Assembly: GCA_024655885.1 (NCBI GenBank)
Contig: JANLFN010000015.1
Location: 1-57,891, forward strand
Reading direction: 5' to 3'
Origin: Eubacteriales bacterium
GTDB taxonomy: Bacteria > Bacillota > Clostridia > Acetivibrionales > JANLFN01
DNA length: 57,891 nucleotides
Shown in pieces: positions 1 to 57,891 of this stretch (position 1 is its first letter; every line of letters begins with the position of its first letter). Below the pieces are notes generated by a model. It searched no databases and was not told where the DNA came from. It saw only the letters and a program-made list of their open reading frames with translations. A program made the translations under genes and the position numbers.

Positions 1-97
1 CCAGGGCAGGCACATTCTTTGCCTTTAAGGCCTTGACTTCTTCCAATACCGCGTCCTCATTGAGGTCTGCCATGGCGTCAACCAGTTTTTTGCTCAT
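1..97 (-). CDS. Corrinoid-binding (B12) methyltransferase subunit, N-terminal fragment
   Basis: Only the first 32 codons lie in the window; the gene runs off the left edge. The peptide starts MSKKLVDAMADLNEDAVLEE. That resembles the helical N-terminal cap of dimethylamine/methanol-type corrinoid proteins, which precedes the B12-binding Rossmann domain and carries a methyl group between two methyltransferases. The start is supported by an AGGAG ribosome site about 5 bases upstream. A degraded UroD-type methyltransferase piece lies at the opposite end of the window, but there is no evidence that the two are connected. The family call rests on a short stretch and is an inference. Confidence 0.5.
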   Translation of the reverse strand, partial: MSKKLVDAMADLNEDAVLEEVKALKAKNVPAL

Positions 98-608
98 TCA
101 CACATCTCCTTTATCTTTTATTTATTGCAAAATGCTTTATGTTTAAGCATTTTAGCCTATTTATAAAGACTGCCGGGCGGATGTCATCTATATAAACGAG
201 TACTTTTGTGTGCTTATAAATAAGGAATTCGAAAAATTATTCCATCGTTGTTTTTATGTAAAGTGTAAAACTCATGTGGACAAGATTTTATGCTGAAGTA
301 TTAAAGTTTCTCATTGTTTTTCAAATATATCATATATTTTTTAAAAATTCATTGTGGTGGTATACGAAACTGAATGCAAAATTGTAAAAAGATCACTATT
401 AAAAAAGAACAAAATGGGAAAGTTTTGTGGTTATCAAAGGATCTTTAGCTAATAATATATGTATATACACCTATATATTACTTGCAAAAACGCATTTTTT
501 GCATAATTTCATATTCTTAAAATAATTACAATTTATTCTAATAAAATTTTTTTGTTTTGAAAAAATAGCTAAAACAATTATAAATCCCATGAACTCCCAA
601 AAGGCCCT
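98..608. other. AT-rich intergenic region without recognisable gene
   Basis: About 500 bases between the corrinoid-protein start and the end of ytvI. It is strongly AT-rich, with short A and T runs. I see no open frame with a ribosome site, no RNA fold and no clear repeat. It presumably holds the promoter of the minus-strand corrinoid gene, but no convincing -35/-10 pair can be picked out in such biased sequence. Confidence 0.6.
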
Positions 609-1676
609 TTAATCCTTCCACAGCTTTATCACGCCCGATTGCTGCAGGTTTTTCAGTATGATCACACTGACGGGACCAAAGATCATTCCCGGTATACCCA
701 GCATGTTCAGCCCCATATACATGGAGATCAGTGTTACGAGAGGATGGAGGCCTATTTGATTTCCTATGATTTTGGGCTCAAGAATTTGCCGCAGGATAAC
801 ACCTGCGAGGTAGACAATTCCCAGCCCCAGGGCTGTTCCCACGTTTCCGGCAATGACATGCCAGAGAATCCATGGCAGCATAACAAGGCCTGTTCCCAGA
901 ATAGGTACGGCATCCGCTATGGCAATAATCAGCCCCATAATCAGCGGGTAATCTATTCCCAGGATAAAAAGGCCTGTGCTCACCTCCGTAAAGGTCAGGC
1001 CCATAAGGATGAGCACGGCTTTGAAATAGCCCAGTATGGCTGCAAATGTATTGCTTTTTATGCCTGAAAAGTTTTTTGACCACTTTTGAGGGAGCTGTTT
1101 ATAGATAAAATTTCTTATTTTTCTTCTGTCACTGCTGATAAAATACGTAGCTAAAAGGGTTGTCACTACAAAAACCGCTGCCCTGGGTACCGACTTGACG
1201 GTGTCGATAAAATACCTCACGAGGAATCCAATAATCTCCTGCAATTTGGGAGTAAGGCTTTTAAGACCTTCCTTCACCGCAGGATAGATATGCGACGGAA
1301 GACTGTTATAATAGTCGGATATGCGGCTCAAATGGCTCAGGATTTGGTCCGACAACCGGTTGATATAGCCGGCAATATTGTTCTGCAGACTGATGAGTTC
1401 CTGGTACACTCTGAGGACGCAAAAGCAAATGGTTGCGCTTACGGCGATTACCGTAAGCAGTAGTGAAACAACTACCGCCATTTTTCTGGGCAGATGCGCC
1501 TTGCTTTCAAAGAATTCAACCACGGGTTCACTGATGGCCGCCAGGATGGCTGCAATTATAAAGGGAGACACAAAGCCTAGAAAGTAGGTTATAAGAATGT
1601 AAAGAGAAAAAAATAGGACTGCTATGAGAATGAGTTTGACCGCAGCCGTGTAATACCTTTCAAACGTCGAATTCAT
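609..1676 (-). CDS. ytvI: YtvI-like sporulation membrane protein, AI-2E transporter family
   Basis: This 355-residue polytopic membrane protein belongs to the AI-2E/PerM transporter family. Hydrophobic segments lie at about 13-45 and 65-90, and several more are packed between 165 and 345, separated by a soluble stretch near 95-160. That is the family's usual layout. The C-terminal core carries the typical GLIIAIADAVPILGTG and ILEPKIIGNQIGLHP stretches. The length and sequence resemble YtvI, a conserved spore-former protein of unknown transport substrate, rather than the quorum-signal exporter TqsA. It stands alone with long flanking intergenic regions. The ATG at the first codon is the only good start. 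The substrate is unknown. Confidence 0.85.
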   Translation of the reverse strand: MNSTFERYYTAAVKLILIAVLFFSLYILITYFLGFVSPFIIAAILAAISEPVVEFFESKAHLPRKMAVVVSLLLTVIAVSATICFCVLRVYQELISLQNNIAGYINRLSDQILSHLSRISDYYNSLPSHIYPAVKEGLKSLTPKLQEIIGFLVRYFIDTVKSVPRAAVFVVTTLLATYFISSDRRKIRNFIYKQLPQKWSKNFSGIKSNTFAAILGYFKAVLILMGLTFTEVSTGLFILGIDYPLIMGLIIAIADAVPILGTGLVMLPWILWHVIAGNVGTALGLGIVYLAGVILRQILEPKIIGNQIGLHPLVTLISMYMGLNMLGIPGMIFGPVSVIILKNLQQSGVIKLWKD

Positions 1677-2600
1677 CGGCAGGCCTGCCTTTCCATCATT
1701 TGCTCTATTATATTAGAGATCAAGGGCTTTTATGCCTCAACAGGGGAAGGGTCATGTTCATTGCATTTTTTGAAAAACATTTTTATACCCCGCCTTATGG
1801 CCGCCTCAACGCGGATGGGGTCCTTCTCCACATAAATATTTATTTTGATAAATAAAAATTTACAAAAAAAATAAAATTACTTCATATACTAACACCAGAT
1901 GTTATGGTAAGATAAACATGGTATTGATATTAATTAAACATACTTGATTTTCTATACATTTTTACGTTGAGTAAAGAGGCCCGCTGTAGGGGGATGAGAG
2001 AAGATATATGTATACAAAGTACAAATATAAATACAAATCCTCCATACCCGTGAATACTACACAATACATAAGGAAGAAAAAGCAATTATGACATGTTTGA
2101 CATGTACCCGGAAAATACGCTATAAACAGCCTGGGGAGACGGTTGTATCGAGTTGACGCAGTACCTGGCCATATTTATAATTGTTTTGTGAAATCAAAAG
2201 TGGATTTTGCCGTTTCCGGTATGGGGACATGGCTGCGAGACATGAATACTCGCGTTTTGCGCGTGTTTTTATATGTTTTTGAAAGTATTTTTTCTTATGT
2301 GCTGTAAAGCCGTGGAAATTATATTGAACTTTGAAAACATTATAATGTTATGGATACTGCCGGCTATATTGTGTATGTTGGCCTTTTTTATTCTTTATGC
2401 AGGGGTGTCCCGCCTTTGACGGTAAAATTCCGTCTTGGATACAGGAATTATGCTTTTGTGCGGGTGGGAAATTCTGTACGGGCTTTTATACATTCTTGAT
2501 TTAAAACAGCCTGCCGGATAAAAATAGCTTTGCGCCGAAGGCGTCATACAATTAGACCTTGCAGCTATAAATCCCGGGATTAGCGCGTTGCTATACTAAA
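1677..2600. other. Gene-poor region upstream of the ech operon
   Basis: More than 900 bases with no credible full gene. It holds a 33-codon open frame on the minus strand (1730-1831) without a ribosome site. There is a CGCG-loop-CGCG hairpin followed by T's near 2251-2270 and a GACGG/CCGTC hairpin near 2418-2434. The perfect palindrome AATCCCGGGATT lies near 2570-2581. The content looks partly like eroded genes and partly like the upstream part of the structured region that follows. No function can be assigned. Confidence 0.5.
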
Positions 2601-2604
2601 AAAA

Positions 2605-2826
2605 TACACGGCCGTAAAAAAAGCTGCCGGGTAAATTCTTTACGGCATCCCCACGATGGCCACAGGGGGAAAGCTACAGTGCCAACACTACGTAAGCCTA
2701 TGCCAGCGGTATTTTCCATTTTTAATTCGCCTGTGAACAGAAATATGTTTTTCATGGGCGAAGGCCGGTATTGTTGAGTCTTCTACCGCTCAACGGTACT
2801 TGCGGAATTTGTCCCCGCTTTTTTGA
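2605..2826 (+). ncRNA. Candidate structured non-coding RNA ending in a terminator
   Basis: About 220 bases that contain no gene but fold into a run of helices. They include GCCGTAAA/TTTACGGC (2611-2618 with 2639-2646), AGTG/CACT closing a CCAA loop (2678-2689), and TTCGCC..TGA/TCA..GGCGAA (2726-2762). GTTGAG/CTCAAC (2773-2794) follows, with flanking GTA/TAC. The last is a GCGG/CCGC hairpin (2802-2818) followed by six T's, which resembles an intrinsic terminator. It lies upstream of the ech operon but ends about 180 bases before the first codon, so it could be a free-standing RNA or an operon leader. I could not match it to a riboswitch class I know. Clostridial raiA-type RNA is one class to test. 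Confidence 0.35.
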
Positions 2827-3008
2827 TGTCTGAGAAATTCCTGTTTACCCTGACTTATCCATTTTTATTAAAGACATTTTAAAGGCGGCCCAGTGCTTTA
2901 AAAACTCTTGTTTTTTAAGGGGACTTGCTGTTTTCAAGGTTTAGTATTTTATTATAGAGATATTATTAAAGAATTTTTTTATTTATTTTTTTGAAAGGGG
3001 TAGATGCT

Positions 3009-4979
3009 GTGGAAGGATATACTTTGGTAGCATTAGCTGTAGCTATATTGCTGCCGGCTTTAAGCGCCTTGCTGTGCTACCTGATAAAGAAAGCTCCTGC
3101 TCGCAACATTATTATTGTATGCAGTACTTTAATCATGTTTGCTGTGGCCGGAGTATTTACCAGCCTGCTGTTTAAATCAGGGGGTAAAATTTCTATTGAC
3201 CTGGAGGGTTTACCTCTGGACATCGGGTGGATTGTCAAAATTCTGGACCTATTGCTTATGATATACGTCATATATATAGGTTTCAAGCTGAAAAAGTCTC
3301 TTATTGTGCTGTTGGCCTCGCTTCAGCTCATACCTTTGGTTTTATTCGAGGTATTTGCCGGCGTTCACGAACCGGCCACGGCATTTGTAATAGACTATCT
3401 GTCACTGGTAATGATTTTACTGGTTTCAATCATCGGTCCCATCATATCGGTCTTTGCCATAGGCTATATGAAAGAGCATGAGCATCATAGCCATCTCAAG
3501 GTGTCAAGACAGCCCAGGTTCTTCCTTATAATCTTTGTATTCCTTGGCGCAATGAATGGGCTTGTCATGACCAACAACCTCTTATGGATGTATTTTTTCT
3601 GGGAAGTAACCACGCTGTGTTCATTCCTGCTCATTGCTCATGACGGCAATGCGGAATCCATTAAAAATGCTACAAGAGCAATATTGATTAACTTGTTTGG
3701 CGGGATGGCCTTCCTTGCGGCGATTATCATTATAGGACTTGCCATGCATACGCTGTCGGTGGAAGATATCCTGAATGCCAACTCAGCGGCCGGCTTGCTG
3801 CCTCTGGCCCTGGGGCTCCTTTGCCTTGCCGGGTTTACAAAATCGGCACAATTTCCTTTCCAAAGCTGGCTTTTGGGTGCCATGGTGGCTCCAACGCCGG
3901 TTTCGGCCCTCCTGCACTCAAGCACCATGGTAAAGGCCGGGGTCTACCTTGTGGTCAGACTGGCTCCTGCTTTTAACGGCACTGTGCTGGGCAAGCTTGT
4001 GGCGGTGGTAGGCGGGTTTACGTTTGTGGCGGGGTCGGCTATTGCCATAAGCCAGAGCAACGGTAAACGGGTGCTTGCATACTCTACCATTGCGAACCTG
4101 GGCCTGATCATCTGCTGTGCCGGCATAGGCAGTTATGTGGCTATCGGAGCCGCCGTGCTGCTGATGATCTTCCATGCGGTTTCCAAAGGCCTCCTGTTCC
4201 TCTGCGTGGGAACCATCGAACAGGGTATTGGAAGCAGGAACATAGAAGATATGCAGGGCTTAGTAAAGAAAATGCCCTTTACTGCCGTTATTACGGTTAT
4301 CGGCATGATATCCATGCTGCTGCCGCCTTTCGGCGTGCTGCTGACGAAATGGCTTGCCATCGAGTCCGCCGTCAATTTGCCGCTGGTATTGATCATGATC
4401 ATTATCGGAAGCGCATGTACGGTTGTGTTCTGGGCAAAATGGATCGGTATTATCCTGACAATGCCCTACGAGACGGAGCATAAAACCGAAGAGCTTTCCT
4501 TTTCTGTCAAATCGGCCCTGTCGTTCATGTTCCTGGGCGTATTGGCCGCCAGCATTGGGATCGTCCCCCTGTTCAATTCCCTTATTGCGCCGTACATTAC
4601 GGCTTTAAGCCTTGGGGACAATACGGCTCTTATTGCAGGCAACGGAGGCATATGGCTGGCGAATATAAACAATGCCGTATACGGGGGTTTTGCATCGGTA
4701 CTGCTGTTTATAGTGCTTCTAGTACTGATCATTGCAATTCCGTATTTTATGAGGAGAACAAGGCCGGAAAGCATAAGGCCGCCTTATCTCTGCGGGGAGA
4801 ATATCAATAACGACGTAAAAGGACTTGAGTTTACCAGCCCCCTTGAAAAGGCTGAACAGGCGGTAGTCCGCAACTACTATTTAGCCGGAGCTTTTGGAGA
4901 AGATAAACTGACACTCTGGACAAATCTTGTTGCAGGTGCGATTATACTTATCATGTTCGGGGTGGTGATCATACTATGA
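3009..4979 (+). CDS. echA: Ech-type hydrogenase membrane subunit EchA (NuoL/MrpA-like proton channel)
   Basis: This is a large antiporter-like membrane subunit of an energy-converting [NiFe]-hydrogenase. It moves H+ or Na+ while the soluble arm oxidises ferredoxin and makes H2. The 656 residues form about 14-16 hydrophobic helices. The NuoL-family core is visible, including a Glu in FFWEVTTLCSFLL, the stretch TKSAQFPFQSWLLGAM and the stretch APTPVSALLHSSTMVKAG. The C-terminal tail has PYLCGENIN, typical of EchA/HyfB proteins. I chose GTG at 3009 because the AGGGG site lies 8 bases upstream; a TTG at 2991 would overlap that site. It overlaps echB by four bases (ATGA) and heads an eight-gene operon. 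Confidence 0.9.
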   Translation: MEGYTLVALAVAILLPALSALLCYLIKKAPARNIIIVCSTLIMFAVAGVFTSLLFKSGGKISIDLEGLPLDIGWIVKILDLLLMIYVIYIGFKLKKSLIVLLASLQLIPLVLFEVFAGVHEPATAFVIDYLSLVMILLVSIIGPIISVFAIGYMKEHEHHSHLKVSRQPRFFLIIFVFLGAMNGLVMTNNLLWMYFFWEVTTLCSFLLIAHDGNAESIKNATRAILINLFGGMAFLAAIIIIGLAMHTLSVEDILNANSAAGLLPLALGLLCLAGFTKSAQFPFQSWLLGAMVAPTPVSALLHSSTMVKAGVYLVVRLAPAFNGTVLGKLVAVVGGFTFVAGSAIAISQSNGKRVLAYSTIANLGLIICCAGIGSYVAIGAAVLLMIFHAVSKGLLFLCVGTIEQGIGSRNIEDMQGLVKKMPFTAVITVIGMISMLLPPFGVLLTKWLAIESAVNLPLVLIMIIIGSACTVVFWAKWIGIILTMPYETEHKTEELSFSVKSALSFMFLGVLAASIGIVPLFNSLIAPYITALSLGDNTALIAGNGGIWLANINNAVYGGFASVLLFIVLLVLIIAIPYFMRRTRPESIRPPYLCGENINNDVKGLEFTSPLEKAEQAVVRNYYLAGAFGEDKLTLWTNLVAGAIILIMFGVVIIL

Positions 4980-5848
4980 TGATAACGGACAATGCGTTAT
5001 TGAACAATATCATACTTGCGGTTGTTACAATTATTGTAGCTCCCTTTTTGGGAGGGCTTTTAAGCGGGATAGACAGAAAAATATCGGCAAGGATGCAGAA
5101 CCGGTTCGGACCGCCCATTTTCCAGCCCTTTTTCGACGTTTTCAAGCTGCTGGGAAAAGAAAGGATCGCCGTAAACCAGACTCAGATGGTTTACGCTTTC
5201 GGGTACTTGTTCTTTGCCGTGGCCAGCTTGATCATGCTTGTTCTTAAGCAAGACCTGCTTATGCTCATGTTCGTCCTGGCTTTTTCCAATGTTTCAATCA
5301 TCATGGGCGCTATGAGCGTGCGCTCACCCTACAGTAAGATCGGCGCACAGAGGGAAATCATACAGATGATGTCCTATGAGCCTGTGCTGCTTTTGATGGT
5401 TGTAGGAGTTTACCTCACCACCAAGAGCTTTATGATAGACAGCATATTTACCCATGGACAGCCGTTGTTGTACAACCTGCCGCTGGTGTTCCTCGCTTTC
5501 ATCTTCATACTGACCATAAAGCTGAGAAAGTCACCTTTTGATTTTTCCACTTCGCACCATGGACACCAGGAGCTGATTAAGGGATTAACCACTGAATTTT
5601 CAGGTCCCCAGCTGGCGGTAATCGAAGTGACCCACTGGTATGAGCTGGTCCTCCTGATGGGGCTGATCGTCCTATTTTTCGCCAAACCGTTATGGGTTGG
5701 AATCCTGATAGCCCTTGTATGTTACTTCATCGAAATGGTCATTGACAACATCAGCGCCAGGGTTACATGGAAATGGATGCTGAAGGCGTCCTGGATCGTA
5801 GGCATAGGTGCGGCAATGACAAATATTATATGGCTCTATTTAAAATAG
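4976..5848 (+). CDS. echB: Ech-type hydrogenase membrane subunit EchB (NuoH-like)
   Basis: This 290-residue membrane protein of the NuoH/HycD family anchors the hydrogenase module and forms the proton-entry path next to the large antiporter subunit. The N-terminal half has the conserved family stretch DRKISARMQNRFGPPIFQP, followed by FKLLGKE. The middle has the family's acidic loop (GAQREIIQMMSYEP). Near the end are KSPFDFSTSHHGHQEL and an acidic FSGP segment that contact the soluble arm. The start codon overlaps the echA stop, which implies translational coupling. The length is normal for Ech proteins. Homology to complex I is clear; the ion specificity cannot be read from the sequence. Confidence 0.92.
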   Translation: MMITDNALLNNIILAVVTIIVAPFLGGLLSGIDRKISARMQNRFGPPIFQPFFDVFKLLGKERIAVNQTQMVYAFGYLFFAVASLIMLVLKQDLLMLMFVLAFSNVSIIMGAMSVRSPYSKIGAQREIIQMMSYEPVLLLMVVGVYLTTKSFMIDSIFTHGQPLLYNLPLVFLAFIFILTIKLRKSPFDFSTSHHGHQELIKGLTTEFSGPQLAVIEVTHWYELVLLMGLIVLFFAKPLWVGILIALVCYFIEMVIDNISARVTWKWMLKASWIVGIGAAMTNIIWLYLK

Positions 5849-5875
5849 GGACCAGATAGGATTGAGGTGTATAGA

Positions 5876-6325
5876 ATGGGGATAATAAATAGCTCAAGAA
5901 AAAAGTCACCCTGGGTAATGCATTACGCTTGCACCAGCTGCAACGGTTGTGATATAGAAGTACTGGCATGCCTGACACCGGTTTTCGATGCGGAACGTTT
6001 CGGAATTGTAAACGTAGGCAATCCCAAGCATGCGGACGTGCTTCTCGTAACGGGCTCGGTCAATAAGAAAAACGCCAGGGTATTAAAAAACCTGTATAAC
6101 CAGATGCCTGAACCCAAAGCGGTCGTAGCCATTGGGGCCTGTGCCTGCACGGGCGGGATCTTCAGGGACTGCTATAATGTTCTGGGCGGCGTTGACAAGG
6201 TGATCCCTGTCGATGTTTACGTCCCGGGCTGCTGCGCAAGGCCTGAAGCCATTATCGACGGAATTGTCATGGCCCTTGGCAAAATGGATGAAAAGGCGAA
6301 GAACATGAAAAAGGTGTCCGGTTGA
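5876..6325 (+). CDS. echC: Ech hydrogenase small subunit EchC (NuoB-like Fe-S protein)
   Basis: This 149-residue small subunit carries the proximal [4Fe-4S] cluster that hands electrons to the [NiFe] site. The cluster ligands are visible as CTSCNGCDIE near residue 19, the GACACTGG loop near residue 90 and PGCCARPEA near residue 120, the usual NuoB/EchC pattern. I placed the start at ATG 5876, eight bases after a GAGG site; a GTG at 5867 overlaps that site and is less likely. It follows echB by 27 bases and precedes the NuoC-like subunit. There is no signal peptide, as expected for a cytoplasm-facing complex. Confidence 0.93.
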   Translation: MGIINSSRKKSPWVMHYACTSCNGCDIEVLACLTPVFDAERFGIVNVGNPKHADVLLVTGSVNKKNARVLKNLYNQMPEPKAVVAIGACACTGGIFRDCYNVLGGVDKVIPVDVYVPGCCARPEAIIDGIVMALGKMDEKAKNMKKVSG

Positions 6326-6440
6326 TGGAGAATAACCATCGGGATACTCAAAGCGAGATAAGGCATACTAATAGGGCAGGGCTCTGTTGTACGCGGGCCT
6401 GCGCGGTATTGACCTTAACCTGATAATGTGGAGGGTAAGC

Positions 6441-6818
6441 ATGATTGAAAATTTAATTGAAATATCAAAGGATGAGCTTCTCGGAGAAGTGCAAAAGGCC
6501 AAATATGAAGGCTACAGGTTCGTAACCGCGTCCTGTGCCGATACGGGAACAGGAATTATCGACGTAACCTACCACTTTGACAAGGACTTAGCCTTGAGGA
6601 ACTATAGAATAAAAGTGGGCAAGGAAGATGAGATCAGCAGCATCTCAGGCATCTATTTCTGTGCCGTCCTGGTTGAAAATGAGATGAAGGAGCTGTTCGG
6701 ATTGAATATTGCCAATATTGCCATAGACTACGGCGGCCATATGCTTCTTGCGGACGTGGACTTCAACGCGCCGCTGACAAGAAGCCAGATCGTCATAGAA
6801 CAGAGAGGGGGAAAATAA
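6441..6818 (+). CDS. echD: Ech hydrogenase subunit EchD (NuoC-like, 30-kDa family)
   Basis: This 125-residue NuoC-like subunit of the hydrogenase soluble arm has no cofactor motif and probably supports the large catalytic subunit. The family features are a hydrophilic alpha/beta N-terminal half, then the IYFCAVLVENEMKELFGLNI stretch typical of NuoC/EchD. The start is the ATG at 6441, preceded by GGAGGG with good spacing. An upstream TTG in the same frame would add 18 residues that look non-coding. The 115 bases after echC hold no gene. The next gene, echE, begins one base after the stop codon, so the two are almost certainly coupled. Confidence 0.88.
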   Translation: MIENLIEISKDELLGEVQKAKYEGYRFVTASCADTGTGIIDVTYHFDKDLALRNYRIKVGKEDEISSISGIYFCAVLVENEMKELFGLNIANIAIDYGGHMLLADVDFNAPLTRSQIVIEQRGGK

Positions 6819-6819
6819 G

Positions 6820-7896
6820 ATGGCGAAGACCATAGTGCCTTTTGGGCCTCAACATCCGGTGCTTCCGGAACCCCTTCAGTTAAAGCTTGTTATGGAAGAT
6901 GAAAAAATAGTGGAAGCCATTCCCGCCATAGGATACGTGCACAGGGGACTTGAAAAGCTGACGGAGTTGAAGGAGTTCACACAGAATGTTTTCGTAGTGG
7001 AGAGAATTTGCGGTATATGCAGCTTCCAGCACGCTATGGCCTACTGTCAGGGCATCGAGAGCATCATGAACATCCAGGTGCCCGACAGGGGACGCTATTT
7101 GAGGGTTATCTGGGCGGAACTCCACAGGATTCACAGCCATCTGCTGTGGCTTGGCCTTCTGGCCGACGCCTTCGGCTTTGAAAGCCTGTTTATGCAGGTG
7201 TGGAGGGACAGGGAAAAAATTATGGACATCATGGAGGAGACGGCGGGCAGCAGGGTTATCATATCTGCAAACACCATCGGCGGAACCCGGAGGGATATAT
7301 CCAAGGAGATGCTGTCCAAGATCGTGGGTGTCGTGGACGAAATCAAGGCTGACCTGAATCGGGTGGAAAGCGTGTTTTTCAATGACTACACCGTTAAGCA
7401 AAGGCTTGTGGGCGTAGGCGTGCTCAGCAAGGACAAGGCTTATGAACTGGGTGCGGTAGGACCTATGGCAAGGGCCAGCGGCATCAAGCAGGATTTGAGG
7501 ATGACGGGCTATGCGGCTTACGGCGAGCTGGACTTTGAGCCGGTGGTAGAAACCGACGGAGACTGCTATGCCAGGACCCTGGTAAGGCTGAAGGAAGTAT
7601 ACCAGTCCATCGACCTTGTAAAACAGGCCGTTGCTAAAATTCCCGAGGGAGAGACTTTCGCCCCCTGCAAAGGAAATCCGGACGGGGAAACCATATCCAG
7701 GGTTGAACAGCCAAGGGGAGAAGTGCTGTATTATATACGGGCTAACGGGACTAAGAATCTTGAGAGACTGAGAGTGAGGACTCCAACTTTTGCGAATATA
7801 CCTACTTTGCTCCATATGCTTCCGGGAAGCCAGCTGGCTGATGTGCCTGTAATTATTCTGACCATCGACCCGTGCATCAGCTGCACCGAGAGGTAG
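6820..7896 (+). CDS. echE: Ech hydrogenase catalytic large subunit EchE ([NiFe] site)
   Basis: This 358-residue large subunit holds the [NiFe] active site that reduces protons to H2. The two cysteine pairs that bind nickel are visible: RICGICSFQH near residue 62 and the extreme C-terminal DPCISCTER. The gene ends directly after that C-terminal motif. There is therefore no C-terminal extension to be cut off by a maturation endopeptidase, which is a known trait of Ech-type enzymes. The ribosome site GAGAGGGGG lies inside the end of echD. The order A-B-C-D-E-F plus hypAB marks a group 4 hydrogenase rather than complex I. Confidence 0.95.
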   Translation: MAKTIVPFGPQHPVLPEPLQLKLVMEDEKIVEAIPAIGYVHRGLEKLTELKEFTQNVFVVERICGICSFQHAMAYCQGIESIMNIQVPDRGRYLRVIWAELHRIHSHLLWLGLLADAFGFESLFMQVWRDREKIMDIMEETAGSRVIISANTIGGTRRDISKEMLSKIVGVVDEIKADLNRVESVFFNDYTVKQRLVGVGVLSKDKAYELGAVGPMARASGIKQDLRMTGYAAYGELDFEPVVETDGDCYARTLVRLKEVYQSIDLVKQAVAKIPEGETFAPCKGNPDGETISRVEQPRGEVLYYIRANGTKNLERLRVRTPTFANIPTLLHMLPGSQLADVPVIILTIDPCISCTER

Positions 7897-8021
7897 CCGG
7901 AGGCTTAAGGCCAAGGGCCCGGAAAGGGAAGAAACAGTTCCATTTCCCTATGGAATGAGGAACACGGATAAGGTGAGGTTATAAGGCCGGAGAATTCCGG
8001 AATGTAGAGGAGGTTAATGTC

Positions 8022-8390
8022 ATGTTGGATATGCTGGGGAATATATTCAAGAACCTGGGTTCCAAGCCTGCTACCAGGATGTATCCCTTTGAAAAAAGGA
8101 CTCCGTACAAGAACGCCAGAGGCAGGGTGGAAGGGGTTGCCATAGAGAATTGCATATTTTGCGGGATATGCGCGAAAAGATGTCCCTCAGATGCAATTAC
8201 CGTAAAAAAGGAAGAAAAATCCTGGGAGCTTGACCCTTTTAAATGTATAATCTGCGGAGTGTGTGCGGAATCATGCCCCAAGAAATGCATCTCCATGGGC
8301 GAGGAGCACAGGACGTCCGCCCTCAAAAAGGAGAAGGCGAAGTATGTTCAGCCGCCCAAAGCTGCAGGAGAGGAAAAAGCGGCAGGTTAA
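8022..8390 (+). CDS. echF: Ech hydrogenase ferredoxin-like subunit EchF (NuoI-like)
   Basis: This 122-residue iron-sulfur subunit accepts electrons from reduced ferredoxin and passes them to EchC. Two complete [4Fe-4S] motifs are visible, CIFCGICAKRCP near residue 44 and CIICGVCAESCP near residue 74. They are followed by a lysine-rich tail. The ATG at 8022 follows a strong GAGGAGG site. The 125 bases between echE and this gene hold no gene. Downstream, a pair of GGGGAC hairpins separates it from hypA, although the operon direction continues. Confidence 0.92.
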   Translation: MLDMLGNIFKNLGSKPATRMYPFEKRTPYKNARGRVEGVAIENCIFCGICAKRCPSDAITVKKEEKSWELDPFKCIICGVCAESCPKKCISMGEEHRTSALKKEKAKYVQPPKAAGEEKAAG

Positions 8391-8393
8391 CGG

Positions 8394-8513
8394 GGTAAGG
8401 GGACACACCAAATTAGAAGTGAGATGTGGGAAGAAGGTGTGTCCCCTTACCTATCAAAAGGGGACATACCTTGGCAAGGATGACCTGCGCAAGCCTAAAG
8501 GTGTGTCCCCTTT
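8394..8513. repeat. Paired REP-like palindromes between echF and hypA
   Basis: Two hairpins stand side by side. The first has perfect 16-base arms, GGTAAGGGGACACACC at 8394-8409 and its complement at 8436-8451. The second has arms AAAGGGGACATACCTT at 8457-8472 and its complement, with one mismatch, at 8498-8513. Both share the GGGGACAYACC core, so they look like two copies of one mobile palindrome. Neither is followed by a run of T's, so termination is unlikely. They sit immediately upstream of the hypA ribosome site and may affect mRNA stability. Similar GGGGAC palindromes occur at 21954-22208 and 56582-56632. Confidence 0.75.
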
Positions 8514-8529
8514 ACCTTGGAGGATCAGC

Positions 8530-8871
8530 ATGCATGAATATGCCGTGACAAAAAGCATTATAGACACAGTGACAAAAGAGGCGGAGCAGATCAATGCAAA
8601 CCGCATAACAGTGATTACGCTGGCCATTGGAGATCTGTCCACCATTCTTGACGAATCGGTGCAGATGTACTTCGACATTATAAGCGAAGGTACCCTGGCC
8701 GAAGGTGCAAAACTGGTTTTTAAAAGAATACCCGCCATGTTCCGCTGCAGGAGCTGCGGAAAGGAGTTCCCCAAGCCCGGCAGGGGATTTGACTGCCCCG
8801 AGTGCGGAAATCTGGGCTATCCGACGGGTGCAGGCAAAGAGTTCTATATTGAAAGCATAGAGGTAGAGTAA
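8530..8871 (+). CDS. hypA: Hydrogenase nickel-insertion protein HypA
   Basis: This 113-residue nickel chaperone works with HypB to load Ni into the [NiFe] large subunit. The N-terminal MHEYAVTKSI contains the Met-His-Glu nickel site. The zinc site is formed by CRSCGKEF and CPECGN near residues 73-95. The start at 8530 is fixed by GGAGG seven bases upstream and by the obligatory MHE start. The open frame extends further upstream, but that part is the palindromic repeat. Its position directly after the ech genes suggests it serves this hydrogenase. Confidence 0.95.
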   Translation: MHEYAVTKSIIDTVTKEAEQINANRITVITLAIGDLSTILDESVQMYFDIISEGTLAEGAKLVFKRIPAMFRCRSCGKEFPKPGRGFDCPECGNLGYPTGAGKEFYIESIEVE

Positions 8872-8873
8872 TT

Positions 8874-9518
8874 ATGGAAGTCAAAATAATGAAAAATATC
8901 CTGGGGGCGAATAAAACCCTGGCGGAAGAAAACAGAAGGTATTTTAAGGACAAGCATATAACGGCCGTCAATGTAATGGCTTCTCCCGGCGCGGGCAAAA
9001 CCAGCGTCATATTGAAGCTGATCCATTCACTGAAGGATGAAGTGAATATAGGCGTTATAGAAGGGGATATCGCGTCCAGCATTGATGCCGAAAAAATTGA
9101 AAAGCTGGGTATTGCCGTAATCCAGGTTAACACAGGGGGAGGCTGCCACCTGGATGCAAATATGATCAAGGCCTCGGTTGAGAGCCTTTGCTTGAAGAGC
9201 GACACCCTCTTATTTATTGAGAATGTGGGAAACCTGGTATGCCCTTCCGCCTTTGACCTGGGAGAAGGAATCCGGATGGTGGTGGCAAGCGTACCCGAAG
9301 GACATGATAAGCCCTTTAAGTATATTTCCATGTTTGAGGCAGCGGACGTGATTATTCTGAATAAGGTGGACCTGATGCCCTATATGGATTTCGACAGGGA
9401 GAGCTTCTATAAGGGGGTAAGGGCTTTGAACGACAGGGCGCCGGTTTTTGAGGTTTCATGCCGTACGGGCCAGGGGATGGATGAATTAGTTCAATGGGTA
9501 AGGCAGGCCTGCAGGTAA
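8874..9518 (+). CDS. hypB: Hydrogenase nickel-insertion GTPase HypB
   Basis: This 214-residue SIMIBI-class GTPase partners with HypA in nickel delivery. Visible motifs are the P-loop SPGAGKTS (about residue 40), EGDIASSIDAEKI, the metal-binding stretch GGGCHLDANM, ENVGNLVCP and the base-specific LNKVDLMPY. It lacks the histidine-rich or CxxCGC N-terminal extension found in some HypB proteins, so it is the short form without a nickel store. It begins two bases after the hypA stop and ends the operon. The rest of the maturation set (hypCDEF) is not in this window. Confidence 0.95.
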   Translation: MEVKIMKNILGANKTLAEENRRYFKDKHITAVNVMASPGAGKTSVILKLIHSLKDEVNIGVIEGDIASSIDAEKIEKLGIAVIQVNTGGGCHLDANMIKASVESLCLKSDTLLFIENVGNLVCPSAFDLGEGIRMVVASVPEGHDKPFKYISMFEAADVIILNKVDLMPYMDFDRESFYKGVRALNDRAPVFEVSCRTGQGMDELVQWVRQACR

Positions 9519-9530
9519 AATAACACCCTA

Positions 9531-9559
9531 TTGACTCCATGGTCAGCAGGGTGTATAAT
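9531..9559 (+). promoter_or_regulatory. SigmaA-type promoter of the ABC exporter operon
   Basis: TTGACT (9531-9536) and TATAAT (9554-9559) are separated by exactly 17 bases, which is near-consensus. It lies about 55 bases upstream of the ABC ATPase gene. The -35 element is embedded in the left operator-like palindrome. Confidence 0.8.
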
Positions 9560-9586
9560 TTTACTGTGAATTGACCACATGGTCAA
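9531..9586. promoter_or_regulatory. Two operator-like palindromes, probable TetR sites
   Basis: TTGACCACATGGTCAA at 9571-9586 is a 16-base site with perfect 7-base arms. A related site, TTGACTCCATGGTCAG at 9531-9546, overlaps the -35 element. Their centres are 40 bases apart, about four helical turns. Binding at either would block RNA polymerase or its escape. The last gene of the operon encodes a TetR-family repressor, so autoregulation is the simplest reading. That link is inferred. Confidence 0.6.
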
Positions 9587-9614
9587 GCAGCTTATTAAAT
9601 AAGGAAAAGAGATT

Positions 9615-10322
9615 ATGAGTGAAAAAATCATTGAGTTAAAAAACGTTGTCAAGGAATACATCATGGGGGAAGTGAGGGTAAGGGCCGCCAATGGCGTATC
9701 CTTCGGCATTTATCCCGGGGAATTTGTGGTGGTGCTTGGCCCCAGCGGTTCGGGAAAAAGTACGGTACTGAACATTATCGGCGGTATGGATAGGCCCTCC
9801 TCAGGAGAGGTATGGGTGGAGGGGAAAAATATCGCAGGGTTTTCGGACAGGGAATTGACCCTGTACAGGCGCAAAAGCATAGGCTTTGTTTTTCAGTTCT
9901 ATAATCTCATGCCCAATCTCACTGCGGCTGAAAATGTGGAACTGGTCACCCAGATATGCGACAACCCTTTGAACGTCAAAGACGTTATAAGGGAGGTGGG
10001 GTTGAGCGAAAGGGCGGACAGTTTTCCCGCGCAACTGTCGGGAGGCGAGCAGCAAAGGGTTGCCATTGCCAGGGCTGTGGCAAAAAATCCTTTGATTTTG
10101 CTGTGCGACGAACCCACAGGCGCACTGGATTATAAAACCGGCAAGTCCATATTGAGGCTTTTATTTGATGTGAACAGGAACATGGGGAAGACCGTTATAG
10201 TGATTACCCATAATGCGGCCATTGCGGCCATGGCGGACCGGGTTATAAGGCAAAAGAGCGGCGAGGTGGAGTCTGAGGTTGTAAATGAGAATCCTCTGCC
10301 CCCTGAGAGTATTGAATGGTGA
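9615..10322 (+). CDS. ABC exporter ATPase (MacB/LolD-type)
   Basis: This 235-residue ATP-binding subunit powers the two-domain permease encoded next. Visible motifs are Walker [10 protein letters not shown] near residue 44, the Q-loop in [12 protein letters not shown], the signature [14 protein letters not shown] near residue 142, Walker [12 protein letters not shown] and the H-loop VITHN. The sequence is typical of the MacB/LolD/FtsE class that works with FtsX-type permeases by mechanotransmission. It begins the operon ATPase-permease-adaptor-TetR behind a strong promoter. The substrate is unknown; peptide or drug export is likely. Confidence 0.92.
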
Positions 10323-10353
10323 AGCGGCATGTGTGCCCTGAAATGGTGATTCT

Positions 10354-12717
10354 ATGAATATTCTATATAGAAAAATGATAAGGGACCTGTGGGAAGCAAA
10401 AGGACAGTTCATTGCCATTTTTGTGATCGTTGTGCTGGGTGTCATGTTCTATACCGGAATCAACGCAACCTTCAGGAACCTTTCGCTGGTCAGCGAAAAG
10501 TATTACAGGGATTACAGGTTTGAGGACCTGTCCGCTTCACTTTACAGGGCTCCTGAAAGCGTGGTGGAGAGAATCGGCTCTCTGGATTATGTGAAAATGG
10601 CGACAGGAAGGCTGGTGCAGCAGGTTAAAATTACGATTTCCGGGGAAAATGCGGAGATAAGGCTGATTACACTGCCGGATATAAAAGAGGACGTTGTGGA
10701 TGATATCGCCCTTAAATCAGGCAAGTATTTTTCCAGTGATGAAGCCAACCAGTGCCTTGTGGAGGAAGAATTTTTCAAGGCCCATGGGCTGGCTGTGGGG
10801 GATTATCTGTACCCTGTCATCCATGGGGCCGAGGTTAAACTGAAAGTGATCGGTTCGGTGAAAAGCCCGGAATACGTCTACCCCTTGAAGGACAGCGGAG
10901 AGCTTATGCCGGATAATTTGAAATTCGGCATTGTCTATATTAAGAATTCCTTCGGACAGTCGGTATTGGGGTACAGCGGTTCGGTAAACAACATCTGCCT
11001 TCTCCTGGACAAGGATGCGGACATCAAAAAGGCAAAAGACGATATAAAAAAGATTCTTGAACCCTTTGGCGTTACGGAGGTCATAGAAAGAAGCGAGCAG
11101 ATCAGCAATAAAATGCTCAGCGAAGAGATGAGGGGATTGAAGTCTACCGGATCGGCCTTTCCTATTGTATTTTTCATTGTGGCCGCAGTGATCATCTATA
11201 TTATGCTGGGGCGGATGGTTGAGAACCAGAGAGGCCAGATCGGCGTACTCAAGGCTTTTGGCTTCGGTGATAGACAGATACTGGCCCACTATCTTTCCTA
11301 CTCCGTGTTTATCGGAATGGCAGGGAGCGCCGTCGGGTCTCTGCTGGGCGTGCCGCTGGCGAAGTTTTATACGGAGCTTGAAAACCAGTACTTTCATTTG
11401 CCTCCGGCGGACGTGGCGGCATATCCCGACCTGGTGCTGCCGGCGACACTGCTGACGCTTTCTTTCTGCCTGCTGGCAGGTTACAATTCCTGCAAGCGCG
11501 TATTCCGGTTTATGCCCAGCGAGGCCATGAGGCCAAAGGCTCCAAAGGCGGGTAAGAGAATCTTCATTGAGAGGATTGGGGCCGTTTGGAAAAATATGGA
11601 TTACAGCTGGAAGATCATTCTGCGGAATATATTCAGGTATAAAAGAAGGGCTTTCCTTACCTCCATCGGGGTTATATTTTCCTCCGCCATCGTTGTTCTG
11701 GCGTTCAGCATGAACGATTCCATAAACTTCATGGTTGAGCAGCAGTATAGGAATATTCAGAGCTATGATATCAAGGTGAATTTCTCCAAGTTCATAAGCA
11801 CCGGTGAAATGGATTATATCAGGAAAATCCCCCATGTTTCCAGGGTTGAACCCGTAATAGAAACAGGAATGGAGATTTCCAGCGGATGGAAAAAGAAGGA
11901 CATAGGGTTTACGGCGCTCATAAGCAGCCCGGAGATTTATAGGGTTACGGACAGGGAGGGCAGGCCTGTAAACCTTCCTTCCAGCGGAATACTCATCCCT
12001 GAAAAGCTGGCAAAAGCCCTTGACGTTAAAACGGGTGACAAGGTGTATATGAAGCCTTTTATTCCCGGCGGGGATAAAAAAGAGGTTGCCGTTAAAGGCA
12101 TCGTAGTCCAGTATCTTGGTCTGAGCGCTTACGGCAGCATGGATAGCGCCGCTTATTTATTGGGCGGGGGTGGGATCGCAAATTCTCTGGTGATAAAGCT
12201 GGACAGCGATGGATATGAAAAGGATGTGATTAAAAAATTAAAGGAAATTCCGGATTTAAATTCGCTGCAGTCCAAATCCGACTCTTTAAACAACCTGCAA
12301 AAAAACCTGGGCGCCATGACATCCGCCATCGGTCTCATGATTGTACTGGCGGCCATTCTTTCGATCGCCGTTGTATACAATATAGCAACCATTAATATTT
12401 TTGAGAGGCAGAGGGAATTGGCCACTTTAAAGGTGTTGGGCTTTAAGAACAATGAAATCAGAAAACTGGTTTTTACAGAAAATTTTGCCATAACGTTTTT
12501 CGGCATCCTTTTAGGCCTGCCCCTGGGCAGCTGGATGAGCGGCTATATAATGGCATCCTTTGAAACAGAAGCCTACTCCTTCCCCTTTGTGGCCAGACCA
12601 GGGACTTATGTTTTATCGGCAGTGCTTACGGCCGGTTTCACGGTACTGGCCAACGCCATACTGAATAAAAAGATAAATTCCATTGATATGGTGGAGGTAC
12701 TGAAGAGCAATGAGTAG
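10354..12717 (+). CDS. ABC exporter permease with two FtsX domains
   Basis: This 787-residue permease has an N-terminal membrane anchor (about 15-40) followed by a MacB-like extracellular domain. A first FtsX block of three helices lies near 265-385. A second anchor near 435-460, another extracellular domain and a second FtsX block near 660-780 follow. The duplicated layout is that of the DUF214/lipoprotein-release permease family. A VENQRGQIGVLKAFGF motif in the first block and FERQRELATLKVLGF in the second mark the coupling helices. It follows its ATPase by 31 bases and is followed by an adaptor protein. Confidence 0.9.
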   Translation: MNILYRKMIRDLWEAKGQFIAIFVIVVLGVMFYTGINATFRNLSLVSEKYYRDYRFEDLSASLYRAPESVVERIGSLDYVKMATGRLVQQVKITISGENAEIRLITLPDIKEDVVDDIALKSGKYFSSDEANQCLVEEEFFKAHGLAVGDYLYPVIHGAEVKLKVIGSVKSPEYVYPLKDSGELMPDNLKFGIVYIKNSFGQSVLGYSGSVNNICLLLDKDADIKKAKDDIKKILEPFGVTEVIERSEQISNKMLSEEMRGLKSTGSAFPIVFFIVAAVIIYIMLGRMVENQRGQIGVLKAFGFGDRQILAHYLSYSVFIGMAGSAVGSLLGVPLAKFYTELENQYFHLPPADVAAYPDLVLPATLLTLSFCLLAGYNSCKRVFRFMPSEAMRPKAPKAGKRIFIERIGAVWKNMDYSWKIILRNIFRYKRRAFLTSIGVIFSSAIVVLAFSMNDSINFMVEQQYRNIQSYDIKVNFSKFISTGEMDYIRKIPHVSRVEPVIETGMEISSGWKKKDIGFTALISSPEIYRVTDREGRPVNLPSSGILIPEKLAKALDVKTGDKVYMKPFIPGGDKKEVAVKGIVVQYLGLSAYGSMDSAAYLLGGGGIANSLVIKLDSDGYEKDVIKKLKEIPDLNSLQSKSDSLNNLQKNLGAMTSAIGLMIVLAAILSIAVVYNIATINIFERQRELATLKVLGFKNNEIRKLVFTENFAITFFGILLGLPLGSWMSGYIMASFETEAYSFPFVARPGTYVLSAVLTAGFTVLANAILNKKINSIDMVEVLKSNE

Positions 12718-12761
12718 AAGGTGGACGGCAGCAATTAAAAATGTGGAAGGCGGGGAGAAGT

Positions 12762-14009
12762 ATGATGTGGAAAAAGAAAGGGTTTTGGATCCTTGTTGTT
12801 TCTGTAATTTGCATTGCGGCATTTTTGAGCTATTGGACGTCCCGTGGCGTTGAAGCGGAGACGGCGGTGGCCGCAAAGAGGGATGTAGTGCAGTATCTGG
12901 AGGATACGGCTTCGGTCCGGAGCCTGGACAGCCAGGCAATTTATATAGAGGGTACGGGCAAGGTGGTGGGCATCAACGTGGATGTGGGAGATGCCGTAAA
13001 ACAGGGGGATGTCCTGCTCAGCCTGGACAAAACCGACCTGACGCTCCAGCTTAAGGACGCAGAAGCGCGGGTTGACGCCGCAAAAGCACAGCTTAAGGGC
13101 ACCGAGATTATCAACTACGCCAATAAGATCGAGATGGCGAAATCGGCGGTTGAACAGGCGGGCATCGCATTGGATTCCGCAAAGAGGAACCTGGACAATG
13201 CAAAAGCCCTGTACAGCACCAATGCCATAAGCAAGGATGAGCTGGCCAGGGCGGAGGATGCCTATAAGATGGCTGCAGCCGCGCTGAATTCGGCAAACCT
13301 GGAGCTTGAAGAGACAAAGCGGGGAGCTCCTGAGAGCGTAAAGCAGGGTTACAGCGCCCAGCTTGAGCAGGCCGTGGTCCTGAGGGATACCATAGTGAGA
13401 AACCTTGAAAAACAAGAAATTAGGGCGCCCATGGACGGCGTGGTGCTGGAAAGACTGGTAGAGAAGAATGCCTATGTCACACCGGGGACCAAGGCCTTTG
13501 AGCTGGGAGACACTTCTAAACTTGAGCTTGAGGCAAACATCCTGGCGGATGATGCCGTGAGGGTCGGTGTGGGCTGTGATGTGGAAATCAGGGGCAAGGT
13601 GGTCGGAGACGGCATGCTCAAGGGCAAGGTTAAAAAGGTGGCTCCGGCGGCCAAGGACATGATGTCCACCTTAGGGGTCAACCAGAAGAGGGTGCCTGTG
13701 ACCATTGAGGTTACGGGTGATCCGGGGGTTTTGAAACCCGGGTATAATGTGGATATAAAGATTATTATTGACGTGAAAAAAGGCGTGCTCTCGGTTCCCG
13801 ACAGTGCGGTGTTTGACTACAAGGGGAGCGACCACGTGTTTATCGTCCAGAACGGAAAAACAGTTCTAAGACCTGTGAAAAAGGGTATTGAAGGCAACGG
13901 CCTTATCGAAATCCTGGAGGGATTAAAAGAAGGGGATCTGGTCCTTACCAAGCCCGACAACAGCACGAAAGAGGGCATGAAAATCAAAATGCCTTCAAAA
14001 AAGGGATGA
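12762..14009 (+). CDS. HlyD/RND-family adaptor of the ABC exporter
   Basis: This adaptor (about 415 residues) is anchored by one N-terminal helix (residues about 6-24) and projects outward. A biotinyl-lipoyl half-motif lies near 55-85. A long coiled-coil hairpin (about 90-215, rich in Ala, Lys and Glu) follows, then the second lipoyl half IRAPMDGVVLERLVE and beta-barrel domains. In Gram-positives such adaptors work with MacB-like pumps. Two ATGs in tandem (12762, 12765) follow GGGGAG; the second has the better spacing. An upstream ATG at 12741 is possible but has no ribosome site. The stop overlaps the TetR gene region. Confidence 0.88.
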   Translation: MMWKKKGFWILVVSVICIAAFLSYWTSRGVEAETAVAAKRDVVQYLEDTASVRSLDSQAIYIEGTGKVVGINVDVGDAVKQGDVLLSLDKTDLTLQLKDAEARVDAAKAQLKGTEIINYANKIEMAKSAVEQAGIALDSAKRNLDNAKALYSTNAISKDELARAEDAYKMAAAALNSANLELEETKRGAPESVKQGYSAQLEQAVVLRDTIVRNLEKQEIRAPMDGVVLERLVEKNAYVTPGTKAFELGDTSKLELEANILADDAVRVGVGCDVEIRGKVVGDGMLKGKVKKVAPAAKDMMSTLGVNQKRVPVTIEVTGDPGVLKPGYNVDIKIIIDVKKGVLSVPDSAVFDYKGSDHVFIVQNGKTVLRPVKKGIEGNGLIEILEGLKEGDLVLTKPDNSTKEGMKIKMPSKKG

Positions 14010-14023
14010 GGAGGGGCCTATCG

Positions 14024-14674
14024 TTGAATGACCGTTTTGACAACCTGAAGGAAGAAAAGAGGAAAAAAATCATTGACGTATGTGTTGAAGAATTTGCGCA
14101 GAACGGGTTTGAAAAAGCTTCAACCAATACCATTGTCAAAAAGGCCGGGATTTCAAAGGGGATCCTGTTTCATTATTTCGGCAGTAAGAAAAACCTGTAT
14201 TTGTACGTTGTGGACTATGCGATTGATCACTTCATTAAAGAGTATGACGCTTCCACTGTAAATTTGTCCAGCGACATATTTCAAAGGTTTACCGAGATCT
14301 CCCTCATCAAGCTTAAAATGGCCTATGGCAGCCCTGTGCTTTACAAACTTCTTCTGAACGCCTTTGTGGACATGCCGGCAGAGGTCAGGGATGACCTGCA
14401 GGAAAGATATGACCGCATCTGCCGGACGTATGTGCCGCTCATTCTAGAGGATATAGATATCTCCGGGTTCAGAAAGGATATTGACGCCCATAGGGCTGTG
14501 GAATTTATCTATCTGAGCCTTGAAGCCCTTTCCAGGAAGTACATGCTCGAATTAAAAAGGGGAGTGGACGAAACCCCGGAGTATGCGAAGAAAATAGTGG
14601 AGGGCTTCAGCAAGTGTACCGAAGACCTTCATAAGTGCATGGATATGTTGAAATACGGGATATATGAAAGATGA
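14024..14674 (+). CDS. TetR/AcrR-family transcriptional repressor
   Basis: This repressor of about 216 residues has an N-terminal helix-turn-helix, FEKASTNTIVKKAGISKGIL followed by FHYFGSKKNLY. A variable helical ligand-binding domain follows, the usual TetR layout and length. TTG at 14024 lies seven bases after AGGAGGGG and is my preferred start. An in-frame ATG at 14006 overlaps the adaptor stop but lacks a spaced ribosome site. As last gene of the exporter operon it probably represses the promoter at 9531-9559 through the two palindromes there and is released by the exported compound. The ligand is unknown. Confidence 0.9.
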   Translation: MNDRFDNLKEEKRKKIIDVCVEEFAQNGFEKASTNTIVKKAGISKGILFHYFGSKKNLYLYVVDYAIDHFIKEYDASTVNLSSDIFQRFTEISLIKLKMAYGSPVLYKLLLNAFVDMPAEVRDDLQERYDRICRTYVPLILEDIDISGFRKDIDAHRAVEFIYLSLEALSRKYMLELKRGVDETPEYAKKIVEGFSKCTEDLHKCMDMLKYGIYER

Positions 14675-14779
14675 GTTTTAAACCGGAATACAGAAGCCCG
14701 CCGGGAATGATTTGCCGCCGGACCGACGAATAAATACACCCCCTGGCTCATACACTGCTAAAGAGGGGGGTGATGCCTT

Positions 14780-15940
14780 ATGAAAAAGCTTGCCTGTGCT
14801 TTTTTAGCCTTCGCCTTTGTATTGGATCTTGCAGTCTATATGGCGCTTTCAAGAGTATCCGTTTCCACAAATGCCTTTTATACCCTGGATGATAAGAGCG
14901 ACGCCCTTTCTGTTGACAGCAGGGTTTACACCTATCTGGAAATGGAAAAATTGTTGTATAAATTTATTGAGAAATATTTTATTGGAAAGAACGGAGAGGT
15001 GTACACCAGGGTGCAGTCCCCGGGGGGCGACATGAGCACCCTGTCCGAGTCCATAGGCCTTTTGATGGCCTACGGCGTCCTGACCGATAAGAAAGACTTG
15101 TTTGATAGGGAATTCGCCTTTTTAAAAAACCATCTTCTGGTTGAAAACAGCTTTATAAAATGGAGGACCGGCGGATTACCGAAAGCCACATGTAATGCGG
15201 CCATCGATGATTTAAGGATTATCCGGGCGCTGCTGGACGCCCATGAGCGGTGGGGCGGAAGGGATTACCTCCGGACTGCGGACCGCCTGCAGAAAAGTTT
15301 TTATGAAAACCAGGCCAAAAACGGAGTTTTAACCGAGCTTTACGACTGGGCGGCAGGAGAGGGGAAAAATTCAATCCCCCTTTGCTATATAGACCTGTAC
15401 ACCCTGTACAGAATGACAGGCCTTGATGAGCGCTGGAGGGAGATATCCGACAACGGCTTGAGGATTATAAAAGGCGGCAGCCTTGACAAGACCTCGCCTT
15501 TTTTTTACAAATACTATGATATTCAAAGGGACTCCTATTCAAAGGATGAAGAATATGCCAAAAGCAGGGAGATCTGCATTACATATGCGGCCTACACAGC
15601 CCTGCATATGGCTGAGGCCAATGAGGACACCGAGTGCTTCAAAAGCTGGCTTAAAAAGGAAATGGACAACGGCAGGCTGTATGCCTGGTATCATCCGGAC
15701 ACATTAAAGCCCTCCCGGGACGCGGAAAGCACGGCAGTCTATGCGCTGAGCGCCATGTATGCACAAAAGGCGGGGGAAAGGGAACTGTGCCACCGCCTTC
15801 TCGATAAAATGCTGCAGTTTATGGTGACCGACCCCGATTCACGCTATTATGGAGGATTTGGCTCCCAACAGACAGGAGAGTTTTACTCCTTCGACAACCT
15901 GACGGCCCTGCTGGCCCTGGCGGAAGCGGCAGGGCAATGA
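14780..15940 (+). CDS. GH8-like (alpha/alpha)6 glycosidase-family protein, membrane-anchored or secreted
   Basis: This 386-residue protein has an N-terminal hydrophobic segment (about 4-24), so it is exported or anchored. The remainder is helical and resembles glycoside hydrolase family 8. TLSESIGLLMAYG aligns with the GH8 stretch bearing the acid Glu. FIKWRTG then CNAAIDDLRIIRALLDAHERWG aligns with the GH8 stretch bearing a conserved Asp. Sequence outside these motifs is divergent, so substrate and activity are uncertain; exopolysaccharide is as likely as cellulose. GGGGGGTG precedes the ATG. It stands alone between the TetR gene and a convergent phosphatase gene. Confidence 0.7.
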   Translation: MKKLACAFLAFAFVLDLAVYMALSRVSVSTNAFYTLDDKSDALSVDSRVYTYLEMEKLLYKFIEKYFIGKNGEVYTRVQSPGGDMSTLSESIGLLMAYGVLTDKKDLFDREFAFLKNHLLVENSFIKWRTGGLPKATCNAAIDDLRIIRALLDAHERWGGRDYLRTADRLQKSFYENQAKNGVLTELYDWAAGEGKNSIPLCYIDLYTLYRMTGLDERWREISDNGLRIIKGGSLDKTSPFFYKYYDIQRDSYSKDEEYAKSREICITYAAYTALHMAEANEDTECFKSWLKKEMDNGRLYAWYHPDTLKPSRDAESTAVYALSAMYAQKAGERELCHRLLDKMLQFMVTDPDSRYYGGFGSQQTGEFYSFDNLTALLALAEAAGQ

Positions 15941-15944
15941 CGGG

Positions 15945-17075
15945 CTATTTGATTTCAATGAGTGCCAGTGTAACGTCGTCGCGTATTTCTGAAAAACGCT
16001 GTACTCCGGCAAAAATACAGGCATTTTCTATGATCCTGTTTAACGTTCCGCTGGGTTCGGAGGTGTCGTTCAACAGGATGCTCAAAAGCCGTTCCTCTCC
16101 AAACTGATTGTCGTTTTCCCCCTTTAACTCCACGATCCCGTCGGTGTAGAAGAAAATCCTGTCGCCGCTTTCCAGTGAGACGGTTTCGTCTTGAAAAATC
16201 GGCGCCTCAAGCCAGTCGCTGATGGGTATTCCGGGCATGCGGAGTATTTGAAACCTGTTTTTGCCGAATATGATGGGGCATACGTTGTGTCCCGCGTTTG
16301 AATAGGTCATGCTGCGGTTTTTAAGGTCGATGACGACATAAAAAACCGTTATGTACAGGCCCTGGTCGAAATTGTTTTCATTAAACTGCCTGTAAAGGTC
16401 GGACAGGGCCTTTGACGGGGAATGCATTTTCTTATTGATGGAAGAGCGCAGAAAAACCGTGAGCATGGAGGCGGGCACACCGTGACCCGACACATCCGCT
16501 ATGTACATGCCCACATGGTCCCCATCAATTTTGAAAATATCCAGAAAGTCGCCGCCTAAGGCTTCACAGGGCTCATAGACAAAGGCAAACTTGATCCTGT
16601 CCTCGGGAAAGTCTTTGGGCAGAAGGCTGCACTGAAGCTTTCTCGCCAGGTCAAGGTCATCCTGCAGTTTTTTGTTCTGCTTCAGGATCGCATCCCGGAG
16701 CTTTTTTACCTGGGTTATATCCCGCAGAACCTCCACCACGGCGATGATCTCACCCCGGCTGTTTTTGATGGGAGAGCTCATCACCGAAAAGATTCTATCC
16801 CCCACCGTCTCCTCCTTTTCATGAGGCTGCCCTTCAAACACGGCCTTGCGGGAAATACAGTTTTCACAGGGAGCATCCTTTCCCAGCATCTTATAGCATT
16901 TTTCCCCGATGGGGTTATTCCCCAGGCCCTCGCGCATGGCCTTGTTCAGATAGATTACGTTGTCGTTGCGGTCCAGAACCCTTACCCAGTCATACATACC
17001 GTCTATGACCTCTTCGATGAACCGCTGGCCGCTGATTGTATTGAGCGGAATATCCGGATTGTTTTCTATAAGCAT
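15945..17075 (-). CDS. PAS-domain SpoIIE/RsbU-type serine phosphatase
   Basis: This signalling phosphatase of about 376 residues has an N-terminal PAS domain (about 15-130) with the CYKMLGKDAPCENC cysteine pattern seen in many anaerobe PAS domains. A coiled linker (about 130-165) and a PP2C/SpoIIE domain follow. Its metal-binding motifs GGDFLDIF, ADVSGHGVPASM and the final RDDVTLALIEIK are visible. Such proteins dephosphorylate anti-sigma antagonists of the SpoIIAA/RsbV type. I chose ATG 17075 (MLIENNPDI), which has AAAGG upstream. A longer frame to 17183 has no ribosome site. No cognate antagonist gene is nearby. It converges with the GH8-like gene, four bases apart. Confidence 0.85.
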   Translation of the reverse strand: MLIENNPDIPLNTISGQRFIEEVIDGMYDWVRVLDRNDNVIYLNKAMREGLGNNPIGEKCYKMLGKDAPCENCISRKAVFEGQPHEKEETVGDRIFSVMSSPIKNSRGEIIAVVEVLRDITQVKKLRDAILKQNKKLQDDLDLARKLQCSLLPKDFPEDRIKFAFVYEPCEALGGDFLDIFKIDGDHVGMYIADVSGHGVPASMLTVFLRSSINKKMHSPSKALSDLYRQFNENNFDQGLYITVFYVVIDLKNRSMTYSNAGHNVCPIIFGKNRFQILRMPGIPISDWLEAPIFQDETVSLESGDRIFFYTDGIVELKGENDNQFGEERLLSILLNDTSEPSGTLNRIIENACIFAGVQRFSEIRDDVTLALIEIK

Positions 17076-17207
17076 GGAATTAATACCTTTCTTATGGTGC
17101 AGCAGTTTGAATACTTTGATGATATCAAAATGAGCGGTATATATCAATATGTAAAATGCGGGGCAATATTTAAAAAGAGTCATAAAAAACCATGGAGGGG
17201 TAATAAT

Positions 17208-17222
17208 ATGTACTATTATTAA
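17208..17222 (+). other. Possible leader mini-ORF MYYY
   Basis: An ATG with GGAGGGG at ideal spacing is followed by three tyrosine codons (TAC TAT TAT) and a stop, 20 bases before the yyaC start. It may be a translated leader peptide or chance. No terminator was recognised beside it. Confidence 0.25.
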
Positions 17223-17242
17223 GTTTCTATAGGAGAAGCAAT

Positions 17243-17845
17243 ATGTTATTCAATACGGCTGTCAGGCAGCATTCGGTGAGTGTGGATAACCCCTCGGCTT
17301 TCAGGATCTTTACCGATGTGCTGTACAAAATGATCAGCAATGCAATAATCGACGGGTATAAGGCCGTTGTTTTCATCTGCATCGGCACCGACAGGTCTAC
17401 GGGGGACAGCCTTGGCCCATTGATAGGCTATAAAATAAACGGTATGCGGTACAGGAACATCCATGTGTACGGCACCCTTGACAATCCCGTCCATGCAAAA
17501 AACCTTGAAGAGGTTACGGCCCGGATCGCTTCAATGCACAAAAAGCCTTTTATTGTGGCAATTGACGCCTGCCTGGGAAAAATGGAGCATGTGGGCTATA
17601 TAAATATTGGCGAAGGCCCCATAAAGCCCGGCTCGGGGGTCAACAAAAACCTCGCCCCCGTAGGGGATGCCTATATTACGGGAATCGTCAATTTCGGCGG
17701 TTTTATGGACTTCTTGGTGCTGCAGAACACCCGGCTCAGCCTGGTCATGAAAATGGCCGACACCATATCCATGGGGATCAAGTATGTCTTGTGGAAGATT
17801 CACAGCGACCCTGCCGTTGCGGCCAGCTTTTCGGTCCCGGAGTGA
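17243..17845 (+). CDS. yyaC: YyaC-like spore protein (GPR-related)
   Basis: This 200-residue protein of the YyaC family is conserved in endospore formers and structurally related to the germination protease GPR. Family stretches visible are FICIGTDRSTGDSLGPLIG, GTLDNPVHAKNL, IAIDACLG-type VAIDACLG and the glycine-rich KPGSGVNKNLAPVGD. The last precedes the end of the core fold. The start has AGGAGAAG just upstream. It is divergent from the PAS phosphatase gene and followed by a terminator, so it is probably monocistronic. Its exact role in the spore is not established. Confidence 0.88.
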   Translation: MLFNTAVRQHSVSVDNPSAFRIFTDVLYKMISNAIIDGYKAVVFICIGTDRSTGDSLGPLIGYKINGMRYRNIHVYGTLDNPVHAKNLEEVTARIASMHKKPFIVAIDACLGKMEHVGYINIGEGPIKPGSGVNKNLAPVGDAYITGIVNFGGFMDFLVLQNTRLSLVMKMADTISMGIKYVLWKIHSDPAVAASFSVPE

Positions 17846-17876
17846 TACTCTAGAAAATAAAGGAATTTTCAAAGTT

Positions 17877-17911
17877 CTGGTTCAGATTTCTCTTTGAATC
17901 AGACTTTTTTA
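17877..17911 (+). terminator. Terminator after yyaC
   Basis: CTGGTTCA (17877-17884) pairs with TGAATCAG (17895-17902) with one G-T wobble, followed by six T's. Confidence 0.8.
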
Positions 17912-17959
17912 TTTCAAATGATTATAATGCTAATGAGAGTATAATTGGGAGGTTTTGAA

Positions 17960-18487
17960 ATGGATAAGAGAAACAGCATTGCATTAGGGGTAATATTCGT
18001 AGTACTGGGCGCACTCTTCCTGATGAAAAGCTTAAATATAGTTTATTTTGATATTTTTGACATAGGCTTTATTCTCTCCAAGTTCTGGGCTGCCATATTT
18101 TTGATTCTTCCGGGGATAGCCATGCACTCCATCTACTTCTCCGGGAAAAACAACAGCCCGGGCATCCTTGTTCCTGCCGGCATCCTGCTGGTTACGGGCG
18201 TTACCTGCCAGATATCCGCCCTTTTTCACCTCTGGGGCGCGCTGTGGCCCGGGTATATTCTGGCTGTCGCCGTAGGATTGTTTGAGCTTTACCTGTTCGG
18301 GGGAAGGAAGAAGGGACTGCTTATCCCCGTAGCCATCCTGGGAGGGATGTCGCTGATCTTCTTTAATTCCTTTACTTTCAACTGGATATTCGGCCGCCGC
18401 TTTGGGGATTTTTTTGTACCGGTGCTGCTTATTTTGCTGGGGATCATGGTCATCTTTAAAAATAGCCGGCCCAGGGACAGCTTTTAA
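17960..18487 (+). CDS. LiaI/LiaF-like multi-pass membrane protein (DUF5668-like)
   Basis: This 175-residue membrane protein consists almost entirely of five or six hydrophobic helices with short charged loops. It starts MDKRNSIALGVIFVVLGALF, a pattern typical of the LiaI/LiaF N-terminal region and DUF5668 proteins tied to cell-envelope stress. The start at 17960 has GGGAGG seven bases upstream. The soluble C-terminal LiaF domain is absent, and no sensor kinase pair lies nearby, so the stress role is only an analogy. It sits between terminators and is probably a single-gene unit. Confidence 0.65.
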   Translation: MDKRNSIALGVIFVVLGALFLMKSLNIVYFDIFDIGFILSKFWAAIFLILPGIAMHSIYFSGKNNSPGILVPAGILLVTGVTCQISALFHLWGALWPGYILAVAVGLFELYLFGGRKKGLLIPVAILGGMSLIFFNSFTFNWIFGRRFGDFFVPVLLILLGIMVIFKNSRPRDSF

Positions 18488-18617
18488 TCTAGGGATTTTC
18501 AGACCGGGGGAGATTAAGAAAAAACGGGGGCTTTGCCCGGTGTAAATTCACTGTTATCATGCCTGTTAGAATGGGTAATATAATAATTAACAAAATATAA
18601 GCCGGGAGATGATGAAG

Positions 18618-18776
18618 ATGGATAAATATGTATGCACCGCTTGCGGTTATGTCTATGATCCTGAGGTAGGGGACCCCGATAGTGGGATCGCTCCGGGGAC
18701 ACCCTTCGAAGATATACCTGAAGACTGGGTTTGTCCCCTGTGCGGTGTGGGCAAGGATATGTTCGAAAAGCAGTAA
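18618..18776 (+). CDS. Rubredoxin
   Basis: This 52-residue rubredoxin binds one iron through two CxxCG knuckles, [10 protein letters not shown] near residue 6 and CPLCGVGKD near residue 39. The [20 protein letters not shown] loop between them is characteristic. It transfers single electrons in the cytoplasm, often to oxygen- or peroxide-detoxifying enzymes in anaerobes. ATG 18618 lies nine bases after GGGAG; an ATG two codons upstream is too close to that site. It is followed at once by a terminator and appears monocistronic. No electron partner is adjacent. Confidence 0.95.
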
Positions 18777-18808
18777 GCCGCTCTGTATTTTAATTATGAG
18801 AGAAAAGG

Positions 18809-18830
18809 CTCCCTTACAGGGAGTTCTTTT
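18809..18830 (+). terminator. Terminator after rubredoxin
   Basis: CTCCCT/AGGGAG hairpin with a TAC loop followed by TTCTTTT. Confidence 0.85.
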
Positions 18831-18932
18831 GCTTGAAAATACGGATTGAAGATTATGGGAATAAAACCGCCTTTCAAGTATGAAGGGGCCGGTGGGCCCA
18901 TTTTGCGCGTGCAACTATTCGCCAAAACACTA

Positions 18933-18960
18933 TTGCATAATCATTGTTTTGTGTTATAAT
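18933..18960 (+). promoter_or_regulatory. SigmaA-type promoter of glnA
   Basis: TTGCAT (18933-18938) and consensus TATAAT (18955-18960) are 16 bases apart. Transcription would start near 18967, leaving a leader of about 160 bases before glnA that contains the ANTAR-type hairpins and a terminator. Confidence 0.75.
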
Positions 18961-18971
18961 TAAGACACTGA

Positions 18972-19051
18972 AAAATGATTATAATAACATTTTACAGGAC
19001 ATTGGCGTTCTCAAGCAGGTTTAATTGGACATGGCTTGGGTGCGTTTTTTT
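18972..19051 (+). promoter_or_regulatory. ANTAR-type anti-terminator and terminator in the glnA leader
   Basis: A hairpin AGGAC/GTTCT (18996-19011) closes the six-base loop ATTGGC. The loop has A at position 1 and G at position 4, the signature recognised by ANTAR proteins. Its right arm overlaps the left arm of a terminator, CTCAAGC (19010-19016) pairing with GCTTGGG (19034-19040), followed by seven T's. The two folds exclude each other. An upstream AAAATG/CATTTT hairpin (18972-18993) could be the first hairpin of the pair, but its ten-base loop does not match the motif. The ANTAR protein is encoded just after glnA. Confidence 0.7.
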
Positions 19052-19129
19052 GTATTAACCCATAGAATCAGTACGACTGGAAAATATAATAAAATATAAT
19101 AAAATAGTTTCAGTAAAGGAGTGTTGTAT

Positions 19130-20464
19130 ATGCTGGAATATACAAAGGAGGATATTCTCAGACTGGTTAAGGAGCAGGACGTGAAATTTATCCGTCTGCA
19201 GTTTACAGACATCTTCGGTATTTTAAAAAATGTTGCAATTACAGTAGAACAACTTGAGAAGGCACTGGACAACAGGTGCATGTTTGACGGTTCGTCCATA
19301 GAGGGGTTTGTGAGAATTGAAGAGTCGGATATGTACTTGAGACCGGACGTAAACACCTTTGTCATATTCCCGTGGAGACCTCAAACCGGAAAAGTGGCAA
19401 GATTGATCTGTGATGTTTTCAACGCCGACGGAACCCCCTTTGAGGGTGACCCCAGATATGTTTTGAAGCGAGAGTTAAAAAAGGCTTCCGATATGGGGTA
19501 CAGTGCTTTCAATGTGGGACCGGAGTGCGAGTTCTTCCTGTTTCTGACGGACAGCGAGGGCAATCCTACAACCATCACCCATGACAATGCAGGCTATTTT
19601 GACCTGGGACCCGTGGACCTGGGGGAAAATGCCAGGAGGGACATGTGCCTGGCACTGGAGGAAATGGGCTTTGAAATTGAGGCTTCACACCACGAGGTTG
19701 CCCCGGGACAGCATGAAATTGATTTTAAATACAATGATGCTTTGACAGCGGCAGAGGCCATCCTTACCTTTAAGCTGGTGGTTAAGACAACCGCCCAAAG
19801 GCATGGTTTGCATGCTACTTTCATGCCCAAACCCATTTCCGGCATTAACGGCTCAGGCATGCATACCAATGTATCCCTGTTTAAAGACGGTAGAAATGCA
19901 TTTTACGATGAAAAGGATCCCCTCCAGCTGAGCCAGGATGCGTACTGGTTTATGGGGGGAATCATGAAGCACATGCGGTCTATTTCCGCCCTGACCAACC
20001 CTCTCGTAAACTCTTACAAGCGGCTGGTACTGGGATATGAGGCACCGGTTTATATCGCATGGTCGGCTAAAAACCGCAGCCCGCTGATAAGGATTCCCGC
20101 AGAAAAGGGCATGTCCACAAGGCTTGAGCTGAGAAGCCCCGACCCGTCCTGCAATCCCTATCTGGCCCTCGCAGTGATATTGGCCGCCGGTCTTGACGGC
20201 ATCCGGAATAGGATACAGCCTCCTCCGCCGACGGATAAGAATATATTCCAGATGACACAGGAACAAATAAAGGAGGAAGGCATCGGCACGCTTCCGTCGA
20301 ATTTAAAGGAAGCCATTGATGAGATGAGCAGAAGCGAGCTGGTAAGGGAAGTGCTGGGGGACCATATATTCTACAAATACATTGAAGCAAAGAACGAAGA
20401 ATGGAACGATTACAAGACAAAAGTCAGCCAGTGGGAAATTGACCAGTACCTGACCAAGTACTAA
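19130..20464 (+). CDS. glnA: Glutamine synthetase, type I
   Basis: This 444-residue enzyme makes glutamine from glutamate, ammonia and ATP. Family motifs in order are [54 protein letters not shown] and [18 protein letters not shown]. The length and the absence of the adenylylation tyrosine region place it in the GS-I-alpha group regulated by feedback and transcription rather than by adenylylation. ATG 19130 is eight bases after AAAGGAG; an upstream GTG overlaps that site. The leader suggests control by regulated termination, probably through the ANTAR protein encoded 38 bases downstream. Confidence 0.97.
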
Positions 20465-20502
20465 TTTTATGCTTCCTAACTTACCGGTATTGGGGTGTTT
20501 GC

Positions 20503-21078
20503 ATGGAATCAGCTAGAATAATAGTGGCCATGAACAACGACACGTCAATTAACAAAATGAGAGCTATACTGACCGAAAACGGCTATATAGTTGTGGATTT
20601 GGCCAAAGACGGCCATGAATGCCTGAGAAAAATAAGGCTGTTTAGGCCTGACATTGTGATCGTGGATTTCAACCTGCCTTTGACAAACGGATACGAGATT
20701 GCAAAGGTTGCTATTGAGGATAATATTTGTGACGTAATCCTTATCACTGCAAACAGCCAATATGATTTTGCCGACGAAATAAAATCCGACAGCGGTTTTG
20801 TCTGTATGGAAAAGCCTTTGAGCAAGGTATCCCTTATCAACACCATAGAATTGATGGTGAAGAGCAAGAGGAAAATAAGGCAGTTGGAAAAAGAAATAGA
20901 AGAGTTGAAAGCCAATCTGGATACCCGGAAGGATGTGGAAAAAGCGAAGGGGCTTTTGATGAAACACCTGAACTTAACCGAAGAGGAGGCTTTTAAAAGG
21001 ATCCAGAAGCAGAGCATGGACCGGGGGATCCCCATGAGGGAAATCGCAAGGGCAATTATACTGGCCTATGCTATATAG
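20503..21078 (+). CDS. ANTAR-domain response regulator (nitrogen-control antiterminator)
   Basis: This 191-residue protein has an N-terminal receiver domain (1-120) with the phosphorylatable Asp in IVIVDFNLPLTNG and the conserved Lys in MEKPLS. A coiled-coil linker (about 122-145) leads to a C-terminal ANTAR domain (about 140-191) that contains KAKGLLMKHLNLTEEEAF. ANTAR proteins bind paired six-base-loop hairpins in nascent RNA and stop terminators from forming. It lies directly downstream of glnA, whose leader has such a hairpin overlapping a terminator, so it very likely senses nitrogen status and controls glnA. No histidine kinase is adjacent. Confidence 0.9.
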   Translation: MESARIIVAMNNDTSINKMRAILTENGYIVVDLAKDGHECLRKIRLFRPDIVIVDFNLPLTNGYEIAKVAIEDNICDVILITANSQYDFADEIKSDSGFVCMEKPLSKVSLINTIELMVKSKRKIRQLEKEIEELKANLDTRKDVEKAKGLLMKHLNLTEEEAFKRIQKQSMDRGIPMREIARAIILAYAI

Positions 21079-21230
21079 GGCTTTAAATCAGGTCGTATAA
21101 CCTTAATTCCATTGGCCAGGCAACATGTAATTGACGATCAATATAATAAATTACAAGAAATATGATAATTAATAATTATAGTGAAGGAAATGGCGGCAGG
21201 TACAGCAAACTTTCCTGGAGGAGGTTTTAT

Positions 21231-21983
21231 ATGCCGGCGAAGGGAAGGCCTTTGATAGGTGTAACGCCTTGGTACGACTATCCTAAGGATACAGCCTATA
21301 TTAAAAGCGGGTACTGTGAAGGGGTCGTTGAAGCGGGAGGACTCCCTGTGCTTATGCCGTTTACGGCAGATGAAGACATTTTGACCGACGTGATTGACAG
21401 GCTGGACGGTTTTCTTGTTTCAGGGGGTCCGGACCTTGACGCCAAGTATTATAATGAAGAGAACATGCCGTATAACGGCGACATTTCACCCGAAAGGGAC
21501 ATGATGGAATTATTCGTCGTAAAAAGGGCTGTGGAGGTTAATAAGCCCGTGTTCGGAATATGCAGGGGGATTCAGGTGATGAATGTAGCCCTGGGAGGTT
21601 CGCTATACCAGGATATATATTCCCAGGTAAAGGACAGGGAGCTTATCCAGCATTCACAAGCTGCGCCTAAATGGTACCCCACCCATGACATCCGCATTGA
21701 AAAGGGCTCGAAGGTGTGGTCTTCCTTTAATAGGGACCGGGCAAGGGTAAATACGTTTCACCATCAGGCCGTAAAGCAGGTTGCTCCGGGGTTTAAGGTC
21801 ACATCCAGGTCTTCGGACGGGATTGTAGAGTCAATAGAGCTGGAGGGCCATATTTTCGCGGTTGGGGTGCAGTGGCACCCGGAACTGATGTGGCAGAAGA
21901 ACCCGGAGTTTTTAAATATATTCAGGAGCTTTGTGGAGTGCTGTCGAGTCAAAGGGGACGGTTCTTCAATGACTCAAAAATAA
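21231..21983 (+). CDS. Class-I glutamine amidotransferase-like hydrolase (peptidase C26, PuuD family)
   Basis: This 250-residue enzyme is of the gamma-glutamyl-GABA hydrolase family. The nucleophile elbow FGICRGIQVMN supplies Cys, and GVQWHPEL supplies His and Glu. GFLVSGGPDLDA is the usual glycine-rich oxyanion region. GGAGGAGG precedes the ATG at 21231. The last 10-15 residues (RVKGDGSSMTQK) are encoded by the edge of a GGGGACGG repeat element, so the natural C-terminus has probably been replaced. The substrate, gamma-glutamyl-GABA or another gamma-glutamyl compound, cannot be decided. It follows the glnA-ANTAR pair, which fits a role in glutamine metabolism. Confidence 0.85.
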   Translation: MPAKGRPLIGVTPWYDYPKDTAYIKSGYCEGVVEAGGLPVLMPFTADEDILTDVIDRLDGFLVSGGPDLDAKYYNEENMPYNGDISPERDMMELFVVKRAVEVNKPVFGICRGIQVMNVALGGSLYQDIYSQVKDRELIQHSQAAPKWYPTHDIRIEKGSKVWSSFNRDRARVNTFHHQAVKQVAPGFKVTSRSSDGIVESIELEGHIFAVGVQWHPELMWQKNPEFLNIFRSFVECCRVKGDGSSMTQK

Positions 21984-22208
21984 TAAGCCCTATCCAATAG
22001 GTATAAGCTTTGCTGATACCTACTTGAATTCTCTTGATTTCCTTTGCGGCAGCTAATTTCTCATGGGCAAGGGCCTGCCGCGAAGGATATAAAATACCAA
22101 TATTGCCGGTAAAGCAAAAGACCTGGGAAAGTTCTTCTTCCATAGGAGCGGCAAAATTGCTGTTCACCGGATAAAAGGGGATGAGTCAAAAGAGAACCGT
22201 CCCCATTT
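21950..22208. repeat. 260-bp element with GGGGACGGTTCT inverted ends
   Basis: The left end reads GAGTCAAAGGGGACGGTTCT (from 21950). The right end, about 22184-22212, is the reverse complement with one extra T (AGAACCGTCCCCATTTGACTC). The interior of about 210 bases encodes nothing recognisable; a 72-codon minus-strand frame without a ribosome site crosses it. The layout is that of a miniature inverted-repeat element or a BIME-like REP pair. It forms the tail of the upstream gene and ends just before the ribosome site of the mechanosensitive channel gene. Confidence 0.65.
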
Positions 22209-22227
22209 GACTCACATGGAGGTTGCA

Positions 22228-23106
22228 ATGCGGTTGACTCATTTTATGGATAAACTAAAGGATATATTCGGGGATTTCTACCAACCGGTGACAGTGGTAC
22301 TAGAAATCCTGGGCATTATTCTCCTGTCAATGATACTGGTCAAAGTCGGACGTTTTGCCATCCGAAAGCTTTTTGAAAAGAGGAGGGCCTTCAAATACAC
22401 TGCGGACAATAAAAGGCTGGACACCATGTATTCGCTGACAGTAAGCGTTTACAGGTACGTAATCTATATTATTGCCGGTGTGGTCATCCTCTCCGATGTC
22501 CTTAAATCGTCCACCGTCCTGGCGGCGGCGGGAATAGGCGGTGTGGCGCTGGGTTTCGGAGCCCAGAGCCTGATAAAGGATATGCTGGCGGGATTCTTTA
22601 TTATATTTGAGAACCAGTACGTTGTAGGCGACCTGATCACTATTGACAATATGAACGGCACAGTGGAGGAAATGGAACTGAGGGTTACGAAGATACGCAA
22701 TTATAATGGAGACCTCTACATTATACCCAATGGTGAGATTAAAAAGGTGACGAACCACACAAGGGGAAACAAGGCAGTCATTGTTGATATTCCCGTGGCC
22801 TACAGCACCGACCTGGGAAAGGCGGTAGATGCGGCCAACAGGGTTTGTACACGGGTTTCGGGGGAATTTGACACAATTGTGGAGCCTCCCGAGGTTCTAG
22901 GTATTACGGAGCTGGGGAAGGACAGCATGAATTTAAGAATAATGGCCAGGACCTACCCAAATGAGCAATGGGCCGTTGAACGGAGGATCCGGATGCTGAT
23001 AAGGGAAGAGTTCGGGAGAGACAACCTGGAATTTTTCGAGAAAAATAAAATTGTTGCGGAAAAAGTCTGTTTAGGGGGAGAAGGTGCGAATGACGGTAAA
23101 GTTTAA
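22228..23106 (+). CDS. Small-conductance mechanosensitive channel, MscS family
   Basis: This 292-residue channel protein relieves osmotic pressure. Three hydrophobic segments are visible: about 20-40, about 78-98, and the glycine/alanine-rich pore helix AAAGIGGVALGFGAQSLIKD near 102-125. The MscS beta domain starts QYVVGDLITIDNMNGTVEEM and includes IPNGEI, followed by an alpha/beta tail. The start at 22228 follows GGAGG by five bases. The upstream TTG at 22207 lies in the repeat element. It overlaps the DUF951 gene. The pair MscS-DUF951 near yyaC resembles the gene neighbourhood seen close to the chromosomal origin in many Firmicutes. Confidence 0.92.
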   Translation: MRLTHFMDKLKDIFGDFYQPVTVVLEILGIILLSMILVKVGRFAIRKLFEKRRAFKYTADNKRLDTMYSLTVSVYRYVIYIIAGVVILSDVLKSSTVLAAAGIGGVALGFGAQSLIKDMLAGFFIIFENQYVVGDLITIDNMNGTVEEMELRVTKIRNYNGDLYIIPNGEIKKVTNHTRGNKAVIVDIPVAYSTDLGKAVDAANRVCTRVSGEFDTIVEPPEVLGITELGKDSMNLRIMARTYPNEQWAVERRIRMLIREEFGRDNLEFFEKNKIVAEKVCLGGEGANDGKV

Positions 23107-23290
23107 TGTGGGAGATGTGGTGGAACTGAGAAAAGAACACCCCTGCGGCAGCAAACAATGGGAAGTCACCCGGACAGGTGCGGACTTCAGGATAAAGTGC
23201 CTTGGGTGCCAGCACCAGGTCATGCTGCCCAGACCCAAGTTTGAAAAAAGCGTGAAGAAGATTGTCAAATCCGTTGCGGCTGAGGAATAA
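23090..23290 (+). CDS. DUF951 family protein
   Basis: This 66-residue basic protein of the DUF951 family occurs throughout Firmicutes, commonly next to mscS and ychF. The family motif VGDVVELRKEHPCGSKQW starts near residue 7, and a CLGC motif near residue 43 suggests, with the earlier Cys, a possible metal site. Function is unknown; the fold is a small beta barrel. The ATG at 23090 is preceded by GGGGGAGAAGG inside the end of mscS, so translation is coupled. A strong terminator follows. Confidence 0.9.
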   Translation: MTVKFNVGDVVELRKEHPCGSKQWEVTRTGADFRIKCLGCQHQVMLPRPKFEKSVKKIVKSVAAEE

Positions 23291-23308
23291 GCGGGAGTAG
23301 AAACCGGT

Positions 23309-23337
23309 GGTTTGCCAGAGGGCAAACCGTTTTTTTT
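23309..23337 (+). terminator. Terminator after mscS-DUF951
   Basis: GGTTTGCC/GGCAAACC eight-base stem with AGAG loop followed by a run of eight T's after one G. Confidence 0.92.
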
Positions 23338-23477
23338 GGATACGATCCATGCCTATCCCGTCCATAAAGCGGTTTTTTGCCGGCCTCGGTGAGCAGGGCG
23401 AGCTTCCGGGATACTTGCATTCTTTGGACCTATTAAGGAAATAATAGCTACATAAAAATCTTCAATAGGAGGATGCG

Positions 23478-24653
23478 ATGCTAGAGAAAAGTGAAAAGAA
23501 AGGTTCAAAGAGAGTTTTTCTTACAGTGCTTTTGGCTTGCCTGGGCACAGGTGTTCTGGTCTTTCTTGTAACCTTCTGGTATCTGGGCTCCGGCAGGCCG
23601 GTACCCCAGACCACTCAACCCCCCCAGGTTCAGGGAAATACCGGCACACCGCAGCCGCAGCAGATTGCAGGACAGATTACGGTGCCTGTAACCTCGTCTG
23701 TGGCCGATGTGGCTAAATCCGCCACCCCGGGGGTTGTGGGGATATCGGTGCTGAAGGTTGACAGTGGGGCTATTTTCGACAAGGATGCCACCCAGAAATG
23801 GGGGGTGGGATCCGGCGTTATTGTGAGCCCAAGCGGATATATTCTTACAAATAATCACGTGGCGGGAGGGAAGAGCAAACGCATCATTGTATCCCTGTTT
23901 GACGGGAAAAATGTGGACGGAGTCACGGTATGGTCCGATCCCATATTGGACCTTGCCATTGTGAAGGTCAATGCTACGGGCCTCACCGCCATACCCCTGG
24001 GGGATGCCAACACCCTGCAGGTGGGTGAAACGGCGGTAGCCATCGGCAACCCGCTGGGGCTCCAGTTCCAGAGGACCGTTACCTCGGGCATTGTAAGCGC
24101 CTTGAACAGGACCATCAAAATCGACACCGACCAGGGTTCAAACTACATGGAGGACCTGATTCAGACCGACGCCAGCATCAATCCGGGAAACAGCGGCGGA
24201 CCCCTGCTCAATTCGAAAGGCCAGGTGGTGGGAATCAATACCATCAAGGTTACAAGCGCGGAAGCCATTGGCTTTGCCGTGCCCATTAACGTGGCGGTGC
24301 CCATTATAAACCAGTATGTTGCAAAGGGGGATTTCAAGGAGCCCTACCTTGGCGTGTTTGCCTACGACAAGGAGGTCATACCTTATCTGGGCAAGGATAT
24401 CCATTTGGACAACGGAATCTATGTGGCCAATGTGGATGAAGAGGGCCCTGCATTTAAAAGCGGCATAAAAGTGGGATGCATTATAAAACAGGTGGACGGG
24501 ATGAATATCAGCACCATGATGCAGCTCAGGACTTACATTTATTCCAAAAGCCCCGGCGATACCATTAATGTTACGCACTTCATGAACGGAAAGGATGTGA
24601 CCACGCCCATTGTGCTGGCTGCCAAGCCTAAGGACGGGCTTGTTACAAGGTAA
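23478..24653 (+). CDS. HtrA/DegP-type membrane-anchored serine protease with PDZ domain
   Basis: This 391-residue protease faces outside the membrane. One N-terminal helix (about 14-37) is followed by a Pro/Gln/Thr-rich linker, a trypsin-like domain (about 75-275) and one PDZ domain (about 290-385). The catalytic triad is visible as His in TNNHVAGG, Asp in DPILDLAIVKV and Ser in INPGNSGGPLL. It degrades damaged exported proteins in response to envelope stress. AGGAGG precedes the ATG by seven bases. It stands alone; no CssRS-type regulator is adjacent. Confidence 0.94.
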   Translation: MLEKSEKKGSKRVFLTVLLACLGTGVLVFLVTFWYLGSGRPVPQTTQPPQVQGNTGTPQPQQIAGQITVPVTSSVADVAKSATPGVVGISVLKVDSGAIFDKDATQKWGVGSGVIVSPSGYILTNNHVAGGKSKRIIVSLFDGKNVDGVTVWSDPILDLAIVKVNATGLTAIPLGDANTLQVGETAVAIGNPLGLQFQRTVTSGIVSALNRTIKIDTDQGSNYMEDLIQTDASINPGNSGGPLLNSKGQVVGINTIKVTSAEAIGFAVPINVAVPIINQYVAKGDFKEPYLGVFAYDKEVIPYLGKDIHLDNGIYVANVDEEGPAFKSGIKVGCIIKQVDGMNISTMMQLRTYIYSKSPGDTINVTHFMNGKDVTTPIVLAAKPKDGLVTR

Positions 24654-24763
24654 AAGACGGTTTAACATTTAAAGTTTAACGTTTATGTTATTTTCCGCAT
24701 ACGGTATAGACAGCAGGGAATGGTGGCAAAAATTAATATATCTCGGAAATGCGGAGGAATGAT

Positions 24764-25057
24764 ATGGATAATAATAGGGTGTTTAAAAACAGCGACGACT
24801 TTGAAAGGACCATAAAAGAGTATTTAAAGCAGGGAAAAGCCAGGCTTGACAATGATTTGAGCGGAACCCGCGAAGCCATCAGGCTCATTGCGAAGGACAG
24901 GATAAAGGATTTTATAAAAGTGATGGACAAAGGGCTGGACCAGGCGGAAAGAGACTTCCTGTGCGCTTTGATTGTGTCCAGCATGCACCAATCCTTTTGC
25001 TATGGATACGGGATAGGAAAGCTGGAGGGTACCACAAGCCGAAAGATATATTTATAA
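24764..25057 (+). CDS. Conserved hypothetical protein, 97 residues
   Basis: I do not recognise this small soluble protein. It is highly charged and mostly helical, with no membrane segment or signal peptide. It starts MDNNRVFKNSDDFERTIKEY and ends in an aromatic and Cys-containing stretch, SSMHQSFCYGYGIGKLEG. ATG 24764 lies six bases after GGAGG; an ATG five codons earlier overlaps that site. The codon use matches its neighbours, so it looks like a real gene. It sits between the HtrA gene and the ilv T-box leader, without obvious operon partner. Confidence 0.7.
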   Translation: MDNNRVFKNSDDFERTIKEYLKQGKARLDNDLSGTREAIRLIAKDRIKDFIKVMDKGLDQAERDFLCALIVSSMHQSFCYGYGIGKLEGTTSRKIYL

Positions 25058-25188
25058 CAGGCGGCAGGAGGCCGATAACCGGTAATAGGCCGTGGGGACT
25101 ACCCTGTACAAGGCCCTTGGCCGGTGATTGTTTAATGTTTTAAGGCAAAATTCCGTAAATTTATTCTGCAGTGCCAATAAAAAACATG

Positions 25189-25217
25189 TTGACATTATTA
25201 AAAGCCGTTGGTAAAAT
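25189..25217 (+). promoter_or_regulatory. Promoter of the ilv-leu operon
   Basis: TTGACA (25189-25194) and TAAAAT (25212-25217) with a 17-base spacer, just upstream of the T-box leader. Confidence 0.82.
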
Positions 25218-25223
25218 ATTATT

Positions 25224-25506
25224 CAATTATATTTTCACAACCAAAACGATGAAGGAATCAAGATGCATGCGAATGCCAAAGAGAGCCGGTGGCTGGTGCA
25301 AACCGGTGCAGGAGGTGCATGTATGGCTCGTTCCGGAGTTCCATTGCTGAAAATGCAGTAGGCAATGGCGGCGACCACGTTATAGTCAGGGTATGCTTCA
25401 TACCCAATGAGATCATACCGAGAGGTATGTGAAACAGGGTGGTACCACGTAGGATGTTTCCCCTCCGTCCCTGCAACTTAGTTTTGCAGGTATGGAGGGG
25501 TTTTGA
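25224..25506 (+). promoter_or_regulatory. T-box riboswitch controlling ilvB, probably leucine-specific
   Basis: The T-box sequence AGGGTGGTACCACG (25436-25449) is perfect and precedes a large terminator, CCCCTCC..CTGCAA/TTGCAG..GGAGGGG with TTTT. Upstream is Stem I with the AGAGA motif near 25276 and helix GCATGC/GCATGT. Two short hairpins follow, GGTATG/CATACC and CATACC/GGTATG. The specifier bulge lies on the 3' side after GCATGT, in ATGGCTCGTTCC. A CTC (Leu) codon fits there and matches an operon containing leuA, but the exact codon is an inference. Uncharged tRNA would bind and allow read-through into ilvB. Confidence 0.9.
25460..25506 (+). terminator. T-box terminator upstream of ilvB
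   Basis: Long two-part stem, CCCCTCC (25460-25466) with GGAGGGG (25494-25500) and inner CTGCAA/TTGCAG, then TTTT. The left arm can alternatively pair with the T-box sequence. Confidence 0.85.
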
Positions 25507-25623
25507 TTTAGTTGGGCAAACACAGGTAAACACGGTTGGTAAGATATTGAGCAATAATTTTGTTATCCCGTTTGAGGCTATGTGGGCCCGGTATCATTTA
25601 ACCCGTGATAGAGGAGTATGGAT

Positions 25624-27252
25624 ATGAGACTTACAGGTGCACAGGCAGTAATAAAAGCGCTGGAAATAGAAGGCGTGGAATACATTTTCGGATATCCCGG
25701 AGCGGCCATATGTCCGTTTTACGACGCGCTGCTTGATTCGGGAATCAAGCACATCCTCACCAGGAATGAGCAGGGGGCTGTTCACGCTGCCAGCGGATAT
25801 GCGCGTGTTACGGGAAAGGTGGGGGTGTGTGTGGCCACATCCGGTCCCGGCGCTACGAATTTGATTACGGGGATTGCAACGGCATACATGGATTCCATAC
25901 CTGTGGTCGCTATTACAGGACAGGTGTCTTCAGAGCTTATAGGGAAGGATGTTTTTCAGGAAGCCGATATCACAGGGGCCACGGCACCCTTTTGCAAGAA
26001 TAACTATCTGGTTAAGAAGGTTCAAAACCTGCCCAGGATCATGAAGGAAGCCTTCCACATTGCCGGAACAGGACGTCCCGGACCCGTGCTCATCGATATC
26101 CCTGTGGATGTCCAGATGAAGGATTTCAATTTTGAATATCCGGAAACGGTGGATATTAGAGGCTACAAACCCACTTACAAGGGACACGCCCTGCAGATAA
26201 GGAAAATTGCGGAGGCCATAGGAAAGGCGAAGGCTCCCGTGATCTGCGCCGGGGGCGGAATAATCAATGCCAATGCCTCCGGTGAACTGGTGGAATTGGC
26301 GGAGAGATGCCGCATCCCTGTGGCCACCACTTTTATGGGCATCGGTTCCATGCCTTCCAGGCATGAGCTGAACCTGGGCATGCTGGGGTCTCACGGCGTT
26401 TACCCGGCGAATTACGCAGTCCATAACGCGGACCTTGTCATAATCCTGGGCGCCCGGGTGGGCGACAGGGCCATGGGAACCGCCAGAAAGATTGCCGAGA
26501 AGGCAAAGATCGTCCATATCGATATTGACCCCGCTGAAATAGGCAAGAACATCGAGGCCACCATACCGGTGGTGGGCGATGTCAGGCTTATATTGAAGGA
26601 CCTGCTTGACATTGTGGCCAAAGGCAATGTGGACAAGTGGAATGAAGCAATTCAAAAGATAAAGAGAGAACACCCGCTGAAATCCGGGCAGGAAAGCGGC
26701 CAGAACTGGGTTAAGCCCCAATATCTGCTTACTTTGCTGTCTGAGATGACAGCAGAGGATGACATCATTACAACGGAGGTGGGACAAAACCAGATATGGG
26801 CTGCAAATTACTATAACGTGAGGAAACCCAGAACTTTTATCTCGTCGGGGGGCATGGGGACCATGGGCTACGGGCTCCCATCCTCGGTGGGCGCTAAAAT
26901 CGGCTCGCAGGGGCAAAGGGTCATTACGGTAGGTGGGGACGGAAGCTTTCAAATGTCCATGCAGGAGCTTGGGACCATAAAGCAGTACAAGCTGGGCATT
27001 AAAATGATCATATTCAACAATTCCAGGCTGGGGATGGTAAGGGAACTGCAGAAGAAGCAGTACAGGGGACGCTATTCCCAGGTGTTTCTGGACGAAAACC
27101 CTGATTTTGTAAAGCTGGTCCAAGCCTATGGCTTTAAGGGAGAGAGGATAACCGTCAACTCTGAGGTAAGAGGGGCTTTGGAGCGCATGCTGGCAGACGA
27201 TACACCGTACCTGCTGGAGTGCATGGTGGACCCGGAGGAACCAACGCTGTAG
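25624..27252 (+). CDS. ilvB: Acetolactate synthase large subunit
   Basis: This 542-residue ThDP- and FAD-dependent enzyme condenses two pyruvates, or pyruvate and 2-oxobutyrate, in the first shared step of valine, leucine and isoleucine synthesis. The catalytic Glu lies in RNEQGAVHAASGYAR. The ThDP metal motif runs from GGDGSFQMSMQELGTI to FNNSRLGMVRELQ. ATG 25624 is seven bases after GAGGAG. The ATG at 25618 is only one base from that site and is unlikely. It is the first gene of an operon with ilvN, ilvC, leuA and cimA and is controlled by the T-box leader. Confidence 0.97.
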   Translation: MRLTGAQAVIKALEIEGVEYIFGYPGAAICPFYDALLDSGIKHILTRNEQGAVHAASGYARVTGKVGVCVATSGPGATNLITGIATAYMDSIPVVAITGQVSSELIGKDVFQEADITGATAPFCKNNYLVKKVQNLPRIMKEAFHIAGTGRPGPVLIDIPVDVQMKDFNFEYPETVDIRGYKPTYKGHALQIRKIAEAIGKAKAPVICAGGGIINANASGELVELAERCRIPVATTFMGIGSMPSRHELNLGMLGSHGVYPANYAVHNADLVIILGARVGDRAMGTARKIAEKAKIVHIDIDPAEIGKNIEATIPVVGDVRLILKDLLDIVAKGNVDKWNEAIQKIKREHPLKSGQESGQNWVKPQYLLTLLSEMTAEDDIITTEVGQNQIWAANYYNVRKPRTFISSGGMGTMGYGLPSSVGAKIGSQGQRVITVGGDGSFQMSMQELGTIKQYKLGIKMIIFNNSRLGMVRELQKKQYRGRYSQVFLDENPDFVKLVQAYGFKGERITVNSEVRGALERMLADDTPYLLECMVDPEEPTL

Positions 27253-27407
27253 GGGAGTGGAAAAACCCCTTGGCGTTGAAGGTCTAATGCTGAAAATAGG
27301 AAAGTGAAATCTATCTATAAATCGGTTGACAGTTGAGAGTGAAGGCTGGAGGCATGGCCCTCAACCCTCCGTTCTCAATTCTCAACGGAAGACGGGGAGG
27401 AATAATC

Positions 27408-28923
<1,516 letters not shown>

Positions 28924-29230
28924 GGCCAAGGCTGAGGCAAAAAGGGCTGAGAAGCTGAGACTGCAGAAGGGCTCTGGAGAAAGACAAGGTTGAGGTTGAA
29001 GAAGAGCTCCGGAGAGGGGCAAGGCTGAGGTAGAACCTGCTGAGAGGCTGAAGCGGCAAGGCTGGAAAGCTGAGAGATGAAGAAAAGAGAGATAAGGAGA
29101 TGAAAGCTGAGGTTAAGGCGGAGACTCTATTGGGTTCAGGGCATAAAAGTGATTTTTCTTAACCTTAGCCTCGGCATGTATTTATTTTTCAGATATTTAA
29201 GAATATGGGATTGATGAAAGGAGGGGGCCC
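28924..29230. other. Purine-rich spacer between ilvC and leuA
   Basis: 307 bases. The first 190 are strongly purine-biased on the plus strand, with AAGGCTGAGG-type units recurring near 28925, 29020 and 29107. Near the end, GCTGAGGTTAAG (about 29107-29118) can pair with CTTAACCTTAGC (about 29158-29169) with one wobble. No frame with a ribosome site is present except the leuA start. It is either a degenerate repeat array or a structured spacer within the operon. Confidence 0.5.
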
Positions 29231-30763
29231 ATGCCTGCCCAGGTTAAAATTTTTGATACGACTTTGAGAGACGGAGAGCAAACTCCGGGTGTAAATTTAA
29301 ATATCCAGGAGAAGCTGGAAATAGCCAGGCAGCTTGCCCGGATGAGGGTGGATGTGATTGAGGCGGGGTTTGCCATAGCTTCACCCGGCGATTTTGAAGC
29401 GGTGAAAGCCATTGCGGAGAATGTGAAGGGTGTCACGGTGGCCAGCCTTTGCCGGGCGGTGGAAAAGGACATCGACCGGGCGTGGGAAGCGGTCCGCTAC
29501 GCGGAGAGGCCTAGAATCCACACCTTTATCGCCACCTCGGATATCCATATGCAATACAAGCTGAAAATGAGCGAGGAAGAGGTTTTTCAACGGGCGGTAG
29601 GAATGGTGAAGTACGCAAAGAAATTCTGTGAGGATGTAGAATTTTCTGCAGAAGACGCAAGCAGAAGCAAGCCCGAATTTTTATACAGGATACTGGAAGG
29701 CGTCATCAAGGCGGGAGCAACGGTGGTCAATATACCGGATACAGTGGGCTATTCCACTCCGGAGGAGTTCGGGAGGCTCATCAGGAACATTAGGGAAAAC
29801 GTGGACGGCATCCATAAGGTGGAAATCAGCGTGCACTGCCATAACGATCTGGGAATGGCCACGGCAAACACGCTGTCTGCCTTATTGAACGGTGCGGTGC
29901 AGCTGGAGTGCACGGTGAACGGACTGGGTGAAAGAGCCGGAAATGCGGCTCTGGAAGAAATCATCATGGCTATCGGTACGAGGAAGGACTTCTTTGGCAT
30001 CGGACACAACATAGACACAACGCAAATTTATAGGACCAGCAAACTAGTGAGCAGCCTGACCGGTGTGAACGTCCAGCCCAATAAGGCTGTGGTGGGGGCC
30101 AATGCCTTTGCCCATGAGTCGGGCATTCACCAGCACGGCGTGATGTCGGAAAAGAGCACCTATGAGATCATGACTCCCGAATCCATCGGACTGGGGCAAA
30201 ACAGGATGGTCCTGGGGAAGCTTTCGGGGAGACATGCCTTTGAAGAGAAGCTGAAGGAACTGGGCTACAGCCTGGCTCCCGAGGAAATTCAAAAAGCCTT
30301 TGAAAAGTTCAAGGACCTTGCGGACAAGAAAAAGGTGGTTTTAGACAGGGATATTGAAGCCCTTGTAGGGGAAAAGGTTTCCCAGGTTCCGGAAATATTC
30401 CAGTTGGACAGCTTCCAGATCAGTAGCGGCAATAAGGTGGTTTCTACATCCATGGTTAGCCTGGTGAGAAACGGCGAAACCATAACCGAGGCCGCCACAG
30501 GAGACGGACCGGTGGATGCTGCCTTCAACGCATTGGAAAGGGCCGTCGGATTCAGCATGGAGCTGGAGGATTACAGGCTGGGGGCTGTCACCGAGGGGAA
30601 GGACGCCCTGGGCGAAGTTACGGTGAGGGTGACAAAGGACGGCAATTCCTTTGTAGGCAGAGGTGTAAGCACCGATGTGATTGAGGCCAGCGTCAAGGCG
30701 TACATGAATGCCATCAACAGGGCCATCAGCGAATTGGGAGAAAATATTATAGGAAAAAGCTGA
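29231..30763 (+). CDS. leuA: 2-isopropylmalate synthase
   Basis: This 510-residue enzyme condenses acetyl-CoA with 2-oxoisovalerate in the committed step to leucine. The TIM-barrel domain starts with [16 protein letters not shown], bearing the catalytic Arg and metal Asp, and includes the [12 protein letters not shown] metal site near residue 204. The C-terminal regulatory LeuA dimer domain spans about 390-505 and is usually the site of leucine feedback. The ATG follows AGGAGGGGG. It belongs to the T-box controlled operon; leuBCD are not seen in this window. Confidence 0.96.
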
Positions 30764-30857
30764 GAGTGCGGAGCCGGGAGGGTTTGCAAAAGAGGCCGTG
30801 AACCATAGGCATCCCCATCTCCCGCCCTCCGGCTCATCTTGCAAGAGAGGTGATGAA

Positions 30858-32423
30858 ATGAATAAAATCGTGATATATGATTCTACGCTCAGAGACGGTG
30901 CCCAGGCTCAGGGCATTTCTTTTACCCTTGAGGATAAGCTGAAGATTGTAGAGAGGCTTGACAGGCTGGGGGTCAGCTATATAGAGGCCGGGAACCCGGG
31001 CTCAAACCCCAAGGACCAGGAGTTTTTCGACAGGGTGAAGAAGATCCAATTCAAGCACGCCAAGGTTATTGCCTTTGGGAGCACAAGGAGGGTCAACACG
31101 CCCGTGGAGGAGGACGCAAACCTCAGATCCCTTTTACAGGCGGACACCTCTTCTGTGGCAATTTTTGGGAAGAGCTGGGATTTTCATGTGACCGACGTCC
31201 TCAGGACCACTCTGGATGAAAATTTGAGAATGATCTCCGAGACCGTGGCTTTCCTTAAGAAGAACGGCAAGGAGGTTATCTATGATGCGGAGCACTTTTT
31301 CGACGGGTACAAAGCCAACCCCGGGTATGCCATGAAAACTCTGCAAGCCGCATATGATGCGGGAGCGGACTGCCTGTGCCTGTGCGATACAAACGGGGGT
31401 ACCTTTCCTTTGGACATTTATGAAATGACGGCAAAAGTGGTGAAGGAATTCCATGGGACTGTGGGAATCCACTGCCATAACGACAACGGCATGGGGGTGG
31501 CCAACTCCATTATGGCGGTGCAGGCGGGCGCGCTGCAGGTCCAGGGCACCATGAACGGCTTTGGGGAGCGGTGCGGCAATGCAAACCTCTGCACCATCAT
31601 CCCCAACCTCCAGCTGAAAATGGGTTACAGCTGCATACCGGAAGAGAATATGAAAAAGATGACTTCTACCGCCAGGTATATCAGTGAAATAGCCAACGTG
31701 ACCCACGACGAAAGGTCGCCTTATGTGGGAAGGTACGCCTTCGCCCATAAAGCCGGAATGCATGCGGATGCTGTCAATAAAGCGACGGAAGCGTATGAGC
31801 ATATCGACCCGGAAGCGGTGGGAAACGCGAGGAGCTTCCTGATGTCTGAAGTGGCGGGCCGCAGTGCGGTACTGAGCGTCATTAACGAGGTGGATGCGAC
31901 CCTTACCAAGGACTCGCCGGAGACCAAGCTTGTACTGGATAAGCTCAAGGAAATGGAGTATGAGGGCTACCAGTATGAGGGCGCGGAAAGCTCCTTTGAG
32001 CTGGTGGTGAGAAAGGTGCTGGGGAAATATCATCCGGCCTTTGATTTAAGGGAGTTTAAGGTTATCATCAACGAGCCTTCCATTGAGGGGATCAACTCGT
32101 CGGCCATGATAAAAATCAATGTGGACGGGCAGAGCGAGATTACCGCCTCCGAGGGCGACGGACCCGTAAACGCGCTAGATAAGGCCGTAAGAAAGGCATT
32201 AGAGAGGTTTTATCCCCAGATAAGCCGGATGAAGCTGACGGATTACAAGGTTAGGGTATTGGATTCGACTTCGGCAACGGCGGCAAAAGTCCGGGTTTTG
32301 ATTGAATCGACGGACGGGGAAAAGGTATGGACTACGGTAGGCGTTTCTACCGATATTATAGATGCAAGCTGGAAAGCGCTTGTGGATTCCATAGAATACA
32401 AGCTGATTAAGGACAAATCTTGA
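30858..32423 (+). CDS. cimA: (R)-citramalate synthase
   Basis: This 521-residue LeuA paralogue condenses acetyl-CoA and pyruvate to citramalate. That gives a threonine-independent route to 2-oxobutyrate and isoleucine. It shows YDSTLRDGAQAQGISFTLED, IEAGNPGSNPKD, HCHNDNGMGVANS and a C-terminal regulatory domain ending in the STDIIDASWKALVDSIEY region. The diverged first motif (GAQAQ instead of GEQTPG) distinguishes CimA from LeuA. ATG 30858 follows GAGAGGTG. The 94-base spacer after leuA holds a GAGCCGG..CCGGCTC hairpin. It is the last clear enzyme gene of the operon. Confidence 0.93.
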   Translation: MNKIVIYDSTLRDGAQAQGISFTLEDKLKIVERLDRLGVSYIEAGNPGSNPKDQEFFDRVKKIQFKHAKVIAFGSTRRVNTPVEEDANLRSLLQADTSSVAIFGKSWDFHVTDVLRTTLDENLRMISETVAFLKKNGKEVIYDAEHFFDGYKANPGYAMKTLQAAYDAGADCLCLCDTNGGTFPLDIYEMTAKVVKEFHGTVGIHCHNDNGMGVANSIMAVQAGALQVQGTMNGFGERCGNANLCTIIPNLQLKMGYSCIPEENMKKMTSTARYISEIANVTHDERSPYVGRYAFAHKAGMHADAVNKATEAYEHIDPEAVGNARSFLMSEVAGRSAVLSVINEVDATLTKDSPETKLVLDKLKEMEYEGYQYEGAESSFELVVRKVLGKYHPAFDLREFKVIINEPSIEGINSSAMIKINVDGQSEITASEGDGPVNALDKAVRKALERFYPQISRMKLTDYKVRVLDSTSATAAKVRVLIESTDGEKVWTTVGVSTDIIDASWKALVDSIEYKLIKDKS

Positions 32424-32444
32424 GTTCCGGAACAGGAGAGCAAC

Positions 32445-32699
32445 TTGCGTTTAAGTGGAAAGCTGGTTAAAGGTACAAAGGTAATAAAGGAAACATCCGT
32501 TGAGAGAAATGAGGATGCTCCATACAGGGATCTGCTGGAGAACTGCCTGTTAGACCTCTGCCGGGAGCTTGACATTCAGGTCCCTTTATGGCTCAAAAAA
32601 AACACCAGGGAGTTTGTCCTATACCGCCGGACTTCTTTTACAAAAGAACACTTCATGGAGGGGATCAAGTTCGACAGGTTTGAGATCAGGGTGGAGTAA
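32445..32699 (+). CDS. Conserved hypothetical protein, 84 residues
   Basis: This small soluble protein starts with TTG behind CAGGAGAG. Its sequence MRLSGKLVKGTKVIKE and later LLDLCRELDIQVPLWLKKNTREF has the look of a family conserved in Clostridia. The second half is rich in Arg, Phe and Lys (FVLYRRTSFTKEHFMEG), which could suit nucleic-acid or protein binding. No domain name can be given. It lies 21 bases after cimA and before a terminator, so it is probably co-transcribed as the last gene of the ilv-leu operon. Function unknown. Confidence 0.75.
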   Translation: MRLSGKLVKGTKVIKETSVERNEDAPYRDLLENCLLDLCRELDIQVPLWLKKNTREFVLYRRTSFTKEHFMEGIKFDRFEIRVE

Positions 32700-32718
32700 A
32701 GGGCATCTTCCCCAAGGG

Positions 32719-32748
32719 AATAAGGCCGGACAAGGTCCGCCTTATTTT
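32719..32748 (+). terminator. Terminator at the end of the ilv-leu operon
   Basis: AATAAGGC..GGAC loop GTCC..GCCTTATT followed by TTT. Confidence 0.85.
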
Positions 32749-32755
32749 GATGCTT

Positions 32756-32785
32756 AAAAAAATAGTCAAAAAGACTATTTTTTTG
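32756..32785. terminator. Second, bidirectional terminator-like hairpin
   Basis: A-rich AAAAAAATAGTC, loop AAAAA, then GACTATTTTTTT. It can terminate in both directions and insulates the ilv-leu operon from the next promoter. Confidence 0.7.
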
Positions 32786-32814
32786 TTTACAAAATACAAT
32801 AAACACTTTATAAT
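32786..32814 (+). promoter_or_regulatory. Promoter upstream of the interrupted L,D-transpeptidase gene
   Basis: TTTACA (32786-32791) and TATAAT (32809-32814) with a 17-base spacer. Confidence 0.75.
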
Positions 32815-32819
32815 ATAAT

Positions 32820-32939
32820 TATTGTTATATAATTAACAAACTCACGGCACTATTTGACGCCGGGAGATTTTATTCCTCCTTAAAATATAGATTTGCATAA
32901 GGAACATTCCACACCAAAATGTTCCTTATGCATTTTTTT
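32820..32939 (+). promoter_or_regulatory. Leader with strong terminator before the L,D-transpeptidase
   Basis: The transcript from the 32786 promoter would contain CGGC/GCCG and GGAG/CTCC hairpins. A perfect 14-base stem follows, GCATAAGGAACATT (32895-32908) with its complement at 32918-32931, and then seven T's. Transcription should mostly stop about 90 bases before the gene. This is either an attenuator or a short stand-alone RNA of about 120 bases. No known riboswitch class was recognised. Confidence 0.55.
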
Positions 32940-33026
32940 AGCTGTCCCCACCCTGCCCGCCTTCTATTCGCCCTGTCTGGTACATATATTTATCTTGTAT
33001 GCAGGTTTTGTAGGCAGGTGAATGGG

Positions 33027-33389
33027 TTGAAAAGAAAAGCTGTTACAATATCAATGATTTTTCTTGCTGTTTTAACCTTATTTAAAATTGCAGGAGATTA
33101 TTACAGTGAAATGGGCCGGGGCCAAACGGAAACTCCGGCTGCAAAAAAGGCGGATTACTGCATATTCATTGAAATAGAGGATAAGACCCTGTATTTGCTG
33201 CAGGATGGGAAATGCATAAAGGAATATCCCATTGCTTCCGGGAAGTCCGGAATGCCGTCCCCCATCGGATTCTGGAAAATAACCGACAAAAGCGACTGGG
33301 GGGAGGGCTTCGGGGGAAGATGGATGGGACTTAACGTACCGTGGGGGAAGTGCCAACAGGAACACTTTCATCAAGGGAAACCGTTGTAA
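33027..33389 (+). pseudogene. L,D-transpeptidase, N-terminal part, interrupted by the 4-kb element
   Basis: This is the N-terminal 104 codons of a YkuD-type L,D-transpeptidase, followed by 16 codons of element sequence and a stop. It has a membrane anchor (about 5-24) and the first half of the YkuD domain, with YCIFIEIEDKTLYLLQDG and PSPIGFWKITDKSDWGEGFG. The frame runs to NVPWG at the junction (33339-33348). The catalytic His and Cys motifs are missing here and lie at 37355-37430 beyond the element. TTG 33027 follows AGGTG; a GTG three codons earlier is also possible. In this arrangement the enzyme must be inactive. Confidence 0.85.
33339..33365. repeat. attL: core repeat plus recombinase arm
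   Basis: Core CCGTGGGGGA (33339-33348) joined to AGTGC and arm CAACAGGAACAC (33354-33365). The sequence left of the core is transpeptidase coding sequence, and to the right is element. Confidence 0.85.
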
Positions 33390-33446
33390 TGCATTTCCCT
33401 TCTCCCAGTGCCCCGTAACAGAATTCGGTTTGGGAAGAATTACAAC

Positions 33447-33472
33447 AAAAAAACCGGCGCTTTGTCTGCCGG
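33447..33472 (-). terminator. Terminator of the element's coiled-coil gene
   Basis: On the minus strand, CCGGC/GCCGG with a nine-base loop followed by seven T's, just after the stop codon at 33481. Confidence 0.8.
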
Positions 33473-33480
33473 CCTGATAT

Positions 33481-33846
33481 CTATTTCACTCTTTTCAGGA
33501 TAATATCATGTTCATTCAATTTTGCATCAACGCCAATTACATAGTCTGTGACGACCTTCATATTTTTTTCAATGGAATCTGTTTTCTTTTCCAGGATATC
33601 AACCCTCATATCAAGATGATCCACTTTTTGCTCTATTCTTTCCAATCTATTCTCAATGCTGTCAGCTCTGCGGGTTAAGGCCTCTTGTCCCTCTGCTACC
33701 GCTTTAATATCCTTTTCAAGTTTTTCAACTAATGTACCTGTATGTATTTTGATTCCTTCAAGTTTTTCATCAAACCTCTTTTCCATTTTTTCCATACTTG
33801 ATTCAAACATATCTTTTATGACAACAAGTAATTCATCATTGTTCAT
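33481..33846 (-). CDS. Coiled-coil protein, element cargo
   Basis: This 121-residue protein is almost entirely heptad-patterned coiled coil, with units such as ADSIENRLERIEQKVDHLDM and RVDILEKKTDSIEKNMKVV. It ends in VTDYVIGVDAKLNEHDIIL. Proteins of this type in Clostridia are often unnamed and resemble the haemolysin XhlA-like or DUF1640 coiled-coil class, but I cannot assign one. There is no membrane segment. ATG 33846 lies behind AGGAGG with nine bases spacing. It is inside the mobile element, next to attL, and followed by its own terminator. Confidence 0.75.
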   Translation of the reverse strand: MNNDELLVVIKDMFESSMEKMEKRFDEKLEGIKIHTGTLVEKLEKDIKAVAEGQEALTRRADSIENRLERIEQKVDHLDMRVDILEKKTDSIEKNMKVVTDYVIGVDAKLNEHDIILKRVK

Positions 33847-34105
33847 GAAAAAATTTCCTCCTTCGTCAGGTAAAAACATTATATCATATCTCCTGACTTT
33901 TTAAAGGACTAAAATCAATCCAGGACAAGGGACGGGACTGTCAAAAGTCCTGAATGCTTATACCGGTGTATTTCAGACAGCCCCGGCTTTAAAAGTTCCT
34001 CCCAGTGACAAAACTATTTTATTGCACAAAAAATAGTTTCATCACTCTATGCGAAAACTCCATAGTTATAAAAATTTATTTTTGTAATTATTCATAGTTT
34101 TAGCG

Positions 34106-34600
34106 CTAGGCTTTTATGTTTTTCTGCACGGTAATCCTATCCGTGCTGCAGTGAATGAGCCGGATTAAATCCTTAGGGGACAATTCAATTTGACGGCCTG
34201 TTTTCCCTGCGCTTACAATGAATGTGTCCAGCGCGTTGCAGGAGCTGTCCAGCACCGTCTTATACTCTTTTTTCATCCCGATGGGTGAGCACCCTCCCCG
34301 GATATAACCCGTAACCTTATTGATGTCCGCAACCTTGATCATCTCCACGGCTTTTTCGTTCACCGCCCTTGCCGCCGCTTTTAAATCAAGCTCCTCCGCC
34401 ACAGGAATGACAAACACATAGTATTCTCTGCTGGACCCCTGGGTCACAAGGGTTTTATACACCTTTTCAACAGGCTGCCCTATTTTTTCCGCAACCGAAA
34501 TACCGTCAACCAAGCCGTCGCTGTGGTCGTAAGTATACGTGCTGTATGGAATTCCCGCCTTATCGAGAATCCGCATGGCATTTGTCTTTGAATTGGTCAA
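34106..34600 (-). CDS. ybaK: YbaK/EbsC-type aminoacyl-tRNA deacylase, element cargo
   Basis: This 164-residue protein of the YbaK/ProX family hydrolyses mischarged Cys-tRNA(Pro) or related aminoacyl-tRNAs. Family stretches are GVDGISVAEKIG-like DGISVAEKIGQPVEKVYKTL, then KAAARAVNEKAVEMI, the glycine-rich GYIRGGCSPIGMKKEYKTVL and the FIVSAGKTGRQIELSPKDL end. The conserved Lys in KVYKTL is present. The start is TTG at 34600 behind GAGGGATG. It is inside the mobile element, an unusual cargo; the host proS gene lies 14 kb to the right. It may simply have been picked up as a passenger. Confidence 0.88.
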   Translation of the reverse strand: MTNSKTNAMRILDKAGIPYSTYTYDHSDGLVDGISVAEKIGQPVEKVYKTLVTQGSSREYYVFVIPVAEELDLKAAARAVNEKAVEMIKVADINKVTGYIRGGCSPIGMKKEYKTVLDSSCNALDTFIVSAGKTGRQIELSPKDLIRLIHCSTDRITVQKNIKA

Positions 34601-34665
34601 TTTTCATCCCTCATTTTATGATAAACGTCAACACCAATCATATGCTTAAAAAGATTTCTCCGCCC

Positions 34666-34773
34666 TCACATGGACTTCCTTTTCATTTTTTGCAGGATGT
34701 ATTCCTTTAAAATTTCTTCAAGGGATTTTTCTCCCTTGAATTCACGGGTGACCTTGACCGCCTTTTTTGACAT
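34666..34773 (-). CDS. 35-residue basic protein beside the recombinase
   Basis: This micro-protein starts MSKKAVKVTREFKGEKSLEE and ends in KRKS M. It has a helical lysine- and glutamate-rich middle. GGGGAGGG lies seven bases upstream of the ATG at 34773, one of the strongest ribosome sites in the element. No domain is recognised. Small basic proteins near large serine recombinases sometimes act as directionality factors that favour excision. That role is a guess here; a function in the element's own expression is equally possible. Confidence 0.6.
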   Translation of the reverse strand: MSKKAVKVTREFKGEKSLEEILKEYILQKMKRKSM

Positions 34774-35082
34774 TTTATCCCTCCCCAGCGTCCCTGTCAG
34801 GGGGCAGGGACATGGACACGTTAAAAGCTTGTTATGTAAAAAGTACCAGGGCCTTTGCCGGTGCGAGCATTCATACATCCGGTTACGGCCCGGTGCCGCG
34901 GGAAGCCACGCACCGTTGCCTGTCCCTATCTTGTTTTAGGTAGAAAAATATTACCGGCATGCTGCCTCCATTATATACTTTTCAGCGGTTTTTAGGTACA
35001 ATAGAATTAAATTTAACATATTTTAGTTCTTATTATAATGAATATACAATTCTGTATGATATTATGATATAAAGGAGGTCAT
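34774..35082. other. Intergenic region inside the mobile element
   Basis: 309 bases between divergent cargo genes. AGGGACA (34806-34812) and TGTCCCT (34921-34927) form a loose inverted pair and resemble the GGGGAC palindromes elsewhere. The right part is AT-rich, and a TATAAT near 35033 with TTAACA upstream may be the promoter of the DUF4231-like gene. No additional gene is seen. Confidence 0.5.
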
Positions 35083-35088
35083 ATGCAT

Positions 35089-35532
35089 ATGGATGAGGCG
35101 GATTTTATGAAACTCAGGGTGGAGGACCAGATCAGCTGGTATGATAAAAAGAGCCGGTTCAATCAGAGCTGGTATAAAGGGCTCAGAATCTGTGAAATTT
35201 CACTGTCCCTGTCCATTCCCCTTTTAACCGCAGTGGTTCCCGACGGATGGGCCAATAAGGTGGTTGTGGGCTCGGTCGGAATTATTGTTGCCGTTACCGC
35301 CGGCGTCCTCCTTCTGTTCAAATTTCAGGAGAATTGGATCCAGTACCGGACAGCCGCCGAAACCTTAAAGCATGAAAAATTCCTGTTTCTGACCGGGGCA
35401 GGCCCATATAATAATGCAGAAAACGCTTTTCCCATTTTTGTTGAAAGAATTGAAAGTCTCATATCGAAAGAGAATGCGAATTGGGCTCAATACGTAAAAA
35501 AAGAAGATAAGAGGGCGGAAGAAAACAGCTGA
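35089..35532 (+). CDS. DUF4231/SLATT-like two-helix membrane protein, element cargo
   Basis: This protein of about 147 residues has a charged N-terminal helix (VEDQISWYDKKSRFNQSWYK), two adjacent transmembrane segments (about 31-50 and 57-78) and a soluble helical tail. The tail contains WIQYRTAAETLKHEKFLFL and ends in lysine-rich sequence. The layout matches DUF4231 proteins, related in shape to the SLATT group, some of which are proposed pore-forming effectors in bacterial conflict systems. AGGAGG fits the ATG at 35089 better than the ATG two codons earlier. It is the only plus-strand gene of the element. A defence function is an inference from family shape only. Confidence 0.7.
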   Translation: MDEADFMKLRVEDQISWYDKKSRFNQSWYKGLRICEISLSLSIPLLTAVVPDGWANKVVVGSVGIIVAVTAGVLLLFKFQENWIQYRTAAETLKHEKFLFLTGAGPYNNAENAFPIFVERIESLISKENANWAQYVKKEDKRAEENS

Positions 35533-35563
35533 AAGGTAAAGCAAAGGTACCAAAATAAAACAA

Positions 35564-37162
35564 CTATAACAAACGGCTGCAGAAGAAAACCGGTTTACTT
35601 CCTGTTGCAAGGGGATTTTTGAACTTGTAGGTTATTTTCAGGCCGCCGTCCTCAAATACTTCAATCTTATCCACCAGCTTTTCCAGCAGCTCTCTGGTGA
35701 GCGCGGAGGCATTCCACAGGGAACCCGGCGGCAAAAGCGCGCCCTCTGCTTCAACGGCAGCACCGGCATGCCGACCCAGCGCAGCTTGAAGCTGGTTGTA
35801 CCTGTCCGCCAGGGCTTCCTTTTCCCTGCCGAATTCCCTGCTGAGCCCCATGAATTCCTGCTCTCCCAGTACGCCTTTGACCTTGTCCAGATACAGATTT
35901 TTTATCACATGGTCTATTTCATCCATTTTTTTCCTCACATCCGCCAGGTCCTTTTGAACCGCTTGACGGCGGTTTTCCCTCCAATGCTTTTGGATCTCCC
36001 CGGGAATATCCGCCCGCTTTATAGCCGGTTCAACCATGGTGCGCATATCCTCCCATACGGCGGATTGGAGGTCGCCGGAGCTTATGGCGTGCCTTGAGCA
36101 GTATTTGGAGGTGTACCTTTTATACCTGGAGCAGATCAGGTATTCCTCTCCCTTTTTTGTTGTTGTGAAGGTCATGTATTCGCCGCAGTCCCCGCAGAAA
36201 ACATATCCGGAAAACAGCTTTAAAGGTTTTTTGGAATTAAAATTACCTGTGTTCCTGCGGGACATCATTTTTTGCACCAGGTCAAAATCCTCCTCCGACA
36301 CCACAGGCTCATGGGTGCTTTTTACGGTCACCCAGCTTGACCTGTCCAGGGTGAGAAGCTTTCCGGATTTATAGCTGGCCTTTTTATACTTGCCCTGGGT
36401 TATGTTGCCTGCATAGGTGGGATTGCTCAATATGCTTTTGATGGTGCTGGGCCCCCACAGCGGATTTTTCAGCCTTCCGTTTTTGTACCTGCTGCCGGCC
36501 GCCTTATAGCCGGCGGGATTAGGCACCTTCTCCGCATTCAGGGCATGGGCTATACAGCTTAGGCCATGCCCTTCGATATACATTTTAAAAATCCGCCTGA
36601 CAACGGATGCGGCAGCTTCATCCACAAGAAGCCTGCTGCCGTTTGCCGGGTCCTTTTTGTACCCATAGGGGGCAAAGGCTCCGATAAACAGGCCGGCAGC
36701 CGCCTTTGTCCTCAACACGCTCCGGACCTTTTTGGATATGTCCCTGGCATACAGGTCGTTGATTACCGACTTGAAGGGGGTTATATCGTTGACGGCCGTG
36801 TCCTCGAAGGTGTCGATGCCGTCGTTTAAAGCAATATACCGGATGCTTTTCTCAGGGAAGTACTTTTCCATGTATCTCCCCGTTTCTATGTAGTCCCTGC
36901 CCAGCCTGGAAAGGTCCTTGGTGATGACCAGGTTGACCCGGCCTGCTTCGATATCCTCAACCATCCTTTTAAAACCCGGCCTGTCGAAGCTGGTGCCGGA
37001 GTAGCCGTCGTCAATATAGGTGCCGGCAATATTCCAGCCCTGCGCGTGTACGTACCGGGTCAGGTAGTCCAGCTGGTTTTTGATGCTTTCCGACTGGGAG
37101 GTATTGTTTTCATCTTCTCTTGACAGCCTGCAGTAAATTGCGGCGTTATAAACGTTTTTCAT
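35564..37162 (-). CDS. Large serine recombinase (site-specific integrase/excisionase)
   Basis: This 532-residue recombinase has a resolvase-type catalytic domain (about 5-150) with nucleophile Ser14 in YCRLSRED and the arginine-bearing stretches TKDLSRLGRDY and YARDISKKVRSVL. A recombinase domain (about 165-270) starts APYGYKKDP and includes NPTYAGNITQGKYK. A zinc ribbon (about 330-370) has CGDCGEY and CSRYKRYTSKYC, and a coiled-coil region follows. The length and zinc ribbon fit the phage/CTn-type group. ATG 37162 follows AAAGGGG. It ends about 30 bases from the DUF4231-like gene and starts 180 bases from attR, the usual place for an integrase. It should catalyse attB x attP integration. Confidence 0.95.
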   Translation of the reverse strand: MKNVYNAAIYCRLSREDENNTSQSESIKNQLDYLTRYVHAQGWNIAGTYIDDGYSGTSFDRPGFKRMVEDIEAGRVNLVITKDLSRLGRDYIETGRYMEKYFPEKSIRYIALNDGIDTFEDTAVNDITPFKSVINDLYARDISKKVRSVLRTKAAAGLFIGAFAPYGYKKDPANGSRLLVDEAAASVVRRIFKMYIEGHGLSCIAHALNAEKVPNPAGYKAAGSRYKNGRLKNPLWGPSTIKSILSNPTYAGNITQGKYKKASYKSGKLLTLDRSSWVTVKSTHEPVVSEEDFDLVQKMMSRRNTGNFNSKKPLKLFSGYVFCGDCGEYMTFTTTKKGEEYLICSRYKRYTSKYCSRHAISSGDLQSAVWEDMRTMVEPAIKRADIPGEIQKHWRENRRQAVQKDLADVRKKMDEIDHVIKNLYLDKVKGVLGEQEFMGLSREFGREKEALADRYNQLQAALGRHAGAAVEAEGALLPPGSLWNASALTRELLEKLVDKIEVFEDGGLKITYKFKNPLATGSKPVFFCSRLL

Positions 37163-37320
37163 CCTGTGCCGGCCCCTTTCATGGTGCGGAGGGAGATGGA
37201 CATATGCCTGCCCACGGGATTCAGCCCGAACCCGTACAGTATTATTTTTATGAAGGAACGGGCTTGGACCATGCACACCGGAGAAAACTTCCCTGAGACC
37301 ATGCCGCCGACCCTATCCAT

Positions 37321-37349
37321 GTGTTCCTGTTGAGATGTGCCGTGGGGGA
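37321..37349. repeat. attR: recombinase arm plus core repeat
   Basis: Arm GTGTTCCTGTTG (37321-37332), seven spacer bases, then core CCGTGGGGGA (37340-37349). To the right the transpeptidase frame resumes. Confidence 0.85.
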
Positions 37350-37729
37350 TATATGGCATACACGGAACGATTTTCGAAGACTCCATCGGGAGTGCGGCAA
37401 GCCACGGCTGCATCCGCATGCACACTGAACAGATAAAGGATCTGTACCGTATTGTTCCTGTGGGAACGCCCGTGGTCATTGTAAACGGGTGCTTCGGGCC
37501 CTTCGGCAGGGGGTTCAGCGACATCGATTCGGGAGACAGGGGAGCGGATGTGCTGGCCATTCAGATACGGCTCAAGGATTTGGGATTTTACAAGGGAAGC
37601 ACCGACGGGATTTACGGGGAGGATTTGAAGGAGGCCGTGCATACGTTTCAAAGGGCTCACAAGCTGCAGGTTAAAAACAAGATTACCAAAGCAGATTGGC
37701 AGGCCATGGGTTTCAAGGAATTTGAATGA
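37340..37729 (+). pseudogene. L,D-transpeptidase, C-terminal part with catalytic motif and PG-binding domain
   Basis: This is the 129-codon continuation of the gene interrupted at 33339. Directly after the core come IYGIHGT and ASHGCIRMH, the conserved YkuD motif with catalytic His and Cys. The end of the YkuD fold follows (VGTPVVIVNG), then a peptidoglycan-binding_1 domain (about RGADVLAIQIRLKDLGFYKG to TKADWQAMGF). Together with 33027-33338 it forms a 233-residue enzyme that cross-links meso-DAP peptides. As a separate piece it has no start codon with ribosome site in its own frame, so it is not expected to be made. It is not decayed: no stop or frameshift is present. Confidence 0.85.
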
Positions 37730-38043
37730 AGCCTTCAAGCAAAATGCAAAAGTTTTTTCATAAAACATGAAACAATATTAAAATTTTTATATAAAAGTGG
37801 GCTATTTTTTGATATAATTTTAACAAGAACATATGGATAACGCACTTGAAAATTGGAATTAAATCAAGGTGGTTATCGATGAAATCCCCGCAGTTTGCTT
37901 TATGGAAATATTGAATTATAAACTGCGCTCGTTAAAAATGTTGAAAAATATATAAAGTGGGTTGTCTGACCTTAAGGGTTGTAAAAATTGCCTGAGAGAG
38001 AGGAGACGGGTGCCGGCGGATTATTCTTTGCCGAAGGATGTCT
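37730..38043 (+). promoter_or_regulatory. Leader region of aspA-hydF, unidentified regulatory RNA candidate
   Basis: A TATAAT at 37813-37818 (weak -35) would start a leader of about 270 bases. Its distal half has GC-rich helices around GGTGCCGGCGGA..TTTGCCG (38009-38033) and a GAGAGAGGAG segment. A terminator directly before the aspA ribosome site follows. The layout of conserved-looking fold plus terminator is that of a riboswitch or attenuator. It does not match T-box, glycine, SAM, TPP, guanidine or c-di-AMP patterns that I could check by eye. Confidence 0.45.
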
Positions 38044-38079
38044 ATGCCTTTTCCTGCTCTTGGGGGAAAGGCATTTTTT
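38044..38079 (+). terminator. Leader terminator upstream of aspA
   Basis: ATGCCTTTTCC (38044-38054) pairs with GGAAAGGCAT (38065-38074) and is followed by six T's, only about 20 bases before the aspA start. Transcription of aspA must read through it. Confidence 0.8.
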
Positions 38080-38100
38080 CGTGCCAGAGGAGGCGATTGT

Positions 38101-39516
38101 ATGGATGGAGGTATTGAAAAAAACTTCAGAGTGGAAAAGGATGCGCTGGGAGAGAAACAGATTCCTGCGGAGGCCTATTATGGGATTCACACCGCAAGGG
38201 CTGCCGAAAACTTTCCGGTCAGTGGGAAAAAGACAAACAGGCACCTGATCCGGGGGATGGTGCTGGTGAAAAAAGCGGCGGCTGTGGCCCACAAAAGGCT
38301 GGGCCATATACCGCCGGAGGTCATTGAAGCGGTTGTAGAGGCCTGCGACGGCATCCTGAAAGGGGAGCTGGCGGACCAGTTCATAGTGGATGCCTTCCAG
38401 GGAGGAGCGGGAACCTCAACCAATATGAATGTGAATGAGGTCATTGCCAACCGGGCCATAGAGCTTCTGGACGGCCGCAAAGGGGATTATGGGCTGGTGC
38501 ACCCCCTGCACCACGTGAACTGCTGCCAGTCCACTAACGATGTTTATCCCACGGCGCTGCGCATTGCCGCCATAGAGCTTCTGCGCCCGTTGAGCCAGGC
38601 CTTTGCCTCTCTTCAGCAGGCGCTGCAGAAAAAGGAAAATGAGTTTGCCCATATTGTCAAGCTGGGGAGGACCCAGCTCATGGACGCCCTTCCCATGATG
38701 GCAGGGCAGGGCTTCGGCGCGTATGCCAAAGCGGTGGCCCGCGACCGATGGCGCCTTTACAAGGCGGAGGAGAGGCTCAGGGAGGTGAACATAGGCGGAA
38801 CCGCCATCGGTACGGGGATGAACGCCTCGGAAAAATATATATTTACAGTGACGGAGGTGCTGCAGGAAATAACGGGATTGGGCATTGCCCGCAGCGAATA
38901 TCCCATGGATATCACACAGAACATGGATGTGTTCGTGGAGGTGTCGGGGCTGTTGAAAGCGGCTGCCGCCAACCTCATCAAGATATCCGGCGACCTCCGG
39001 CTGCTGTCGTCGGGCCCCGACGGAGGAATCGGGGAAATACGGCTGCCGCCTGTCCAGGCCGGCTCTTCCATCATGCCGGGGAAGGTCAATCCCGTGATCC
39101 CGGAAATGGTGGCGCAGACAGCCTTCAGGGTCATTGCCAACGATGCCGCCATTACGGGGGCGGCAATGCAGGGGCAGCTTGAACTGAACGCTTTCACGCC
39201 GCTTATTGCGGAAAGCCTTCTTGAATCGCTGGAGCTGCTGACAAAAGCCGTGGAACTTTTTGAAAAAAAGTGTGTTGGCGGCATTGAGGCGGATGAGCAG
39301 AGGTGTCTGGAGCATGTGGAGAGGTCCTCCGCACTGGCTACCGCCCTTGTCCATCACATCGGGTACGAGCAGGCCGCCGAGATTGCCAAAAAAGCCCAGG
39401 CCCAGAGGAAAACGGTGCGGCAGGTCCTGGAGGAAGAAGGCACGGTGGCGGAGGAATTGCTGGAAGAGGTTTTGGACCCCTATCAGGTCACAAAACCGGG
39501 GATTCCGGGTAAATAA
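38101..39516 (+). CDS. aspA: Aspartate ammonia-lyase
   Basis: This 471-residue member of the fumarase/aspartase superfamily converts aspartate to fumarate and ammonia. Signature stretches are GGAGTSTNMNVNEVIANRA near residue 100, HVNCCQSTNDVYPTALRI, GTAIGTGMNA and the catalytic loop GSSIMPGKVNPVIPEM near residue 320. The spacing favours aspartase over class II fumarase. ATG 38101 follows AGAGGAGG. It is followed 26 bases later by hydF, an arrangement known from hydrogenase-maturation clusters of other anaerobes. The leader terminator suggests regulated expression of the pair. Confidence 0.92.
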   Translation: MDGGIEKNFRVEKDALGEKQIPAEAYYGIHTARAAENFPVSGKKTNRHLIRGMVLVKKAAAVAHKRLGHIPPEVIEAVVEACDGILKGELADQFIVDAFQGGAGTSTNMNVNEVIANRAIELLDGRKGDYGLVHPLHHVNCCQSTNDVYPTALRIAAIELLRPLSQAFASLQQALQKKENEFAHIVKLGRTQLMDALPMMAGQGFGAYAKAVARDRWRLYKAEERLREVNIGGTAIGTGMNASEKYIFTVTEVLQEITGLGIARSEYPMDITQNMDVFVEVSGLLKAAAANLIKISGDLRLLSSGPDGGIGEIRLPPVQAGSSIMPGKVNPVIPEMVAQTAFRVIANDAAITGAAMQGQLELNAFTPLIAESLLESLELLTKAVELFEKKCVGGIEADEQRCLEHVERSSALATALVHHIGYEQAAEIAKKAQAQRKTVRQVLEEEGTVAEELLEEVLDPYQVTKPGIPGK

Positions 39517-39542
39517 GACATTTTTGGAAGGAGGACTGGAGT

Positions 39543-40811
39543 ATGGGAATGAATGAAACACCCCGTTCGGAACGGGTGCACATAGCTATTTTCGGCCGGA
39601 GGAATGCGGGGAAGTCAAGCCTCATCAATGCCCTGACAGGGCAGGAAGCGGCCCTGGTATCCCCTGTAAAGGGAACAACCACCGACCCGGTTTACAAGGC
39701 CATGGAACTGCTGCCCATAGGGCCGGTGGTGTTTATCGACACCGCAGGCTTGGACGATGAGGGGGAGCTGGGGGAGCTGCGGAAAAAGAAGGCCCTGGAG
39801 GTGCTGAATAAAACCGATGTGGCCATCGTAGCCTTTGACTGCCTCCTGGGGATATCGGATTTTGAGCTGGATATTGTGCGCAGATTGAAGGAAAAAAGCA
39901 TACCGGTGGTGGGGGCCGCCAATAAAATCGACGGAGCGGAGGAGGCTGCCGGCAGGTGCAAGGAGTATGAAGCCATGCTGGGAATCAAGGTATGCCCGGT
40001 TTCCGCGTTGAAGGGCCAGGGGGTGGAGGAGCTTAAGAAAACATTGATGGGCATGCTGCCCGAGAGCGAAGACAAATTTACCCTCCTGGGCGGCCTGGTA
40101 TCCCCGGGGGACCTGGTGGTGCTGGTGGTGCCCATCGACAAGGCGGCTCCCAAGGGAAGGCTGATCCTGCCGCAGCAGCAGACAATCCGGGATATCCTGG
40201 AGAGCGACGCCATAGCCGTGGTGACAAAGGAGCATGAGCTGAGGGAAACCCTGGAAAGCCTGGGCAAAAAACCACGGCTGGTCATAACCGATTCCCAGGT
40301 TTTTCTTAAGGTGGCGGCGGATACCCCCAGGGATATACCCCTGACCTCCTTCTCCATCCTGTTCGCAAGGCACAAGGGGGGACTTCCGGAGCTGCTCCGC
40401 GGCGCTCTCGCCGTTGAGAGGCTAAAAGACGGGGACCGGATTTTGGTTGCGGAGGCCTGTACCCACCACCCCCAGGCGGATGACATCGCCCGGGTGAAGA
40501 TTCCCCGCTGGCTCCGCCAGAAAACAGGCAAACGGCTCCATTTTGACTACGCCAGCGGAGCAAGCTTTCCCGACAATATAGGCGATTATGCCCTTGTGGT
40601 GCACTGCGGGGGCTGCATGCTCAACCGCAGGGCCATGGTCTACAGGGTGGGGCAGGCGGTGGACGCCGGCGTGCCCATTGTGAATTACGGGGTTCTCATT
40701 GCCTATGTCCAGGGCATATTGGAGCGGGCCATAAGCTGCATGCCGCTGGCGAAAACGGTTTGGGAGGAGGAAGTGCAGGCTGCCCAGGCCGGAAAGGATG
40801 TCAAAAATTAA
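39543..40811 (+). CDS. hydF: [FeFe]-hydrogenase H-cluster maturation GTPase HydF
   Basis: This 422-residue scaffold protein assembles the 2Fe subcluster of [FeFe]-hydrogenase and delivers it to the apo-enzyme. The N-terminal GTPase domain has FGRRNAGKSSLINAL, the GTTTDPV switch, DTAGLDDEGELG and ANKID. A dimerisation domain follows. The C-terminal domain bears the cluster ligands in EACTHHPQADD and VHCGGCMLNRRAM. Together with the ech operon it shows the organism has both hydrogenase types. hydE and hydG are not in the window. The ribosome site GGAGG is eight bases from the ATG. Confidence 0.95.
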   Translation: MGMNETPRSERVHIAIFGRRNAGKSSLINALTGQEAALVSPVKGTTTDPVYKAMELLPIGPVVFIDTAGLDDEGELGELRKKKALEVLNKTDVAIVAFDCLLGISDFELDIVRRLKEKSIPVVGAANKIDGAEEAAGRCKEYEAMLGIKVCPVSALKGQGVEELKKTLMGMLPESEDKFTLLGGLVSPGDLVVLVVPIDKAAPKGRLILPQQQTIRDILESDAIAVVTKEHELRETLESLGKKPRLVITDSQVFLKVAADTPRDIPLTSFSILFARHKGGLPELLRGALAVERLKDGDRILVAEACTHHPQADDIARVKIPRWLRQKTGKRLHFDYASGASFPDNIGDYALVVHCGGCMLNRRAMVYRVGQAVDAGVPIVNYGVLIAYVQGILERAISCMPLAKTVWEEEVQAAQAGKDVKN

Positions 40812-40952
40812 TAGATGCGGAGGGGAAGATTCGCCGGAGATAAAGGGGATTTTATCAATGACGGCGGGATTCTTTCGCTCCTGCGGCCGGGAAGGCCGGC
40901 AGAGGGGGAAAAGGCCAAAGTATTATTGGGAATTTTTGCCTCACAGGTGCTT

Positions 40953-41885
40953 TCAAGAGGGGGAGGAGTTTTTGAATGCACCCAGGCACTGCCGCAAAGC
41001 CGGTATAATTTTACCTCCCCGCTCCGAAATGTAAACCCCGGACAGGATAAGGACGGAGCCGGCAGCGGCCAGGGCGGTAATCCTTTCGCCGAGGACAATA
41101 ACCGCTGTCAAAATAGTTACCAGGGGTACCACGTAGATATAGCTGCTGGCTTTCACCACTCCGATGCTATTGACGGCCATGTTCCACAGGATATAGCACA
41201 GGGAGGAGGCCACCAGGCCTAAAAACAGCAGGTTGGGCAGTACGCCCGGCAAAAGCAGCTTTTCCATTTTAAAATCAACCTTAAATATAAACAGGGCGGG
41301 GAGCATGGTCAGCAGCCCGTAGAAGAAAATCTTCCGGGTCAGGTAGAGGTTGTTGTACCCGCTGCCCAGCTTGTTCAGCAGGATGGTGTAAATGGCCCAG
41401 ATCAACGCGGCCGCCACAGCCAGAAGGTCCCCCAGGGGATTAAGCTTCAGCACGTAATTCCCGTTGAAGATGACCAGGAATACTCCCCCGAAAGCCATCA
41501 GAGACCCCAGAACAAGCCCGGGGTTGAGCCTTTCCCCTTTGACGAAGAGATGGGCCAGAATGGCAGTAAATACGGGTGCCAGCGACACCAGTAAGCTGGT
41601 GTTGGAGGCCAGGGTGTATTCCAGTGAGATATTTTCCATTAAAAAGTACACAGTAACTCCACATAGGCCGGCAGCGAGGAAAAGGAGCTCTTCCTTCCAG
41701 GAGCCCGGCTTTTTGAATCTGGGATGGATGAGCAGCAGTGCGATATAGGCCATTAGAAACCTGAAAAATAATATTTCTATGGGGTGCAGGTTTTTCAGGA
41801 GCACCTTGGTTGAAATAAATGTGATCCCCCAGATAAATACCGTAAAAAGTGTTATTACATGCCCGAACAAAGTCTTTTTATTCAT
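40953..41885 (-). CDS. EamA-family (DMT) transporter
   Basis: This 310-residue drug/metabolite transporter is made of two five-helix EamA repeats, ten hydrophobic segments in total. Family features are FIWGITFISTKVLLKNLHPIEI at the first helix pair, the SLEYTLASNTSLLVSLAPVF stretch near residue 85 and the matching SSYIYVVPLVTILTAVIVLG in the second half. The substrate cannot be predicted; amino acid or metabolite export is common. It is convergent to hydF, with about 140 bases of GC-rich spacer between the stops. It is transcribed alone. Confidence 0.9.
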   Translation of the reverse strand: MNKKTLFGHVITLFTVFIWGITFISTKVLLKNLHPIEILFFRFLMAYIALLLIHPRFKKPGSWKEELLFLAAGLCGVTVYFLMENISLEYTLASNTSLLVSLAPVFTAILAHLFVKGERLNPGLVLGSLMAFGGVFLVIFNGNYVLKLNPLGDLLAVAAALIWAIYTILLNKLGSGYNNLYLTRKIFFYGLLTMLPALFIFKVDFKMEKLLLPGVLPNLLFLGLVASSLCYILWNMAVNSIGVVKASSYIYVVPLVTILTAVIVLGERITALAAAGSVLILSGVYISERGGKIIPALRQCLGAFKNSSPS

Positions 41886-42128
41886 TTTACCAGCTTCCTG
41901 ATTATTATTTTAATTGCTTTCATAATAGAATACACAAAAAAAAGGGCATTGTATTGTATAAAATTGCGTTAATGAAAAATTAAAGAGTCAAGCTTTAAAG
42001 TTTAAAAGGTTAAAACAGGCTGCCCCTCCTTTCAGAACAAGGATTTTCCCTTTGATCCATTCCTTGTATAATTACCTAATAAGCGGTATAATGGAATAAA
42101 AGCTGTTTCCGCAAAAGGGGGATTCTGA

Positions 42129-44468
42129 ATGCAGAAGAAAAGAATACTTTCCATTCTGGCTGCTGCTGCGATTTTAACCGCAGCCGTGTTTCCGGCCTAT
42201 GCAGACCAGGCCGTGGTGAAGCAAGCCGTGGTTGTGCAGCAGGGCAGCTCCGGCACGGGTGTAGATGAAAGCAGTGTGAAAATTTCCAGGACCGTGGCAA
42301 AAAATACGGCAGTCAAATTTTTAAAAGACTATTTCGACATTGAAATTACCGACAAATATGAAACAAACATGGAATTAAGAGAGGATTATCCCGTCTACGG
42401 ATTTTTGCAGGGGAACCGGCAGACCGTTTGGGAGTTGAATTTCCAAAGGAATGACAATGTAAGCAGCTCGGGAGCTTCCGTTTGCGTAGATGCAAATTCC
42501 GGAAAAGTTGTAAGTGTACGCAATTTTCAATACAGTTTTAGGAGTGAAGAGCCGCCGAAGGTTGCTGCAATCACACAGGAACAGGCCAGGAAAGCCGCTG
42601 AGAGCTTCCTTAAAAAAGTGAATCCGGAGGAGTCGGCAAAGCTTCAGCTGGATGAAAAAACAAGTTCCTACGGCTATGGAGGAGGGATGTCCGCCCAATA
42701 CCCGTTTAATTTTATCCGGGTTGAAAACGGATTGAAGTTTTATAATAACGGAGCTGCCATTGAGGTGGACGGCACAACGGGAAAGGTGACCTCCTACACC
42801 TTCAGCTGGAGTGATGATGCCTCTTTCCCGGAAAAGGGCAGCGCGATGGATCCGGCCAGGGCCCTGGAATTGATGACCAATGCGGCTGAAATGAAGCTTT
42901 TCTATATCCCCTACTTCGACAACAGGAATTACGCCGAATTGCCCGGTGCGGTCAAGCTGGTCTATGGGATTGGGTTCCCGGACGGGTCCTTGCTGGATGC
43001 GGTGGATGGGAAAATGCTCCAGGAGAACGCCGGCATCGGAAAAACCTTGAAAGTAAAGGACCTGACGGAGAGTGAAAAGCGGCAGCTGGAACAAAAGTGG
43101 AAGGCGGTACCTCAACTGGACAGGGAAATGGACGACACAGCGGCGGCAGAATTGATCAAGGCCAGGATTGAAGAGCTTTTTGGCAAGGATTATGAGGTCA
43201 ATTCCATAAGGTATGAGGAAAACAGCAGCAGTTGGGGAGCCATGGGGAAGAACGTCTGGACGGCCCAGTTCTCCAAAAAGGATTCCAATACGCCCTATAA
43301 CCAGGATTCGGGAACCATAGCGGTGGATGCCGCCACAGGACAGCTGATATGGGTCAGCAAGTACAATTTCATAGGTATGCAGGACACGTCGGAGTTTACG
43401 CCCAAGCTGACATGGGAAGAGGCATACGGTAAAGCCGTTGATTTAGCGGCGGCGTATTTCCCGGACAAGGTCAGGAATATCAATACCCGGCAGAGGTATA
43501 TCAAGCAGTACAGCTATGTCAACGGGAAGAAAATGCCCGAGAGGACATATTATTTTAACTTCCCCAGGATGGAGAACAATGTCCCCTATCAAAACGACGG
43601 GATTAGTGTGGAGTTCGATATAAAAACAGGGAAGGTCACAAGCCTTCGCTGCAGCTGGAGCGATAAGCTGAAATTTCCCGGTGTCCAGGGGATTCTGGAC
43701 AAGGAAGCTGCAAAGCAGGCATATTTTAAGCTTTTTGTACCCGAACTGGTCTATGGACTGGTGGACAAAAGCGGCGATCCCGAGAAGCCGGAGATGGAAG
43801 TAAAGCTGGTCTACAGGCTGGCCCCCCAGAGTTTGTACAGTACGTCGGGCTATATGGATGCATTTACCGGGAAGGCCCTCGATTTTACCGGCAGGGAATT
43901 GGATGAAGAGGTGGAAAGCTTTAAGCAGGCCATCAAAGGTCATTGGGCCGAGAAGGAATTGCAAATACTTTCTTACCAGGGAATTATAGATGTCCACGGG
44001 TTCCAGCCGGATAAAGGCGTTACAAAAATGGAGGCGGCCAAAATCCTTGTAAACGCCAAAGGCTACCAGCCCTATTTGATCCGGGATACCGACGGCTTGA
44101 AGTTTAACGACATAGCGAAGGACAGTGAAAATTACAAGTACCTTCAACTGGCTGTGGAATACGGCATAATCGACAATACGCCGGGAGATTTCAAGGGGGA
44201 CGAAATCATTACAAGGGAGGACATGGCAGAGCTGCTGGTGAGGCTGCTCCAGTACAACAAAATAGCGAAACTGCAGGGAATATTTTCGCCGCCCTTTAAG
44301 GACGCCGGAGAAATAAGCCCAGATAAATACGGATATGTCGCGGTGGGGAAGGGCCTGGGTATTTTGAACGGGAGTGACGGCAATTTCCGTCCCAGGGATC
44401 AGGTGACTGCAGCCGAGTTTGCCGTTGCGGTCTATAATGCCCTGGGCACCTTAAAGAACCCGGAATAG
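42129..44468 (+). CDS. SLH-domain surface protein with YcdB/PepSY-like repeats
   Basis: This 779-residue exported protein has a signal peptide (residues 1-25, cleavage after VFPAYA). Two or more YcdB/YcdC-like units follow (about 50-320 and 335-590). Each contains paired PepSY-type blocks with VCVDANSGKVVSVRNFQ, EVDGTTGKVTSYTFSWS, AVDAATGQLIWVSKY and FDIKTGKVTSLRCSWS. Three C-terminal SLH domains (about 600-775) bind secondary cell-wall polymer, for example HWAEKELQILSYQGII. It is probably anchored at the cell surface and may act as a protease inhibitor-like or peptide-binding protein. The family's role is not established. Confidence 0.85.
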   Translation: MQKKRILSILAAAAILTAAVFPAYADQAVVKQAVVVQQGSSGTGVDESSVKISRTVAKNTAVKFLKDYFDIEITDKYETNMELREDYPVYGFLQGNRQTVWELNFQRNDNVSSSGASVCVDANSGKVVSVRNFQYSFRSEEPPKVAAITQEQARKAAESFLKKVNPEESAKLQLDEKTSSYGYGGGMSAQYPFNFIRVENGLKFYNNGAAIEVDGTTGKVTSYTFSWSDDASFPEKGSAMDPARALELMTNAAEMKLFYIPYFDNRNYAELPGAVKLVYGIGFPDGSLLDAVDGKMLQENAGIGKTLKVKDLTESEKRQLEQKWKAVPQLDREMDDTAAAELIKARIEELFGKDYEVNSIRYEENSSSWGAMGKNVWTAQFSKKDSNTPYNQDSGTIAVDAATGQLIWVSKYNFIGMQDTSEFTPKLTWEEAYGKAVDLAAAYFPDKVRNINTRQRYIKQYSYVNGKKMPERTYYFNFPRMENNVPYQNDGISVEFDIKTGKVTSLRCSWSDKLKFPGVQGILDKEAAKQAYFKLFVPELVYGLVDKSGDPEKPEMEVKLVYRLAPQSLYSTSGYMDAFTGKALDFTGRELDEEVESFKQAIKGHWAEKELQILSYQGIIDVHGFQPDKGVTKMEAAKILVNAKGYQPYLIRDTDGLKFNDIAKDSENYKYLQLAVEYGIIDNTPGDFKGDEIITREDMAELLVRLLQYNKIAKLQGIFSPPFKDAGEISPDKYGYVAVGKGLGILNGSDGNFRPRDQVTAAEFAVAVYNALGTLKNPE

Positions 44469-44490
44469 GCAATAATAGGGGAGGAGATCT

Positions 44491-45165
44491 ATGAAACTTA
44501 CCAACAGGGAGGATTTTTTGAGCAGCAGCAGGGAAGCCCTCGGGGAAATATTTGACATACTGGGGCGTCTGGCCCCCGTAAGGATAAAAGATTTGCCGGC
44601 GGACAGCACCGCCTTTGTGATTATAGATATGGTCAACGGCTTTGCCAGGGAAGGGGCGCTTAAGAGCCCGGAGGTAGAAGCCCTTATTCCCCGGATTGCC
44701 GGAATGTGCAAGGCCTGTGACCAATTGGGGATTGCCAAACTGGCCTTTGCGGACTGCCACACTGAAGCTTCTCCGGAATTTGAGGCCTATCCAGCCCACT
44801 GCCTGTCGGGTACAACCGAAGGGGAAGTGGTGGATGAGATCAAGGGGATCGGCGGGTACAGGCTCTTCCCCAAGAACTCCACCAACGGCTTTTTGGAGAG
44901 TGCGTTCCGGCAGTGGCTGGAGAACAACCCGCAAATAGGCACCTATGTTGTGGTGGGGGACTGCACCGACATTTGCGTAGAACAGTTTTCCACCACCTTA
45001 AAGGCCTGGTTCAATATGCAGAACAAAAGGGTCCGGGTTATCGTCCCGCTAAGTGCCGTGGACACATACCATTTAGGAGTCCACAACAGCGGACTGATGA
45101 ATGTGGTGGCGCTTTACGGCATGATGCTGAACGGCATTGAGGTTGTGAAGGATATAGAGCTGTAG
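44491..45165 (+). CDS. Isochorismatase-family cysteine hydrolase, nicotinamidase-like
   Basis: This 224-residue alpha/beta hydrolase of the isochorismatase superfamily has the catalytic triad as Asp in FVIIDMVNGFA, Lys in PKNSTNGF and Cys in VGDCTDICVEQF. ADCHT near residue 88 and the YPAHCLSGTTEGEV segment resemble the metal-binding region of nicotinamidases (PncA), which make nicotinic acid in NAD salvage. PncA is therefore the best guess, but other amidases share the fold. GGGGAGGAG precedes the ATG. It follows the SLH protein gene by 22 bases and may be co-transcribed. Confidence 0.8.
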   Translation: MKLTNREDFLSSSREALGEIFDILGRLAPVRIKDLPADSTAFVIIDMVNGFAREGALKSPEVEALIPRIAGMCKACDQLGIAKLAFADCHTEASPEFEAYPAHCLSGTTEGEVVDEIKGIGGYRLFPKNSTNGFLESAFRQWLENNPQIGTYVVVGDCTDICVEQFSTTLKAWFNMQNKRVRVIVPLSAVDTYHLGVHNSGLMNVVALYGMMLNGIEVVKDIEL

Positions 45166-45290
45166 CCGGGGACCCCATGCCGGGCCCTTTGAGGGCAGAC
45201 CGTGCCGGAAGCTTTTCCGCCGGGACATATTCCATGCCCATGGATTCTGCCACAGCTTTGCATGTGATGCAGCCTCCAACAAATAATTTT

Positions 45291-45319
45291 TTGACTTTAC
45301 TTTGGGTTTGTAGTATACT
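45291..45319 (+). promoter_or_regulatory. Promoter of the carD-yacL-ispD unit
   Basis: TTGACT (45291-45296) and TATACT (45314-45319) with a 17-base spacer; the transcript would have a leader of about 290 bases. Confidence 0.75.
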
Positions 45320-45350
45320 ATTTACATAAGTTTAATACAAGCCATTTATG

Positions 45351-45412
45351 AACTTCCAGGGGGTACAGGGGAAGTTTTATTTACCGGAGGATTGATTATG
45401 GCTGGTGTTTAA
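45351..45412 (+). promoter_or_regulatory. Leader hairpin and MAGV mini-ORF upstream of carD
   Basis: AACTTCC (45351-45357) pairs with GGAAGTT (45370-45376) and is followed by TTTATTT, a weak terminator. Just after it, GGAGG sits seven bases before ATG GCT GGT GTT TAA (45398-45412), a four-codon mini-ORF. The combination could be a leader-peptide control, but the rest of the 200-base leader shows no clear fold. Confidence 0.35.
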
Positions 45413-45615
45413 TATTTTAAAATAATTGGTCAATTACCTGCAATACATCTCTGAACAAATCCGGCGTATTCTCTGCACTAAAAATCTTATACAAATGTTG
45501 AATTTTTGGATTTACTTAAGAAGGTTTTTTCGCAAAGGAATTTGCGCATAATAGGATTTAGTAGATTTGGGTGGGCAGATAACTTGGCTTTGCTGCCTTA
45601 TGAGGGAGGATTTCA

Positions 45616-46095
45616 ATGTTTAACGTTGGTGATAAAATTGTATACCCAATGCATGGGGCAGGTATTATAGAATCCATCGAGGAAAAAGAGATCCTGGGTC
45701 TAAAACAGCCTTACTATATAGTAAAAATGCCTTTAGGGGACATGAAATTGATGATTCCGACGCAGAATGTGGAAGGGACAGGCATAAGGGAGGTTATTGG
45801 AATCCAGGATGTGGAAAAGGTGTTTAAGATCCTGGGAGATCAGAATGTAAATGTGACAAGCAATTGGAACAAGCGTTACAGGGAGAATATGATCAAGATA
45901 AAGAGCGGGAATATTTTTGAAGTAGCCGATGTAGTCAGGTCATTGATGAAAAGGGAAAAGGAAAAGGGCCTGTCCACGGGGGAAAGGAAAATATTAAACA
46001 GTGCAAAACAGATCCTTATCAGTGAACTGGTTTTAGCTAAAAATGGCAATCCTTTAGAGATTGAAAGCTGGATAGAATACTATCTGGGGGCCTAG
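45616..46095 (+). CDS. carD: CarD/CdnL-family RNA polymerase-binding regulator
   Basis: This 159-residue CarD/CdnL protein binds the RNA polymerase beta subunit and stabilises open promoter complexes. The N-terminal RID domain (about 1-60) begins FNVGDKIVYPMHGAGIIE, shared with transcription-repair factor Mfd. It is followed by a helical DNA-binding C-terminal domain (about 75-159) with SGNIFEVADVVRSLMKREKEKG. GAGGGAGG lies upstream. The order carD-yacL-ispD is common in Clostridia. A long leader precedes it. Confidence 0.92.
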   Translation: MFNVGDKIVYPMHGAGIIESIEEKEILGLKQPYYIVKMPLGDMKLMIPTQNVEGTGIREVIGIQDVEKVFKILGDQNVNVTSNWNKRYRENMIKIKSGNIFEVADVVRSLMKREKEKGLSTGERKILNSAKQILISELVLAKNGNPLEIESWIEYYLGA

Positions 46096-46142
46096 ATTCA
46101 ATATAGATTTCGGAATTCTATCAAATGGGAGAGTCGGGTACC

Positions 46143-47219
46143 GTGTTAAATAAAATTATAAAGATTTCTTTTTCAATCGTGGGAGCGGTGACAGGTTTTA
46201 CGCTTACCCGTTCCTTTCTGTTCATGCTGAATATGGATATCCGCTGGGAACTTAAAGTTGTGCTTTACTGTTTTGGCGCAATGCTTATTGCGGCGATTTT
46301 TTATTCTACGGCAAATTTTTTTGTTGAGTATATGATGAAGGCCATTGATAAACTGGAGCGTTTGATGCAGAAAATGTCCCTTTATGAATTGGTGGTAAGT
46401 GCCGTCGGACTGATAGTTGGCCTGATCATTGCCAACCTTGTCACCATTCCGGTAAACAGAATTGATGTGATCGGCGCGCCTATTGCCATTATTGCCAATA
46501 TATTGTTCGGATGTGCAGGCGTCAGCATCGCGGTCAGCAAAAAAAACGAGCATTTTCTGGACGCAATTATAAACAGGAGTGTGGCCGCCAAAAATAAAAA
46601 AGCCTTGGTGGAGCCCAAAATACTGGATACAAATATCATTATCGACGGAAGAATTGTGGATATCTGCAGGAGCGGCTTTCTTGAAGGAGAACTGATTGTT
46701 CCGAACTTTGTACTGGAAGAATTGAGACACATTGCGGATTCCTCGGATTCATTGAAAAGAAACAGGGGCAGGCGTGGATTGGACGTGCTGAGCATACTGC
46801 AAAAGGACCTGGGAGTTCCTGTGCGGATTGAAAATATTGAAGTAAAGGAAGGCATGGAAGTTGACGACAAACTGCTGGCCGTGGCCAAAAAGCTTCACGG
46901 GAAAGTGATCACCATCGACTATAATTTGAGCAAGGTCGCCGATTTCCAGGGAGTGCCGGTTTTAAACATCAATGAGCTTGCCAACGCAATGAAGCCCATA
47001 GCCCTGCCGGGGGAAGAAATGACGGTTCAGATCATCAAAGACGGAAAGGAAAACGGGCAGGGGATAGGATACCTGGAGGACGGCACAATGATCGTGGTTG
47101 ATGGGGGCAGGAGGCATATCGGGGAGCATGTCAACGTAACGGTAACCAGTGTGCTGCAAACCGCTGCAGGCAGAATGATTTTTGCAAAACCCAAATATGC
47201 TGTGGAAAGGGCAATCTGA
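46143..47219 (+). CDS. yacL: YacL-like PIN/TRAM-domain membrane protein
   Basis: This membrane-bound putative nuclease has about 358 residues. Four N-terminal hydrophobic segments lie within the first 130 residues. A PIN domain (about 155-270) has acidic residues in LDTNIIIDGRIVDI, EELRHIADSSD and VDDKLLAVA. A C-terminal TRAM domain (about 285-345) has GYLEDGTMIVVDGGRRHIG and is expected to bind RNA. GTG 46143 has GGGAGAG upstream with a usable spacing. The in-frame ATG at 46125 overlaps that site and is less likely. It is conserved next to carD and ispD in Firmicutes, with unknown target RNA. Confidence 0.88.
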   Translation: MLNKIIKISFSIVGAVTGFTLTRSFLFMLNMDIRWELKVVLYCFGAMLIAAIFYSTANFFVEYMMKAIDKLERLMQKMSLYELVVSAVGLIVGLIIANLVTIPVNRIDVIGAPIAIIANILFGCAGVSIAVSKKNEHFLDAIINRSVAAKNKKALVEPKILDTNIIIDGRIVDICRSGFLEGELIVPNFVLEELRHIADSSDSLKRNRGRRGLDVLSILQKDLGVPVRIENIEVKEGMEVDDKLLAVAKKLHGKVITIDYNLSKVADFQGVPVLNINELANAMKPIALPGEEMTVQIIKDGKENGQGIGYLEDGTMIVVDGGRRHIGEHVNVTVTSVLQTAAGRMIFAKPKYAVERAI

Positions 47220-47224
47220 ATTCA

Positions 47225-47935
47225 ATGAAAAGGGCTTCGGATTTGTTTGTCAGTGCGGTTATCGTTGCAGCGGGGCGCGGGACACGGATGAATATGGATA
47301 TTAACAAGCAGTATATAGAGATTTGCGATAAGCCGGTGCTGGCAAGAACCCTGGACATATTTCAAAATTACAGGGAGATTGATGAAATAGTGCTTGTCGT
47401 AAACGAACAGGACCTGGTCTACTGCAAGCAGAGCATAGTGGATCCCTACAGCTTCGATAAGGTAAAAACCCTGGTGGTGGGCGGACAGGAGCGCCAGCAA
47501 TCGGTGCTGAACGGGCTCAAAGAGGTGGATGCGGAATGCGATATCGTATTGATTCACGATGGCGCCAGACCTTTTGTGGATGAGCGGATTCTGGCGGACA
47601 ACATTTCTGCTGCCCGGGAGCTTGGAGCCGTGTGTACGGCGGTACCTGTGAAGGATACCATCAAGACCTCCGGTTTGGACGGCTTTATTGGAGAGACTCT
47701 TGACAGGAGCCTCTTGTGGGCTGTACAGACTCCTCAAACCTTTAAGTACGATTTGATCATGAATGCTCACCTGAAAGCTCTACAGGACGGCTTTAAAGGC
47801 ACTGACGACGCGGTGCTGGTGGAGAGGATGGGCGGAAGGATAAAATTGGTAATGGGAAGCTACAATAATATAAAAATTACAACACAGGAAGACCTGGTCA
47901 TCGCTGAGGCCATTACCGAAAACTACTTCGAATGA
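47225..47935 (+). CDS. ispD: 2-C-methyl-D-erythritol 4-phosphate cytidylyltransferase
   Basis: This 236-residue enzyme attaches CMP to methylerythritol phosphate in the non-mevalonate isoprenoid pathway. The nucleotide-binding start VIVAAGRGTRMNMDINKQY carries the Arg and Lys. GGQERQQSVLNGL, LIHDGARPF with the metal Asp, VPVKDTIK and VQTPQTF are all present. The length is normal. It begins five bases after the yacL stop and is clearly part of the carD operon. The ispF gene usually found next to it on the same strand is here on the opposite strand. Confidence 0.95.
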   Translation: MKRASDLFVSAVIVAAGRGTRMNMDINKQYIEICDKPVLARTLDIFQNYREIDEIVLVVNEQDLVYCKQSIVDPYSFDKVKTLVVGGQERQQSVLNGLKEVDAECDIVLIHDGARPFVDERILADNISAARELGAVCTAVPVKDTIKTSGLDGFIGETLDRSLLWAVQTPQTFKYDLIMNAHLKALQDGFKGTDDAVLVERMGGRIKLVMGSYNNIKITTQEDLVIAEAITENYFE

Positions 47936-47941
47936 TCCCTG

Positions 47942-48412
47942 TCAGATTACCGTTATGCAGCTGAATACCTGGATCCCTTCTCCACGGCCGAATTGAGTCA
48001 AGCCTTCCCCGGTTGTTGCGGTAATGCCTATGCTGTTTTCCGGCAGGTCGAGAAGCTGTGAGATGCTCTTCCTCATTTCGGGTATTCTGGGGGAAATCTT
48101 GGGGGTGAGGCATTCGATGGATATGGACAGGTGCACTATTTTACTGTCATTCAAGTATTTCAGTGCTTCCGCAAGATATACCCTGCTGTCGGTGATCCCA
48201 TGGTTTAAACACAGGTTATCGCTGACCTCTCCCAGGATGTTGACGCAGGTTACTCCGGAAATCGCATTGGTGATGGAGTGCAGCACAACATCGGCATCAC
48301 TGTTGCCGTCCAGCGGTGGATGGCCTTCAAAAACCACTCCTCCCAATACCAGCTTTTTTACTTTGTTGCTAAAATCAAACCTATGGCTGTCCTGCCCTAT
48401 GCCTACTTTCAT
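47942..48412 (-). CDS. ispF: IspF-like 2-C-methyl-D-erythritol 2,4-cyclodiphosphate synthase, divergent
   Basis: This 156-residue protein has the IspF fold. The zinc ligands Asp8 and His10 (GIGQDSHRF) and His45 (SDADVVLHSI) are kept, and the C-terminal TTGEGLTQFGRGEGI is typical. Several otherwise near-invariant positions differ: the His before SDAD is Asn (DGNSDADV), the following Asp is Asn (SITNAISG), the GDIG motif reads GEVS and the FPDTD stretch is missing. It may therefore be slow, altered or non-catalytic. It converges on ispD with six bases between the stops, instead of following it. A second, canonical ispF could exist elsewhere. Confidence 0.8.
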   Translation of the reverse strand: MKVGIGQDSHRFDFSNKVKKLVLGGVVFEGHPPLDGNSDADVVLHSITNAISGVTCVNILGEVSDNLCLNHGITDSRVYLAEALKYLNDSKIVHLSISIECLTPKISPRIPEMRKSISQLLDLPENSIGITATTGEGLTQFGRGEGIQVFSCITVI

Positions 48413-48489
48413 TTAAGCACAATTCCCATAAAACAATGATATATTAATAAAAATATTATACATCAACCTTCACAGGGGGAGCAAGTGTA

Positions 48490-48518
48490 TTGACACAGGC
48501 TTTTGGGTATATTATATT
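48490..48518 (+). promoter_or_regulatory. Promoter of proS
   Basis: TTGACA (48490-48495) and TATATT (48513-48518), 17 bases apart, upstream of the T-box leader. Confidence 0.78.
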
Positions 48519-48524
48519 ATAACG

Positions 48525-48756
48525 TATGAGGATATTTTAATAGGAATCAATGACAGGGCTGCGAAAGGCCGTGCTTTCAGAGAATGAAACCGTCTTGCTG
48601 CGAGGTTTCTAAGCCAAACCTTTCTTCCCACCCTTGAGATGCAGCTGAGGAGGCTGCCGGGTAAACTCTGTTAAAGGTTTGAAAGATGGGCTTATGCCAA
48701 TTTGGGTGGTACCGCGGAAGTGATCTCCGTCCCTTTAGAGGGGAGGGAGTTTTTTA
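48525..48756 (+). promoter_or_regulatory. T-box riboswitch controlling proS, probably proline-specific
   Basis: The T-box TGGGTGGTACCGCGG lies at 48703-48717. Upstream, Stem I shows AGAGAATGAAACC with GGTTTC (distal stem), GAAAGG/CCTTTC, and a specifier bulge TTCCCA on the 3' side before CCC. A CCC or CCA proline codon fits. It precedes prolyl-tRNA synthetase, so uncharged tRNA-Pro would switch the gene on. The exact codon is an inference. Confidence 0.88.
48724..48756 (+). terminator. T-box terminator upstream of proS
   Basis: CTCCGTCCC paired with GGGGAGGGAG, followed by TTTTTT. Confidence 0.8.
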
Positions 48757-48775
48757 ATTTAAGGAGAGTGAAGCT

Positions 48776-50212
48776 ATGTCGAATGAAAAAAAGCTGGTGG
48801 AAGCAATTACATCCATGGATGTAGATTTCGCACAATGGTATACCGATATAATCAAAAAGGCGGACCTGGCCGACTACTCCAGTGTCAGGGGCTGCATGAT
48901 CATACGCCCTTACGGCTATGCCATATGGGAATTCATGCAGAAGGACCTGGACGCCCGGTTTAAGGAAACGGGGCACGAAAATGTGTACATGCCCATGTTT
49001 ATACCCGAAAGCCTTCTTCAAAAGGAGAAGGACCATGTGGAAGGGTTTGCGCCGGAGGTGGCGTGGGTTACCCACGGGGGGAAAGAAGAACTGGCTGAAA
49101 GGCTATGCGTAAGGCCCACTTCGGAGACTCTTTTCTGTGACCATTACGCCAATATCATTCACTCCTACAGGGATTTGCCCAAGCTTTACAACCAGTGGTG
49201 CTCGGTTGTGAGGTGGGAGAAAACCACCAGGCCCTTTTTAAGGACTCTGGAATTTTTGTGGCAGGAAGGCCATACAGCCCATGCGACGGCGGAAGAGGCA
49301 CAGGAAGAGACCATACGGATGCTGAACGTGTACGCGGACTTTTGCGAGCAAACCCTGGCCATACCGGTGGTAAAGGGGAAAAAGACAGATAAGGAAAAGT
49401 TCGCGGGTGCAAAGGCAACCTATACCATTGAAAGCCTTATGCATGACGGAAAGGCCTTGCAGTCGGGCACATCCCATAATTTCGGGGATGGATTTGCCCG
49501 GACCTTCGGGATACAGTATACGGACAGCGCCAATAAGCTCCAATATGTGCATCAAACTTCGTGGGGAGTCACCACAAGACTTATCGGGGCAATTATCATG
49601 GTTCATGGCGATGATAACGGCCTGGTGCTTCCGCCCAAAATTGCGCCTGTGCAGCTGGTAGTCATACCTGTGCAGCAGCATAAAGAGGGAGTCCTCCCAA
49701 AAGCGGAGGAGATTAAGGCGCGGCTGCAAAAAAACGTCCGGGTGAAAATTGACGACAGCGACAGGATGCCCGGATGGAAATTCAGCGAGCACGAAATGAG
49801 GGGTGTGCCTCTCCGGCTTGAAATCGGGCCAAAGGATATTGAAAAGAATCAATGCGTATTGGTAAGAAGGGATACGAGAGAAAAATTCTTCGTCTCTCTG
49901 GATGAGATGGAAGCAAAGGTGGAGCAGCTGTTAATGGACATTCAGAGGGATCTGCTGGAAAAGGCGAGGGCTTTAAGGGACAAAAAGACTTACACGGCCC
50001 TTTCCTTAGATGAGTTTTCAAGGATTATCGAGGAAACCCCCGGCTTTATTAAGGCCATGTGGTGTGGGGAGCAGGCCTGTGAAGACGCCCTAAAGGAGAA
50101 AACAGGAGCCACAGCCAGATGTATCCCCTTTGAACAGGAAAACCTGGCCGATACCTGTGTCTGCTGCGGCAGGCCTGCAAAACATCTGGTTTACTGGGGA
50201 AAGGCATACTGA
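48776..50212 (+). CDS. proS: Prolyl-tRNA synthetase (short, archaeal/eukaryal-type)
   Basis: This 478-residue class II synthetase charges tRNA-Pro. The fold motifs include [52 protein letters not shown] and [11 protein letters not shown]. The anticodon-binding domain contains [20 protein letters not shown], and the C-terminal zinc-type end has [18 protein letters not shown]. It lacks the large editing insertion of the bacterial long form, so it is the type 3 enzyme common in Clostridia. Editing in trans by a YbaK-like protein would be logical. The mobile element in this window encodes one, but that link is only a thought. AAGGAGAG precedes the ATG. Confidence 0.96.
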
Positions 50213-50360
50213 TTTTGAGGCTTTCATTTACTCTCCATAAATTCGGAAAGTTTTTAAAATTTAGAAACTTTTATGTAAATAATTCAACTAAATTTGTTAA
50301 TACTATTAATAAAATAAAATGCTCTAAATTTTATAAAACGGAGAATTTTGGAGGGATTTT

Positions 50361-51191
50361 ATGAAAAAAAGGATAATTTTTTTAGTGGTACTTACTCTTG
50401 CATTTACTACCATATTTGGATTTACAGGCATCAATCCTTTGAGTGAAGCGCTGGCGCAGACTTCCTTTCAGAGGGTGAATTTTGTAAATGCGACGGTAAC
50501 GGCGAATTTGCTGAATGTGAGGCAGGGACCGGGTACCAAATACCGTGTGGTATGCGTACTTAAGAAAGGACAGACTGTAAAGGTATTCGGCAAGCTGGGG
50601 GACTGGTATGCCATATATGAAACGAAGGGAGGATGTGTGGGAGCGGTCAGCAGTAAATATATCAAGGTGGCAGGCACTGTAACCCCTGCGCCGAAGACAA
50701 CGCCCACACCGGCGCCTTCAAAGACGCCCACAACGCCGGCAACACCCACACCATCAAAGACGCCCACAACGCCGACCACGCCCACGCCTTCAAAGACGCC
50801 GACGGGGATATCCCAGGAAGAACAGACGCTTTTGGACCTTGTGAACAAGGCAAGAGCGGATGCCGGCGTAGGAGCTCTGCAGTTCGATATGGATTTAGTG
50901 AAGGTAGCGCGGCTGAAAGCAAAGGACATGGTGGATAACAACTATTTCTCCCATCAATCGCCAACCTATGGTTCTCCCTTTGACATGATGAAGCAGTTCG
51001 GCATAAGCTTCAAGACGGCCGGGGAGAACATAGCGGGAAATCAGACGGTGCAAAAGGCCTTTGACGCGTGGATGAGCTCGGAAGGCCACAGGAAAAACAT
51101 TTTAAACGGCAGTTTTAACTATACCGGAATAGGCATAGTCAGCAGCCCTACCTACGGTAAAATACTTGTGCAGCAGTTTATCGGCAGGTAG
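50361..51191 (+). CDS. Secreted SH3b-CAP protein (YkwD-like)
   Basis: This 276-residue exported protein has a signal peptide (about 1-33, ending SEALAQ). A bacterial SH3 domain (about 43-105) follows with NVRQGPGTKYRVVCVLKKGQ. A low-complexity Thr/Pro/Lys linker (about 110-150) comes from tandem copies of TPTPSKTPTTP. The C-terminal CAP/SCP domain (about 155-276) has LVNKARADAGVG, NNYFSHQSPTYGSPFDM and the GENIAGNQTVQKAFDAWMSS-type core ending in SEGHRKNILNG. CAP proteins of this kind appear in spores and cell walls; their activity is unclear. GGAGGG precedes the ATG. It converges with rluA. Confidence 0.92.
   Translation: MKKRIIFLVVLTLAFTTIFGFTGINPLSEALAQTSFQRVNFVNATVTANLLNVRQGPGTKYRVVCVLKKGQTVKVFGKLGDWYAIYETKGGCVGAVSSKYIKVAGTVTPAPKTTPTPAPSKTPTTPATPTPSKTPTTPTTPTPSKTPTGISQEEQTLLDLVNKARADAGVGALQFDMDLVKVARLKAKDMVDNNYFSHQSPTYGSPFDMMKQFGISFKTAGENIAGNQTVQKAFDAWMSSEGHRKNILNGSFNYTGIGIVSSPTYGKILVQQFIGR
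50690..50805 (+). repeat. Short tandem repeats encoding the Thr/Pro linker
   Basis: Near-identical units around AAGACGCCCACAACGCC recur about three times within the SH3b-CAP gene and can change length by slippage. They are coding and in frame, not a CRISPR array. Confidence 0.75.
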
Positions 51192-51206
51192 AGCTCAGGC
51201 AGATAA

Positions 51207-51245
51207 AAAAGAGAGGAGAGACGGTCCGTCTTACTCCTCTCTTTT
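51207..51245. terminator. Bidirectional terminator between the CAP and RluA genes
   Basis: AAAAGAGAGGAG (51207-51218) is perfectly complementary to CTCCTCTCTTTT (51234-51245). A-run and T-run flanks allow termination for both convergent genes. The rluA stop codon lies inside the stem. Confidence 0.85.
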
Positions 51246-52184
51246 GTTCAACCAGACTTTAAATTCGGGAGTCACTTCAAACTTCTTCCCTCTGAGGTAG
51301 TCCAGCCTCCCTGCGTTTTTGAAGCCAAATACCAGCTTGTATGCCCACAGAGCCTGGTATTTCGCCCCTAATGACCGGTTATAGGCATTACTGCCGTACT
51401 TGCCGTCGCCTACAATGGGATGCCCTATATGGGCCAGATGGGCCCGGATCTGGTGTGTCCTGCCGGTAACCAGCTCCACTTCCAGACGGCTTATGCCGTT
51501 TTTATAGGCAAGCAGCCTGTACCGTGTTATTATGGGTATAGAACCCTTTCCCGGATAGTCGTAGATAAAGGCCCTGCTTTTATTCTCATCCTTGCACAGG
51601 TATGCTTTCAGCTCCGCATGCTCCTTCTCCATTTTTCCTTTTACCAGGCACTGGTAGTACTTTTTAATTTCCCTGCTTTTTATCTTGTCCAAAAGTATTT
51701 TAAGGCTTTCGGCGTTTTTTGCAAGAATGACCAGGCCTCCTGTGTTCCTATCGATCCTGTGGCACAAAGAGGGGGGAAAGCAAGACGGATCCCGGGGGTC
51801 ATACTCGCCTTTTTCACCCAGGTAGTCTTTGACCCTGTCTATCAGCGTACCAGTGGATTGTTCCCTGTCAGGGTGCACAGGGATACCCTGCTCCTTATTC
51901 ACAATCAGAATATTTGCATCTTCATAGACAACCGAAAATCCCCTGCCCGGCTGAGCCCCATTTTTTTGCGGAAGGCCGTCAAGGATCTCATCAGTGATAA
52001 AAATCTCCAGCCTGTCGCCGGGACTCACAAGGTAATCCTCTTTTACTCTTACGCCGTTCACCTTGATATCCCTTTTTCTAAAGGCCTTATACATTGCGCT
52101 GGCAGGCATCCCGGGAAAGGCATCCCTTATGACCCTGCCCACACGCTTGTTTGCCTGGCTTTCCTTTACAATTAACGTTCTCAT
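51231..52184 (-). CDS. RluA-family pseudouridine synthase
   Basis: This 317-residue enzyme isomerises uridine to pseudouridine in ribosomal or transfer RNA. An N-terminal S4 RNA-binding domain (about 10-75) contains RVGRVIRDAFPGMPASAMYK and DIKVNGVRVK. The catalytic domain has the HRIDRNTGGLVILAKN motif with the nucleophilic Asp. RLEVELVTGRTHQIRAHLAH and GDGKYGSNAYN follow. The ATG at 52184 lies seven bases after GGGGG. An upstream ATG (52196) overlaps that site. RluC/RluD-type specificity cannot be decided. It is downstream of the large nucleotidyltransferase gene on the same strand, 45 bases away. Confidence 0.93.
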   Translation of the reverse strand: MRTLIVKESQANKRVGRVIRDAFPGMPASAMYKAFRKRDIKVNGVRVKEDYLVSPGDRLEIFITDEILDGLPQKNGAQPGRGFSVVYEDANILIVNKEQGIPVHPDREQSTGTLIDRVKDYLGEKGEYDPRDPSCFPPSLCHRIDRNTGGLVILAKNAESLKILLDKIKSREIKKYYQCLVKGKMEKEHAELKAYLCKDENKSRAFIYDYPGKGSIPIITRYRLLAYKNGISRLEVELVTGRTHQIRAHLAHIGHPIVGDGKYGSNAYNRSLGAKYQALWAYKLVFGFKNAGRLDYLRGKKFEVTPEFKVWLNKREE

Positions 52185-52229
52185 CGCTTCCCCCATGTCA
52201 AATAGATTCGGCAGCGGGGTGAAACCCCA

Positions 52230-54704
52230 TTAGAATGCCTGTGCCGGCGGCTTGTTGGCTTCTATGACCGACCTGATTTTCCTGATATATTTCTCTGAGA
52301 TTTCATCGGCGGCCCGGGGAGTTTCCCCCTCGGAGTATACCCGGAAAAGAGGCATGTCCGCATCCGGAAGTACAAGGGCCCAGCCGTCCTTTGATATAAA
52401 CTTCACACCGTCCAGGAGCTCTATGTTTTCTTCGCTGTTTTCGGTAATCAGCCTTCTCATGACCTTGCCCTTTAATTCCCAGGGGCAGAAGATCTTCTTC
52501 TTGCTTATGTAGAAGCAGGGAATTTCCCCGATGGTATCCGTCAGGGAAGTATTGTGCACGCAGAGGTATTCTATTACCTTCCCAAGCCCTGCAAGGGCAT
52601 CAAAGTTCAAGAGGAACTGGTTCCAGTTTTCCCGGTTTTTTGATTTCAGCAGGTCATGGTTGAGCATTTTTTCCATCACCGCCTGGGGGGAGGTTTTGGT
52701 GCGCAACACATGTCCCCTGTACCTGGAGGCCAGCTCCTCTATAACCGAGGGGGCGGTTATGGGGACAATCACCTTTGTCCCCGGCATGCTTTTGAAAATG
52801 ATCAGGGATGTTAGCACCTGGAACAGGTCGTCTTTGACCACACTCCCGTTTTTATCCACCAGGACCAGCATTTCTCCGTTGCTGTCGATAAACGCCCCAA
52901 ACTCCGCGCTTGTCTTTTTAATCTCCTCAACAATCTCCTGGACCGAGTCCAGGTTTGCCGATGAGAAGCTTGCCACTTTACACCCCATGTCCGTCAGCAT
53001 GGGGACCACCACCGATATGACGAAATCCGAGGGTGAAACGATGCAGACTTTCGGGGCCCTGTCCCTTATGCTGGACACGTCGATTTCATTTAGTATGGAG
53101 CGGACGTAATAGCTGCTAAAGTCGGTGATATTGTTTAACCGGCTTATCTCCTCCCCGGAGCACCGCCTGAAATCCTCCCTGAAAAAAGCGTTTTCAATCT
53201 TCCTTTCGGTGAGCCGGCTTATGCTTGCCCCTTTGGAGTCCATGAAATCCACCCGGAGCTTATTGGGATTATCCTCGCTCAGTTTTATATGAATCCCGCC
53301 CTCAACGGGAAGGAAGTTTATAGCATGGCGGGATATGGGGGTCAGCAGGCTGCTTAAATTGAATACCTCTACGCCCACCGACAGGATGCCCGATACGAAA
53401 GCGTGCTTGAACATCCTGGCGGAATTGGAGGTGGTAGAGCTCACCACCACCTTGGACGCCTTTTTAAATATGGAGCCGTACGCCGCTCCCAGCCTTGTAG
53501 CAAATTCAGGAGAGATATCCACATTGATAATGCCTGAAAGCCCGTTTTCGCCAAAAATGGATTTAGCGTGCCTGGCTCCCCAGATGATGTTTCTATCCAC
53601 AATGGTCATGGAGTCCACAATCTTCTGAGGCCATATTTTAACATTGGGCTTTACTATGGTCCTTTCGTTCAAAACACAGCTGTCGCCCACAACTGCGTTC
53701 TCAAACAGGGATGCATAGCGCTTCAGGCTGACCCTGTTGCAAAGAATGGCGCCTCTGATTTCCGAACGGTATTCAATATAGTTGCTGTCCCATAGGATAC
53801 TCCTTTTTATGGAAACTTCATCTTCAATTACGTTATTGTTTCCAACAACAGTCAAATTTTCTATCACGGCGCCCCTTCCTATGCGGCAGTTGCGGCCGAT
53901 GACACAGGGACCGTTGATTTCGCAGCCCTCGTCAATCACTGTGCCTGTTCCCACCCATACGCCTTGTTTGACCTCTCTGGCATCCATTTCCACATGGATT
54001 TTGCCTTCCAGAATATCGTAATGGGATTGCAGATACGCTCTCAAATCTCCTATGTCGCACCAATAACCGGACATGACATAGCCGAACATAGGCTGGCGGC
54101 CGTCCAGCAGCAGAGGGAACAGGTCCTGGCTGAAGTCGAACTTTACGCCTTTGGCAAAGTACCTGAGGACTTCAGGCTCCAGTATATAGGCCCCTGTGTT
54201 TACCGTATCGCTAAACACCTCTCCCCAGCCGGGTTTTTCAAGAAAACCGGTTACGGCCCCGTTCCCATCAAGGATTACAACTCCGTATTCCAGCGGTGCG
54301 TCTACCTTTGTAAGCACCAGGGTGGCCTTGGAATTTTTCGACTTATGGTATGCCACGGCTTTGGTCAGGTCCATGTCTGTGAGAGAGTCCCCGCTTATGA
54401 CAATGAATGTGCCGTCGAGGAAATCCTCCGCGTTTTTGACACTCCCTGCCGTTCCCAGGGGGGTATCCTCTATAAAATAATGTATTTTCACTCCGAAGCT
54501 GGAGCCATTTCCGAAATAGTCCATGATTTTCTGGGGCAAATACATGAGGGTCACACCAATTTCAGTAATTCCATGTTTTTTCAACAAATTGATTATATGC
54601 TCCATGATGGGTTTATTCATCACGGGGACCATGGGCTTAGGCAGGTCGCATGTCAACGGCCGCAGTCTGGAGCCTTCTCCTCCCGCCATAATAATCGCTT
54701 TCAA
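52230..54704 (-). CDS. Sugar nucleotidyltransferase fused to a degenerate phosphomannomutase domain
   Basis: The protein has about 824 residues. Domain 1 (about 1-235) is a GT-A type nucleotidyltransferase beginning [21 protein letters not shown]. Its product is probably GDP-mannose or a related sugar nucleotide. Domain 2 (about 245-370) is a left-handed beta helix of hexapeptide repeats. Domain 3 (about 375-810) resembles phosphohexomutases. At the place of the phosphoserine motif TASHNP it reads [14 protein letters not shown], and the metal loop DGDxDR reads DSNGEM, so mutase activity is doubtful. TTG 54704 follows GGGTGG; the in-frame GTG three codons upstream is less well placed. The fusion is known in Firmicutes and Cyanobacteria. 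Confidence 0.85.
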
Positions 54705-54874
54705 TGGGACCACCCTTTCAAATGAAATCTGAGCCCTCTTCTTCCAAGAATTTTAGTATACATGAAAATGAAAAAATATACCGGTATAGTTTATATTCAA
54801 TACAAATTGCCAAATTCCTTTCTACTACAAAAAAACCGCTCACCATGTTAAAATATACCACATGAAGGGAAGGG

Positions 54875-55240
54875 CTAAACCACGCCCCCCATATTTTTCA
54901 ACATGTTTTTAACCTCATCCACCTTGTCCGGGTCCACGGTCACCCGCAGCCGGGTGCTCAGCTCTGCTACCTCGCTGAACCTGCCCATTCCGCTGACCAT
55001 CGGGTCCACTGCAACCAGCGGCCCCTTAAGGCTCCCGGGCAGAGTGCCTTTGGGCCTCAAAACCAGGGCGGAAAGGCAGGGCCCCGCTGCGGCGCCGGCT
55101 GTGCTTATTTCCTCCGAGATCTCGTCAAAAAACCTGTCCACCACATCAAGATGGGCGTCCTTATACCCCATGCCTCTCAGGGCTTCAACCGCCTTCCTCC
55201 CCTCCAGCATGTTTTCGAAGTCCACATGAATCTTTGGCAT
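54875..55240 (-). CDS. Conserved hypothetical protein, 121 residues
   Basis: I do not recognise this soluble protein. It begins MPKIHVDFENMLEGRKAVEA and continues GMGYKDAHLDVVDRFFDEIS. A glycine/alanine-rich middle (ISTAGAAAGPCLSALVLRPK) follows, and it ends near VDPDKVDEVKNMLKNMGGVV. The pattern, an alpha-beta start with a Gly-rich centre, is like small stress-protein (GsiB/YflT-type) domains but not close enough to name. AGGAGG precedes the ATG at 55240 well. It is upstream of the nucleotidyltransferase gene on the same strand with 160 bases between, so it may be a separate unit. Confidence 0.7.
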   Translation of the reverse strand: MPKIHVDFENMLEGRKAVEALRGMGYKDAHLDVVDRFFDEISEEISTAGAAAGPCLSALVLRPKGTLPGSLKGPLVAVDPMVSGMGRFSEVAELSTRLRVTVDPDKVDEVKNMLKNMGGVV

Positions 55241-55600
55241 AAAGGTCCTCCTTCAAGCGAATTAATGCTGCCATCAAAGCAGCGCTTTTTAAGCTTTTGA
55301 GCACATTAAAATTTTGTTATGCTAAAAAGCGCCGGCCTGCTTCACCCTTTTCATCCGGAAAAATCCGCAAATGAAGGGAGCAGGACCGGAATTAGTTTCT
55401 GCAAAGAATTTTTTATTATTCCCGGCCCTCCGGCATGAATGCCGCCGGATCCGGCGGAATTGTGCCCTGCGGCTCTCAAAAGCGCCGGATTGATACCCCC
55501 GTAAAGTAAAAATTTTCACTGGCCAAGGTGAACAAAAGTTAGCAGGATATGTAAATTATTTTGCATTTATTATGTAAATTTTACATGTTATAATAATTTA
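55241..55600. repeat. Intergenic region with a GC-rich palindromic repeat
   Basis: Within AT-rich sequence, 55320-55500 is GC-rich. It contains the perfect palindrome CCGCCGGATCCGGCGG (55442-55457), the adjacent CCGGCAT/ATGCCGCCGG and further CCGG-type arms. A minus-strand open frame of 65 codons crosses it but lacks a ribosome site, and its Arg/Cys-rich product looks like a repeat read as protein. It resembles a dispersed extragenic palindrome. Nothing else is seen before the promoter region of the next gene. Confidence 0.55.
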
Positions 55601-55604
55601 AATG

Positions 55605-55732
55605 CTGAATTCCCTGAAAACTACAGCCAGGGAAGCGGGGGACCTAATCTTTGGGGTAAATTCCGGCGGAATGCCGGAAAGGGTGTCTCTTCTACCTAAC
55701 CCGTCAACTAACCTCGCAAGCGATAAGAGGAG
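55605..55732 (+). promoter_or_regulatory. c-di-AMP riboswitch (ydaO-yuaA leader)
   Basis: The conserved ydaO-class elements appear in order. They are TCCCTG..CAGGGA (P1-type helix), AAGCGGGGGACC, GGGGTAAATTCC with a CCGGC/GCCGG helix, AAAGGGTGTCTC, and the hallmark CCGTCAACTAACCTCGCAAGCG (split here as CCGTCAACTAACC then TCGCAAGCG). A TATAAT lies at 55589-55594. High c-di-AMP is expected to turn off the downstream gene, a typical pairing with cell-wall proteins. The ribosome site of the next gene is at its 3' edge. Confidence 0.9.
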
Positions 55733-55743
55733 GAGTAATTTTT

Positions 55744-56568
55744 ATGCAAAAGAAGAAGCATGTCGCTGTGCCTGTATTGGTTTTTGCTTTTTTTCTCGGT
55801 CTTACCCTTTATTCATGTCCCGCATCTGCGGCCAGCAGGCTGTTGAAGCAGGGGATGCGGGGAGATTCGGTGGCTAAGCTGCAGCAGGATTTGAAGGTCT
55901 TGGGGTTTTTTAACGCCACTGCTACCGGTTACTTCGGTGGAATTACGAAGACGGCGGTACGGAACCTGCAAAGAAAATACGGGCTGAACGTGGACGGGAT
56001 CGCCGGAAAAAATACGCTGTCCCTTATAGACCGGCTGCTGCAGGGAGCGTCCGTCCAATCGTCCAGGGGCGCCGCGAAGGACAGGAACGGATACCTGGTG
56101 CCGTGGTTTGGAGGAGCGGAGAATATATTCGCCAGGGGAACAACCGCTACCGTGTATGATATCGGTTCAGGGCTGAGCTTCCAGGTAAAAAGGACATACG
56201 GAACCAACCACGCCGACTGTGAGCCTTTGACGGTAAAGGATACCAAAACATTGAAGTCCATATACGGCGGTACGTGGAGCTGGGACAGGAGAGCCGTGAT
56301 TGTCACGGTGGACGGGAGGAAGATAGCGGCTTCCATGGCAGGAATGCCCCATGCGGGCGTTGACAGCTTGCCGGCCAATAAAACCGTAAAAGCCAGAAGC
56401 GGGGGTTACGGAAAAGGTGTCAACCTTGATACCGTGAAAGGGAATGGCATGGACGGGCATTTCGACATTCACTTTCTCGGCAGCAAGACCCACGGGAGCA
56501 ACCGGGTGGATGAGGCCCACCAGGCCATGGTGAAGAAAGCGGCGGCATGGGCGGAAGAAAATCTTTAA
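55744..56568 (+). CDS. Exported peptidoglycan-binding protein with uncharacterised C-terminal domain
   Basis: This 274-residue protein has a signal peptide (about 1-30, cleavage near ASA-AS). A peptidoglycan-binding_1 domain (about 35-95) has MRGDSVAKLQQDLKVLGFFN and DGIAGKNTLSLI. The C-terminal region (about 115-270) contains several conserved-looking polar residues: NHADCEPLT, GMPHAGVDSLP and MDGHFDIHFLGSKTHGS. The His/Asp/Cys spacing would suit a metal-dependent wall hydrolase, but I know no catalytic record for it. Control by the upstream c-di-AMP riboswitch supports a cell-wall role. GAGGAGG precedes the ATG by about eight bases. It ends before a GGGGGACGG palindrome. Confidence 0.85.
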   Translation: MQKKKHVAVPVLVFAFFLGLTLYSCPASAASRLLKQGMRGDSVAKLQQDLKVLGFFNATATGYFGGITKTAVRNLQRKYGLNVDGIAGKNTLSLIDRLLQGASVQSSRGAAKDRNGYLVPWFGGAENIFARGTTATVYDIGSGLSFQVKRTYGTNHADCEPLTVKDTKTLKSIYGGTWSWDRRAVIVTVDGRKIAASMAGMPHAGVDSLPANKTVKARSGGYGKGVNLDTVKGNGMDGHFDIHFLGSKTHGSNRVDEAHQAMVKKAAAWAEENL

Positions 56569-56581
56569 TAGGAAAAGGAAT

Positions 56582-56632
56582 ACAGGGGGACGGTTTGAGT
56601 GAGCCTGCACGGCGCACGGGCCGTCCCCCTGT
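56582..56632. repeat. GGGGGACGG palindrome after the PG-binding gene
   Basis: Perfect 12-base arms, ACAGGGGGACGG (56582-56593) and CCGTCCCCCTGT (56621-56632). It may act as a weak terminator (GTTTCATT follows), and its core matches the GGGGAC elements at 8394 and 21954. Confidence 0.7.
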
Positions 56633-56733
56633 GTTTCATTAGAGATAACAAAAAAGCCTCTACTTGTTTATAAAAATTTGTGTCGGTATTGATAAGTTCC
56701 AATATATTGTCATTATTGCCGCCCTCCGCCTTT

Positions 56734-56790
56734 AAAAAAGGGAGTTTCGCTTTCTAATCAAAAATAGTTTTGCGTCACTCCCCTTTTTTG
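56734..56790. terminator. Bidirectional terminator-like inverted repeat
   Basis: AAAAAAGGGAGT (56734-56745) and ACTCCCCTTTTTT (56777-56789) with a 31-base loop. It probably ends transcription of the flanking remnant and of the PG-binding unit. Confidence 0.6.
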
Positions 56791-56882
56791 TCTATGAGAA
56801 TTACCTAAAGATTGTCGCCTACTTGGTTTTTTTACTAGCAGCATAAATATCTTCCAACTAAGCAGAAAATTTTCCATAGTAC

Positions 56883-57089
56883 CTATTTTCCATTTGCAGC
56901 AGCAACCATTGCTTTAACATTATCAACCTTTGCGTTCTTGGGTAAACAACAGCCTGGTGCAAGGATGAAGCCGGACGGGCCTATTTCATTGATAAGCCTG
57001 GTACAGTAATTATGAACTTCATCAGGGGTCCCAATAGATGGGGACATTCCTGCAGATAGTATAGTATAGATGGAAACAAGTCTCAACAA
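56883..57089 (-). pseudogene. C-terminal remnant of a UroD-family (MtaA/MtbA-like) methyltransferase
   Basis: About 55 codons read SIGTPDEVHNYCTRLINEIG and GFILAPGCCLPKNAKVDNVKAM, the characteristic end of uroporphyrinogen-decarboxylase-family corrinoid methyltransferases. The zinc-binding Cys in PGCCLP is retained. Full-length family members are about 340 residues; everything before this piece is absent. A methionine at 57089 exists but has no ribosome site, so the remnant is not expected to be expressed. The upstream sequence does not extend the homology. It suggests a deletion or rearrangement at this place. Confidence 0.7.
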
Positions 57090-57144
57090 ATCTGAATCCT
57101 TCTCTTTGATAGTTGTTTGTAAAGCTTTATTTTCTGAGGCCTAA

Positions 57145-57579
57145 GCATGTATAAGTCAAATTGAATTTAAACAAAAATGCAGAACTGTCCCGGAGATATT
57201 TAAAGCCAAGATGAAAAAGATCGTAGGCGATACTCATAATGTTGAACTAAGCCAGAAAGCTTTCGACCCATTTTATGGCGCTCCGACAGTGATTTTTGTA
57301 TCCCATAGGAAACAGGATTTACAGCCCGGCATTGAGTTTTCAAATGTCGCGTGCGTTACTTACTCAATGCACCTGGCCGCTACAAATCTTGGTTTGGGTA
57401 GCGTGTTTATATGGGGTGCCCTTGAGTCAATGCGCGAAATCCCTGAGCTTGACAACACGGCAGTTCTGAACCTCCCCGATGACTTTGAACCTCTGATTGG
57501 TATCGCTATCGGCCATCCGGCGACGGAACTTAGTGCGAGAGACTTAAAGACAGACAAAATATCAATTAATTACCTGTAA
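57145..57579 (+). pseudogene. Nitroreductase-family protein lacking its N-terminus
   Basis: The frame is open from 57145 after a stop and gives about 140 codons; the first ATG is at 57211. The sequence KAFDPFYGAPTVIFVSHR, then VACVTYSMHLAATNLGLGS and FIWG, later FEPLIGIAIGHP, is the C-terminal two thirds of an FMN-dependent nitroreductase. The N-terminal FMN-contacting region (about 50-60 residues with an RRSxR-type start) is missing and no ribosome site lies before the ATG. It is therefore a truncated copy. Next to the UroD remnant it marks a decayed zone. Confidence 0.7.
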
Positions 57580-57585
57580 CAGTAT

Positions 57586-57617
57586 AAAAAGGAGAGCCAT
57601 GGCCGCCTCTCTTTTTT
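57586..57617 (+). terminator. Terminator after the nitroreductase remnant
   Basis: AAAAAGGAGAG, ten-base loop, CTCTC followed by six T's. Confidence 0.7.
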
Positions 57618-57762
57618 GCATGTACTTTTTTGACAGTCTGAGGCGATCATTTTTGAGCGCTAGTTTCATCTTGCTATTCGTTTTCACTTATGCAAGGTTA
57701 GGGAGTAGGTTCTGACTCATTTTATATCAAGTGTCAGGTCTCTCGGTGTATGAAATAATTAT
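57618..57762. other. Intergenic sequence without recognisable feature
   Basis: AT-rich sequence between two terminators with no open frame or ribosome site. Confidence 0.5.
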
Positions 57763-57786
57763 CCCCCGGCCTAGCCGGGGGTTTTT
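57763..57786 (+). terminator. Strong orphan terminator
   Basis: CCCCCGGC, loop CTA, GCCGGGGG and five T's. No intact gene lies directly upstream in the window, so it may end a lost gene or a small RNA. Confidence 0.85.
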
Positions 57787-57891
57787 CATTAACGGGCATA
57801 GCCCTTAACTACTATTGCCTTTTAACAATATTTACATCTAAGTAGTAATTCGAAACCAGTTTAAATGTTTAATGGTGCAAGTTGCAGAATA

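Follow-up and report, generated by a model that had tools for sequence, protein, structure and literature searches.

A glnA leader with a single ANTAR-type hexaloop hairpin overlapping an intrinsic terminator: a putative one-hairpin attenuator in a clostridial genome

In the accepted model, antitermination by ANTAR proteins requires two hexaloops in the leader RNA, the first of which (P1) recruits the protein, as described in the parts of PMC3369931 and PMC8934654 consulted here. The glnA leader in the present window, which is the whole analysed stretch of 57,891 nucleotides, contains a hairpin of the ANTAR type directly overlapping a terminator, and raises the question of whether a single hexaloop hairpin could suffice for such control. 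Published observations point in both directions. Induction in the eutP/EutV system was abolished by removal of P1 (Ramesh et al. 2012, PMC3369931) and, in gel-shift experiments of the same paper, binding was lost upon deletion of one stem-loop; both results count against a one-hairpin reading. NasR (PMC7496416) and EutV (PMC8934654) are described as binding single hairpins in vitro, with an affinity about 12-fold weaker in the case of NasR, which again counts against it. In the sections of their paper used here, Walshe et al. 2022 (PMC8934654) reduce the minimal site to one hexaloop, retain a recruiting role for P1 during transcription, allow single-hexaloop sites where a moving polymerase sets no time limit, and ask for single sites to be analysed further by bioinformatics. 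We propose, with a probability of roughly 0.7, that an ANTAR protein controls transcription attenuation in the glnA leader by way of one hexaloop hairpin, without an upstream recruitment hairpin.

The glnA leader and its relatives

The glnA promoter lies on the forward strand at 18933-18960, with the -35 element TTGCAT (18933-18938), a 16-nt spacer and an extended -10 element of the form TG-T-TATAAT (TGTTATAAT, with TATAAT at 18955-18960); transcription is predicted to start near 18967. The first-pass annotation had called it a consensus promoter. The -10 element is indeed perfect, but "consensus" is generous for a -35 element that matches TTGACA at only 3/6 positions, and the promoter is absent from the output of a sigma-70 scan. 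The same arrangement, TTGCAT-16-TGnTATAAT, also precedes 9 of the 23 other single-type glnA leaders described below. It is noted that an inverted repeat, TGCAA-N18-TTGCA, occupies 18910-18937 with its right half inside the -35 element; similar repeats with a spacing of 16-19 occur in 13 of 34 glnA leaders and could possibly be a site of a DNA-binding nitrogen regulator.

The transcript is predicted to begin with an AU-rich 5' leader (18967-18995, forward strand) without conserved structure, in which a hairpin with a ten-base loop (18972-18993) is judged not functional. The single ANTAR-type hexaloop hairpin, AGGAC-ATTGGC-GTTCT, follows on the same strand at 18996-19011 and is assigned as a putative antiterminator from its sequence, covariation and model score. 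Its left arm (18996-19000) and right arm (19007-19011) form five pairs around the loop ATTGGC (19001-19006), which carries A1 and G4. The intrinsic terminator (19004-19051, forward strand), assigned from fold and covariation, has a 5' arm GGCGTTCTCAAGC (19004-19016) that starts within the hexaloop, a 3' arm GCTTGGGTGCGTT (19034-19046) and seven T's at 19045-19051. The left arm of the terminator thus consists of the right arm of the hexaloop hairpin together with the second half of the loop, and since both folds use these same nucleotides, they are mutually exclusive. For the 87-nt leader the predicted folding energy is -22.4 kcal/mol, compared to -14.0 for shuffled sequences (z -3.2; 0/200 as good).

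The terminator is followed on the forward strand by glnA, encoding a type I glutamine synthetase (19130-20464; PF00120 5.4e-138, PF03951 1.6e-33), and by a gene for an ANTAR regulator with a degenerate receiver domain (20503-21078; PF03861 2.3e-22, PF00072 2.4e-14). The hairpin with its A1 and G4, the overlap of its right arm with the left arm of a seven-T terminator, and the ANTAR response regulator encoded after glnA had all been noticed at first pass, and each of them holds, with the qualification that the receiver is degenerate. No known RNA family matched the glnA leader at the gathering threshold of Rfam 15, and a lax scan gave a single match, on the opposite strand, at 17.4 bits where the threshold is 100. 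A leader peptide was considered and rejected: the short frame from 18975 opens about 8 nt into the predicted transcript, which leaves too little space for a ribosome site, and by eye its ATG is missing in some relatives. Two further RNA elements were found elsewhere in the window, a T-box leader (RF00230, 101 bits) at 25240-25475, upstream of an ORF (25618-27252) that resembles acetolactate synthase by eye, and a c-di-AMP riboswitch (RF00379, 86 bits) at 55593-55737.

Matches to the window ANTAR protein at E <= 1e-40 were obtained in 24/58 genomes of the order and in 24/391 sampled genomes of the class, own genome included. glnA adjoins the ANTAR gene in 20 of the 25 loci of the order and in 13 of the 20 outside it; the two genes point apart in three loci (L045-L047). 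These 20 and 13 loci and the window provided 34 glnA leaders with an ANTAR gene close by. Inspected by eye, 24 have the same hairpin and terminator without a clear second hexaloop, although two of them (L014, L015) are imperfect members; four are canonical two-hairpin leaders (L032, L045, L046, L047), three are degenerate (L025, L029, L031), and no such element was recognised in the remaining three (L023, L024, L026). A covariance model, R1, was built on 20 of the 24 single-type leaders (L014, L015, L036 and L039 being excluded). The window leader, itself among these 20 sequences, scores 54.6 bits. With own genome counted, R1 matches occur in 35/58 genomes of the order at E <= 0.01 and, at 1e-4, in 30/391 genomes of the class and 11/398 of the phylum.

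Many of the genes behind the element act in the production, consumption or uptake of glutamine or ammonia. Confirmed at least once each are glnA, glnN, GOGAT, class-II amidotransferase, asparagine synthase, glutamate dehydrogenase, ammonium transporter (one fused to PII), a glutamate-synthase domain protein, peptidase C26, CTP synthase, the small subunit of carbamoyl-phosphate synthase and diaminopimelate epimerase; asnB, pyrG, carA and amt genes are thus among those with the element ahead of them. A PPDK-like protein and an ATP-grasp protein are less obvious members. In the own genome, the amt leader (L002 2587-2640) has the hairpin UAAGU-AAAGGC-GCUUA and a terminator, with an R1 score of only 17.3 bits.

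Several related observations are recorded here. The own-genome glnB-amt leader (L003 ~1831-1920), before P-II and ammonium transporter genes, shows by eye two possible hexaloops over a terminator, GAATTC-CAAGCA-GAATTT and GGC-TGTGAC-GCC, in which G4 is kept and position 1 is C and U, respectively. Three other leaders (L012, L013, L043) have the loops GAAGAC or GAGGAC, with G at position 1; a G1-C6 pair could make a tetraloop of them, and a difference in ANTAR recognition is possible. A peptidase C26 gene follows the window ANTAR gene (21231-21983), and peptidase C26 genes in two relatives (L103, L104; family confirmed for L104) have a weak R1-type leader of their own.

The region upstream of the hairpin

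No second A1/G4 hexaloop hairpin was found upstream in the window glnA leader. A scan for such loops closed by at least 3 pairs within 48 nt upstream of the hexaloop hairpin, with the genes behind the leaders assigned by short motifs, gave P1 at chance level in glnA leaders (3/40 vs 1.36 shuffled; 78/500 as high) and in class-II amidotransferase leaders (0/14 vs 0.46), whereas P1 was frequent in glnN leaders (4/10 vs 0.39; 0/500) and was found in 2/6 amt leaders (vs 0.12; 2/500 as high). The glnN and amt values indicate that the scan is able to detect P1 where it is present. A stricter P1 (at least 4 pairs, two of them G-C, within 100 nt) occurred in 0/40 glnA leaders. With 3 pairs, the scan of 46 leaders gave a slight, non-significant excess (3 vs 1.2 shuffled; 37/300 as high), and that of the 24 glnA-ANTAR leaders was also non-significant (2 vs 0.59; 37/300 as high). 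Two relaxed forms of P1 were rejected. With any base allowed at loop position 1, a weak excess was obtained, with stems of 3-4 pairs (6/40 glnA leaders vs 3.4; 29/300), and a P1 concealed within the terminator was found in 1/46 leaders vs 2.0 by chance. The two-hairpin ANTAR model proposed for this leader in the first-pass annotation thus fails to describe the element.

One alternative that has to be weighed is a canonical two-hairpin element whose first hairpin has drifted, with the ten-base-loop hairpin still acting as P1. A hairpin can be folded at 18968-18997, the ten-base-loop hairpin at 18972-18993 is present in the predicted fold of the leader, and three relatives (L025, L029, L031) have by eye degenerate first hairpins. 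However, the ten-base loop, which had been taken as an unusual ANTAR hairpin, is without a G and so without G4, and its counterpart was not seen in the relatives. The 46-nt stretch with the ten-base-loop and hexaloop hairpins is no more stable than its shuffles (z -0.96; 33/200 as good). No excess structure was found upstream in 46 leaders either, the 35 nt 5' of the hairpin having a mean z of 0.10 compared to -5.28 for the terminators, and columns upstream of the hairpin hold at most 0.13 bits compared to up to 3.6 bits for hairpin columns. In the window itself the predicted start is 29 nt 5' of the hairpin, so that the evidence there is the absence of a hexaloop and not a lack of space.

Many similar leaders elsewhere are, by their predicted start sites, too short for P1. 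A pattern of hairpin plus terminator, in which the upstream sequence was ignored, matched at least 119 loci in public species genomes; all 119 were scanned and grouped by the taxa in their record titles, with four loci left as other or unnamed. Among the matches listed, P1 within 48 nt is at chance in Firmicutes (4/72 vs 3.90 shuffled; one of the four, L204, clearly being a glnN leader with two hairpins) and was found in 2/17 Spirochaete loci (vs 0.88), in contrast to 15/25 in Proteobacteria (vs 1.96; 0/200). Proteobacteria are the classical users of the two-hairpin ANTAR element. P1 with a strong stem within 100 nt was found, among the matches listed, in 4/72 Firmicutes, 0/17 Spirochaetes and 16/25 Proteobacteria. 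A near-consensus promoter, matching at least 10/12 positions with its -10 ending 5-14 nt before the hairpin, precedes 43/72 Firmicutes loci (0.40 shuffled), 6/17 Spirochaete loci (0.03 shuffled) and 0/25 Proteobacteria loci among the matches listed; the four other or unnamed loci listed gave 0/4 for P1 and 2/4 for the near promoter. As a general rule, transcription starts about 7 nt after the -10 element. With the -10 only 5-14 nt ahead, the hairpin would therefore be transcribed first, with no space for P1. In three Blautia glnA leaders (L139, L161, L199), for instance, 7 nt separate TTGACA-N17-TATAAT from the hairpin downstream. ANTAR-type leaders in which the scan did not find P1 also occur outside Firmicutes, in Spirochaetes, where they precede genes of carbamoyl-phosphate synthase (L138, L197) and CTP synthase (L146); two other loci (L176, L179) resemble these cases, judged from the protein start only. 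Taken with these leaders, a drifted P1 appears unlikely.

Both kinds of leader can be found in one genome. In G029, a one-hairpin glnA leader (L011) exists beside a glnN leader that by eye has two hairpins (L109), and a like contrast between glnA and glnN is seen in G001 (L014/L108) and G028 (L015/L107), where the glnA leaders are off-type.

ANTAR genes and the linked protein

An ANTAR domain was detected in 29 of the 30 R1-bearing genomes of the class, compared to 193/391 overall (hypergeometric 7e-9, shared ancestry ignored). In at least 8 of the 21 R1 genomes outside the model, an ANTAR gene lies within 10 kb downstream on the same strand. Among the matches listed in the wider survey, an ANTAR gene was found in the same stretch (within 8 kb) in 20/73 Firmicutes, 3/17 Spirochaete and 14/25 Proteobacteria loci.

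These counts bear on a second alternative, in which a different RNA-binding protein recognises the hexaloop hairpin and the ANTAR gene has no part in the switch. Such a reading would accommodate the 13 of 21 non-model genomes where an ANTAR gene was not seen within 10 kb downstream (four of these lack a listed position), and the R1-bearing genome G169, where no ANTAR domain was detected even at E <= 10 and the leader is of the two-hairpin type. Against it, the loop and stem fit the ANTAR site as defined by SELEX in the portion of PMC7496416 used here (a C:G closing pair, A1 and G4), the element co-occurs with ANTAR domains as given above, and in Proteobacteria, among the matches listed, the same hairpin that follows P1 in 15/25 loci has an ANTAR gene nearby in 14/25. 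We consider another binder improbable.

The own genome encodes three ANTAR proteins. One gene is directly after glnA, one adjoins an ammonium transporter gene, and one adjoins P-II and ammonium transporter genes. The first-pass description of leader and regulator as a self-contained circuit thus goes too far, also in view of the receiver of the linked protein, in which M10/N11 stand in place of the two acidic residues that usually end beta-1. Across 34 glnA-linked proteins, the second acidic position is never an acid and the first is Glu in three; the phospho-acceptor position is Asp in 18 (including the window protein), Glu in 10 and Asn in 6. The missing acidic pair, together with Glu or Asn at the acceptor position of orthologues, makes control by a partner protein likelier than control by a kinase, and no histidine kinase was recognised by inspection among the neighbouring ORFs, most of them without a family scan. 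The window protein would fit the pseudo-receiver class as described in PMC7496416, since, like regulators of the AmiR/NasT type, it combines a receiver lacking the phosphorylation features with an ANTAR output domain; in this it is unlike EutV-type phosphorylated regulators. Compared to EutV (6WSH), with residue roles taken from the relevant part of PMC8934654, the loop-plugging Met is kept in the window protein, but several RNA-contact positions are altered, as Y164F, R168Q, N173D, R175G and R177P (numbering placed by hand), which counts against the one-hairpin proposal. No partner sensor was recognised beside the window ANTAR gene, unlike the case of AmiR/NasT-type regulators. Those regulators have the partner sensors AmiC and NasS.

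Overlapping stems and the proposed switch

The stem of the terminator covaries in the 20 leaders of the model, with 23 cells changed on both sides vs 8.2 shuffled (0/500 as high). The hexaloop stem is 98% paired in these leaders, yet its changes are one-sided only, as would be expected of a stem that shares its right arm with the terminator. In a wider set of 86 leaders, four (L015, L103, L118, L123) were dropped because their inner stem was unpaired or their register shifted, and the 82 retained leaders gave 49 distinct hairpins. Here the hexaloop stem does covary (19 cells with both sides changed vs 7.3 shuffled; 0/500), with 4/5 pairs compensated, so that the refuting outcome named in the first-pass annotation, a six-base-loop stem without covariation, did not occur. 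It should be mentioned that pairing of the three inner pairs was a criterion for retention, so that the count leans to pairing there; of the 19 compensated cells, however, 12 lie at the two outer pairs, to which that criterion did not apply.

A third alternative is a plain constitutive attenuator or processing site, in which the overlap would be fortuitous and the terminator alone would count. In 23/24 single-type leaders the terminator folds more strongly than the hairpin (in the exception, L014, it lacks the usual overlap with the hairpin, and in L015 the hairpin has a mismatch), as such an attenuator would have it. However, covariation of the hexaloop stem argues against this reading, and columns 2-7, that is, the left arm and the first half of the loop, are nearly invariant in 46 leaders although they lie outside the terminator stem. 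G4 is present in 46/46 and A1 in 42/46 of these leaders, a conservation inflated by their having been chosen by eye or by model for hairpin likeness; free of such selection, the hairpin is seen in 24 of the 34 glnA leaders that have an ANTAR gene close by. The plain attenuator is very improbable. It is hardly credible that the missing hexaloop is supplied in trans, by an ANTAR dimer bridging two transcripts or a separate RNA: in the crystal, the hexaloops held by EutV dimers came from two RNA molecules, but Walshe et al. judge such bridging unlikely on kinetic grounds in the same part of PMC8934654.

We therefore return to the one-hairpin attenuator. In the default state, RNA polymerase would form the terminator at 19004-19051 and stop before glnA. 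An active ANTAR protein, most probably the product of the gene that follows glnA, would capture the AUUGGC loop once the hairpin has exited the polymerase, with no upstream recruitment hairpin involved, and would retain the arm GUUCU needed by the terminator, so that transcription could proceed into glnA and the ANTAR gene. The ANTAR gene itself lies behind the switch, which makes positive feedback likely. The nitrogen signal would probably reach the protein by contact with a partner, for which glutamine synthetase and PII are candidates, and not by a kinase. What the sequences show is the anatomy, the mutually exclusive folds, the covariation, a second hexaloop no commoner than by chance and the link to ANTAR genes, whereas binding, antitermination, the nitrogen signal and the partner are inferences from these.

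The element resembles the dual-hexaloop RNAs (eutP/EutV, nasF/NasR, amiE/AmiR) in its A1/G4 hexaloop, its short stem and a right arm that is also the left arm of the terminator, as well as in the nitrogen genes downstream and an ANTAR protein encoded in the genome. It is unlike them in that the window leader has one hairpin and lacks the P1 needed in eut, and in that many similar leaders elsewhere have no space for P1. With no second hairpin found, it falls by definition outside the dual-hexaloop ANTAR RNA family, although its anatomy and gene context suggest that it works alike. ANTAR control of glnA leaders in Clostridia was given as known in the first-pass annotation, and the induction of clostridial GS/GOGAT genes by an ANTAR protein is indeed known. 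A precedent in Clostridium saccharobutylicum is NitR, reportedly the subject of work by Stutz et al. in 2007. As described in the excerpt of PMC6316151 used here, NitR is an ANTAR protein that induces GS/GOGAT genes by antitermination on nitrogen limitation; the window protein is like it in being an ANTAR protein tied to such genes, a comparison by protein type, targets and proposed mode.

A broader reading, for which we see the odds as about even, is that one-hairpin ANTAR antiterminators, often at the 5' end of the transcript, are a widespread form of glutamine and nitrogen control in Clostridia and some Spirochaetes, acting on glnA, glnN, GOGAT, amt-PII, asnB, pyrG, carA and other genes. 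They would dispense with a recruitment hairpin, and the glnA-linked ANTAR proteins, their receivers having lost the phosphorylation pocket, would have to read nitrogen status by way of a partner protein. Among the titles and abstracts listed by searches of an open-access library with few subscription journals, none on one-hairpin antitermination leaders was found.

The element bears on a question left open by Walshe et al. 2022, namely the extent to which single-hexaloop sites are used. Natural leaders in which a single hexaloop overlaps a terminator make the requirement for P1 directly testable, and a few of the genomes concerned also have two-hairpin glnN leaders, which can serve as matched controls. 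Searches based on two hairpins would tend to miss one-hairpin leaders, and the ANTAR regulons of Firmicutes may thus exceed those listed.
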